From Candidatus Methanomethylophilaceae archaeon (GTDB taxonomy: Archaea; Thermoplasmatota; Thermoplasmata; Methanomassiliicoccales; Methanomethylophilaceae), in assembly GCA_944320485.1 (NCBI GenBank), contig CALUHQ010000065.1, positions 1-42,427 on the forward strand: a stretch of DNA of 42,427 nucleotides, read 5' to 3'. Below, one piece after another: positions 1 through 42,427 of the stretch (position 1 is the first letter of the stretch; each line of letters starts with the position of its first letter). A program made the translations under genes and the position numbers. The notes beneath the pieces are model-generated. The model did no database searches, was not told where the DNA came from, and was given only the letters and a program-made list of their open reading frames with translations.

Positions 1-2
1 TC

Positions 3-566
3 CGCAGGTACTGGGTGGAGGCCGGCATGAAGGCCGTGGACATCCAGTTCTCCTGGGACAACCTGTTCGGCATGAACAGGGACATCATCGACGCCGAGAG
101 CAACAGGTACTTCTTCGTCCACGACCCCGTCAGGTACGACATCGACGGTGTCGACGTGATCGAGGGCTCCGCACCGAAGCACCCCGACCACCCCGAGAGG
201 GGCGACAGGACATACAGGCTGGAGGACCCGAGGACCGTTTTCCTCTCGGGCGAGGACTCCAAGCTGTTCGCCGACGCCAAGAGGATCAGGCTCAAGGACC
301 TGTGCAACCTGGACTACGGTCTCCCGGCGAAGTACGCCGGCAACGACGTGTCCATCCTCAAGCAGGGAGTCCGCGCCGTCCAGTGGGTCGGCAGGGACTC
401 CGAGGAGGCCGAGCTCCTGATGCCCGACGGGACCCTCTGGAAGGGTCTGGCCGAGAGGGCCCTCATGGACGAGAAGTCCGAGATGGTCCAGCTGGAGAGG
501 ATCGGCTTCGCCAGGATCGAGAAGAGGGAGCCCGGAAAGGTCTCCATGGTCTTCGCCCACCGCTGA
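3..566 (+). CDS. gltX: Glutamate--tRNA ligase, C-terminal part (5' end outside window)
   Basis: The open frame runs in from the left edge and ends with TGA. It encodes about 187 residues that read as the C-terminal anticodon-binding beta-barrel part of an archaeal, non-discriminating-type glutamyl-tRNA synthetase, which charges tRNA-Glu in the cytoplasm. Recognisable stretches are RRYWVEAGMKAVDIQFSW near the edge, the segment around NRYFFVHDP, and the LKDLCNL and MPDGTLWKGLAE segments. The catalytic HIGH and KMSKS parts would lie to the left, outside the window. A hairpin followed by a T-rich run lies directly downstream. The gene converges with feoB. The family call is firm; the start cannot be seen. 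Confidence 0.9.
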   Translation, partial: RRYWVEAGMKAVDIQFSWDNLFGMNRDIIDAESNRYFFVHDPVRYDIDGVDVIEGSAPKHPDHPERGDRTYRLEDPRTVFLSGEDSKLFADAKRIRLKDLCNLDYGLPAKYAGNDVSILKQGVRAVQWVGRDSEEAELLMPDGTLWKGLAERALMDEKSEMVQLERIGFARIEKREPGKVSMVFAHR

Positions 567-574
567 GCCCAAAC

Positions 575-610
575 GACGGGGACATCCCGTCATTCCCCAT
601 TTTTCTTTCA
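575..610 (+). terminator. Hairpin plus T-rich tract after gltX
   Basis: GACGGG (575-580) pairs with CCCGTC (586-591) around a five-base loop. The T-rich stretch ATTTTTCTTTCAT follows at about 599-611. This is a plausible termination site for gltX in the short convergent gap before feoB. Confidence 0.55.
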
Positions 611-667
611 TATTCCGACAGAACACGCGTTTGGCCGGTTCTCCGCCGAATAGAACTCCCAGAGTGT

Positions 668-2584
668 TCAGAACGCCTGCAGGAGCAGGTTCGTGGCGGT
701 ACCAAGGAGGATGGCGACCACGATGGACAGCACGCTGACTGCCACCGTCTCCTTCCAGCCGATCTCCCTCCACATGGTGATCAGCGTCGCGACGCAGGGC
801 ATGTACACTGCCATGACCACTCCGAACACAACGAACTGGTCGGGAGTGAGGAACGCCTCCAGCGCGACCCCGCCTGCGAGGATCTGCAGCATGCCGAGCG
901 CCATCTCCTTCCTGAGTATCCCGACGATGAACGCGATGATGCACACTGCGGGCAGGCCCAGCATGTCGACGGTGATGAAGGACAGCGGATCCACTATGAC
1001 CCTGAGCAGGTTGAACGTCAGGAGGATCTCCACGACGATGGATCCCACCACGAGCAGCGGGAACGCGATGTAGAAGAAGTCCTTGATCCTCTGCCACGTC
1101 TTGAACAGGACGTTCTTGACCGATGGCATCTGAAGGTCCGGGAGCTCCATGGCCAGGCTGCTGGGCTCGTACTTCAGGAACTTGTTCATCACCACACCTG
1201 TGAGAACCGCCAAGCAGACAAGCATCAGGAGGATGCCGAACGCGTACAGTACGCCGGAGTAGTGTCCGGTGGCGCCCATGATTATGGCCATCTGGGCCGA
1301 GCAGGGCACGGCCATGACGATCATGGAGGACAGGATGATCTTCTCCCTGCGGGACTGGACGGTCCTCACTGCCATGATGGCGGGCACGTTGCATCCGAGT
1401 CCGACTATGATGGGTATGAACGACCCACCGTGAAGGCCGAAGTGGTGCATCGTTCTGTCCAACAGAACGACCGCCCTGGTGAGGTACCCGGAGTCCTCCA
1501 GGACACCCAGCACTATGTAGAACACCATGATGTACGGGATGACCAGCGACAGTATCGCCTGGATGCTGCCGTCGATACCGGTGAGCACGGCGGTCCAGAA
1601 GTCGCTGTCACCTCCCAGGTCTATCAGGGCCGTGCCGACGACAGTCTCGTACACGGACGACACTATGCCGTCCAGGAACGAGCCCACGTAGACTATGATC
1701 GTGAGTATCGCGAGGCATACCACGGCGAGTATGGGGATCCCGGTGATTGGCGTGATCATGACGTCCGAGACTCTGTCGGCCAGGGACGGCTTGGTGTCCC
1801 TTTCGTGGACGACGTCGGCGGCTATGCTCTCCGCCTCGGCGTACCTGTCGGAGGCGATGGTGACGCCCATCTGCTCGCCCTGGCCCTCCTTGTAGATCTT
1901 CCTCATCAGACCTGCGGTGTGTCTCAGGTCGTCTCCGATCATGGAGTTGAACTGGGTGGAGTTCTCCAGGATCTTGATCGCCGTCCCCCTGCGGGAGAAG
2001 CGTATGTTGTCCGGGAGACCGTCCTCCATGGCGATGATGGCCTTCTCGATCTCGGGCGAGTACTCGACCTTGAACCCCGAGGCCCTCATTCTTCCCTCGC
2101 ACACGGCGTCGGCCAGGGCGTCCACGCCCTCCGACGTCTTCGACGACACTGGGATCACGGGGACCCCGAGGATGTCGGAGAGTGCGTCCACGTCTATGGT
2201 GTTCCTCTTCCTCGCCTCGTCCATCTTGGTGAGTGCGATGACGGTGGGTATCCCCAGCTCCAGCGCCTCGAAGCACAGGACCAGGCTGCTGACCAGGTTC
2301 GTCGCGTCGGCCACCAGTATGACGGCGTCGTTGTCCCCCTCGGCCAGGTCCCTGAGGACGACCCTCTCGTCGTCCGAGTTCCCAGAAAGGCCGTAGGTAC
2401 CGGGAAGGTCGTGGACGCTGACGGTCCTGCCGTTCCTGGTCACTACACCCTCGTCGAACTCGACGGTGGTCCCCGGATAGTTGGAGGATATGACCCCCAC
2501 GCCTGTGAGACGCGTGAACAATGATGATTTCCCGACGTTGGGCTGGCCTACAAGGGCAACTTGGATAACCTTTCCATGAGCCAA
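668..2584 (-). CDS. feoB: Ferrous iron transport protein B (FeoB)
   Basis: A 638-residue inner-membrane Fe(II) transporter with an N-terminal G-protein domain. The G1 motif GQPNVGKSS is near residue 13, the G3 motif DLPGTYGL near 60, and the G4 motif TKMD near 118. The C-terminal half holds the membrane segments with the two gate motifs GCNVPAI and PCSAQ expected in FeoB. Length is slightly short for the family. No ATG fits: a TGA lies just upstream in frame, so TTG at 2584 is the only reasonable start. A TATA-like element lies about 49 bp upstream. The DtxR-type regulator gene ends 71 bp upstream on the same strand, which suggests iron-responsive control. No separate feoA gene is present; a FeoA-like domain sits on the regulator. 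Confidence 0.96.
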   Translation of the reverse strand: MAHGKVIQVALVGQPNVGKSSLFTRLTGVGVISSNYPGTTVEFDEGVVTRNGRTVSVHDLPGTYGLSGNSDDERVVLRDLAEGDNDAVILVADATNLVSSLVLCFEALELGIPTVIALTKMDEARKRNTIDVDALSDILGVPVIPVSSKTSEGVDALADAVCEGRMRASGFKVEYSPEIEKAIIAMEDGLPDNIRFSRRGTAIKILENSTQFNSMIGDDLRHTAGLMRKIYKEGQGEQMGVTIASDRYAEAESIAADVVHERDTKPSLADRVSDVMITPITGIPILAVVCLAILTIIVYVGSFLDGIVSSVYETVVGTALIDLGGDSDFWTAVLTGIDGSIQAILSLVIPYIMVFYIVLGVLEDSGYLTRAVVLLDRTMHHFGLHGGSFIPIIVGLGCNVPAIMAVRTVQSRREKIILSSMIVMAVPCSAQMAIIMGATGHYSGVLYAFGILLMLVCLAVLTGVVMNKFLKYEPSSLAMELPDLQMPSVKNVLFKTWQRIKDFFYIAFPLLVVGSIVVEILLTFNLLRVIVDPLSFITVDMLGLPAVCIIAFIVGILRKEMALGMLQILAGGVALEAFLTPDQFVVFGVVMAVYMPCVATLITMWREIGWKETVAVSVLSIVVAILLGTATNLLLQAF

Positions 2585-2627
2585 GGTGTTTCACTCGAGA
2601 CAATGCTGACCGGCTGATGGAGGGTTC

Positions 2628-2637
2628 CCTATAAAAG
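2628..2637 (-). promoter_or_regulatory. TATA box for feoB
   Basis: CTTTTATAGG on the minus strand, about 49 bp before the TTG start of feoB, in the gap after the regulator gene. It would give feoB its own transcript with a roughly 22-nt leader. AGGGTTCCCT (2621-2630) overlaps it and has arms AGGG/CCCT. An imperfect 20-bp inverted repeat lies at 2641-2660. Either could bind the regulator, but both are weaker than the site upstream of the regulator gene. Confidence 0.5.
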
Positions 2638-2655
2638 TTCAGTGGGTCCTTAAAC

Positions 2656-3318
2656 TCACTCGATCGCGGTATCCACGAAGATGTGGGACGCCAGATGGTA
2701 GTCCAGGGCCATGGTCGCGTTGCCCATCCTGACGATGCGGGGGCCGCCGTCGGACAGGATGGTCTCGATCGACACCTCCCTTCCGGGCACGAACCCCATG
2801 GAGATGAGCTTCTTGACGACGTCGGTGTCCTCGGAGGTTATGTGGGAGATCCTGCCGACCTCGCTCTGGGACATCTTGTTGAGCGGGATGATGTTGGTAA
2901 TCCCCTGGGAGACGGCCTTGCACGGCTTTATGCAGCTCTGGCAGTCGGAGTCCACCGGGGTGCCCATCATGTGGCACATCTTGATCGCGGACTCGTCGGA
3001 TATGGCGTGCTCCATCCTGCAGGCCTCCTCGTGGGCGGTCTTGTGGTCGACGTTGAGGTAGTCGGTGAGGAACCTCTCCAGCACGTGGTGCTTCTTTCTG
3101 AGCTGCCTGGCGTAGGTCAGGCCCTCCGGGGTGAGGGACACTCCCTTGTACTTCTCGTAGTTGACGAGCCCCTCCTTCGCGAGGACCTTGATCATCTCGC
3201 TGACGCTGGCGGGGGACACGTTCATGTAGGATGCGAGCTCGGTGGTCTTGGCCACGCCCTCCCCCTCCGTCAGTCTCAGGATGTTGATAAGGTAGTCCTC
3301 ACGGTTTCCGGTAGTCAT
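2656..3318 (-). CDS. DtxR/MntR-family iron-dependent regulator with FeoA-like C-terminal domain
   Basis: A 220-residue metal-dependent transcription regulator. Residues 1-65 form the winged helix-turn-helix (TTELASYMNVSPASVSEMIK), followed by the DtxR dimerisation and metal-binding domain with HHVLERF, HEEACRMEH and ISDE. Two features stand out: a Cys cluster DCQSCIKPC near residue 125, and a C-terminal SH3/FeoA-like domain from about 145 (MSQSEVGRISHI, ISMGFVPGREVSI). It lies upstream of feoB on the same strand. Its ATG lies 27 bp from a TATA box, so the mRNA is probably leaderless. An inverted repeat resembling a DtxR box abuts that TATA box, which suggests autoregulation. Confidence 0.92.
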   Translation of the reverse strand: MTTGNREDYLINILRLTEGEGVAKTTELASYMNVSPASVSEMIKVLAKEGLVNYEKYKGVSLTPEGLTYARQLRKKHHVLERFLTDYLNVDHKTAHEEACRMEHAISDESAIKMCHMMGTPVDSDCQSCIKPCKAVSQGITNIIPLNKMSQSEVGRISHITSEDTDVVKKLISMGFVPGREVSIETILSDGGPRIVRMGNATMALDYHLASHIFVDTAIE

Positions 3319-3340
3319 CGTCTGTGGAGAAGAGTTCCCA

Positions 3341-3366
3341 CTTTATTAACATTAGGTTCTCCTAAT
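3341..3366 (-). promoter_or_regulatory. Promoter and DtxR-like operator of the iron regulator gene
   Basis: The TATA box GTTAATAAAG lies at 3341-3350 (minus strand), centred 27 bp before the ATG at 3318. Directly upstream is ATTAGG-TTCT-CCTAAT (3351-3366), a perfect inverted repeat with 6-bp arms and a 4-bp spacer. The arms match the TTAGG/CCTAA ends of the bacterial DtxR/IdeR consensus, though the spacing is shorter. A protein bound there would cover the BRE position. The link to this regulator is inferred from motif and position. Confidence 0.65.
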
Positions 3367-3391
3367 TGATGCCTGGCTAAGCAAACGGGGC

Positions 3392-4573
3392 TTATGTCCG
3401 AGGCTCCCCGATGACCGTGTCCCTCCCGATTGCACCGCCCAGGAACACGAGGATCACCGTGACGGCCACCACGAACAGGAGGGGCGAGACCCAACCGGAT
3501 GTCAGGTCGTGGATGGCACCGGCGGTGACCGGTCCCAGTGCGGCCACCAGGTACCCGACGGACTGCGACGCCCCCGAGACTGTGGACGAGTCTCCGGGGC
3601 TCCTCGTTCTCAGGGCGTACATCATGGTGACGAAGGTGATGCATGCGCCTCCGCACAGGCCGCAGAGCAGGATCGCCGCGGAGAGGGAGACCATCCCCCA
3701 GTCAGGGATCAGCAGCAGGACGCCGGCGACATACATCGTCCCCACCGCTGCGCCCATGGTCCTGAGGTCCCTCCTCCCGCCGGCGATCGCGGGGACCGCC
3801 AGGGAGCCCACGATGCCGAGGACCATGAACACAGAGTTCACCACGCCGGCCTCCGTCGGGGACAGCCCCTTGGACTGCACTATGACAGAGAGCCAGGCCA
3901 CGAACGTGTAGTAGACGAGTGATTGGAGTCCCATGTAGAGGGCCAGGAGCCAGGTGGTGCGAGACCTGAGGACGGCCCTCGCGCTCCCGGGTTCGACATG
4001 GTCGTCGACGCGGCATCCGCGGTTCGGGACCCAGAGGAGGATGGTCACGACAATCAGCACCGACCAGACCGCCAGGGAGCCCTTCCATCCGACCATGTCC
4101 CCGATCGGCACGCTGACCAGGCCCGCGACGGCCGACATCATGGACATCATGGCGGTGTAGGCCCCGGTGAGAGCCCCGATCCTCCCTGGTAACCTGGCCT
4201 TGATGATCGCTGGGAGCAGTACGTTCCCGGCCGTGATGCCTATGCCGATGACGGCGGTGCCAAGGAACAGGCCCCAGCTTCCGAGGAGGGACCTGCAGAC
4301 GATCCCGGACAGGATCATCGCCAGACCCACGAGGATGACGCCGCCGGCATCATGCCTCCTGCCCAGTCCCCCGAAGACCATGGAGAACGCCGCGAACATC
4401 AGCAGGGGGATCGTGGTGATGGTGCCCATCGATCCGGAGGACAGCCTCAGGTCGGATTGGATGGCGTCGGCCAGGGGACCGACGCACGTTATCGGCGCCC
4501 TAAGGCAGCAGGCCGCCGCGATGACTGCGACCAGCAACAGGACCGCTTTGTCACGGCGTTTCAGAAGTACCAC
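3392..4573 (-). CDS. MFS transporter, CynX/NimT-like
   Basis: An integral membrane permease of about 393 residues with twelve predicted hydrophobic segments. Its sequence resembles the cyanate/2-nitroimidazole (CynX/NimT) branch of the major facilitator superfamily: RAPITCVGPL in the first segment, TTIPLLMFAAF, and GITAGNVLLPAIIKARLPGR with the usual Asn-Pro-Lys pattern. The substrate cannot be told. The frame is open back to a GTG at 4624, but that would place a strong hairpin inside the gene and overlap the next stop, so GTG at 4573 (protein starting VVLLKRRDK) is preferred. The gene ends with TAA. Nothing links it to iron transport except position next to the regulator. Confidence 0.85.
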   Translation of the reverse strand: MVLLKRRDKAVLLLVAVIAAACCLRAPITCVGPLADAIQSDLRLSSGSMGTITTIPLLMFAAFSMVFGGLGRRHDAGGVILVGLAMILSGIVCRSLLGSWGLFLGTAVIGIGITAGNVLLPAIIKARLPGRIGALTGAYTAMMSMMSAVAGLVSVPIGDMVGWKGSLAVWSVLIVVTILLWVPNRGCRVDDHVEPGSARAVLRSRTTWLLALYMGLQSLVYYTFVAWLSVIVQSKGLSPTEAGVVNSVFMVLGIVGSLAVPAIAGGRRDLRTMGAAVGTMYVAGVLLLIPDWGMVSLSAAILLCGLCGGACITFVTMMYALRTRSPGDSSTVSGASQSVGYLVAALGPVTAGAIHDLTSGWVSPLLFVVAVTVILVFLGGAIGRDTVIGEPRT

Positions 4574-4594
4574 GCTCTGGTGTAACTGGTTTGG

Positions 4595-4614
4595 CGCGGG
4601 GGAGGACCCCCGCG
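4595..4614 (-). terminator. GC-rich hairpin after the coiled-coil gene
   Basis: CGCGGGGG (4595-4602) and CCCCCGCG (4607-4614) are perfect 8-bp arms around the loop AGGA. The hairpin lies 6 bp past the stop of the small coiled-coil gene and before the MFS gene. No T-run follows on the minus strand, so it may stabilise or pause RNA rather than terminate it. Confidence 0.5.
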
Positions 4615-4620
4615 GAAGGA

Positions 4621-4899
4621 TCACTCCTTCTTACCGATGCCCTCTTTCTGGGTCTTGAGGTCGGCGATCTTCGCCTCGCACTCCTTGATCTTATCCATGA
4701 GCTCGGCGATCTCGGCCTGGGCTGCGTCCTTGCCCTCCTTGACGACGGCGACGACCTTCTGGCCGATCTCCTTGGTGTACTCCTCGATGGCCTTCTCCTG
4801 CTTGCGGATCTCGCTGTCGAGTTTCTCCTTGTCAATGGCGTTACCGAGCTTCTCGTCGGCGCTTTTAACCGAATCCTTGACCTTGTCCATGAATCCCAT
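4621..4899 (-). CDS. Small coiled-coil protein of unknown function
   Basis: A 92-residue, Lys/Glu-rich protein. After a short start (MGFMDKVKDSVKSADEKLG) it is almost continuous alpha-helix with heptad-like spacing, and it holds one Cys in DKIKECEAKI. No signal peptide, membrane segment or known motif is visible. It starts 15 bp after the glyA stop on the same strand, so it is probably co-transcribed with glyA. The N-terminal MGFMDKVK pattern is common in small archaeal and bacterial coiled-coil proteins, but no function is assigned. Confidence 0.75.
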   Translation of the reverse strand: MGFMDKVKDSVKSADEKLGNAIDKEKLDSEIRKQEKAIEEYTKEIGQKVVAVVKEGKDAAQAEIAELMDKIKECEAKIADLKTQKEGIGKKE

Positions 4900-4914
4900 G
4901 TCAATCGCCTCGGT

Positions 4915-6198
4915 TCACTCCACCAGCTTGTGGTATCCGTACGCGGGCTCGCCCGCGTTGAAACAGTACTGGATGGTGCTGAACTGCTTCTTGAATGCCT
5001 TGACGTCCTCTTTAACCTTGGCAGGGTCCTCCTTCTTGACGACGACCCTGGCGATGAGCTCCGCGACCTCCTTCATCTCGGACTCCTTCATGCCGAGGCG
5101 GGTCATCTCCTGGGATCCGAGCCTGAGGCCGGAGGGCCTGACGGAGCTGGTGTCCCTGGGGAGCATGTTCTTGTTGCAGATGATGTTGGCGTCCTCCAGG
5201 AGCTTGGCGCAGTCCTTTCCGCCTCCGAACTGGGAGACGTCGACGGCGATGGCGTGGGACCTGGTGAACCCGAGGTCGGGGCACAGGACGGGCACGCCTA
5301 GCTCGTACAGGGCCTCGCCCAGAGCCCTGGCGTTCTTGCAGGCCTGGGCCGCGTAGTCCTTGGCGAAGACGTCCATCTCGGCGAGGGTGATGCCTAGCGC
5401 CGCCATGGCGTGGAGGTGGTGGCTGCTGGTCACACCGGGGAAGACGGCCTTCTGCAGGGCCTTCTCCTGCTCCTCGGTGAGGTTCTGTCCCAGGAGGAGA
5501 CCGTGGTTGGGTCCGGGGAAGGTCTTGTGGGTGGACGAGGACACGATGTTCACGCCCTCCCTGAGGGGGTCGTGGAACTGCTTCCCGGCGATGAGTCCGA
5601 GGACGTGGGCGCAGTCCTCCCAGACCAGGCACCCGATCTCGTTGAACGTGTCCTGCAGCTCCTTGAGCGGCGGGGGGAAGAGGAACACGGAGAGACCGAA
5701 CTGGGCGATCTTCGGCCTGACCTCCTTCAGGAGCTTGATGGTGCCGTCCACGTCCAGGTTCATGTCGTGCTCGTTGAACGGGTAGTTGACCGAGTTCACG
5801 GCCCTCTGGCCGAAGGCCCCGAACTCGCAGGTGGAGATGTGGGCACCCTGGGCCAGGGCGCAGGTGGTGATGGTGTCGCCGGGTTGGGCGAACGCGAAGA
5901 GGACGGCCATGTTGGCGACGGTCCCGGAGATGGGCCTGACGTCGGCGAAGTCGCACTCGAACACCTTCTTGGCGAGCTCTATGGCCTTGAGCTCCACCTG
6001 GTCGACGTAGATGTTGCCCTGGTAGTAGCGCTTCCCGGGGAGTCCCTCGGCGTACCTGTCGGCGAAGTCGGAGATGAGCATCTCCTTGGCCAGAGGGCTC
6101 ATTAGGTTCTCCGAGGCGATCATGGGGATGCACTCCTCGAACCACTTGTTGTGGGCCATGACCTTTTCCCTGATGTATTTGGCGTCTTCAGCTGCCAT
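4915..6198 (-). CDS. glyA: Serine hydroxymethyltransferase
   Basis: A 427-residue PLP enzyme that interconverts serine and glycine with a one-carbon carrier. In a methanogen the carrier is probably tetrahydromethanopterin (inference). The family pattern is complete: ASENLMSP near residue 28, GLPGKRYYQGN, the glycine loop SGTVANM, and the PLP-binding motif SSSTHKTFPG with the Schiff-base Lys at residue 225. The C-terminal part carries the expected LRLGSQEMTRLGM. ATG at 6198 is the natural start. The small coiled-coil gene follows closely. Together with mptD it fits C1-carrier metabolism. Confidence 0.96.
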   Translation of the reverse strand: MAAEDAKYIREKVMAHNKWFEECIPMIASENLMSPLAKEMLISDFADRYAEGLPGKRYYQGNIYVDQVELKAIELAKKVFECDFADVRPISGTVANMAVLFAFAQPGDTITTCALAQGAHISTCEFGAFGQRAVNSVNYPFNEHDMNLDVDGTIKLLKEVRPKIAQFGLSVFLFPPPLKELQDTFNEIGCLVWEDCAHVLGLIAGKQFHDPLREGVNIVSSSTHKTFPGPNHGLLLGQNLTEEQEKALQKAVFPGVTSSHHLHAMAALGITLAEMDVFAKDYAAQACKNARALGEALYELGVPVLCPDLGFTRSHAIAVDVSQFGGGKDCAKLLEDANIICNKNMLPRDTSSVRPSGLRLGSQEMTRLGMKESEMKEVAELIARVVVKKEDPAKVKEDVKAFKKQFSTIQYCFNAGEPAYGYHKLVE

Positions 6199-6240
6199 TG
6201 TTATCGTCTCCGAATCTTGGACTTACCATAAAGAGTTATT

Positions 6241-8061
6241 TTAGGGTCCGAGGGAGGCCTGCAGGGACCTGGACTCGTCCTGCATCCTGAGGGTCGCCCT
6301 CAGGACGGCCAGGTACTCCGCGTCACGGTCGGTCAGGCATGCGTCTTCCGTCCCGTCTCCCGAGAGGGCCGACAGGGCCGCCGAGCGACCCTCCTCCGTG
6401 AGTCTCCCGGCCCCCCTGCAGAGCATGGCGCACTGGGAGGACACCCCGTCCTGGAGGGACAGGAACAGGTCCGCGTCCCCGTCCTGGCACGTCTCGGCGT
6501 TCATGTGCAGCTTGGCGGATACCCCGGCGGCGGTCAGCCCCGCCACGGTCTCCCCATCGGTGTCGCGCCTCCCCTCCAGTGCGGACCTGGCATGCTCCAG
6601 CATCGAGTCGTTGAGTGCCAGGTACCTCCCGCCGAGGGACGCGTTCTCGTCGTCCAGCCTGTACGGCAGCAGGAGGTAGTTGGCCGCTGTGGCCACGACC
6701 ACGCCCAGGAGGATGAACGCGATCCTCTCCAGCACCGCGTCGTCGGCGGGTGCGGACATCGATGCCGCCACCAGGGCTGAGAACGTGATGAAGCCCCTCA
6801 TCACGTCGTACCTCTTGGGGTCCAGCACCGTGTAGACGTAGTTCGCCAGCATCAGTGCGGCCGTCAGGAGGCCGAGCTCCCCGCCGGTGGCCACGAGCAC
6901 CACGGCGAAGGCGGCGATGCCAGCCAAAGTGCCGGTGAGCCTCATGGCTGACTTTCTCCAGGCGCCGTCGACGTAGGGGAGGACCAGGGCTACCGTCGTG
7001 AAGAGCAGCCACTTGGCGTTCTCCAGGTCCCAGTACTGCCAGACGACGGCGAACAGGGTGAACACCACCGACATGCGGACGGCGAAGGTGAAGCGGGCCG
7101 AGTCCCTCCTGACGGTCTCCCTCGCCATCGCCCTCATCTGCAGGTGCACGTCCCTGCGCACGGAATGGTTATCGGACGCGAGCGACGACAGTCCGTCCCT
7201 GAGGTCGACCACGGACGCCCTGAGCACGTCGTTGGCATCGGGGTGTCTGTCCAGGAACCCGTTGGCCGCGTCCACCACATCGGAGACCTCCCTGGAGCCG
7301 CCCTCGTGTGCTGACACGGTGTCCATCAACGACGCCAGGTCCTCCAATACCTCTTTGGCGTGTCCTCCCCTGCATACGGATCTCCCCGCCATGTGGAGCG
7401 CGGACACCAGGCTGAGGACCGTGCCGTCGCCGGGGGTGGTGAAGAAGCTGCGCCTCAGCCTGTCGTACATGCTTCCCCTGAGCCTCATGCACACGGCGTC
7501 GAGGTTGTCGGAGGACGCCTGCCCATCATCCAGCATGCCTCTGCAGCATCCGGACACCTCCCTGCAGATGGCGATGATCCCGCCATGGCACGTCTTGGAG
7601 TGGCGGTTCCTGTTGATCAGGACGTTCAGGAGGACGATGAACACGGATCCGACGACCAGTGCCAGCACCCTGACCGGGAGGTCCTCCGCGGACACCGGGA
7701 CGGATAGCATGAACGCGTATCCCAGCAGGAACGGGAAGTGCATCGGCGACCTCAGGTCCTGTGTGGTCATGTAGCAGAGCAGGAACACCACCGAGAGGTT
7801 CAGCACCGCTCCGACGAACGCGTTGCCGCATGCCACGGACGCATACGCTCCGAGACCCATCAGCAGGGTGAACGCCACCAGGCCCGCCAGGTTCATCATC
7901 GGACGGACCGACAGGTCCTGCCCCAGCATCATCAGGGCCAGGACCACCACTACCACGCCGGTGAGCGAGTTCTCCTGCCCGAACAGCTCGGAGAAGCCCA
8001 TCACGAAGAGGACGATCAGGGCGAAGAACACGGTCTTGCCCGCCAGAGTCTTGAGGTTCAT
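6241..8061 (-). CDS. FUSC-family membrane protein (aromatic acid exporter-like)
   Basis: A membrane protein of about 606 residues with the two-block layout of FUSC/YccS-type proteins. One bundle of hydrophobic segments lies in the first 150 residues. A soluble, mostly helical middle follows to about 310. A second bundle (about 315-450) contains WLLFTTVALVLPYVDGAWRKS followed by RLTGTLAG, the hallmark of this family. A cytoplasmic tail closes the protein. Relatives export aromatic acids or similar compounds, but the substrate here is unknown. A TATA box centred near 8086 is 25 bp from ATG 8061 and favours that start; ATG 8067 would add two residues. The gene ends with TAA and stands alone, divergent from the riboflavin operon. 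Confidence 0.82.
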   Translation of the reverse strand: MNLKTLAGKTVFFALIVLFVMGFSELFGQENSLTGVVVVVLALMMLGQDLSVRPMMNLAGLVAFTLLMGLGAYASVACGNAFVGAVLNLSVVFLLCYMTTQDLRSPMHFPFLLGYAFMLSVPVSAEDLPVRVLALVVGSVFIVLLNVLINRNRHSKTCHGGIIAICREVSGCCRGMLDDGQASSDNLDAVCMRLRGSMYDRLRRSFFTTPGDGTVLSLVSALHMAGRSVCRGGHAKEVLEDLASLMDTVSAHEGGSREVSDVVDAANGFLDRHPDANDVLRASVVDLRDGLSSLASDNHSVRRDVHLQMRAMARETVRRDSARFTFAVRMSVVFTLFAVVWQYWDLENAKWLLFTTVALVLPYVDGAWRKSAMRLTGTLAGIAAFAVVLVATGGELGLLTAALMLANYVYTVLDPKRYDVMRGFITFSALVAASMSAPADDAVLERIAFILLGVVVATAANYLLLPYRLDDENASLGGRYLALNDSMLEHARSALEGRRDTDGETVAGLTAAGVSAKLHMNAETCQDGDADLFLSLQDGVSSQCAMLCRGAGRLTEEGRSAALSALSGDGTEDACLTDRDAEYLAVLRATLRMQDESRSLQASLGP

Positions 8062-8081
8062 GCACATGCCCCGGTTTAATT

Positions 8082-8090
8082 GTATATAAC
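8082..8090 (-). promoter_or_regulatory. TATA box for the FUSC-family gene
   Basis: GTTATATAC on the minus strand, centred 25 bp before ATG 8061, consistent with a leaderless mRNA. The 8091-8274 stretch up to ribB holds the 10-bp palindrome GAAAGCTTTC (8131-8140) and no convincing gene. Confidence 0.6.
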
Positions 8091-8274
8091 GGAGACTGGA
8101 GCCCCGTCGCGTGGACCGCTCGAAAACGGCGAAAGCTTTCTTAACAGGACTCCATGTCCCCGGCGAGACCCCCGGGACCTGTCGGCATCCGACGTACAGC
8201 CGCAGTCGTCATCTACTCTTTTCATGGTAGTTCGCTCCGCCTTATCTTCACGACCGCGATTCCGATGCGAGAAC

Positions 8275-8988
8275 ATGAGCGGATTCGAGAGGGCCCTGGA
8301 GGACGTCAGGCACGGGAGGCCGGTCCTCGTCTACGATTTCGACGACAGGGAGAGGGAGACCGACATGACCGTGGCGTCGCAGTTCGTGACCGCGGCCACG
8401 CTCAGGATGATGAGGCACGACGCCGGCGGGCTGGTATGCACCACCACACCCGGGAGGCTGGCAGAGAGGATAGGGCTCCCGTTCATGTCGGATGTGTTCT
8501 GGGACGATGTCAAGAGGTACCCGCTCCTCAGGGCGATGGCGCCCACCGACATCCCCTACGACAGGACGAAGTCCTCCTTCGGGATCACGATCAACCACCG
8601 CGACACCTACACAGGCATCACGGACGACGACCGCGCCCTGACCATAACCCAGTACGCGGACACGATATTCCAGGACGTCCCCGTGGAGGACATCCGCAGG
8701 GACATGGGCGAGAGGTTCAGGGCCCCGGGGCACGTGCATCTCCTGAACACCACGGACAGGATCCTCGTGAACAGGAGGGGGCACACCGAGCTCTGCACCG
8801 CGCTCATGTACATGGCGGGCGTGAAGCCGTCGGCCACCATCTGCGAGATGATGGGCGACGACGGCGGGGCGATGCCGAGGGACGAGGTCGAGGCGTACGC
8901 CGAGGCCAAGGGCCTGTGCTTCGTCACCGGGTCGGAGATCCTCGACATGTGGGAGGGCTTCAGGTCCGAGCACGGGGAGGACGTCTGA
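8275..8988 (+). CDS. ribB: 3,4-dihydroxy-2-butanone 4-phosphate synthase
   Basis: A 237-residue enzyme that converts ribulose 5-phosphate to the four-carbon unit of riboflavin plus formate. Recognisable parts are VLVYDFDDRERETDM near residue 18 (acidic metal-binding loop), the RMMRHDAGGLVC segment, SSFGITINHRDTYTGIT, and the C-terminal HTELCTALMYMAGVKPSATICEMM with the conserved His and Glu. The frame is open upstream to 8080, but similarity begins at MSGFERALEDV, so ATG 8275 is chosen. It is the first gene of the operon: the ribL start codon follows its stop with no gap. Unlike many bacterial versions it has no GTP cyclohydrolase II domain, as expected in archaea. Confidence 0.95.
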   Translation: MSGFERALEDVRHGRPVLVYDFDDRERETDMTVASQFVTAATLRMMRHDAGGLVCTTTPGRLAERIGLPFMSDVFWDDVKRYPLLRAMAPTDIPYDRTKSSFGITINHRDTYTGITDDDRALTITQYADTIFQDVPVEDIRRDMGERFRAPGHVHLLNTTDRILVNRRGHTELCTALMYMAGVKPSATICEMMGDDGGAMPRDEVEAYAEAKGLCFVTGSEILDMWEGFRSEHGEDV

Positions 8989-9887
<899 letters not shown>

Positions 9888-9891
9888 TTCC

Positions 9892-10302
9892 ATGAAGGAG
9901 TACAAGATCGGAATGGTGGCCGCGGAGTTCAACTTCGAGGTCACGTCCCTCATGATCGAGAGGGCCAAGGCGGAGGCCGAGTTCCTCGGCGTGAAGATTA
10001 CCAAGACCATACTGGTCCCCGGCGTGTTCGAGATTCCCATGGCGGTGAAGAACATGCTGGAGAAGGACGACATCGACGCGGTCATCACCCTCGGTGCGGT
10101 CATCACCGGCGAGACCAAGCACGACGAGGTCGTCGTCGCCCAGTCCTCGAGGAAGATCATGGACCTGGGACTCGAGTACAACAAGCCAGTCGGGTTCGGA
10201 ATCACCGGTCCCGGCATGACCGAGCTCCAGGCGATGGACAGGATCGAGAAGGGCCGCGAGGTCGTCGACGCCGTCGTCAAGATGCTCCAGAGGCTGGAGT
10301 GA
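9892..10302 (+). CDS. ribH: 6,7-dimethyl-8-ribityllumazine synthase
   Basis: A 136-residue lumazine synthase that condenses the ribB product with the ribitylamino-pyrimidine. The motifs are intact: VAAEFNFEVTSLMIERA (substrate-binding Phe), VPGVFEIPMAVK, and LGAVITGETKHDEVV with the catalytic His in KHDEVV. It starts 4 bp after ribC and ends the operon, before a palindromic hairpin. With ribB, ribL and ribC it gives ring closure through FAD. GTP cyclohydrolase III, the deaminase/reductase steps and riboflavin kinase are not in this window. Confidence 0.96.
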   Translation: MKEYKIGMVAAEFNFEVTSLMIERAKAEAEFLGVKITKTILVPGVFEIPMAVKNMLEKDDIDAVITLGAVITGETKHDEVVVAQSSRKIMDLGLEYNKPVGFGITGPGMTELQAMDRIEKGREVVDAVVKMLQRLE

Positions 10303-10310
10303 AAACATTT

Positions 10311-10334
10311 CCCGGGATTTTCCCGGGTTCTTCC
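10311..10334 (+). terminator. Hairpin after the riboflavin operon
   Basis: Two CCCGGG palindromes (10311-10316 and 10322-10327) face each other across ATTTT and are followed by TTCTTCCT. The element lies 8 bp beyond the ribH stop and probably ends the rib transcript. Confidence 0.6.
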
Positions 10335-10407
10335 TATACTTCTCACATGGATCCTGGGACGGCGTCGGCAGGATGATAACCTCCGATCCCGATTCCAAGA
10401 CGATTCC

Positions 10408-11322
10408 ATGGCAGACTACGAGCCGGTGAGGGTCAGGCGCCTGGACCTGGACGGTCTCAGGGAGCTGGTGTTCGCGCCCTACAGGGGACATGCATTCAGG
10501 GGCCACGGCGTTACAACGTACCCGTTGGTCCCGAAGGCCTACCGCAAGGACGGGTACCGGATCCTCCTGGAGATGATGAACGGATACCTGAAGTACAACG
10601 GCATCGCCGGGAGGTCCTACCAGGACCTGGACATCGAGGTCCTGGAGATGGCGAACCTCAGGATATTCCACGAGCTGTCCAACGCCCAGGGTCTGCCCGT
10701 GCCGGATCTGGCGTCCACCACCGACGATCCCCTGAAGGAGGCCACGCACGCCATGATGTACGAGGACAGGAGCAACGGGAGATGGATGGACAACAGGTGG
10801 ACGGAGGTCGCCTGTCTGGCCCAGCACTACGGCGTCCCCACGAGGCTCCTGGACTGGAGCACGGACATCAACGTGGCCCTGCACTTCGCGGCGACGAGCG
10901 CCCTCAGGCACATAGACGACGGGAACGGGCACTTCTGCCTGTGGGTCCTGGACATGGACCTGGCCAAGAGGATGGTGCCAGGTCTGGACGTGATCCGTCC
11001 CGACTACAGCCGCAACCCGAACATGCACGCCCAGTCCGGGGTGATGACCCTGATGAGGGGGATTCCGTCCGCAAGTCTTTCAATGCCGTTCGACGACCAT
11101 ATCAGGTGTATGCTCCGCTCCGCAGGGATGGTCACAAACCTATCGGAGGAGTACGACCGTCCCGTTCTGGAGAGGCTCGACATCCCGTACGATCTGCTCG
11201 GAGATTTGTCGGCGTACCTGTCCAGTCGCAGGTACGACTCCAGCAGGTTCAATCCCGGGTTCAGGGGGTCGTACCTGTGCATGCAGGAATGCAGGGCATA
11301 CTCAAGGCTGCCGGACAGATGA
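10408..11322 (+). CDS. FRG-domain protein
   Basis: A 304-residue soluble protein. The FRG domain is recognised from YRGHAFRGHG near residue 25, the PKAYRK segment, and the core EVACLAQHYGVPTRLLDWS near 135-155, followed by DINVALHFAAT. The F-R-G and the H-x-G-x-P-T-R-x-L-D-W pattern define this family, whose biochemical role is not settled; members often sit in accessory and phage-defence regions. The C-terminal 100 residues show no known motif. Here the gene stands alone between the riboflavin operon and a convergent zinc-ribbon gene 9 bp away. A weak TATA-like GATAAC lies about 30 bp upstream of the ATG. Confidence 0.85.
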   Translation: MADYEPVRVRRLDLDGLRELVFAPYRGHAFRGHGVTTYPLVPKAYRKDGYRILLEMMNGYLKYNGIAGRSYQDLDIEVLEMANLRIFHELSNAQGLPVPDLASTTDDPLKEATHAMMYEDRSNGRWMDNRWTEVACLAQHYGVPTRLLDWSTDINVALHFAATSALRHIDDGNGHFCLWVLDMDLAKRMVPGLDVIRPDYSRNPNMHAQSGVMTLMRGIPSASLSMPFDDHIRCMLRSAGMVTNLSEEYDRPVLERLDIPYDLLGDLSAYLSSRRYDSSRFNPGFRGSYLCMQECRAYSRLPDR

Positions 11323-11331
11323 TTCCGCAGG

Positions 11332-11733
11332 TCACATCCTGGGGTTGCGGTTGCCGCCGATGCTCCTCCTGACGGTCTCTATCACAAGCGACAGGGGCAC
11401 GTCGGTCTCCATGGAGATCTTGATGCATCCGTTCCCGTTCATGTAGCGGTCGATGATGTCCTTGGTGTCGTAGCCCACGTTCTCGGTGCTCCGATGGTTG
11501 TTCGCACCCGGGTCCTGGGACCACGAGCGGGTCTTGCACATGGGACACCTCAGGGGCTTCCTGTCCGAGCGGGAGAACCACTTGTGCCCGCACACGGAGC
11601 ATGTGTTGACGGTGGGCTCGTCCTTCCAGCGATAGGTGCCGCAGCTGGGGCATCTGACGGGGGAATCGGTATGGCTGTACCAGGCGTGTCCACACCTTCT
11701 ACAAGTCTTCCTCCTATCGTTGAGTGTGGACAT
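11332..11733 (-). CDS. Tandem zinc-ribbon protein with helical C-terminal domain
   Basis: A 133-residue protein with two copies of one zinc ribbon. Copy 1 (about 11-40) reads CRRCGHAWYS then RCPSCGTYRW. Copy 2 (about 44-73) reads CSVCGHKWFS then RCPMCKTRSW. Eight Cys give two four-Cys zinc sites. The C-terminal 45 residues (DTKDIIDRYMNGNG, then SLVIETVRRSI) look helical and could be a helix-turn-helix, so a DNA-binding role is possible but not shown. The two copies clearly arose by internal duplication. A 26-bp inverted repeat lies between its TATA box and the ATG, which hints at a regulated gene. It converges with the FRG gene. Confidence 0.78.
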   Translation of the reverse strand: MSTLNDRRKTCRRCGHAWYSHTDSPVRCPSCGTYRWKDEPTVNTCSVCGHKWFSRSDRKPLRCPMCKTRSWSQDPGANNHRSTENVGYDTKDIIDRYMNGNGCIKISMETDVPLSLVIETVRRSIGGNRNPRM

Positions 11734-11743
11734 GAGAGCACCT

Positions 11744-11781
11744 GTAAGACACGTCCATCTCGGTCTTACGAGTATAAAACC
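11744..11781 (-). promoter_or_regulatory. TATA box and inverted repeat before the zinc-ribbon gene
   Basis: The TATA element GGTTTTATAC (11772-11781, minus strand) is 44 bp from the ATG. Between them lies GTAAGAC (11744-11750) and GTCTTAC (11763-11769), perfect 7-bp arms 12 bp apart (19 bp centre to centre, about two helical turns). This suits a dimeric repressor bound near the transcription start. Confidence 0.55.
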
Positions 11782-11863
11782 GTTGGTCGGGCTGGATAGT
11801 TCTTTGGATTTACTTTACCACCATCCAGAAGTGCGCCGGAGACCGGGCGGAACGGTGGTTGTG

Positions 11864-11893
11864 CCCGGCCCTCGAGGGGTCCCGAGGGCCGGG
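11864..11893 (-). terminator. Strong hairpin after the aminotransferase gene
   Basis: CCCGGCCCTCG (11864-11874) and CGAGGGCCGGG (11883-11893) are perfect 11-bp arms with an 8-base loop. The hairpin lies 18 bp past the stop of the aminotransferase gene. No clear T-run follows on that strand. Confidence 0.6.
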
Positions 11894-11911
11894 ATTGATC
11901 CTGAAGGTTCG

Positions 11912-13120
11912 TCAGGCGACCCTGCGGGCGAGGAAGCGCTCGAGCTTGTCGTACGCCTCCTCCAGGACGGACATCTGCGGGAGGGTGATGGTCCTGAAGT
12001 GGGACTCGCCGAACTCGCCGAAGCCGGATCCGTGGACCAGCACGACGCCCTCCTCTGCGATGAGGTCGAGGACGAAGTCCTTGTCCGTCTTCCAGGGTGT
12101 GCCCTTGAGGTCGATGTGGGGGAACATGTAGAACGCCCCCTTGACGCGGTTGGTGGAGATCCCGGGGATCTCGTTGAGCCTCTTGTAGGTGAACTCGGAC
12201 CTCTCCCTGAGTTTCCTGTTGAGGTCCACGATGTAGTCCTGGGGTCCCTGCAGGGATGCTTTGGCCGCGGCCTGGCAGGGGACGTTGGCGCAGATCCTGG
12301 CCCTGAACTGCTTCATCATGCCCTCGCGGACCTCGTCCATGAGCCCGTACTTGTCCATGAAGTAGCAGTAGCCCATCCTCCATCCGGGCATGAGGTTGAC
12401 CTTGGAGAACCCGTTGAAGATGACCCTTGGCACGTCGTCGGGGAGCTGGGATGCGGAGAAGTAGTCGCCCTCCATGACAATCTTGTCGTAGATCTCGTCC
12501 GAGATGAGGGGGATGTCGTACTCCGCGGAGATGTCGCCGATCTCCCTGATGGCCTTCTCGTCGTAGATCGCGCCCGTCGGGTTGTTGGGGTTGATGACGA
12601 CCATGGCCTTGGTCCTGTTGGTGATCCTCTTGCGGATCATGTCGGTGTCGGGCCTCCAGTCCTCGTCCTCGATCTGCCTGTACGCGACGGTGCGCCCCTC
12701 GTAGAAGTTGATGTACTGGGCGTAGGACGGGTATCCGGGTCCGGGCACGAGGACCTCGTCCCCGGGCTCGATGAGGGTGCCCATCATGATGTTGATGCAC
12801 TCGCTGACCCCGGCGGTAACGTAGACGTCCTCCGGGGTGATGTGGATCCCGTGCTTCTCGTACTCCCTCTGGACGATCGCCTCCCTCAGGTCGAGGTTGC
12901 CCTGGGAGTCCCCGTAACCGTTGTCGGTCTCGTCCACCGCCGCCCTGAGGGTGGCCTTGAAGTACTCGGGGGTCTCGAAGTCCCACTTGTTGGGGTCGCC
13001 GATGTTGAGATCAAGGAGCTTCTTCCCTGCTTTGGCGGCAGCGGCGGCGGGAACCGTGACCTCACGGATTGCGTAGTTCATTCCCATCGACCTTCTTGAT
13101 GCCTTGATCTTCGTCTTCAT
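11912..13120 (-). CDS. Class I/II aminotransferase, alanine-type (AlaT-like)
   Basis: A 402-residue PLP aminotransferase. Seen are LNIGDPNKWDFETP near residue 37, the YGDSQGNLDLREAI segment, VPGPGYPSYAQY, NPNNPTGA near 165, SDEIYDKI with the PLP-binding Asp/Tyr, and NGFSKVNLMPGWRMGY with Schiff-base Lys240 and the Arg downstream. The Y-G-x-S-x-G and GFSK patterns resemble the alanine--pyruvate/glutamate group (AlaT), so alanine made from pyruvate and glutamate is the likeliest reaction; aspartate cannot be ruled out. The ATG at 13120 sits 34 bp from an AT-rich element shared with the divergent gene at 13179. A short inverted repeat (13122-13135) abuts the start codon. Confidence 0.9.
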   Translation of the reverse strand: MKTKIKASRRSMGMNYAIREVTVPAAAAAKAGKKLLDLNIGDPNKWDFETPEYFKATLRAAVDETDNGYGDSQGNLDLREAIVQREYEKHGIHITPEDVYVTAGVSECINIMMGTLIEPGDEVLVPGPGYPSYAQYINFYEGRTVAYRQIEDEDWRPDTDMIRKRITNRTKAMVVINPNNPTGAIYDEKAIREIGDISAEYDIPLISDEIYDKIVMEGDYFSASQLPDDVPRVIFNGFSKVNLMPGWRMGYCYFMDKYGLMDEVREGMMKQFRARICANVPCQAAAKASLQGPQDYIVDLNRKLRERSEFTYKRLNEIPGISTNRVKGAFYMFPHIDLKGTPWKTDKDFVLDLIAEEGVVLVHGSGFGEFGESHFRTITLPQMSVLEEAYDKLERFLARRVA

Positions 13121-13121
13121 A

Positions 13122-13158
13122 AGCGATCGGTCGCTAACATTCGTTTACCGATTTAAGT
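13122..13158. promoter_or_regulatory. Divergent promoter shared by the aminotransferase gene and the gene at 13179
   Basis: The element CCGATTTAAG (13149-13158) reads TTTAAG or CTTAAA depending on strand. It lies 34 bp from the minus-strand start (13120) and 25 bp from the plus-strand start (13179), so one AT-rich box can serve both genes. AGCGA-TCGG-TCGCT (13122-13135) is a perfect inverted repeat with 5-bp arms just upstream of the aminotransferase ATG. Confidence 0.5.
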
Positions 13159-13178
13159 GATGCGGGGACCAGGGTGGC

Positions 13179-14240
13179 ATGGAGGCTTTATCCGTCACGG
13201 GAAGATACCGTGTCATGCGCGCTGAAGTGTCCTTCATGCTGTTCGGATTTGGGAGATCGGGCAAGGGTTCCAGGAAGGAGAAGCCTTCCGGGGGTTTCCG
13301 GGGCAGTCTGAACGACGAGGTCCACGGGGCGCACTCGGACGGGGAGAACATAATACTCTCCGCAGCGGCCGGCGGGGGCAGCTACCCGGCCAAGGAGGCC
13401 GGCCAGTGGGTGTCGGACGAGACTCTGAGCGGACAGTACAGGCTGGTGTTCCAGCCGATGAACCTGAAGGGTCAGAGAACGGGCGGACTCCTGGTGTCCA
13501 CGAACATAGTCTCCAGGCAGGTGGTGCTCAGGGTCTGCGGTCTCCGCGACGTGTCCGGGATGCTCAGCGCCTACACCCCCGACAGGGAGGATGCCGTCGC
13601 CCTCATGAGGGAGGCCAACGGGGAGGATCCGGTGGAGTACCGCTTCCTGGTCGGCGTGTTCTCCGATGACTTCTACAACATGCGCAGGCTCCAGAGGCCG
13701 GACGGGGACGGTCTGCCCTGCCCGATGTGCCTGTTCGGGGAGTACCTGGGGGACGAGGAGTGCATCAACCTCCCGGAGCATTCCCAGAGGCTTGCGGACT
13801 TCACCCTGGGGGCCCACCCGGAGGGGGACGGAATCAGGCTCAGCACCGACCTGGGCGGGATCCTGTTCCGGGAGTCCGATGTCGGGCCTGCGGACGTTCC
13901 GGAGGGCTCGCTCCGCCTGCTGATAGATTCCGACCCGGCGGCCAGGATGGCGGGAAGGGAACCTGCGGACGGTCCTTACATCTCACTGTCCTCGGAGGAC
14001 ATCCCGCGCGACATTGCGGTCAGGATACTCATGGACAGGTTCCGTCCGGGGGTGCTGAACGTGTACACCCCGCGCAGGGAGGATGCGATGGAGCTGATGA
14101 GGGAGGCCCTTGGTGAGAAGAGGCCTCACGAGGAGAAGTTCCCGGAGGGGCTGGGCGGGATGTCGTGCTTACGCCGCTCGTCCGGTGAAGGGCCCCGGGC
14201 CGTGTACGGTCTGGAGACCGGGGAAGGCCCGGGGGATTGA
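13179..14240 (+). CDS. Unknown protein with internal repeat
   Basis: A protein of up to 353 residues that I do not recognise. It has two related halves. YTPDREDAVALMREANGE (near 130) and YTPRREDAMELMREALGE (near 300) are plainly duplicated, and each follows a stretch rich in beta-strand residues (VVLRVCGLRDVSGML; DIAVRILMDRFRPGVL). Between them lies a CPMC motif and a charged region. There is no signal peptide or membrane segment. The start is uncertain: ATG 13179 is preceded by AGGGTGG and a TATA-like element 25 bp away, but ATG 13215 and 13236 are also in frame. The C-terminal 40 residues are Gly/Arg/Glu-rich. It ends 3 bp from a convergent gene. Confidence 0.7.
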   Translation: MEALSVTGRYRVMRAEVSFMLFGFGRSGKGSRKEKPSGGFRGSLNDEVHGAHSDGENIILSAAAGGGSYPAKEAGQWVSDETLSGQYRLVFQPMNLKGQRTGGLLVSTNIVSRQVVLRVCGLRDVSGMLSAYTPDREDAVALMREANGEDPVEYRFLVGVFSDDFYNMRRLQRPDGDGLPCPMCLFGEYLGDEECINLPEHSQRLADFTLGAHPEGDGIRLSTDLGGILFRESDVGPADVPEGSLRLLIDSDPAARMAGREPADGPYISLSSEDIPRDIAVRILMDRFRPGVLNVYTPRREDAMELMREALGEKRPHEEKFPEGLGGMSCLRRSSGEGPRAVYGLETGEGPGD

Positions 14241-14243
14241 GAT

Positions 14244-14558
14244 TCATTCGAGGTCTATCGACACTGGCCTCTTCAGTCCCAGGTCGCCGGCGGCCTCGAG
14301 GGACTTGACGATCGCACAGGGCACGGGGCAGGCAGTGTGGCGGATGTTCTCGGTGGCCCAGGCGTAGACCTTGGACTCGTTGAACGGCGCGCCGACCTCC
14401 TCGTAGGCATTGATGCACAGCTCGGGGCACTTGGAGACCATGGGGCAGTCGCTCTCGATCCTGATGTTGACGGACATCATGTCCTCGGTGGGGGTGGCGT
14501 AGATCGTGGTGGTCTTGCCGCAGACACCGGCTTTGACGGTCGTTTTGCAGTCTGACAT
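14244..14558 (-). CDS. Small Cys-rich conserved protein
   Basis: A 104-residue protein with seven Cys: C4, C13, C38, C44, C48, C77 and C81. The spacings CPMVSKCPELC and CPVPC suggest a metal or iron-sulfur site. The first half reads VKAGVCGKTTTIYAT and VNIRIESDCP, a beta-rich start common to a family of about 100-residue proteins in methanogens and anaerobes. DUF6951 is my best guess from memory and is not confirmed. The ATG is preceded by GAGGAAA and by a TATA box (CTTTATTAACC, 14591-14602) about 38 bp away. It lies alone between a convergent unknown gene and purA. Confidence 0.72.
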   Translation of the reverse strand: MSDCKTTVKAGVCGKTTTIYATPTEDMMSVNIRIESDCPMVSKCPELCINAYEEVGAPFNESKVYAWATENIRHTACPVPCAIVKSLEAAGDLGLKRPVSIDLE

Positions 14559-14590
14559 AGCGTTTCCTCGGATTGATGAGCCGCTTGCAC

Positions 14591-14602
14591 GGTTAATAAA
14601 GG
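14591..14602 (-). promoter_or_regulatory. TATA box for the small Cys-rich gene
   Basis: CTTTATTAACC on the minus strand, about 38 bp upstream of ATG 14558, leaving a short leader that carries the Shine-Dalgarno-like GAGGAAA. Confidence 0.5.
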
Positions 14603-14619
14603 ATTGGGGGCGGTCGGAA

Positions 14620-14667
14620 AAGTAAAGGACGGTTTACCGTCCCGGCGGGAGGGGATGCCCCCTCCCG
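14620..14667 (-). terminator. Tandem hairpin terminator after purA
   Basis: Reading along the purA transcript, the first hairpin has arms 14646-14654/14659-14667 (CGGGAGGGG/CCCCTCCCG, loop ATGC). The second has arms 14627-14632/14637-14642 (GGACGG/CCGTCC, loop TTTA on the plus strand). The T-rich TTTACTTTTCC follows. This is the best terminator-like array in the window; a similar double hairpin follows tpiA. Confidence 0.7.
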
Positions 14668-14677
14668 GGATCGGGTT

Positions 14678-15988
14678 TCAGTTCCACCAGTCGCCGCGGC
14701 GGTCGATGGTCTCGTCCCTGTCGGGTCCGAGGCTGATCAGGTCGGCGGGGACCCTGAGGTACCTCTCGACGAACTCGATGTACTCGCGCATCTCGCCGGG
14801 GAGATCGTCGTATCCGGCCTTCACGACTGACATCGTGTCCTCGGGTTTCCATCCCTTCCAGCCCTTGAAGTGCTCGTACACCGGCTTGGCCCTGTTGAGC
14901 TTGGCGATGGACGCGGGGAAGTGTCTGACCTCCTCGCCGTCGATCTCGTACGCCACGCACACCGGGAGGTCGGGGGTGTCGTTGAGGACGTCGATCTTGG
15001 TGATGCCCAGGGACGTGAACCCGCACATCCTGGAGGCGTGCTCGCACACCACGAGGTCGAGCCATCCGCATCTCCTGCCCCTGCCGGTGGTCACGCCGAA
15101 CTCGCCGCCCTTGTGCTGCAGGGCCAGTTCCTCCTCGCCGGAGAGCTCAGTGACGAAGGGGCCCTCGCCGACGCGGGTGGTGTAGGCCTTGATGACACCG
15201 AGCACGCCGTCGATCCTGTTGGGGGCCACACCGGAGCCGGTGCAGATGCCTCCGCCGCAGGTGGCGGACGAGGTGACGTAGGGGTACGTCCCGTGGTCGA
15301 TGTCCAGCATGGCGCCCTGGGCGCCCTCGAATATGACGTTCTTGCCCTGGTCCAGGGCGTCGTTGATGAGGACGGACGTGTCGCAGATGTACTTGCCGAC
15401 CATGTCCCTCCATCCCGCCATCTTCTCGTGCAGGGACTCGACGGTGCAGGAGCATGGCTCTGCCTCCATGAGGTCCAGCATGTCCTTCTTGTAAGGGAGT
15501 ATGAACGAAATCTTGTCGTCCAGGAGGTCGTCCTCCAGGAGGTCCCCGGCCCTGAATCCGATCCTGGCGATCTTGTCCTGGTAGGCGGGTCCGATGCCCT
15601 TCTTGGTGGTGCCGACGACGTTCTTGCCGCGGTACTTCTCCTCGGCGCCGTCCAGCTTCTTGTGGTAGTTCATGATGAGGTGGGCCCTGTCGGATATCCT
15701 CAGGCCGTCGACGCTGCCGCCGTTGTCCAGCACCTGCCTGATCTCCTCCCCGAGCTCCTCGAGGTTCACCACGACGCCGTTCCCGATGACGGCCAGCTTG
15801 CCGGGCCTCACGACCCCGGACGGGAGTCCGTGGAGCTTGAACGTCTTGCCGTCCACGATGATCGTGTGTCCGGCGTTGTTCCCGCCCTGGAAGCGCACGA
15901 TGAGGTCGGCCCTCTCGTCGAGGTAGTCTGTGATCTTTCCTTTGCCTTCGTCCCCCCACTGGGCTCCGATGATAGCTAGACTGGGCAT
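14678..15988 (-). CDS. purA: Adenylosuccinate synthetase
   Basis: A 436-residue enzyme that joins aspartate to IMP with GTP, the first step to AMP. The motifs are complete: IGAQWGDEGKGKITDYL at the N-terminus (P-loop with the catalytic Asp13-type residue), the GGNNAGHTI segment with the catalytic His, GIGPAYQDK, FEGAQGAMLDIDHGTYPYVTSS, and the C-terminal KIDVLNDTPDLPVCVAY. Length fits the family. A TATA box (CTTATAAGGG, 16022-16031) overlaps the end of trm1 on the same strand, so purA probably has its own promoter with a leader near 15 nt containing AGGTG. Confidence 0.97.
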   Translation of the reverse strand: MPSLAIIGAQWGDEGKGKITDYLDERADLIVRFQGGNNAGHTIIVDGKTFKLHGLPSGVVRPGKLAVIGNGVVVNLEELGEEIRQVLDNGGSVDGLRISDRAHLIMNYHKKLDGAEEKYRGKNVVGTTKKGIGPAYQDKIARIGFRAGDLLEDDLLDDKISFILPYKKDMLDLMEAEPCSCTVESLHEKMAGWRDMVGKYICDTSVLINDALDQGKNVIFEGAQGAMLDIDHGTYPYVTSSATCGGGICTGSGVAPNRIDGVLGVIKAYTTRVGEGPFVTELSGEEELALQHKGGEFGVTTGRGRRCGWLDLVVCEHASRMCGFTSLGITKIDVLNDTPDLPVCVAYEIDGEEVRHFPASIAKLNRAKPVYEHFKGWKGWKPEDTMSVVKAGYDDLPGEMREYIEFVERYLRVPADLISLGPDRDETIDRRGDWWN

Positions 15989-16021
15989 GTTCTGGCACCT
16001 AGTCCGTCGCTAGCTTATGCA

Positions 16022-16031
16022 CCCTTATAAG
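16022..16031 (-). promoter_or_regulatory. TATA box for purA, overlapping the end of trm1
   Basis: CTTATAAGGG on the minus strand, centred 39 bp before the purA ATG. It covers the TAA stop of trm1 (16025-16027). The leader contains AGGTG ahead of the start. Confidence 0.55.
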
Positions 16032-17161
16032 TTTGCTGGGGGCGCCCCGGACCTGTCGGAATCGGGGCTGAACTGCCTGTACAGCTCCAGCAGCCCGTCC
16101 AGGGGGATGTCCGTCTTGAAGGACGTGGGCGACACGTGGGACTTGGACGCCCTGCCGTGCCCGTTCAGGAACTCTACGAAGTCGTCTATCCTGGGCGGGG
16201 ACATCTTGACGTGGGATGACAGCTCGCTCATGTCGTACACGAACACCTGGTCGTCAAGCTCCCCCCTCCAGAGGGACAGGTACTTGGCGCACCTGCGCTC
16301 GTCCGCCATGCCCTCGGGGGACATCCTGGACAGCGTGTAGGCGTCGTGCAGTGGTCCCAGCCAGAACGGCCCCAGGCGGTGATCGTCGTCCGGGAGGGCG
16401 GACGTGGAGCGCTCCATGGTCTCGGTGTCGGAGTGCATGTACCCGAGCTGGGCGAGGCTGTCGTCGGCGGCCTTGGCGCCCTCGGTGATCTGGACGTAGG
16501 TCCTGAAGTAGTGGTCGGCGTAGAACGAGAGCAGCGGCTTCATTCCCCTGTCGAACTTGGCGAGCTCGCGGGCGACGTTGCACATCAGGATCCTCAGGCC
16601 GCCCTCGTGGCACATGAACCCGCGTATGGGCTCGCACTGGTACCTCCTCCTGCACTTGGGGGCGTGGGCGCCGGCGAGGGGTGCGGTGTCCGTGGCGGTG
16701 ATCGCCATTATCCCCCTCCTCCCGGTGCCGCGGACGGCGGACTGGAGGAACGGCATGGGGGACCCGAACGGGTCCAGGTCCACGTAGTCGAAGGACTCCT
16801 CCGTGAAGAGTATGTGGAGGTTGGAGCAGTTGGCCCTGCAGTTGGTCAGGCCGTTGAGGTCGATGTTCGCCTGTATGTACGGCATGGCCGAGGGGCTGAT
16901 GTCGTTGGCCGTGACCTCGGATCCCGGGACCTCGTTGGCAATCCTGACGGACCTGGATCCGGTGGCGCACATGGCGTCGGCGACCCTGATGGAGTCACTT
17001 TCCAAGGATCTGAGGAGCATGACGCTGACGTCGCGGTTGAACGCCATCTGTTCGTTGAAGAAAACGGGGCCGACCTTCTTGCCGGGCCCGTGCATGGAAT
17101 GCTCGAGGGGGACGAGAATGTCCGTGCCGCCCTCGCGTATGACCGTCCCTTCGGGGGTCAA
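16025..17161 (-). CDS. trm1: tRNA (guanine(26)-N2)-dimethyltransferase
   Basis: A 378-residue SAM-dependent enzyme that makes N2,N2-dimethylguanosine at position 26 of tRNA. Recognisable: VGPVFFNEQMAFNRDVSV near 35, the SAM site DAMCATGSRSVRIANE, NDISPSAMPYIQANI, the catalytic FDYVDLDPFGSPMPFL, TDTAPLAGAHAPKCRRRY, CHEGGLRIL and the zinc-site region. SHVSPTSFKTDIPLD closes the protein as in archaeal Trm1. Similarity begins at TPEGTVIREGG, so the start is TTG at 17161, overlapping the NTPase stop by 4 bp (TTGA). The frame is open further upstream but that part is the NTPase gene in another frame. It ends with TAA. Confidence 0.93.
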   Translation of the reverse strand: MTPEGTVIREGGTDILVPLEHSMHGPGKKVGPVFFNEQMAFNRDVSVMLLRSLESDSIRVADAMCATGSRSVRIANEVPGSEVTANDISPSAMPYIQANIDLNGLTNCRANCSNLHILFTEESFDYVDLDPFGSPMPFLQSAVRGTGRRGIMAITATDTAPLAGAHAPKCRRRYQCEPIRGFMCHEGGLRILMCNVARELAKFDRGMKPLLSFYADHYFRTYVQITEGAKAADDSLAQLGYMHSDTETMERSTSALPDDDHRLGPFWLGPLHDAYTLSRMSPEGMADERRCAKYLSLWRGELDDQVFVYDMSELSSHVKMSPPRIDDFVEFLNGHGRASKSHVSPTSFKTDIPLDGLLELYRQFSPDSDRSGAPPANL

Positions 17162-17703
17162 ACGCTCTCCCCGCTCATCAGCTTGACGATCTTGTAGGGG
17201 AGAATGTTGCGGTTCGTGGGCGTGACCTCCAGGATCCTCACGTCGTCCCTCCTCCTGATGTCCTGCAGGAGGGGGTTCCTGGATTTCTTGTGGAGCGTGA
17301 TGATCATGGGCTTGTCCGCATCGAGCGCCTCCTTGACGGCCTCGATGAAGAGCTGGCTCTCCACCTCCATCTTGCCGACCTCGTCGATGACGATGATGTC
17401 GCAGTTCTGGCACGCGTCCCTTATGGCCTTGACTCCGATCTCTTCGAGTTTGGAGAGGTCCACGCCGATCTTGCCCACCATGACCTTGCTCTCGATCTCG
17501 GTGCTGGCGAAGACCGCGGTCTCGCCCGTGGCGAGGTCCCTGACCGTGAATCCGGTCTTGTGCCTGCCGTCGCCTACGGGCTCGTCGATCATGCCCCCGA
17601 TGGAGAGCTCCTCCCCTTTCAGCATCTCGATGACCCGCAGCAGGGCATAGGTTTTCCCAGAGCCCGGCAGACCCGTAATTCCGATCTTGATATCAGCTAT
17701 CAT
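17158..17703 (-). CDS. THEP1-type nucleoside-triphosphatase
   Basis: A 181-residue P-loop NTPase of the THEP1/YifB-unrelated NTPase_1 family, which hydrolyses several NTPs; its cell role is unclear. Walker A is GLPGSGKT near residue 10, followed by LLRVIEMLK. GGMIDEPVGDGRHKTGF matches the family loop. Walker B is DIIVIDEVGKMEVES near 100. The protein probably begins at MIADIKIG (ATG 17703), since the frame upstream contains the promoter palindrome. It overlaps trm1 by 4 bp and leads a two-gene operon with it. A small hairpin (CCAGT/ACTGG, 17715-17730) lies in the leader. Confidence 0.9.
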   Translation of the reverse strand: MIADIKIGITGLPGSGKTYALLRVIEMLKGEELSIGGMIDEPVGDGRHKTGFTVRDLATGETAVFASTEIESKVMVGKIGVDLSKLEEIGVKAIRDACQNCDIIVIDEVGKMEVESQLFIEAVKEALDADKPMIITLHKKSRNPLLQDIRRRDDVRILEVTPTNRNILPYKIVKLMSGESV

Positions 17704-17740
17704 GGACACGCCCGCCAGTTGAAAGACTGGCTCTAACATG

Positions 17741-17761
17741 ATTGACATGTCAATATAAAAA
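17741..17761 (-). promoter_or_regulatory. TATA box overlapping a perfect 14-bp palindrome
   Basis: ATTGACATGTCAAT (17741-17754) is a perfect palindrome. It runs into the TATA element TTTTTATATTG (17751-17761, minus strand), so a bound dimer would block TBP at the NTPase-trm1 promoter. The rest of the gap to mptD (17762-17878) shows no gene. Confidence 0.6.
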
Positions 17762-17878
17762 GGGTGGTCCGGATTCTCTGGATTCTCGTCTCTCTGTACG
17801 TCGAAACGGTAACGGAACCTCGATAATCATACGGCGATCGTCGAATGAAGAAGGTCCCGGCGGAACAGCCAGCAGACT

Positions 17879-18256
17879 TCAGCAAATGTCGGAGATGTAC
17901 ATCAGCGGGTAGCGGAGGGTCTCGTCGTACCTCATCTCCGCGGTCACCCTCGTGTCCCCTACCGCGATGCTCACCACCGCGTCGATCATCTCGCCGGTGA
18001 GCGACTTGTACGAGTACCTGTCCCCGTCCTTCACGAAGGAGCTCCTGTCGATGGATATCTGGACGGCGACGACGTAGGGCTGGACCGAGATCGCCCTGGC
18101 GATCCCCTCCTCGAGGGAATCCACGGTGTCGAGGTTCACCGGGGTGCCTACGAACTGGTGGTAGATCGTCCCCATCTTGATGCCCGCCTCGAAGAGCGCG
18201 CGCTCCCTGTCCGTGCACGAGAACCTGCTGCTGGCCATCGCGTCCCTGTCTTCCAT
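17879..18256 (-). CDS. mptD: Archaeal dihydroneopterin aldolase (MptD-like)
   Basis: A 125-residue member of the archaeal 7,8-dihydroneopterin aldolase family, which makes 6-hydroxymethyl-7,8-dihydropterin on the way to methanopterin. The typical core is present: CTDRERALFEAGIKMGTIYHQFVGTPV (split here as CTDRERALFEAGIK and MGTIYHQFVGTPV), then SLEEGIARAI, QPYVVAVQISID, and the C-terminal RYDETLRYPLMYI. Its presence supports a tetrahydromethanopterin-using archaeon. ATG 18256 lies 27 bp from an AT-rich element that also faces nadA; ATG 18238 is a shorter option. Confidence 0.88.
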   Translation of the reverse strand: MEDRDAMASSRFSCTDRERALFEAGIKMGTIYHQFVGTPVNLDTVDSLEEGIARAISVQPYVVAVQISIDRSSFVKDGDRYSYKSLTGEMIDAVVSIAVGDTRVTAEMRYDETLRYPLMYISDIC

Positions 18257-18276
18257 GTGTCGCTGTAACCAGGACA

Positions 18277-18288
18277 GTTTTATTTAAC
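18277..18288. promoter_or_regulatory. Single TATA element between divergent mptD and nadA
   Basis: GTTTTATTTAAC is the only AT-rich element in the 51-bp gap. Its centre is 27 bp from the mptD ATG and 25 bp from the nadA ATG, both the normal spacing for a leaderless archaeal mRNA. It appears to work in both directions, so the two genes may compete for TBP. Confidence 0.6.
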
Positions 18289-18307
18289 TGATGGCGATGC
18301 GCGGTCC

Positions 18308-19210
18308 ATGGAATCCGTCGGGGAGAGAATCGCCCGCCTGAAGAGGGAACGCAACGCAGTCATCCTTGTCCACAACTACTGCCTTCCCGAGGTCCAGGAC
18401 GTGGCCGACTACGTGGGGGACTCCCTGGGATTGTCCGTGAAGGCGACCCAGACGGACGCCGACGTCATAGTGTTCTGCGGCGTCACCTTCATGGCCGAGA
18501 CCGCGAAGATCCTCAACCCCGGTAAGACGGTCCTGATCCCGGACGCGGCCGCGGTGTGCGCCATGGCGCAGATGTGCAGCCCCGAGCAGATAGTCGCCGC
18601 CAGGGAGGCCAACCCCGGCAGGGAGGTCGTGGGCTATGTCAACTCCACAGCCGCCTGCAAGGCCGAGATGGATGTGTGCTGCACGTCGTCCAACGCCGTG
18701 GACATCGTGTCCTCCCTGGAGTCGTCCGGAGCAATATTCGTCCCGGACAGGAACCTGGGCACGTACGCCGCCGGGAGGTGCCCTTCCAAGGACGTCGTCC
18801 TCTGGGACGGGTTCTGCCCGATACACCAGTCCATCTCCGTGCAGCAGGTCCAGGAGCTAAAGGCGGCGCACCCGGACGCGGAGGTCCTGGCCCACCCCGA
18901 GTGCAGGTCCGAGGTTCTCGACCTCGCGGACGTCATCGGTTCCACCGAGAAGATGCTGAACCATTGCAGGGCATCAGAGAGGGACGGGTTCATCGTTCTG
19001 ACCGAGGTCGGGATGCGCCACAGGCTTGAGGCCAACTGCCCCGGCAAGAGATTCTATTTCCCGGAGCACGCGGTGTGCGGCGCCATGAAGATGGCCACGC
19101 TGTAGTCCATCGTCTCCGCGCTGGAGCGCATGGAGCCGCAGGTGGTCCTCCCGGAGGAGGTCATGGGACGGGCCCGCAGGCCCGTCGAGAGGATGATTGG
19201 CCTCTCATGA
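18308..19210 (+). CDS. nadA: Quinolinate synthase with in-frame amber codon (probable pyrrolysine readthrough)
   Basis: NadA condenses iminoaspartate with dihydroxyacetone phosphate to quinolinate using a 4Fe-4S cluster. Seen are VHNYCLPEVQDVADYVGDS, VFCGVTFMAETAKIL, YVNSTAACKAEMDVCCTSSNAV (split after ACK), PDRNLGTY, AHPECRSEV and AVCGAMKMATL. The codon after ATL is TAG (19103-19105, codon 266). The same frame then continues for 34 sense codons to TGA 19208-19210, and those residues (SALERMEPQVVLPEEV, then GRARRPVERM) match the normal NadA C-terminus. With readthrough the protein is 300 residues, the family's usual size. If TAG were a stop, that end would be lost. The last sense codon, TCA, is the reverse-strand stop of the next gene. 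Confidence 0.93.
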
Positions 19211-19672
19211 GAACATGGGGTCCTTCCTGACCGCGCTGGCCGGGATGAGGCCCTTCAGCTTGCCGTCGTTGACGTCGACGGTCTTGAAGGCGATCATGAC
19301 CAGGTGCTTGATGGTGTTCACCGAGGGCGTCCTGTCGAAGTAGCTCTGCACGATCTTGAAGTAGATCTTGGGCTCCTCGTCGGCCATGTAGAATCCGCCG
19401 TTGTTGATGTTGTTGTTGACCGTGTTGAGCTCGGGGATGAGCTTGTTGCGGGCGTCCTCGGGTATGTCGAACATCAGGTAGCAGTAGATGTTCAGCGTGA
19501 GGTTGTTGTCGTCCGCTATCATCGCCATCCCGATGGGGTTGTCGTCCCCCATGGCGCTGAGGACTATGCTGCCGTCCTCCCTCGTCTCGTAGCTCAGGTC
19601 GAGGCTTTCCAGAGCCTTCCTGGCGTTCGACAGCACCTTCGCTCCGTCGACCTTTCCGAACATGTCAACCAC
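19205..19672 (-). CDS. YbjN-domain-like protein
   Basis: A 155-residue soluble protein. The order of elements fits the YbjN/type III secretion chaperone-like fold: an N-terminal helix (VLSNARKALESLDLSY), strands around REDGSIVLSAM and NLTLNIYCYLMFDIP, the helix ELNTVNNNINNGGFYM, then PKIYFKIVQSYF and a final helix with NTIKHLVMIAFKTVD. The LNxxNxxxxxGxF pattern is typical of YbjN proteins, which have no settled biochemical role. It starts 8 bp after the citrate synthase stop on the same strand, so the two are likely co-transcribed. It is convergent with nadA: the two stop codons are adjacent. Confidence 0.75.
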   Translation of the reverse strand: MVDMFGKVDGAKVLSNARKALESLDLSYETREDGSIVLSAMGDDNPIGMAMIADDNNLTLNIYCYLMFDIPEDARNKLIPELNTVNNNINNGGFYMADEEPKIYFKIVQSYFDRTPSVNTIKHLVMIAFKTVDVNDGKLKGLIPASAVRKDPMFS

Positions 19673-19680
19673 GATGGGGC

Positions 19681-21066
19681 TCAGGACTTATCTTCGTTGT
19701 CCCCGCCGTCGGCCGATGAGCGGTCCTCCAGCTGGACGTACTCCCTCGCCTCGCCTATGTTGATGTATGCGGGACGGAGGATCTTGTTGGACGTGACCAG
19801 CTCCTCGATGCGGTGGGCGCTCCAGCCGACGATTCTTGCGGTGGCGAACAGGGCGGTGTAGATCTCCTCGGGGATGTCCAGGAGGTCGTACACGAACCCG
19901 CTGTAGAAGTCCACGTTGGCGGAAACGCTGGTGGCGCTGGGGCGCTTGGCCATGATGAGCTCCGGGGCCATGTTCTCGATCCTCTCGTAGAGCTGGTACT
20001 CCTCCAGGCGGCCCTTCTCGGCGGCCAGCTTCTCGACGAACGACTTGAAGATCTCCGCCCTCGGGTCGGACATGGTGTAGACGGCGTGTCCCATACCGTA
20101 GATGAGCCCCTGCTTGTCGAACACCTTCTTGTCCAGGATGTCGTTGAGGTACCCGGCCAGGGCCTCGTCGTCCCTGGGGTCGGCGACGTGCTTCTTGATG
20201 TCGTCCATCATCTCCATGACCTTCAGGTTGGCCCCTCCGTGCTTGGGTCCCTTGAGCGACGACATGGCCGCGGCGATGACCGCGTAGGTGTCTGACCCGG
20301 CTGAGGTGGTGACCCTGGTCGTGAAGGTGGAGTTGTTCCCTCCGCCGTGCTCCATGTGGAGGACGAGGGCCAGGTCCAGGACGGTGGCCTCGAGCGTGGT
20401 GTACTTCGTGTCCGGCCTCAGCATCCTGAGCAGGTTCTCTGCCGTGGAGAGGTGGGGGTCCGGGCGGTGGATGTACATGCTCTCGTCGTTGACGTAGTGG
20501 TTGTACGCGTGGTAGCTGTACGCGGTCAGCATGGGGAACACGCTGATGAGGTAGATGCACTGCCTGAGGACGTTCTCCAGGCTGTTGTCCAGAGCCCTCT
20601 TGTCATAGGAGGCGAGGAACAGGATGCACCTGGCGATGGAGTTCATGATGTCCTTGCTGGCGGCTTTCATCACGACGTCCCTGACGAACGTGACCGGCAG
20701 CGCCCTCTCCTCGGTGAGGTGGAGCTTGAACTCGTCCAGCTCCTCCTTGGTCGGCAGGCTGCCGAACAGGAGGAGGTAGGTGCACTCCTCGAAGCCGTAC
20801 CGTTTGTTCAGGAAGCCGGCGGTCAGGTCCTTGATGTCGTACCCGCGGTACCTGAGCTTCCCGGGGCAGGGGACCTTCTTCCCGTCGATCTTCTTGGTCC
20901 CGTCCACCTGCGAGACGGTGGTGAGTCCGACCACGACCCCGTTCCCGTTGGAGTCGCGGAGGCCCTTCTTCACATCGAACTTCTCGTATAGGTCGGGGGA
21001 GAAACTGTCCGTCTGAAGGCACTGGTTCTTCTTCCTCTCTATGAATTTCTTGTAATCGCTGTTCAT
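19681..21066 (-). CDS. gltA: Citrate synthase, bacterial type
   Basis: A 461-residue Si-type citrate synthase condensing oxaloacetate with acetyl-CoA. Catalytic motifs are intact: LHMEHGGGNNSTF with the first His, GPKHGGANLKVMEMM, GMGHAVYTMSDPRAE with the second His, and SANVDFYSGFVYDLL with the Asp. It has an N-terminal extension of about 65 residues before LRYRGYDIKDL, as in homologues from anaerobic bacteria. The C-terminal 15 residues are acidic and Ser-rich. Many methanogens lack this enzyme or use the Re-type, so transfer from bacteria is a fair guess, and it would supply 2-oxoglutarate for glutamate. The Shine-Dalgarno GGGGAGGAA precedes the ATG. The leader is long, near 80 nt. Confidence 0.95.
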   Translation of the reverse strand: MNSDYKKFIERKKNQCLQTDSFSPDLYEKFDVKKGLRDSNGNGVVVGLTTVSQVDGTKKIDGKKVPCPGKLRYRGYDIKDLTAGFLNKRYGFEECTYLLLFGSLPTKEELDEFKLHLTEERALPVTFVRDVVMKAASKDIMNSIARCILFLASYDKRALDNSLENVLRQCIYLISVFPMLTAYSYHAYNHYVNDESMYIHRPDPHLSTAENLLRMLRPDTKYTTLEATVLDLALVLHMEHGGGNNSTFTTRVTTSAGSDTYAVIAAAMSSLKGPKHGGANLKVMEMMDDIKKHVADPRDDEALAGYLNDILDKKVFDKQGLIYGMGHAVYTMSDPRAEIFKSFVEKLAAEKGRLEEYQLYERIENMAPELIMAKRPSATSVSANVDFYSGFVYDLLDIPEEIYTALFATARIVGWSAHRIEELVTSNKILRPAYINIGEAREYVQLEDRSSADGGDNEDKS

Positions 21067-21415
21067 CGTCTTTCCTCCCCGTAAGTCGTTTCGTGATGCG
21101 CTGAAGGGTGTGTGACGCGACAGCCTCCAGAAGTGCGCGTGTTGAACCTAACGTTACCCCTATGCGTTGAGATTTAATAAGGTTGGTTGTCGGATTGGAT
21201 AGTGTATCCAACTTAGCCCTGTCGCATCCCGATCGGCCAGACGTCCGTACGGTTGAAGAATCTTTCCCGTGCTGTCATGCTGCATCCTGGTTCCATCCAT
21301 CCAACGTCGGTCGGATGTCTACGACGGCTTGGACGTCATGAACTGCTCATCCCCCGATGCGGGCATCCATCCTGCCGATGGCAATGATTAATCCAGGGCA
21401 GTGGATTACCCGTTC
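21067..21415. promoter_or_regulatory. Intergenic control region between gltA and the ubiquitin-fold gene
   Basis: No gene is seen in this stretch of about 350 bp. The gltA TATA box is CCTTATTAAATC (21171-21182, minus strand), about 110 bp from the ATG. Just upstream of it, TTGGATA-GTG-TATCCAA (21195-21211) is a perfect inverted repeat with 7-bp arms, a likely operator. TAACGTTA (21149-21156) is a palindrome within the gltA leader. On the plus strand TGATTAATCC (21385-21394) is a TATA-like box 27 bp before ATG 21416. The 21212-21380 part shows nothing I can name. Confidence 0.55.
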
Positions 21416-21607
21416 ATGGCAAGGTTGAACATCTCAGGCTCCGTCAGCGAGATCCCCTCCGGTATGACGATCCAGGAGGCGGTGTCCGCGCTCGGTCAGC
21501 ATCCGGACTCGTTCCTCTTCCTCATCGACGGCAGGCCGGTCCCGATGGACACGGTGCCCCCGGAGGACTCCGAGGTCCGCGCCATGAGGGTCGCATCGGG
21601 CGGATGA
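21416..21607 (+). CDS. Ubiquitin-fold sulfur-carrier-like protein (ThiS/MoaD/SAMP-like)
   Basis: A 63-residue protein that ends in Gly-Gly. It shows the pattern of ThiS, MoaD and archaeal SAMP proteins: a beta-hairpin (MARLNISGSVSEIPSG), a helix (TIQEAVSALG), a strand (SFLFLIDGRPVP), an acidic turn, and VRAMRVASGG. In such proteins the C-terminal glycine is adenylated by an E1-like enzyme and then carries sulfur or is joined to lysines. GTG 21401 would add five residues; ATG 21416 is preferred since a TATA-like box is 27 bp upstream. No E1-like or thiamine/molybdopterin gene is nearby. It converges with the cobQ-like gene, one base apart. The function is inferred from fold and end alone. Confidence 0.75.
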   Translation: MARLNISGSVSEIPSGMTIQEAVSALGQHPDSFLFLIDGRPVPMDTVPPEDSEVRAMRVASGG

Positions 21608-21608
21608 T

Positions 21609-22439
21609 TCAGCTCCTGGCGATCTCCTCGAGGGCCTCGAAGTCGAGCTCCCTCTCGCACGCGTCGGTGAGCTCGTCCATGTTGTCCATGAAGGCGGACC
21701 TGGCGTCGGAACCCTCCAGCTTCCCCTCGGACGACGACAGCGAGTCCTCGTCCGGGAACCTGAGGTGCATGTACGGGAGGACGCCGAGGCACCTCATGCC
21801 TGTGAGCCGCTCCACCTCCTCGATCCCGGAGCGGAGTATCGACGGCTCCCCTCTGAACCTGTTGATCACGAACCCCTTCACCAGGGGCCTGACGTCCTCG
21901 GGTATGAGCAGCCATGTCCCGTAGATCGCGGCGAACACGCCCCCGCGCTCTATGTCGCCCACCAGGATCGCAGGGATCCCGAGTCTCCTCATCAGCCCCA
22001 CGTTGGCTATGTCCCTCTCTATCAGGTTGAGCTCCGCAGGGGACCCCGATCCTTCGCAGACCACGAACCCGTGCTCGGAGGAGAGCCTGGAGTATGCTTC
22101 CGCTGCGGCGTCCATCGCCGCGGCGCGGTCCATGGGACAGTCTTTGGTGACGTCCTGGTGTGGCTTGCCGCGGAGGACCATCTGGATCACACCCCCGCCG
22201 GACGGCTTCAGGAGTATGGGGTTCATGTCCGTCTCCGGCTCGAGGCCGCAGGACCATGCCTGGAACGCCTGGCCGATGCCTATCTCCCCTCCGTCCCTGG
22301 TGGCGTAGGAGTTGAGGGACAGGTTGAGGGCCTTGAACGGGACGGGATCCAGCCCCTCCCTCATCAGGTGCCTGCAGATCATGGCGCACACCGTGGTCTT
22401 CCCCGCGCCGGAGGATGTTCCTAGAACGAGGACCCTCAC
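21609..22439 (-). CDS. Cobyric acid synthase-like protein lacking the amidotransferase domain
   Basis: A 276-residue protein matching only the ATP-binding half of CobQ. The P-loop variant is VLGTSSGAGKTTV at residues 5-17. It is followed by VPFKALNLSLNSY, MNPILLKPSGGGVIQMV, VCEGSGSPAELNLIERDIANVG, GDIERGGVFA and IKGF-type VKGFVINRFRG. After GVLPYMHLRFPDEDSL the sequence turns acidic and stops; there is no glutaminase domain. Start GTG 22439 overlaps the upstream cobQ stop by 4 bp, so both are translated together. The preserved ATP-site motifs argue against a decaying pseudogene. It may use ammonia or the neighbour's glutaminase, or act on another corrinoid or tetrapyrrole; this is inference. 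Confidence 0.85.
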   Translation of the reverse strand: MRVLVLGTSSGAGKTTVCAMICRHLMREGLDPVPFKALNLSLNSYATRDGGEIGIGQAFQAWSCGLEPETDMNPILLKPSGGGVIQMVLRGKPHQDVTKDCPMDRAAAMDAAAEAYSRLSSEHGFVVCEGSGSPAELNLIERDIANVGLMRRLGIPAILVGDIERGGVFAAIYGTWLLIPEDVRPLVKGFVINRFRGEPSILRSGIEEVERLTGMRCLGVLPYMHLRFPDEDSLSSSEGKLEGSDARSAFMDNMDELTDACERELDFEALEEIARS

Positions 22440-24265
22440 TGCGATCCCCCCAGGATGCCCATGAGGGCGTCCACGTCCATGTTCGCCTCGAAGACGTCGG
22501 CCAGCTTGTCGATGTTCTCCTCCATGATCTCGTCGTAGTCGCGGGTGTCGGCGGTGTCGACCCTCCTGCCGTCGTGGCTCACGAAGGAGAGGAAGTACTT
22601 CCTGAACGGCTTCCTGTCGAATATGCCGTGCAGATAGGTGCCGAACAGCATCTCGTCCTCCCTCACGGACCCCTCGGGCTGCGGGCCGGAGTCGAACCTG
22701 CCGCCGATCTCGAACAGCGGCTTCTCGTTCACCTCGGACATGCCCATGTGCAGCTCGTAGCCGGTGACCTCGCCGCCCTCGCCCACCAGCATCCTGCCGG
22801 TGCAGTTGGCTATCCTCTTCTCGTAGGCCCCCCACCTGGCGGTGTTGTCGAAGAAGCCGAGCCCCTCCATCACGGTGCCGGGGACGCCGCCCTCGATCCC
22901 GTTGGAGTCGTCTATGGTGCGGCCCATCATCTGGTACCCCCCGCAGATCCCCACGATCGGGATCTTACCGCGGAGCTCCCTGAGCTTGTCGGCGATGCCG
23001 TTCTCGGTCATCCACCTCATGTCCGTGACCGTGTTCTTCGTTCCGGGCAGCACGACCGCGTCAACGCCGTCCAGGTCGGACGCCTGCTCCACGAACACCA
23101 CGGAGACGTCCTCCAGGAACAGGGGGTCTATGTCCGTGAAGTTCGCTATCCTGGGGAACCTGACCACGCCGATGAGGCACTTGCCGTCGCCCTTGGTCCT
23201 GACCCCCCTGAGCCCCTCGGAGTCCTCCGACGGGAGCACCACGTCGGCATGTGGGACCACGCCGATCACGGGCACCCCGGCTAGTCTCTCGAACTCCGGG
23301 ATGGCGGAGCGGAAGCTGTCGGTGCTCCCGCGTATGTTGTTGAATATGACGCCCTTGATCCTGCCCCTGTCCTCCTCGGGGATCAGCCTTATCGTGCCAA
23401 GGGCGTAGGCGAACGAGCCTCCCCAGTCCACGTTGACCACGAGGATGACGTCGGCGTCGGCTATCTTGGCGGCGCCCATGTTGGCTATGTCGCGGTCGTA
23501 GATGTTGATCTCCGCCGGGGACCCGGCGCCCTCCATGATCACGCAGTCGTAGCGCTTCTTGAGGAACTCCACGTTCTCGCGCACGATCTCCCTGCCGGGT
23601 CCGGGGACGAACTCGTCGTAGTAGGATTCCACGTCGTAGTCGGCGTAGGGCTTGCCAAGGACCATGACCTGCGACACGGTGTCCCCCTTGGGCTTCAGGA
23701 GTATGGGGTTCATGTGGCTGTCCGGGTTCTTGAGGCCGGCCGCCTTGGACTGCAGCGTCTGGATCATGGCTATCTCCGACCCGCCCATGGTCACCTTCGA
23801 GTTCAGGCTCATGTTCTGGCTCTTGAACGGCGCCACCAGCAGCCCCCTCCTGTGGAGTATCCTGCAGATGGCGGCCACGGTCACGGACTTGCCGGCATCG
23901 GACGTGGCGCCGACGACCATCAGCGCCCTGCCCATCCTGTAGAACCTGTCCTTGACCTCCCCGTGGATGTCCTTGAAGCGCGGGTCCCCCGCCTGGGTTA
24001 TCCCGAGCTCCCCGACGCGGTCGACGATGTACCTGCAGACGGGCTGCCTGTGTATCAGGAGGCATTCGGTGCAGTTCCAGACCCTCTGGCCCCTCCTTCC
24101 GATGAGCCAGCTGCCGAGGTCCTCGTCCTCGCAGGGGTAGAACGGGCAGTAGCAGAAGGTGCAGTCCTGCCCCGTGAAATGGCAGGGGTGGTAGTCGCAT
24201 GCGGTGTTCGGGCCTATCCAACCCGCCTCCAGCTCCTCGTTGACCTTCTTCTTGATGCAGTCCAT
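22436..24265 (-). CDS. cobQ: Cobyric acid synthase with N-terminal Cys-rich domain
   Basis: A 609-residue fusion. Residues 1-105 form a Cys-rich small domain (CDYHPCHFTGQDCTFCYCPF, then CEDEDLG, WNCTECLLIH and CRYIV) of the kind found beside cobyric acid synthases. From about 112 comes the CobQ ATP-binding half: VVGATSDAGKSVTVAAI, FKSQNMSLNS, MNPILLKPKGDT and EGAGSPAEINIYDRDIANMG. From about 370 comes the type I amidotransferase domain, with the nucleophile in GICGGYQMMG and the His in GTYLHGIFD. It amidates four side chains of adenosylcobyrinate a,c-diamide in cobamide synthesis. A TATA box lies 34 bp upstream of ATG 24265. It overlaps the amidotransferase-less homologue by 4 bp. Confidence 0.94.
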   Translation of the reverse strand: MDCIKKKVNEELEAGWIGPNTACDYHPCHFTGQDCTFCYCPFYPCEDEDLGSWLIGRRGQRVWNCTECLLIHRQPVCRYIVDRVGELGITQAGDPRFKDIHGEVKDRFYRMGRALMVVGATSDAGKSVTVAAICRILHRRGLLVAPFKSQNMSLNSKVTMGGSEIAMIQTLQSKAAGLKNPDSHMNPILLKPKGDTVSQVMVLGKPYADYDVESYYDEFVPGPGREIVRENVEFLKKRYDCVIMEGAGSPAEINIYDRDIANMGAAKIADADVILVVNVDWGGSFAYALGTIRLIPEEDRGRIKGVIFNNIRGSTDSFRSAIPEFERLAGVPVIGVVPHADVVLPSEDSEGLRGVRTKGDGKCLIGVVRFPRIANFTDIDPLFLEDVSVVFVEQASDLDGVDAVVLPGTKNTVTDMRWMTENGIADKLRELRGKIPIVGICGGYQMMGRTIDDSNGIEGGVPGTVMEGLGFFDNTARWGAYEKRIANCTGRMLVGEGGEVTGYELHMGMSEVNEKPLFEIGGRFDSGPQPEGSVREDEMLFGTYLHGIFDRKPFRKYFLSFVSHDGRRVDTADTRDYDEIMEENIDKLADVFEANMDVDALMGILGGSQ

Positions 24266-24293
24266 GGAAACCCATGGATGGATGGTCTGTCCG

Positions 24294-24303
24294 TATTATT
24301 AAG
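24294..24303 (-). promoter_or_regulatory. TATA box for cobQ
   Basis: CTTAATAATA on the minus strand, centred about 34 bp upstream of the cobQ ATG, giving a very short leader. Confidence 0.5.
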
Positions 24304-24304
24304 A

Positions 24305-24410
24305 TTGGCTCGCGGGCGGAGCCAGCGCGGTGAGGCAGGTGTGGGAGCCGGGAATGAGTCTGCGGCGGCCGCCCGGCTCCCCCTGGAGAGAAACCGGCCG
24401 CCGGCACGTC
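24305..24410. other. GC-rich, highly structured intergenic element
   Basis: Three stems are visible: GGCTC/GAGCC (24307-24311/24319-24323); GGGAGCCGGG/CCCGGCTCCC (24343-24352/24372-24381), a perfect 10-bp stem; and an alternative pairing of CGGCGGCC (about 24363-24370) with GGCCGCCG downstream near 24396. The element sits upstream of both divergent promoters (cobQ and the nuclease gene), so it is not an obvious leader or terminator of either. It could be a small structured RNA. I do not recognise a known riboswitch. Confidence 0.35.
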
Positions 24411-24483
24411 ATTCGCGGGACAGCGGATAATGGTTGGCTCCACGGACAGGGTATTCGCCGGATTCGGCCAACCCGGGAAGCCG

Positions 24484-24490
24484 CTTATAA
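24484..24490 (+). promoter_or_regulatory. TATA box for the nuclease-ATPase operon
   Basis: CTTATAA, 26 bp before ATG 24514. Normal leaderless spacing, and the main reason for choosing that start. Confidence 0.6.
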
Positions 24491-24513
24491 CCTCACGATC
24501 CCTGGCATCTTCC

Positions 24514-25701
24514 ATGGGAGCACACTGCAGGTTCGTACACTGCGCGGATCTACATCTGGGCAGCAGGTTCAGGGGGGTCTCGTCCAGGGACCCGGCCGAG
24601 GCGGAGCGGATGACGGAGTCCGTCTTCCGGTCGTTCTCGAGGATAGTCGACGTCGCGCTGTCGGAGCGCGCCGACTTCATGGTCATATCCGGCGACGCGT
24701 TCGACGAGTCCACGATCACGCCGGCCACCCGCCACAGGTTCGTCACGGAGCTGAGGAGGCTGGGCATCCCCTGCTTCATAGCCAGGGGCAACCACGACCC
24801 GCACACGTCATGGGAGGACGGGATACCGTACCCGTGGAACGTCCACGAGTTCGGCACGGAGCCCGAGTCCGTCACGCTGGAGGGGCTGGACGGGGTCGAG
24901 GTCGTGGGGGTGAGCTTCGCGGACTGGCACGAGGAGCGCAACCTCCCGGCCATGATCCACGGGGACCCGGGGAGGTTCACGGTGGCCTGCCTCCACTGCG
25001 ACGTGGACTCCGCCGGGGGGCAGTACGCGTACTCCCCCTGCAGGCTGGCGGACCTCCTGGGCAGGGGTGTGGACTACTGGGCCCTGGGGCACATACACAA
25101 GCGGCAGGTCCTCTCCACGGACCCCTACGTCGTGTACCCCGGGAACATCCAGGGGAGGAAGTCCACGGAGTCCGGCGAGAAGGGATGCTATGTGGTGACG
25201 GTCAGCGAGGGCAGGGTGTCAGAGGCCAGGTTCGTGCCCACCCAGGGCATAGTCTGGAGGGACGAGTCCGTGGACATCACCGGGGCGGACCTGGACGGGG
25301 TCGTCGGATGTCTGAAGGGCCGTGTCCGCCCCGGGGACATACTGGACCTGACGTTCACCGGCACCGGTCCGCTGGACGCCATGCTGAGGCTCCATGCGGA
25401 CGACGTCGAGGGTGCCATAGCATCCGGGACGGGATGCATCGTCTCCGGGATGGACGTCCGCACGTCCCCCGAGGTGGACATGGATGCACGGGCCGGAGGC
25501 ATGGACATGACCGCCAAGGTCATCCAGGCGGGACGCAGGCTGGAGGGGGCGTCCAGGGAGGAGATCATCGCCAGGATACTGTCGAATCCGGTCGCCAAGG
25601 CCCACGGGGACTTCTTCAGGTCCATGACCGACGACCAGCTCCGCGAGCTGGTGTCCAGGGCGACGGGGATGCTCGCCGCCAGGCTGGAGGTGTCCCCATG
25701 A
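24514..25701 (+). CDS. Mre11/SbcD-like DNA repair nuclease (YhaO-like)
   Basis: A 395-residue calcineurin-type phosphoesterase. Metal-site motifs in order: HCADLHLGSRF (residues 7-17), VISGDAFDES, ARGNHDPH, LHCDVDS and ALGHIHKRQ. This order matches Mre11/SbcD, and the C-terminal layout and the partner gene match bacterial YhaO. It is expected to process DNA ends with its ATPase partner. The frame is open to 24430, but similarity starts at MGAHCRFVHCADLH and a TATA box is 26 bp upstream of ATG 24514. The stop overlaps the partner's ATG (ATGA). It lacks the adjacent herA and nurA genes that usually mark the archaeal Mre11-Rad50 operon. Confidence 0.88.
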   Translation: MGAHCRFVHCADLHLGSRFRGVSSRDPAEAERMTESVFRSFSRIVDVALSERADFMVISGDAFDESTITPATRHRFVTELRRLGIPCFIARGNHDPHTSWEDGIPYPWNVHEFGTEPESVTLEGLDGVEVVGVSFADWHEERNLPAMIHGDPGRFTVACLHCDVDSAGGQYAYSPCRLADLLGRGVDYWALGHIHKRQVLSTDPYVVYPGNIQGRKSTESGEKGCYVVTVSEGRVSEARFVPTQGIVWRDESVDITGADLDGVVGCLKGRVRPGDILDLTFTGTGPLDAMLRLHADDVEGAIASGTGCIVSGMDVRTSPEVDMDARAGGMDMTAKVIQAGRRLEGASREEIIARILSNPVAKAHGDFFRSMTDDQLRELVSRATGMLAARLEVSP

Positions 25702-27758
25702 GGATCCGGAGGATATCCATCGGCTCGTTCGGGGCGTTGAGGGACAGGGAGTTCGAGGTGGATCCCGGGCTGACCGTGTTCCACGGTCCGAACGAGTCTG
25801 GGAAGACCACGGTCATGGAGTTCGTGCGCTCCGCCATGGTTCCGAGCAGGAGGAAGAAGGAGTATCCGTCGAGGAAGAAGACCGACTCCGGGACGCTGGT
25901 CTACGACGATGACGGTACGAAGAAGGTCGTACTGGAGGGCAAGGATCGCTCGGGGGACGTCCCGTCCCTGCCCGCCGGCGCGGACGATCCGGAACTGTTC
26001 CGTGCGGTGTTCGCCATGGACGCCAGGGGGCTGGACGACGACGATGCCGTCCGGGGGGACCTCCGCAACAGGTTCCTGACGGTGCCCGGAGGGACCGGCA
26101 TGCCGGCCGCCAGGGATGATCTGGATGTAATGATCACCAGGGTCATGGGGAAGAAGTCGAACTCGAAGAGCAGGGTCATCGCGATCACGGACGAAATCCG
26201 TTCAAACGCAGAGGAGGTCGCGGAGGCGAGGCGCGGCGTGGACACCTACGGGGAGCTCGCGGCCAAGCGCGACGACCTGGTCTCGAAGCTGGAGGACCTG
26301 AGGCGCAGGTCCAGGGACTCCGCCGAGGACAGGAGGATCCACGACCTGTACAGCTCGCAGAGCGGTAACTACGGGAGGCTTGCGGAGCTGAGGAGGCAGG
26401 AATCATCCCTCGGGCAGTTCACCGCCGTATCGGAGGGGGACCGCTCCGAGCATGACAGGCTCGTCTCCGAGGCGGGGGAGCGCAGGGCCGCCCAGGACGC
26501 TCTGGAGAGGCAGAGGGACAGTCTCGGAGAGGGGCTACGCGGGGCGGACCGCAGGACGGTGATCTTCCATGCCAGGGAGATAGACGCGCTGCCGGGGAGG
26601 CTGGAGTCCCACAGGGATCGGGCCCCGGTCAGGACCACCAGGAGTGTCCGCAGGACCAGCCCGCTGGTCTACATCGGAGCCGTGATCGCAGTGGCCGGTC
26701 TGGCGGGGATGCTCGTCGCAGGCGTAGCATCCCTGGCGGTCACCGCCGTGGGTGCCGTGGTCATCGCGGTGGGGCTCCTCAGACCGTCCCATGTAACCGT
26801 CGAGGACACGGAGGCTCCGGCCGACGACGGCCTCGAACGCGACGTGGCCCGTCTGATGTCGTCCCTGGGGCTAGCGTCGACCGGTCTGGAGTCCGATGTC
26901 TCCGCACTCGTGTCCGTCAGGGAGGCGGCGGGAGCCATCTCCAGGATGGAGGGGGAGCTGATGCGCGCGCAGTTGGACAGGAAGGATGCCGAGCTCGCCC
27001 TGTCCCGCTTCGAGTCCAGGTTCGGTGGGCCGGAAGGGTTCGACAGGGCCCTGGTCCTGACGTCTAGGCTATCGGCCATCAGATCCGAAACCGAGTCCCT
27101 GAGGCGCGCCATCTCGTCTGCCGGGCTGGACCCGGACGTCCCGGAGTGCCCGGTCAATTACGTGGAGACCGGGACGGAGGGGATCGAGACGGTGAGCCGC
27201 GAGCTGGGCGACCTTGACCGTGCGATGGCCGTCATCCTGGACACGAAGGAGGTGGAGAGGCTGATGGACCGCAGGGAGGAGCTCGACGCAGAGCTGTCGG
27301 AGGCTCTGACGGAGGGCGCCGTGGCCATCCTCGCCCTGTCCATAGCGGACGACGCCTGCGACGACGCGTACTCCACCGTCCAGCCCGGGGTCGTGTCGAC
27401 GGCTGACAGGTACCTGGGGATGATGACCGGGGGAGCGTACAGGCTGGATTCCAACCCGATGTCCAAGGAGCTGTCCGTCAGGTCGGGGGATGATGTCAAG
27501 CCGGCGGACCAGTGGAGCTCCGGGCTCAGGGCGCAGGTGCTGCTGTCCATCAAGCTGGCCATCGCCAGGGAGATGGGCTGCGGAGAGGTGCCGATGATCC
27601 TGGACGATGTGCTGCTGCCGTTCGACTCCGAGAGGAAGGAGGGGGCGTGCAGGGCGCTGCTGGAGGTGTCCGGGGAGATGCAGGTCTTGATGTTCACATG
27701 CGACCGGGAGACCGCCGGGATATGCTCCGAAATCGGGGCCGCGACCGTCCGGATGTGA
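25698..27758 (+). CDS. YhaN-like SMC/Rad50-type ATPase
   Basis: A 686-residue ABC-type ATPase. The N-terminal Walker A is GPNESGKTT near residue 30, after the strand RRISIGSFGALRDREFEV typical of RecF/Rad50/YhaN proteins. Long charged helical stretches follow (about 150-300). An unusual pair of hydrophobic segments lies at about 320-365 (LVYIGAVIAVAGLAGMLVAG, then more), as in bacterial YhaN. A second helical part leads to the signature WSSGLRAQVLLSIKLA and Walker B MILDDVLLPFD near 632. It is shorter than typical YhaN. It is translationally coupled to the nuclease gene. A membrane-tethered DNA-end processing complex is the likely role. Confidence 0.85.
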   Translation: MRIRRISIGSFGALRDREFEVDPGLTVFHGPNESGKTTVMEFVRSAMVPSRRKKEYPSRKKTDSGTLVYDDDGTKKVVLEGKDRSGDVPSLPAGADDPELFRAVFAMDARGLDDDDAVRGDLRNRFLTVPGGTGMPAARDDLDVMITRVMGKKSNSKSRVIAITDEIRSNAEEVAEARRGVDTYGELAAKRDDLVSKLEDLRRRSRDSAEDRRIHDLYSSQSGNYGRLAELRRQESSLGQFTAVSEGDRSEHDRLVSEAGERRAAQDALERQRDSLGEGLRGADRRTVIFHAREIDALPGRLESHRDRAPVRTTRSVRRTSPLVYIGAVIAVAGLAGMLVAGVASLAVTAVGAVVIAVGLLRPSHVTVEDTEAPADDGLERDVARLMSSLGLASTGLESDVSALVSVREAAGAISRMEGELMRAQLDRKDAELALSRFESRFGGPEGFDRALVLTSRLSAIRSETESLRRAISSAGLDPDVPECPVNYVETGTEGIETVSRELGDLDRAMAVILDTKEVERLMDRREELDAELSEALTEGAVAILALSIADDACDDAYSTVQPGVVSTADRYLGMMTGGAYRLDSNPMSKELSVRSGDDVKPADQWSSGLRAQVLLSIKLAIAREMGCGEVPMILDDVLLPFDSERKEGACRALLEVSGEMQVLMFTCDRETAGICSEIGAATVRM

Positions 27759-28072
27759 TTCCGCCACTCACGCCGTTAAACGTGTTCCAAACCATTTTTC
27801 CATCCGTTTTCCAATCACTTTTATAAATAAGCTATACATACGGACTCCCTAAGGGAATGCACTGATCACTTTCCTGTCACATCATCACAATCATCACTCG
27901 CCTTGAATGCGGCGAACGCCGGAACGCGCGGGCAACGGGGCTCCGACCTGTCAAATGACGTGTATCCGGTTTGGTTAAGGCAAGACGTACGCGGACGCCA
28001 GGTCCGGGGACTTGCGGCAAGAGACAGCAGGAGCAGAAGTGTTTTCCCTCTCATCACCCCGGGAGGGTGCTC
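27759..28072 (+). promoter_or_regulatory. dnaG upstream region: T-rich terminator, strong TATA box, long leader
   Basis: The first part (27791-27812) is T-rich (ATTTTTCC, CGTTTTCC) and may end the yhaN-like transcript. TTTATAAATA (27820-27829) is the strongest TATA box in the window, predicting a start near 27850, over 220 nt before the dnaG ATG. The leader begins with TCCCT-A-AGGGA (27846-27856), holds the direct repeat ATCATCACA/ATCATCACT (27881-27898), then a GC-rich stretch, and ends with GGGAGGGTG as ribosome site. No protein is seen. It is a long leader or a separate small RNA. Confidence 0.5.
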
Positions 28073-29662
28073 ATGAATAACATAGATCCGAATACAACTA
28101 AGTACATGGTGAAAGCGAAGATCAACGCCGACGGGATCGTTGAGAAGCCCGATGTGGTCGGCGCGATCTTCGGACAGACCGAGGGTCTGCTCGGCGACGA
28201 CCTGGACCTCAGGGACCTGCAGAAATCCGGCAGGATCGGCAGGATCGAGGTCGAGGTGACCTCCAAGGGCGGCAAGTCCGAGGGTATCATCTACATGTCC
28301 TCCAGCCTGGACCAGGTGGAGACCGTCATCCTCGCCTCCGCTCTGGAGACCGTCGACCGCGTCGGTCCCTGCAAGGCGTCCATCCACGTGCTGGGCATCG
28401 AGGACGTTAGGATCACCAAGAGGGAGAAGGTCGTCGAGAGGGCCAAGGAGCTCCTCAACGAGCTGATCAAGCAGTCCAAGGGATTCAGCTACGACATCAC
28501 CGACAGCGTCAGGCAGAGCGTCCAGGTAGAGGAGATCACCACCTACGGAAAGGACAGGTGCCCCGCCGGACCCAACGTCAGGGACTCCGAGGCCATCATC
28601 ATCGTCGAGGGCAGGTCCGACGTCCTGAACCTCCTGAAGGCCGGCATCAAGAACGCCATCGCCGTGGAGGGGACCAACATCCCCAAGACCGTCCAGGAGC
28701 TCTCCCGCGAGAGGGTCGCCACCGCGTTCGTCGACGGCGACAGGGGAGGGGAGCTGATCCTCAGGGAGCTCTTCCAGGTGGCCGAGGTCGACTTCGTCGC
28801 CCGCGCGCCCCGCGCCCACGAGGTCGAGGAGCTCACCGCCAAGCAGATCATCAAGTGCCTGAGGAACAAGGTCCCCGGCGACCAGTACATGGAGATGAAT
28901 GGACTGGTCACCGAGCAGAGGTCCCTCGAGGATATCGAGGAGGACGAGGACCGCGAGGAGAGGCACGAGCGCAGGGACCGCAGGAGGGACCGCGACGAGG
29001 ACCGCGAGGAGAGGCGCGAGAGGGAGCCCAAGAAGGACCGCTTCAACACCGACGCCATCGACAAGTACAGGAAGAAGCGCGACGAGGACCGCGAGGAGAA
29101 GTCCGAGGCCATCCCCATGCCCCCGGCGGAGAGGTCCCTCGCCGTCAAGAGCGAGACCCACCTGATGGTCCGCGAGGAGAAGTCCGAGGCCCCCGCCGAG
29201 GCACCTGCGGAGGCGCCTGCGGAGCCCGCCAAGGAGCCCGAACCCGTGCAGGAGCCCGTCGAGGCCCCCGCCGAGCCCGAGCCCGCCAAGGAGGAGAAGC
29301 CCAAGGAGGAGAAGCCCAAGGCCAAGACCCGCGCCTCCCGCAAGAGGACCAGCGACAAGGTCCTGACCCCCGAGCAGGAGATGTACCGCGACATGCTCCT
29401 GGACCTCTCCACCACGCACAACGCCAAGGTCCTGGACAAGGACAACCAGGTCATCCGCCAGGTGGCAGTCAAGAGCCTCGTCAACTCCCTGAAGGAGGAC
29501 TCCGAGAACGTCGCGTCCATCGTGTTCGACGGCGTCATCTCCCAGAGGATCCTGGACGTCTCCGCCGACAAGGGAATTACCATCGTCGTCGGTACCAGGA
29601 AGGGCAACATCACCAAGATGCCCGCCGACATCACCATCTGGACCAAGGAAGACCTCTACTGA
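28073..29662 (+). CDS. dnaG: Archaeal DnaG-like primase
   Basis: A 529-residue archaeal DnaG. The N-terminal domain (KYMVKAKINADGIVEKPDVVGAIFG, split after NADG) and the helical part precede the Toprim domain: IIIVEGRSDVLNLLKAG near 178 and FVDGDRGGELIL near 220 supply the catalytic acidic residues. Archaeal DnaG acts mainly with the RNA exosome, and primase activity has also been shown. Residues about 285-440 are a charged, repetitive linker: an Arg/Glu/Asp part with repeated DEDREER units and an Ala/Pro/Glu part with repeated APAE units. The C-terminal domain (KGITIVVGTRKGNITKMP) follows. Start ATG 28073 is preceded by GGAGGGTG. The Lon-like gene follows after 8 bp. Confidence 0.94.
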   Translation: MNNIDPNTTKYMVKAKINADGIVEKPDVVGAIFGQTEGLLGDDLDLRDLQKSGRIGRIEVEVTSKGGKSEGIIYMSSSLDQVETVILASALETVDRVGPCKASIHVLGIEDVRITKREKVVERAKELLNELIKQSKGFSYDITDSVRQSVQVEEITTYGKDRCPAGPNVRDSEAIIIVEGRSDVLNLLKAGIKNAIAVEGTNIPKTVQELSRERVATAFVDGDRGGELILRELFQVAEVDFVARAPRAHEVEELTAKQIIKCLRNKVPGDQYMEMNGLVTEQRSLEDIEEDEDREERHERRDRRRDRDEDREERREREPKKDRFNTDAIDKYRKKRDEDREEKSEAIPMPPAERSLAVKSETHLMVREEKSEAPAEAPAEAPAEPAKEPEPVQEPVEAPAEPEPAKEEKPKEEKPKAKTRASRKRTSDKVLTPEQEMYRDMLLDLSTTHNAKVLDKDNQVIRQVAVKSLVNSLKEDSENVASIVFDGVISQRILDVSADKGITIVVGTRKGNITKMPADITIWTKEDLY

Positions 29663-29670
29663 GGGCCGCC

Positions 29671-31185
29671 ATGTCAGAGAAGAGACCCGTGGAGACCTGG
29701 GACGACTTCGCGTCGATGTCGTCCACCGAGGAGATCCAGATCCCCGCAGACCCCCTGGACAGGGTGCTGGGGCAGGAGGAGGCTATCGAGCTCGCCAAGA
29801 TAGCGGCGAAGCAGCGCAGGCACCTGCTCCTGGTCGGCCCCCCGGGGACCGGGAAGTCGATGATCGCCAGGGCCCTGTCCATGAACCTCCCGCAGCCCAA
29901 GCAGGAGATCAGGGTCGTGAAGAACCCCGAGAACCCCGAGAGGCCGTTCCTGGAGATTCTGGACGCGGACGAGGTGGAGAAGGAGGAGAACATCCGCGCA
30001 GAGTCCGTGGGCGTGCTGCTCAAGCCCGAGGAGGCCCCGGCCAACGTGGCCGAGCACCTCGGCTACAGGTGCAAGAACTGCGGCAAGTACTCGCTCCCTA
30101 CCGATTTGAACTGCCCCCACTGCAGCAAGAGCAAGATGGACGGCGGCAACCGCGCCAACCCATTCCAGGACCTCCTGGGGGGGATGCTGGAGGTCGCCCT
30201 TCCGCAGGCCACCGCCGGTAAGGAGAAGGTCCACACCACCCGCACCCGCGACGGTGTGGAGGAGGTGGTGATCTTCGAGAGGGCCGGCGACATGATCCGC
30301 ATGCTGGACCAGAAGGCCCTGGACAAGAGGGCCGAGCTCCAGAGGACCAGCAGCGAGAAGGTGCTGGTGAAGCTGCGCAGGGACCCGTTCGTCCTGGCCA
30401 CAGGCGCGTCCGAGACGGAGCTCCTGGGGGACGTCAGGCACGACCCCTACGGCGGCCACGAGAAGCTGGGCACGCCGGCGTACGAGAGGATCGTCGCCGG
30501 GTCCATCCACGAGGCCCACGAGGGCGTGCTGTTCATCGACGAGATCTCCCATCTGGGGGACCTCCAGAGGTACATCCTCACCGCCATGCAGGACAAGACC
30601 TTCCCCATCGTGGGGAGGAACCCGCAGTCCGCCGGGGCCAGCGTCAAGGTGGAGGACGTCCCGTGCGACTTCATCCTCGTGGCGGCGTGCAACATCCAGG
30701 ACCTGGAGAACATCCTGTCCCCGCTGAGGTCCAGGATCATCGGCGGAGGGTACGAGGTCCTGGTGGACATCGCCATGCCCGACACCCCGCGCAACAGGGC
30801 GAAGTACGCCCAGTTCGTCGCCCAGGAGGTCAACCTGGACGGGCACATACCCCACGCGACGGTCGAGGCGGTGGAGCTCATCATCCAGGAGGGCAAGGCC
30901 CGCGCCAAGGCGGACAACCAGGGCAACTCCCTGACCCTCAGGCTGAGGGAGCTGGGCGGGCTCATCCGCGCCGCCGGGGACATCGCCGTCATGGAGGATG
31001 CGCCGTACATCACCGGGGACCACATCCGCAGGGCCCTGAGGCGCTCCAGGAGCGTGGAGGAGCAGATCAGGGAGAGGTACGGGTCCTACAACAAGGGTCT
31101 CTCCAAGGACGTCTCGTCCGCACAGAAGGAGAGGTCCTCGTACTACTTCCAGACCGAGCATCTCGACGACACGATGTTCAACTGA
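29671..31185 (+). CDS. Lon-like AAA+ ATPase without protease domain, with zinc-ribbon insert
   Basis: A 504-residue AAA+ protein close to archaeal LonB in its ATPase part. The core begins with PLDRVLGQEEAIELAKIAA, then Walker A VGPPGTGKSMIARAL near 56, Walker B GVLFIDEISHLGD near 285, and DFILVAACNIQDLENI with the sensor Asn. Where LonB has its membrane-anchor insert, this protein has an acidic stretch and a zinc ribbon (CKNCGKY and CPHC near 134-151). After the helical lid (SLTLRLRELGGLIRAAGD) it ends in about 60 residues, with no Ser-Lys peptidase domain. It may remodel or unfold partners instead of cutting them. It is probably co-transcribed with dnaG and ends before a hairpin. Confidence 0.85.
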   Translation: MSEKRPVETWDDFASMSSTEEIQIPADPLDRVLGQEEAIELAKIAAKQRRHLLLVGPPGTGKSMIARALSMNLPQPKQEIRVVKNPENPERPFLEILDADEVEKEENIRAESVGVLLKPEEAPANVAEHLGYRCKNCGKYSLPTDLNCPHCSKSKMDGGNRANPFQDLLGGMLEVALPQATAGKEKVHTTRTRDGVEEVVIFERAGDMIRMLDQKALDKRAELQRTSSEKVLVKLRRDPFVLATGASETELLGDVRHDPYGGHEKLGTPAYERIVAGSIHEAHEGVLFIDEISHLGDLQRYILTAMQDKTFPIVGRNPQSAGASVKVEDVPCDFILVAACNIQDLENILSPLRSRIIGGGYEVLVDIAMPDTPRNRAKYAQFVAQEVNLDGHIPHATVEAVELIIQEGKARAKADNQGNSLTLRLRELGGLIRAAGDIAVMEDAPYITGDHIRRALRRSRSVEEQIRERYGSYNKGLSKDVSSAQKERSSYYFQTEHLDDTMFN

Positions 31186-31191
31186 AACAGG

Positions 31192-31208
31192 GAGGGGTCC
31201 ATCCCCTC
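31192..31208 (+). terminator. Hairpin after the Lon-like gene
   Basis: GAGGGG (31192-31197) and CCCCTC (31203-31208) pair around TCCAT, 6 bp beyond the stop. It probably ends or stabilises the dnaG-operon transcript. Confidence 0.5.
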
Positions 31209-31240
31209 TCACAATTATCCCGAGCCAACGACGGAGACGC

Positions 31241-31246
31241 TTTTAA
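31241..31246 (+). promoter_or_regulatory. TATA-like box before the surface-protein gene
   Basis: TTTTAA centred 25 bp before ATG 31269, the leaderless spacing seen repeatedly in this window. Confidence 0.45.
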
Positions 31247-31268
31247 CGTCCAAGGCAATCAACCGGTC

Positions 31269-33200
31269 ATGGGGACCGCACGCAAACACCTCATCATCGC
31301 GGCAGCAATCGCGGTCATCCTGTTGTCCACTTTACCGTTGGTCGTTCCCGATTCTTCCGCGGCGTCCGACGACGACCTGAAGTCGGAGTACGGCTACGCA
31401 GACTACATCATATCCGACTCCGGGAGGTCCACCGTCACCGTCCTCCACAAGACCGCGTCCGTCGATCCCGACACCGGGGAGACGTCCTACGAGTGGGAGA
31501 GGCGCACCGTATCGTACGGCGCGTCCCACGTCCTCACCAGGCTGTCGGAGCTGGGGGACAGCCTGACCGTGGTCATGGTCGGAGGGGTCCTGGGCTCCCT
31601 GACGCTGATCCAGGCGGACGTCGTCGAGGACGCCGGCCCCGTCGACCTGACGTTCGAGATGTACGGCGGAGAGGTGTCCGACCTGAGGGTCCTGTCCGTG
31701 CAGGCGTCCCTGAAGGGCGACCTCAGGGACTCGTACACGCTCATGTTCTCCCCGCTGGGGGATGTGCGTCTCAGGCTCGCCGCAGGCTCGGTGGGTGACC
31801 TGATCCCGACCGAGGACATGGTCGCGGCCGCTTCGCTGGAGGTGGACGTGGGCCAGGGCATGACGGTGGACAGGATGTTCACCACAGGCTACAACGGCAG
31901 GTACGGACAGGTCATGGTGACCCTCTCGGGGGGCTCCGTGGGCTACATGGCCAACGTGAGGTCTGTGGTCGGGAACCTGGAGTACGACCTCGAGCACGGT
32001 TCGGTGGACTACCTGTGCATCGGCGCGGACACGGAATACGGGAGCAACTCGCGCCTGTCGGACATGAACACGTTCTACGTGCAGCACGACGTCCGCGTGA
32101 GCATCGACCCCACGGTGGAGATACGCCAGGCCGTCATCGGCGCGGGGATATTCGACATCCCGTCCACGCTGTGGAACGGTGACGTCCTCGCACCGCAGCC
32201 GGCGAAGAGCGTCGAGATCGACGCCCCGGAGACCGTGATCACCCCCGACCTGTGCTTCATGACATCCAACAGGTCCCAGGACACGGTGTACCAGTTCACA
32301 ACGTACACCGTCGGAGGGACCCCGCGCACCAGGACGATAAGCTCCGTCTACACGGCGGATTGGTCCTCGTCCCCGCTGCCAGTCTACGGGGAGGACGGCA
32401 TCTGGGCCTCGGCCAACGACCTGACCGTCCACACGGGGTTCTCGCTGTACCTGGACGCCCAGCTGACGGTGCCGTCCGGCTCCGTGCTGACGGTCTCCCC
32501 CGGAGGGGAGGTGGTTAACGTCGGCGACATGGTCCTCATGGGCACGATGGTCAACAACGGCGCCGTGGTCAACAACGGCGTCATCGAGAAGAGGGAGCGC
32601 GGTAGCTACGAGGGGACCGAACTCCTCGGGAACGGGTTCCTGGCGTACTGCATCAGCCTGAACCCATCGGACAAGATCGAGGTGATGGCCTCCGACGACG
32701 ACACAGTGATCCTCAGGATGGAGGACACCGTCTACGTGAGCTACATATCCGTCCTGCTGGAGAACGGCGACATGGAGGTGGTCATCCGCGCCCCGGACAC
32801 GATGTTCGTGGGAGGGGACAGGTTCATGATCAGCCTCAGGGGGACCGACCCCGTGGGCGGCGAGACGGCTTACGAGCTCACGGTGGAGGGCATAGACCAG
32901 TCGGTCTTGAGCTACCTGGACATCGAGGTTACGGTGCCGGCGGAACCGCAGGCCCGTTACGTGTACCACGTCGGGGACGATGGCACGATGGTGCCCATGG
33001 AGGTCGGGGAGGGCGCCTACGACGAGATCACATTCACGGCCGACGGGACCGGCGTCTACGTCCTGAGCAGCACCGTGCCCGAGGGCGTCGTGGTCCCAAA
33101 GGCCGGAGGGTTGGACGACGACACGAAGAACGTGATCCTCGCCGTCGCCATCGCGGTCGTTGGCTCCATCGTCGTCTACATCCTTCTGAGAAAGGACTGA
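31269..33200 (+). CDS. Exported, C-terminally anchored surface protein of unknown function
   Basis: A 643-residue protein with a signal peptide (residues 5-32: two Lys/Arg, a hydrophobic run IIAAAIAVILLSTLPLVV, then SSAAS). The large extracellular part is rich in Val, Thr, Asp and Gly with few Lys. It has beta-helix-like turns, clearest in VNVGDMVLMGTMVNNG followed by AVVNNGVIEK near 415-440. The C-terminus has a hydrophobic segment (VILAVAIAVVGSIVVYILL) and ends RKD, a typical membrane anchor. No catalytic motif is seen. It is probably a cell-surface or adhesin-like protein. A TATA-like box lies 25 bp before the ATG. Its 3' end overlaps the antisense acetyltransferase frame. Confidence 0.78.
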   Translation: MGTARKHLIIAAAIAVILLSTLPLVVPDSSAASDDDLKSEYGYADYIISDSGRSTVTVLHKTASVDPDTGETSYEWERRTVSYGASHVLTRLSELGDSLTVVMVGGVLGSLTLIQADVVEDAGPVDLTFEMYGGEVSDLRVLSVQASLKGDLRDSYTLMFSPLGDVRLRLAAGSVGDLIPTEDMVAAASLEVDVGQGMTVDRMFTTGYNGRYGQVMVTLSGGSVGYMANVRSVVGNLEYDLEHGSVDYLCIGADTEYGSNSRLSDMNTFYVQHDVRVSIDPTVEIRQAVIGAGIFDIPSTLWNGDVLAPQPAKSVEIDAPETVITPDLCFMTSNRSQDTVYQFTTYTVGGTPRTRTISSVYTADWSSSPLPVYGEDGIWASANDLTVHTGFSLYLDAQLTVPSGSVLTVSPGGEVVNVGDMVLMGTMVNNGAVVNNGVIEKRERGSYEGTELLGNGFLAYCISLNPSDKIEVMASDDDTVILRMEDTVYVSYISVLLENGDMEVVIRAPDTMFVGGDRFMISLRGTDPVGGETAYELTVEGIDQSVLSYLDIEVTVPAEPQARYVYHVGDDGTMVPMEVGEGAYDEITFTADGTGVYVLSSTVPEGVVVPKAGGLDDDTKNVILAVAIAVVGSIVVYILLRKD

Positions 33201-33627
33201 TGCCCGAGAGGACGCACACCATGCGGTAGCCGTCCCCTCCGTCGTTGTAGAAGTTGGGGAGACGCTCGGATATCGTGAATCCGCGCTTCCTGTAGAACTC
33301 TATGCCCTTTGCATTGGACGTTCTGACCTCCAGCTGCATCATCCCGATACCGGACATGACGCACGCCCTGCGGAACTGGTCCAGCAGGGCGGATCCGGCG
33401 CCCATGCCCCTGGATCCGGAATCGACGGCAAGCAGGGAAACGGATGCCCTGCCCCCGTCGAGGCGGGCGCCGCACAGTGCGCCGACCACTCTGCCGGTGA
33501 GGTCGGTGGCCACGAACTGCCCCTCGGGCCACTGTGCGAGGAAGAACCCGACGACCTCCGGGGCGAAGTAGTCGTCGAGGTTGAGGTTTAGGATGGCGAA
33601 GACCTGTTGGACATCGGTCTCCGCCAT
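33034..33627 (-). CDS. GNAT-family N-acetyltransferase (RimI-like) with run-on C-terminus
   Basis: The first 145 residues match a GNAT acetyltransferase, which moves acetyl from CoA to an amine such as a protein N-terminus. The CoA-binding motif is SRGMGAGSALLDQF near 68, followed by LEVRTSNAKGIEFYRKRGFTI and YNDGGDGYRMV, the normal RimI ending. After VCVLSG there is no stop for another 50 or so residues. That tail is Arg-rich and lies antisense to the end of the surface-protein gene. Start: ATG 33627 (MAETDVQQVF) is the only nearby start codon, with AGGAGG touching it; ATG 33702, inside the upstream gene, is an alternative that keeps YTRRM. It follows the phospholipase D-like gene on the same strand. 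Confidence 0.75.
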   Translation of the reverse strand: MAETDVQQVFAILNLNLDDYFAPEVVGFFLAQWPEGQFVATDLTGRVVGALCGARLDGGRASVSLLAVDSGSRGMGAGSALLDQFRRACVMSGIGMMQLEVRTSNAKGIEFYRKRGFTISERLPNFYNDGGDGYRMVCVLSGISPFSEGCRRRWSQRPRWRRRGSRSSCRRPTLRPLGPRRPRARCCSGRRRRSRRP

Positions 33628-33649
33628 CCTCCTGGTGTAGAACGTGCGA

Positions 33650-35812
33650 TCACTTCCTCTTGGACTTCTTCCTGGACCTGGACAGTGCCCCGACGACGGC
33701 AAGGATTATCACGAGCAGGGGCGCCAGGATGTACATGTACTCCGAGAGGAACGACGGTACCCCGTCGCCCTCCGACTGGTCCTGATCCCCCTCGCCGGGC
33801 TGGTCCTGATCCCCCTCGCCGGGCTGGTCCTGGTCTCCCCACTGGACGCCTTCCTTGAGTATCACGTACGTGGCATGGGCCTCGCCCTCCACACCGTCGT
33901 CCTTGTCGACGACCCTGACGGTGAGGTTGTAGACGGCGGCGTCCTCCCCGTTCCAAACGGGGGTGTGGCACACGCGGGGCTCGTCGGTCTCTCTGACCTC
34001 GGTCCCGTCGCCGAAGTCCCAGAAGTAGGTGTAGTTCCCGGAACCGTTGACGACGTCCACGGTGAACGTGACCTCCTTGCCGGCTTCGTAGGTGTCTTGG
34101 ATCTCGGTGATGTCGACTCTCAGGCCATCGTAGTTGTAGCATGTATCGAAGTCGTTGAGGAACGCTCCCGCGAAGTAGTCCGCGACCTCGGCGGAGTGGA
34201 TGACCACGGCGACCTCCCTGTTCTGGTGGAACGATGTGGGGGTCCAGTTCACCGAGGACACCCAGACGTGGTCGTCCGAGATGATGCCCTTGTTGTGGAC
34301 GTAGGGCTTGGTCATGTACGCCGCCTTGATCTTCGAGCTGCCGTTGATCGTGTCGATGAAGTCCTCGCCCTCAGCGAATATGAGCCTGCAGTCGAGGTCC
34401 ATGGTGCTGGTCCTCTCCGCGATGTAGCCTATGAGCCCGTCCTTGTTCATGTTCTGGAACGACGTGCTGAAGCTCTGCTGCTGGGAGTAGAACCTCTCCT
34501 CGGCGGTGGAGATGTAGTACTCCAGTGCCTCGTAGGAGTCGTCGTTGGAGAGGACGGGGGTGACCTCGGCCGAGACCGTCCTGAGGTATCCGGAGGGGAT
34601 GTCATCGGGCGCCTGGTAGGTCAGCGCCTCCCCTGTCTCGGGTGTGCCGTACAGCTCGTCGAACGTCTTCACGTCGCCGTAGTCCATGCTCCAGTCGTTC
34701 TCGAAGACGGAGGACATGAACCCAGCGTATCCGTCGCTGTCGACCACCGCCCCCCATCCGCGGTTACCGTCTCTGGAGGTGCTGTCGTACGGGTCGTCGT
34801 CCAGATGGCCGTTCAGGTTGTTCTCGGTCCAGTTCTCCGACGTCACGATGACCGTGCCGCCGTCGACCACGGCGTACTTGGCATGGACCAGGTTGAAGCG
34901 GTCCGCGACCCCGTCGGATCCGACCCCGATCATCCTCACCTCGCCTCCTGCCTCCACAAGCTGCTGTATGTACGGCAGGTAGGGTCCCAGGTTGTCGTTG
35001 ATGTTCTCCCCCTCGAGCAGGAGCCTGACCTCGACTCCCTGGCGCTCCTTCTCGATGAGGAGCGCGTAGAGGTTGGAGCTGGTTATCATGTAGATCTCGA
35101 TGTCGATGGACACCCTTGCGGATTCCAGGGTGTCGTAGACGGGTATCCCGCCGTGGTCGGGGAACAGGAACGGTGTGACCTCGGCCGCGTATCTCAGGTC
35201 TGGGTCGAACTCCAGTCCGAGGGTGCCGGGGACGCTCCAGTCGGATGCGGAGTCGGTGTCCGTCCCCCCGGTCCTCTGGATGTACCCGTCGGATGGGATC
35301 GCCACGGGCTCGCCCGTCCAGTACTGTGAGCCGTCGGCCTTCTTGTCGCCGTAGAAGAGGGCGTCCAGGACGGTGCCGTCCTTGCTGAGGAGGTAGATGT
35401 CGTCCCCTCCGTTGGCCATGTTGAAGGAACCCTCCGTCTCGATTCCGAAGTCGTTATCGGAGGATGTCAGGTAGACGTTCTCTCCCTTGGTGAACATGGA
35501 TGTTTCGGGGTCCGCGTCGGCCAGGACGACGTACGTCCCGGGCTGGACAATGATCTCCTGCGTGAAGTGCAGGCTACCCTCATTGCCGCCGCTAACGCTC
35601 GGCTGGTCGGCGACCACGTAGTCCCTCAGGTCGACAGGTTCGTTTCCGTAGTTGTACAACGAGATGCCGTCCGGGTTCTTCGGTGAGACCTCGTACAGCA
35701 TCAGGCCGTCCAGTCTGCCCGCCGCGTCCGCGTCGTCCCAGGATGCGGGGACCACGCAGAGCACCGCGATGACGGCTATGGACAGCGCCAGGGCTCTTCT
35801 GAGTGCATCCAT
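33650..35812 (-). CDS. Exported phospholipase D-like protein with lamin-tail and PKD domains
   Basis: A 720-residue multidomain surface protein. A signal peptide (residues 1-30, ALSIAVIAVLCVVPASW) is followed by a lamin-tail-like domain (about 33-195: LYEVSPKNPDGISLYNYGNE, VVLADAD). Two phospholipase D half-sites are complete: HAKYAVVDG with His310, Lys312 and Asp317, and VHNKGIISDD with His506, Lys508 and Asp513, each followed by the usual S-x-N-W. A PKD domain (about 585-665) carries YFWDFGDGTE. A spacer of 8-residue repeats (GDQDQPGE) leads to one membrane segment (YMYILAPLLVIILAVVGAL) and a basic tail. It is probably a cell-surface nuclease or phosphodiesterase; the substrate is unknown. 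A TATA-like box lies about 28 bp upstream. Confidence 0.87.
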   Translation of the reverse strand: MDALRRALALSIAVIAVLCVVPASWDDADAAGRLDGLMLYEVSPKNPDGISLYNYGNEPVDLRDYVVADQPSVSGGNEGSLHFTQEIIVQPGTYVVLADADPETSMFTKGENVYLTSSDNDFGIETEGSFNMANGGDDIYLLSKDGTVLDALFYGDKKADGSQYWTGEPVAIPSDGYIQRTGGTDTDSASDWSVPGTLGLEFDPDLRYAAEVTPFLFPDHGGIPVYDTLESARVSIDIEIYMITSSNLYALLIEKERQGVEVRLLLEGENINDNLGPYLPYIQQLVEAGGEVRMIGVGSDGVADRFNLVHAKYAVVDGGTVIVTSENWTENNLNGHLDDDPYDSTSRDGNRGWGAVVDSDGYAGFMSSVFENDWSMDYGDVKTFDELYGTPETGEALTYQAPDDIPSGYLRTVSAEVTPVLSNDDSYEALEYYISTAEERFYSQQQSFSTSFQNMNKDGLIGYIAERTSTMDLDCRLIFAEGEDFIDTINGSSKIKAAYMTKPYVHNKGIISDDHVWVSSVNWTPTSFHQNREVAVVIHSAEVADYFAGAFLNDFDTCYNYDGLRVDITEIQDTYEAGKEVTFTVDVVNGSGNYTYFWDFGDGTEVRETDEPRVCHTPVWNGEDAAVYNLTVRVVDKDDGVEGEAHATYVILKEGVQWGDQDQPGEGDQDQPGEGDQDQSEGDGVPSFLSEYMYILAPLLVIILAVVGALSRSRKKSKRK
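33776..33832 (+). repeat. 24-bp tandem repeat inside the phospholipase D-like gene
   Basis: Two identical 24-bp copies (33776-33799 and 33800-33823) and the start of a third (33824-33832). The gene reads them as an 8-residue Asp/Gln/Pro/Gly/Glu unit, forming an acidic spacer before the membrane anchor. Copy number is likely to vary between strains. Confidence 0.8.
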
Positions 35813-35919
35813 GGAACCGAATCTGCAGGTGGACGGTTAAGCGTATGCTGAGAGCTAATAGGACCTTAGGTCGGAAGGGGGTTTAGAAATGGTTTGGACC
35901 GGTTGTTCCGAGCCGATCG

Positions 35920-37833
35920 TCAGCAGGATGCGTCCGCGGTCTTCACGGAGGGTGTAGGCCGAGGGAGCCTCGAGGTGTCCATGCACCTCATGGCGTTCAG
36001 CACCGCGATCACCGTCACCCCGACGTCCCCGAACACGGCGGCCCACATGTCGGTGTATCCGAACAGGGTCAGGGCCAGTATGGCGAACTTGACCGCCAGG
36101 GCGAACACGATGTTCTCCAGCACGATGCGGTTGACGCGCTTGGACAGGGACACGCACACTGGTATCTTCGAGGGCGCGTCGTCCATGATGACGATGTCCG
36201 CCGCCTCTATGGCGGCGTCCGAGCCCAGGCCTCCCATGGCGATGCCCACGTCCGCCCTGGCCAGCGAGGGTGCGTCGTTGATGCCGTCGCCCACGTAGGC
36301 GACCGTCCTTCCCTCAGGGCGGTCGGCCATGATCCTCTCCAGCTCCGCGGTCTTGTCCGAGGGCAGGAGCTCGTACCTGATCTCGTCGATACCCAGCCTG
36401 GTCCCGACGTCAGTGCAGATCCTGGCGGAGTCCCCGGACAGCATGACGGTCCTGCGGACGCCCAGCGCCTTCAATGCGGACACTGCCTCGGCTGCATCCG
36501 ACTTGACGATGTCGGACACCACTATGTGACCCATGTACGTCCCGTCGATGGCGACGTGGACGTTGGTCCCGGCCACCTCCTCGTGGCAGTACTCCACACC
36601 GGCGTCACCCATCAGCCTGTGGTTGCCCACATGCACGGTCCTCCCGCGCACGACGGCGCGGACACCCTTTCCGGGTATCTCCTCGGCGGACTCCACGCAG
36701 CAGGAGTCGAAGGACTCCCCCGCCGCGTCCACTATGGACCTGGATATGGGGTGGTTGGACACCGATTCGGCCTCGGCGGCCGTCCTGATGAGCTCCGTCT
36801 CAGCCATGGTCTCCGAATGGACCCTGGAGACCTCGAACCTCCCCTCGGTGAGAGTGCCTGTCTTCTCGAACACGACAGTGACGGTCTTGGCCGGCGACTC
36901 CAGGAAGTTCCCTCCCTTCACCAGTATGCCCAGGCGCGAGGCGGCGCCGATCCCGCAGAAGTAGCTCAGGGGCACGGATATGACCAGCGCGCACGGGCAT
37001 GAGACCACCAGGAACGTCAGGGCGCGGTACACCCAGAGGGTCCAGTCGCCCAGGGCGATGCTGGGGACGACCGCGATGACTATCGCCGCCAGGACCACGG
37101 CCGGGGTGTACACCCTTGCGAACCTGGTGATGAACCTCTCTGTGGGGGCCTTCCTGGAAAGGGACTCCTCCACGAGCTCCAGCACCCTGGATGCGGTGGA
37201 GTCCTCGTACTCCCTGGTGACCTCCACGACGATCCTCGACGACAGGTTCACCGTCCCGGACACCACCTCGTCTCCGGGCCCAACGTCCCTGGGTAGGGAT
37301 TCCCCAGTCAGGGCGCGGGTGTCCACGGCCGACAATCCGTCAACGATCCTGCCGTCCAGGGGGATCCTCTCACCGGGCATGACGGCTATGGTCTCCCCGA
37401 CGGAGACCTCCTCCGGGTCCACGGTCTCCGTCCTGCCGTCGCGGATGACATGGGCGGTCTCCGACTGGATGTCCATGAGGTCGGAGATGGATTCCCTTGT
37501 ACGACCCACAGCGCGCCTCTCGAACCATTCCCCGACCTGGAAGAACAGCATGACCGCCACGGCCTCGGGGAACATGACGTCCTCCGCCTCCGGGACAGCG
37601 GACACCAGGAACGCTCCGACGGTGGCGACCGTCATCAGGAAGTTCTCGTCCAGGACCTGCCCGTGACCTATGTTGCAGAAGGCCTTCAGCAGGACGTCGT
37701 ACCCGACGATCAGGTATGCGGGGAGGAACACGGCCAGCTGTGCCAGCTCCCCCGACCCGAGTACATAATGCATGGCCATGCCGACGGCGAATAGCGCACC
37801 GCCAGCGGCCATCCTCAATGCGAAGGTGTTCAT
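35920..37833 (-). CDS. Zn/Cd-type P-type ATPase with Glu in place of the phosphorylated Asp
   Basis: A 637-residue P1B-type heavy-metal ATPase that would export Zn(II), Cd(II) or Pb(II). Intact parts are LTGESLPRD (actuator), [15 protein letters not shown] (metal-binding CPC), [31 protein letters not shown], and GDVG in the last membrane part, typical of the Zn/Cd group. The phosphorylation motif, normally DKTGTLT, reads [10 protein letters not shown]: residue 323 is Glu (GAG, 36865-36867). Asp is needed to form the acyl-phosphate in all studied relatives, so the pump may be inactive or altered. There is no N-terminal HMA domain; that is a separate gene 10 bp upstream. Confidence 0.93.
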
Positions 37834-37843
37834 CCTCGCGCCT

Positions 37844-38068
37844 TCATTTCAGTCTCTTGACCTTCACGTCGCCCTCGACCTTCCTGGCAATCCTGGACGC
37901 CTCCTCTATGATAGCGTCCATCCTGTCGTCGTCCGCGACCAGGGTCATCTTCTGTGTCATGAAGCTCACCGAGACCTCCTGGACCCCGGGGACCTTCCCC
38001 ACATCGTTCTCTATCTTCGCCGCGCAGTTGGCGCAGTCGAGCCCTTCGAGCTTGAGTACGGCTTTCAT
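37844..38068 (-). CDS. Stand-alone heavy-metal-associated (HMA) domain protein
   Basis: A 74-residue ferredoxin-fold metal-binding protein. [16 protein letters not shown] near residue 7 has the CxxC pair; the D-C-A-N-C context is typical of Zn/Cd ATPase HMA domains more than of copper chaperones. It ends in a basic tail. The ATPase that usually carries this domain follows 10 bp downstream on the same strand, so the domain has been split off or never fused. GAGGA lies 6 bases before the ATG. The promoter carries an ArsR/SmtB-like operator. Confidence 0.92.
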
Positions 38069-38092
38069 GGCGATTCCTCATTTGAATATGTG

Positions 38093-38117
38093 AACAACTG
38101 TTCAAGTATAATAACGG
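38093..38117 (-). promoter_or_regulatory. TATA box and ArsR/SmtB-like operator of the metal ATPase operon
   Basis: TGAACA-AC-TGTTCA (38093-38106) is a perfect inverted repeat with 6-bp arms, inside a longer ATAT...AGTATA context. It resembles the operators of ArsR/SmtB metal sensors. The TATA element GTTATTATAC lies at about 38108-38117 (minus strand), so the operator covers the expected transcription start, as for a repressor. No such regulator gene is in the window. Confidence 0.6.
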
Positions 38118-38174
38118 TTCCATCCGTGTGGCCGTGGATGATGCGTCGTGGATGTCACAGGAGTCACGTGGAAC

Positions 38175-38183
38175 GGTTAATAG
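38175..38183 (+). promoter_or_regulatory. TATA-like box for the MATE gene
   Basis: GGTTAATAG, centred about 28 bp before ATG 38207. It is too close to ATG 38192 to serve that start. Confidence 0.45.
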
Positions 38184-38206
38184 CCACGCAAATGGATACC
38201 ATCGGC

Positions 38207-39625
38207 ATGTCGGCGGAGGGGAACGTGTCTGTGATGCTGGGCGACCCCAGGAGGGCCATCAGGACGATGGCTGTGCCCATCCTGATCGCCCTGGTGGTCA
38301 CCGAGGTGAACTCCCTTGCCGACAGGTCATGGTGCTCCGGTCTGGGTGCCGATGCGCTCGCGGCCGTGGCGCTGTGCTCGCCGCTCTACTTCGTCATCAC
38401 CGGTCTGGGGACCGGCATGGGAGTCGGAGGGGCCGCTACTGTATCGCGCCTCATAGGTTCGGGGGACAGAGACCGCGCGGCGTCGGCGGCGTACCAGACC
38501 CTGCTGTTCTCGCTGGTCTTCGGACTCGTTCTCACACTTCCCCTGGTCATGCTGTGCGAGGACATCCTGGTCCTGATAGGCTCCGGCGATGTTACCGGGA
38601 TATCCTGCGACTACATGGTCTGGATAATGGTGGGCACCCCCGTCTTTGTGATGAACGGGGCTGTGGCGGGGCTCCTGAGAGGGGAAGGGGCCGCCAAGGT
38701 GTCCACGATGATGATGGCGGTCACCGCGATCGTCAACATAATCCTGGACCCTGTGCTGATCTACGTCCTGGACATGGGGATCGCCGGCGCCTCCGTGGCG
38801 ACCGTCATAGCCACCACCGTCTCCACCGTAATCGGGATATGGTACTACCTGAAGGCTGGGTACCTCCGCAGGGAGATCCGCTCCGCGTGTCCCTCGTGGT
38901 TCGATATGCGTTCCGTCCTGTCTATGGGCGTCCCGCAGATGGCCGAGTACACGGTCATGTACGCGATGAACCTGGTCCTGAACTACCTGGTGGTCTGGTG
39001 CGCCGGTTCCGAAGGGCTCGCGGTGTACTCGGTGCCGAACACCGTCGTGAATTTGGCGTTGCTCCCTGCTTATGCCTTCGGGTCCGCATTGGTTCCGGTT
39101 GCGTCCGCGGCCTTCGGGAGGGGCGATGTCGAGAAGATGAGAGAGGGGTACCGCTACTCGGTGACCCGTTCGATATGGGTGGTGGTGCTCCTGACCCTGG
39201 TGCTGTTCCTGATCCCGGAGCCCTTCCTGTTCCCGTTCACGTACTCGGACGGGACCCAGTACCTGACGGGCGACATGGCCGAGGCCATGAGGGTGATCAG
39301 CCTGTGCCTGCCGTTCTACGCGGTGATCCCGTTGGGGGCCAGCATGCTGCAGGCCCTGAACCTCCCCAACTGGTCCCTCGCCATGGCCCTGGCCAGGAAC
39401 CTGGTGTTCATAGCCATGTACGCCGCGGGCGCGATGGTGTCGCTGTACTGGATCTACTGGGCGGTCGTCGCCGGTTCCGTTGTCGGCGGGGCGATGGCCT
39501 ACGTCCTCGCCGCCAGGGGCATGAGGAGGTCCGGGGTCTGCCGGGGGCCGGACCGGCCTGACGGCCGATCCGGGAACGGCTTCACAGCCCAAGGTCGGCT
39601 ATCGACTTGTCCAGCATGTCCCTGA
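38207..39625 (+). CDS. MATE-family multidrug exporter
   Basis: A membrane protein of about 472 residues with twelve hydrophobic segments in two homologous halves. Typical MATE stretches are SLADRSWCSGLGADALAAVAL near 35 (family DxxF/SxLG-like region), GMGVGGAATVSRLIGSGDRD, and the matching region of the second half, VPNTVVNLALLPAYAFGSALVPVASAAFG (split at ALLP). Such proteins export cationic drugs or metabolites using a Na+ or H+ gradient; the substrate is unknown. ATG 38207 is preferred from the TATA spacing; ATG 38192 would add five residues. The Cys/Pro-rich last 30 residues overlap the convergent aldo/keto reductase gene by 44 bp. Confidence 0.9.
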   Translation: MSAEGNVSVMLGDPRRAIRTMAVPILIALVVTEVNSLADRSWCSGLGADALAAVALCSPLYFVITGLGTGMGVGGAATVSRLIGSGDRDRAASAAYQTLLFSLVFGLVLTLPLVMLCEDILVLIGSGDVTGISCDYMVWIMVGTPVFVMNGAVAGLLRGEGAAKVSTMMMAVTAIVNIILDPVLIYVLDMGIAGASVATVIATTVSTVIGIWYYLKAGYLRREIRSACPSWFDMRSVLSMGVPQMAEYTVMYAMNLVLNYLVVWCAGSEGLAVYSVPNTVVNLALLPAYAFGSALVPVASAAFGRGDVEKMREGYRYSVTRSIWVVVLLTLVLFLIPEPFLFPFTYSDGTQYLTGDMAEAMRVISLCLPFYAVIPLGASMLQALNLPNWSLAMALARNLVFIAMYAAGAMVSLYWIYWAVVAGSVVGGAMAYVLAARGMRRSGVCRGPDRPDGRSGNGFTAQGRLSTCPACP

Positions 39626-40703
39626 TCTCTATGTGCTGGGGGCAGGCCTCCTCGCACTTGCCGCATTTGATGCATTCGGTGGCCCGCTTCCTCCCGTGGC
39701 CGGAGACGAGCCATCCCTCCTGGTGGAGGGCGGCGTCCAGGTTCCCGTAGAGGGTCAGCAGGTTGTCCGCGTAGAGCGTACCCGAGATCCCTATGTCGCA
39801 CGGGCACACCTTGGCGCAGTAGTCGCAGCTGGTGCACGGGATGAGGGGGTAGGTCTCGATGGTCCTGCGGGCCTCGTCCAGGATGTCCCTCTGGGATTCC
39901 GTGAGGCTCTCGAATCCCTTCATGACCGAGATGTTCTCCCTCATCTGCTCCACGTCGCTCATCCCGGACAGAACCGTGACGACTCCTTCCAGGTCGGCGG
40001 CGAACCTGAGCGCCCAGGACGCGGGGGTCAATCCAGGCTCTGCCTCGTCGAACAGTTCCCTGACGGCATCCGGGGGACTGGCGAGCATGCCTCCCTTGAC
40101 GGGCTCCATCACGACTATCGGCAGGCTGTGCCTCCTGGCGACCTCGTAGCACTTCCTGGACTCCACCGAGGGGCTCTCCCAGTCGGCGTAGTTGATCTGA
40201 AGCTGAACGAACTCCGCCTCGGGGTGCGCCGAGATGATCTGCTCCAGCTCGTCGGCGCGGCAGTGGGCGGAGAACCCGATGTGCCTGACCTTCCCCTGGG
40301 CCTTGAGCTCGCGGACGAACGACCACATGTCGTATTCGTCGAAGTACCTGGTGCGGCCCTCCCCCAGGTTGTGCAGCAGGTAGAAGTCGATGTACCCGGC
40401 GCCCGTCTGTTTCAGGGACGTCTCGAACTGTGACCTGGCCTCCTCCGCCGTGGCGCAGTCGATCCACGCGGCGTTCTTTGTGGCCAGCAGGTAGCTCTCG
40501 CGGGGATAGCGCTCCACCAGCGCCTGGCGGATGGCGTCCTCGCTGCCGGCGTACGCCCAGGCGGTGTCGAAGTAGTTGAAACCCGCCTCCATGAACAGGT
40601 CGACCATGTCCTTGACCTGCTCGATGTCTATAGCGCCGTCCTTCTGCGGAAGGCGCATCAATCCGAATCCAAGTTTGCCTATGTTCTCCCCGATGGTTCC
40701 CAT
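39582..40703 (-). CDS. Aldo/keto reductase with C-terminal 4Fe-4S domain
   Basis: A 373-residue fusion. Residues 1-275 form an NADP-dependent aldo/keto reductase barrel: LGFGLMRLP, the catalytic GFNYFDTAWAYAGSE (Asp and Tyr), the Lys in LLATKN, YIDFYLLHNL with the catalytic His, and IGFSAHC. From about 300 the ferredoxin-like part has CTSCDYCAKVCPCDIGI and CIKCGKCEEACPQHIEI, enough for two 4Fe-4S clusters. This architecture is widespread in anaerobes; the substrates are unknown. The inverted repeat CTAACT-CCA-AGTTAG sits next to its TATA box, suggesting inducible control. Confidence 0.93.
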   Translation of the reverse strand: MGTIGENIGKLGFGLMRLPQKDGAIDIEQVKDMVDLFMEAGFNYFDTAWAYAGSEDAIRQALVERYPRESYLLATKNAAWIDCATAEEARSQFETSLKQTGAGYIDFYLLHNLGEGRTRYFDEYDMWSFVRELKAQGKVRHIGFSAHCRADELEQIISAHPEAEFVQLQINYADWESPSVESRKCYEVARRHSLPIVVMEPVKGGMLASPPDAVRELFDEAEPGLTPASWALRFAADLEGVVTVLSGMSDVEQMRENISVMKGFESLTESQRDILDEARRTIETYPLIPCTSCDYCAKVCPCDIGISGTLYADNLLTLYGNLDAALHQEGWLVSGHGRKRATECIKCGKCEEACPQHIEIRDMLDKSIADLGL

Positions 40704-40731
40704 GGCTGTAGCCTCGCCGGGTACAGGGAAC

Positions 40732-40761
40732 GGATATAACTTAAATCTAACTCCAAGTTAG
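40732..40761 (-). promoter_or_regulatory. TATA box and inverted repeat before the aldo/keto reductase gene
   Basis: GTTATATCC (40732-40740, minus strand) is about 33 bp from the ATG. CTAACT-CCA-AGTTAG (40747-40761) is a perfect inverted repeat with 6-bp arms directly upstream of it, a position that fits an activator or a repressor blocking TFB. Confidence 0.55.
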
Positions 40762-40801
40762 TGACGGATGGGGAACCACGGAAGAGAAGGGATAGAGAAA
40801 C

Positions 40802-40837
40802 CCCTCCGTGGGGAGGGTAAGCGGGGGATGGCCCCCG
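40802..40837 (-). terminator. Tandem hairpins after tpiA
   Basis: Reading the tpiA transcript, the first hairpin is 40822-40827/40832-40837 (CGGGGG/CCCCCG, loop ATGG on the plus strand). The second is 40802-40807/40812-40817 (CCCTCC/GGAGGG, loop GTGG). The T-rich TTTCTC follows. The layout copies that after purA. Confidence 0.65.
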
Positions 40838-40838
40838 T

Positions 40839-41507
40839 TCAGATGTACTTTATGAGGTCGCGGAGCGCTTCCTCGGGTTTGCTCGCCTTGACGACGCCTG
40901 ATGCGACCAGCACGCCCTTGGCCCCAAGGTCGAGGGCCGTGCGGACGTCCTCGCCGGTCTTCACGCCGGCCCCGCAGAGCACGGCGATGTTCTCGTCCAC
41001 CGCGTGGACCGCATCGACGGATCCTGAGATCACGCCGGGGTCGGCGGTGGTGACGGAGACGTTGCCGCCTATGAGCTCGGGGGGCTCGATGGCGATCATG
41101 TTCGGTGCGAACGCGGCGTACCTCCCGGCCTCGTCCACGTTCTCGACGCAGACGCAGGTGGACAGTTTGAGCTCCCTGCACATCTCGACGCACTTCTGCA
41201 CCGACTCCGCGGGCTGCCTGTGCTCCGAGTGGTTGATCAGGGTGCCTCTGACCTCCGTGGAGTGGAGCATGGACGGGGTGACGTACCCCGTCCCTGAACC
41301 GGGTCTGAGCGGGTCCACGTTCTGCGAGTAGACCGGTATCCTCAGCGCATGGGCGATCACGCCAAGGCTGATCATCGGCGGGCATATGGCGATGTCCACG
41401 CCGGACTCCCTGGAGACCTTCTGGCAGATCTTCCCGAGGGTGAGGGCGCGTGTGCCCTCCGCCTCGGAGTAGACTTTGAAGTTCACAATGACCGGTGGGA
41501 CAGACAT
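40839..41507 (-). CDS. tpiA: Triosephosphate isomerase, archaeal type
   Basis: A 222-residue enzyme, the short archaeal form (bacterial forms have about 250), interconverting dihydroxyacetone phosphate and glyceraldehyde 3-phosphate. Catalytic residues are seen in VNFKVY (Asn/Lys near the N-terminus), TLINHSEHR (His) and MIAIEPPELIG (Glu), with the phosphate loop VLCGAGVKTGEDV and GVLVASGVVKA. It starts 4 bp after the fructose-bisphosphate aldolase/phosphatase gene, and both act in gluconeogenesis, so they form an operon. Tandem hairpins follow it. Confidence 0.96.
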   Translation of the reverse strand: MSVPPVIVNFKVYSEAEGTRALTLGKICQKVSRESGVDIAICPPMISLGVIAHALRIPVYSQNVDPLRPGSGTGYVTPSMLHSTEVRGTLINHSEHRQPAESVQKCVEMCRELKLSTCVCVENVDEAGRYAAFAPNMIAIEPPELIGGNVSVTTADPGVISGSVDAVHAVDENIAVLCGAGVKTGEDVRTALDLGAKGVLVASGVVKASKPEEALRDLIKYI

Positions 41508-41511
41508 CGTA

Positions 41512-42427
41512 TCACAGATCCTGGAACCTGGAGGTCAGCTCTTTGAGGACCTCGGGCCTGGAGGTGTATTCCATCTCCTCGGGACCCAGGATGGAGGGCA
41601 TGAACGGGCCCTGGCTCCTGATGAACCTGCTGGCCTTGATGGAGTTCTGCCTGGCGGTGTCCCAGGTCTGGTTGCCGAAGAAGTCAACGGGGATGTGCTC
41701 TCCGCCCTTGGCTCCCATGGGCTCGAGTCCCTGGAGCTTGCCCTCGTTCAGCTGGAATCCGAGGCAGCAGATTCTCGGGGGTCCGTCGAAGTAGACGGGG
41801 TCGGAGTCCTCGGGGCTGCAGGGGTAGAACGCACCGTAGTGGGATCCCCTCATCCATCCGGCGACGAGGAAGGTGGTGTTCATGAAGGGCTGCAGGTACT
41901 CTCCGACGGAGGGGAGTCCGGACTGGGCACGGCAGATGCAGACGGGGTCGTCCTTTCCGATGTACTTGCCGGCGGTGAGGTTGAGCTTGTCGGTGGAGAC
42001 GACGCAGGCGGGGCCGATGCCGGACCTGGAGTTGATCCTCTTGATGGCGTACCTGGAGGTGTCTCCCAGGAGGCTCAGGATGCTGAGGGTCTCCTCGGGG
42101 GAGGACATGGTGACCTTCTTGTGTCCGATGACGTCCTGGATCTCGACGTCGAAACCTTTCTTGGCTCTGGCGTCGACGACCAGTCCGGTGGTGGTGAACG
42201 GGTCCAGGAAGATCCTGCTCAGCGGGAGCGAGTACGCGGAGGGCTCGGTCTTGTCGGCCATGAAGAACATCAGAGGCTCGGAGCCCCTCTCCTCGAAGGT
42301 CATCTCGGCGGAGCCGGGTCCGGCTCCCTTGACGTTGCCGGAGAACGCGTCGGTCAGGATGTCCTGTCCGGCGGCGTAGAGCTTCATGGACTTGGCGATC
42401 TTGGCGGCCTTCTGGAAGCACTCCCAG
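41512..42427 (-). CDS. fbp: Fructose-1,6-bisphosphate aldolase/phosphatase (5' end outside window)
   Basis: The frame is open to the right edge, so the N-terminal part is missing; about 305 residues are seen. It is the bifunctional archaeal enzyme that both condenses triose phosphates and removes the 1-phosphate, driving gluconeogenesis one way. Matching segments: LYAAGQDILTDAFSGNVKG, FMADKTEPSAYSLPL, LDPFTTTGLVVD, LNLTAGKYIGKDDPV, GWMRGSHYGAFYP, YFDGPPRICCLGF and the C-terminal GPFMPSILGPEEMEYTSRP. The Met at 42387 is internal: the residues before it (AAKIAKS) continue the family pattern. It leads the operon with tpiA. Confidence 0.95.
   Translation of the reverse strand, partial: WECFQKAAKIAKSMKLYAAGQDILTDAFSGNVKGAGPGSAEMTFEERGSEPLMFFMADKTEPSAYSLPLSRIFLDPFTTTGLVVDARAKKGFDVEIQDVIGHKKVTMSSPEETLSILSLLGDTSRYAIKRINSRSGIGPACVVSTDKLNLTAGKYIGKDDPVCICRAQSGLPSVGEYLQPFMNTTFLVAGWMRGSHYGAFYPCSPEDSDPVYFDGPPRICCLGFQLNEGKLQGLEPMGAKGGEHIPVDFFGNQTWDTARQNSIKASRFIRSQGPFMPSILGPEEMEYTSRPEVLKELTSRFQDL

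Follow-up and report, generated by a model that had tools for sequence, protein, structure and literature searches.

A TAG codon within the quinolinate synthase gene of a Methanomethylophilaceae archaeon, predicted to be read as pyrrolysine

The nadA gene of this archaeon carries an in-frame TAG at codon 266, and we consider it likely (probability about 0.8) that the gene is nevertheless intact and single, giving a full-length NadA of 300 residues with a predicted pyrrolysine at position 266, probably as a neutral substitution. In the window (the whole stretch of DNA that was analysed, 42,427 nucleotides), the plus-strand frame at 18308-19210, read in frame 1, opens with ATG and runs through 265 sense codons to the TAG, then through 34 further sense codons (sequence: SIVSALERMEPQVVLPEEVMGRARRPVERMIGLS) to a TGA, exactly as the preliminary description had read it. 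Codon 300 (TCA, 19205-19207) doubles as the antisense of the TGA of a convergent gene, such that both genes end on each other; the extended frame does, then, end where its neighbor ends, as had been stated. In the nadA frame the tail has a coding score of 0.62, against -0.19 in the best other frame, and no other plus-strand feature claims the interval. The features are as follows:

18308-19102, plus strand: nadA codons 1-265, quinolinate synthase, including Cys84, Cys170, and Cys257 (frame reading, PF02445, alignment, solved chains)
19103-19105, plus strand: in-frame TAG, codon 266, predicted to be read as pyrrolysine (direct reading; GAG in the four nearest species)
19106-19207, plus strand: nadA codons 267-300, conserved C terminus with the rest of helix 265-274 and all of helix 283-296 (alignment, Pfam, model)
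19208-19210, plus strand: TGA, true terminator of the full-length nadA frame (direct reading)
19205-19672, minus strand: convergent gene with a YbjN domain, its stop overlapping nadA codon 300 (open reading frame, domain match)

From its sequence, the gene product is predicted to have quinolinate synthase activity. PF02445 (NadA) gives one match that crosses the TAG, spanning residues 6-297 and profile positions 1-294 of 295 with an E value of 2.5e-118, and solved NadA chains align up to residues 298-299 of the window protein. Cys84, Cys170, and Cys257, which we take to be the ligands of the [4Fe-4S] cluster, are invariant in a 15-sequence alignment. An AlphaFold model of the full-length protein has a pLDDT of 96.7 and a TM score of 0.96 to solved NadA; in this model, helices 265-274 and 283-296 are lost if translation stops at the TAG, and the 265-residue form would also lack A289, P292, and M296, all invariant in the NadA alignment. 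Residue 266 is the second residue of helix 265-274. It is E in 13 and D in 7 of 29 orthologues, with R, M, S, K, or N in the rest, and from this variability and its position in the modeled helix it presumably lies at the protein surface.

We found nadA in 40 of 60 genomes (this genome and relatives of the same order). When the window protein was aligned with these, no orthologue with a readable end stopped at residue 265, and all were at least 296 residues long, in keeping with the earlier proposal that the conserved NadA C terminus is encoded after the TAG. TAG occupies codon 266 in only 1 of the 40 genes. The four nearest species (G015, G023, G014, and G027) all have GAG there, the codon that had been suggested as its precursor, and a tree of NadA residues 1-265 places this species among them, with partly weak support; the simplest history suggested by the sequences is a single change from GAG to TAG on this species' own branch. 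No second strain with nadA was seen in a scan of the contigs, which returned distant NadA only (at most ∼52% identity) and from whose set near relatives may be absent. In two other genomes (G008 and G020; L006 and L008), the nadA frame lacks its usual stop and continues to ∼467 codons, antisense to the convergent gene.

The tail bears the marks of weak constraint rather than of decay. All six tail positions at which 85% or more of 29 orthologues agree are kept (L272, E273, A289, P292, R295, and M296), and 33 of its 34 residues occur at the same position in some orthologue. Its pN/pS is 0.5-0.75, against 0.14-0.23 upstream, and the tail is the fastest-evolving part of NadA in the sister species as well. 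Among tail positions invariant in the comparison species, 8 of 24 are changed here versus 5 of 61 summed over four sisters (p = 0.007, for comparison sets that are not identical), a higher divergence that would fit partly relaxed selection. Sequence comparison thus depicts the tail as a weakly constrained segment, perhaps slightly more relaxed here, but not dead. Recombination of the tail from a distant donor was also considered and is not supported, its identity still being highest to the nearest species, though only slightly.

This divergence is one of two observations that could speak for a recent truncating nonsense mutation in a gene on its way out, many species of the genus having already lost de novo NAD synthesis. 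The other is that, among 31 genomes of the genus, nadA is present in 12 and nadC exceeds its cut-off in 12; in nearly all of the 31, the two genes are jointly present (about one-third of species) or jointly missing, and the pathway therefore seems to be lost as a unit. We nonetheless hold such a loss to be improbable here: the upstream part of nadA is strongly constrained, nearly every tail residue is acceptable to the family, there is no second lesion, aspartate dehydrogenase and NadC are present in this genome without internal stops, and the cell decodes TAG as sense elsewhere. NadB was not found by sequence search of this genome. Taken together, the gene contents suggest that only some species of the genus make NAD de novo and that this genome has kept the pathway. 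Two nadC genes score above the curated cut-off (G000:C55:1379-2164 and G000:C69:27465-28250) in a genome of 1.7 Mb, from either duplication or mixed strains.

The machinery for reading TAG is present. Read along one contig (C71), the genes are two mtmB copies that contain an in-frame TAG, a tRNA whose anticodon loop reads CUA, pylS (above its curated cut-off), pylB and pylC one after the other, and then the start of pylD, which is as far as pylD was read. ARAGORN detected no tRNA-Pyl; the tRNA was found instead by reading the sequence upstream of pylS and folding it, which gave the CUA loop on a bulged anticodon stem. An imperfect anticodon stem has been described for tRNA-Pyl of Methanomassiliicoccales (PMC3941956). 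In-frame TAG is also found in mtbB and in two mttB-like genes of this genome. The search for pylS, pylT, and pylBCD thus yielded pylT, pylS, pylB, pylC, and the beginning of pylD, and with TAG-bearing mono-, di-, and trimethylamine methyltransferase genes in the same genome, pyrrolysine is the best reading of the nadA TAG. The mtmB genes have PYLIS-like matches below the gathering score; near the nadA TAG, there was no PYLIS match up to an E value of 10. Because the PYLIS element is reported not to be required for pyrrolysine (PMC9499178), we did not count its lack at nadA against placing NadA among the pyrrolysine proteins. As a separate observation, pylB itself ends in TAG (L039:18445-18447, on the same contig), overlapping the start of pylC; were pyrrolysine plentiful, PylB would gain 20 residues, a possible feedback.

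To place the nadA codon in its genomic setting, we counted stop codons over 716 kb, about 42% of this genome. Among 671 open reading frame ends with coding-like sequence upstream, 600 are TGA, 50 TAA, and 21 TAG; genes in the part read thus rarely end in TAG. The coding signal goes on in frame past 8 of the 21 TAG, 34 of the 600 TGA, and 9 of the 50 TAA codons. For TGA and TAA, the continuation is in many cases the following gene, whose start codon comes right behind the stop; among the TAG cases are the methyltransferases and nadA. We then applied a strict filter, which required that the sequence on both sides of the stop align locally to a homologue without gaps, that the homologue carry a sense residue at the stop, and that the coding frame be correct; homology scans without the coding-frame requirement were swamped by antisense and out-of-frame open reading frames and were kept out of the counts. 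In this genome, a sense codon of the homologue is replaced by TAG at 2 of 21 ends, compared with 1 of 650 TGA and TAA ends (one weak TGA case); in the complete sister genome, G014, the figures are 5 of 69 for TAG and 1 of 1615 for the other ends. The nadA gene fails this filter, the first eight residues of its tail being too variable.

The two cases that pass the filter here are a rubredoxin-like gene (L077:2758, contig C35) whose TAG lies nine codons from the end, at a site occupied by Lys in the G014 homologue, with 7 of the 8 residues after the TAG identical, and a short conserved protein without a Pfam family (L071:1013, minus strand, contig C29), where G014 has Tyr and 26 of the 27 residues after the TAG are identical. 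Separately, the gene for a protein of ∼760 residues contains an in-frame TAG at matching positions in this genome and the sister genome (L064:16528 and G014:C1:1448295), and TAG is therefore conserved outside the methyltransferases.

In G014, a single Pfam domain crosses the TAG in 7 of ten cases outside the methylamine methyltransferases (a prismane/hybrid-cluster protein, an MFS transporter, an ABC exporter, two acetyltransferases, a thiamine-pyrophosphate enzyme, and a helix-turn-helix protein) versus 0 of 20 control TGA and TAA stops (Fisher p = 6e-5). TAG-interrupted genes of the sister genome lie on G014:C1 at 1722690, 801607, 848765, 681723, 721476, 903857, 1380506, 1803214, and 209874, nine positions that also include TruA and nucleoside phosphorylase genes.

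Codon usage tempers these numbers: 61% of possible nonsense mutations give TAG, and because of this an excess of TAG among interruptions counts for less as evidence than the bare numbers imply (eight TAG among eight interruptions, taken alone, has p ∼0.02). What carries the argument is the combination of a pyl system with an almost complete lack of interruptions by TGA or TAA. The same considerations bear on the rival reading in which the true codon is GAG and the TAG stems from an error of sequencing or assembly, or from a minority allele that entered the metagenome consensus. This is a single genome in a fragmented, metagenome-type assembly (83 contigs, 88% completeness), the TAG is one base away from GAG, the neighbors all have GAG, and most random nonsense changes would yield TAG. 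Against an error, homologous genes interrupted by TGA or TAA are essentially unseen in this assembly, and in the complete sister genome it is common for a TAG to interrupt a domain. We regard an error as having a small chance of being correct. It is because the evidence comes from one consensus genome that error and gene decay keep this small share of the probability.

The sequence of events that we favor would begin with a G-to-T change that turned codon 266 from GAG (Glu) into TAG. The tRNA-Pyl/PylS system would then insert pyrrolysine at residue 266, and translation would continue to the TGA at 19208; with UAG decoding constitutive in this cell, the substitution would be neutral. We infer both the insertion of pyrrolysine into NadA and its efficiency, as well as the constitutive decoding and the neutrality. 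That the change is probably neutral, and not a regulatory device, follows from the location of residue 266, a variable site (E, D, S, K, R, N, or M) where a C-terminal helix begins.

The preliminary description had gone further and proposed, as an alternative to a pyrrolysine at position 266, two lengths of NadA set by pyrrolysine supply, tying NAD synthesis to methylamine metabolism. Pyrrolysine at 266 is still the best reading; the useful second length and the metabolic tie are not supported. Under such control, full-length NadA would be made only when methylamine metabolism supplies pyrrolysine, with the short form either functional or acting as a switch. A TAG in a gene of NAD synthesis must indeed make full-length NadA depend somewhat on charged tRNA-Pyl, and through the TAG that ends pylB, pyrrolysine supply could feed back on pylB. 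The short NadA, however, would be without both C-terminal helices and the invariant A289, P292, and M296; genes seldom terminate with TAG in the part of the genome read, a pattern that favors constitutive decoding; a search for a PYLIS-like element downstream of the codon gave nothing; the RNA that follows has no unusual fold (z = -1.6); and no other species of the set has the TAG. We therefore think conditional synthesis of two lengths of NadA quite unlikely. The corollary that methylamine shifts alter the NAD pool via a pyrrolysine-dependent NadA, with the divergent tail as an adaptation to such control, would be just as much of a long shot.

If full-length, pyrrolysine-containing NadA is indeed what this methanogen makes, a core cofactor pathway relies on its pyrrolysine system. 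Losing the pyl genes would then cost the cell de novo NAD synthesis, which would help to fix the sense meaning of TAG in this lineage. There is also a practical consequence: NadA would be cut short by table 11 annotation, as would other proteins of the genus, in G014 the hybrid-cluster protein, the ABC exporter, the acetyltransferases, and the thiamine-pyrophosphate enzyme among them.

How does NadA compare with known systems? The NadA of Pyrococcus horikoshii (PDB: 4zk6, 5kts) belongs to the same family, with ∼48% identity and the same full-length fold (TM 0.96), but contains no pyrrolysine, whereas the window NadA has TAG at position 266. In MtmB, MtbB, and MttB, the in-frame TAG is decoded as pyrrolysine by the same machinery, and their genes are in this genome; there, however, pyrrolysine is catalytic and conserved across species, whereas in NadA it would occupy a variable site in one species. 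For lineage-restricted pyrrolysine in Methanosarcina genes, neutral evolution has been proposed (Heinemann et al., 2009, as cited in PMC3639795). The tRNA-His guanylyltransferase (Thg1) of Methanosarcina, a housekeeping gene with a lineage-restricted TAG attributed to neutral evolution, resembles NadA in this respect. Pyrrolysine in Methanosarcina Thg1 is said to have been studied experimentally by Heinemann and colleagues in 2009, whereas that in NadA is a prediction only. A 2025 paper reportedly describes archaea that read all TAG codons as pyrrolysine. No study in the literature searched tests TAG decoding genome-wide by proteomics in Methanomassiliicoccales. The closest precedent comes from the same order: “Ca. 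Methanomethylophilus alvus” has 16 further predicted Pyl proteins, 1.6% TAG terminators, and a proposed constitutive decoding of TAG (Borrel et al., 2014; PMC4153887). Its TAG codons lie in ordinary genes (e.g., those for MtxX, Cas1, and digeranylgeranylglyceryl phosphate synthase), half of its Pyl proteins have TAG-free homologues in the other two genomes, and its use of TAG as a terminator is very low (PMC4153887). NadA is absent from Table 7 of that paper, and the Pyl proteins there are likewise predictions, with no case demonstrated as protein in that paper. NadA is, in this light, a new predicted case of a TAG habit already described in this archaeal group, ordinary for the lineage and probably accidental.
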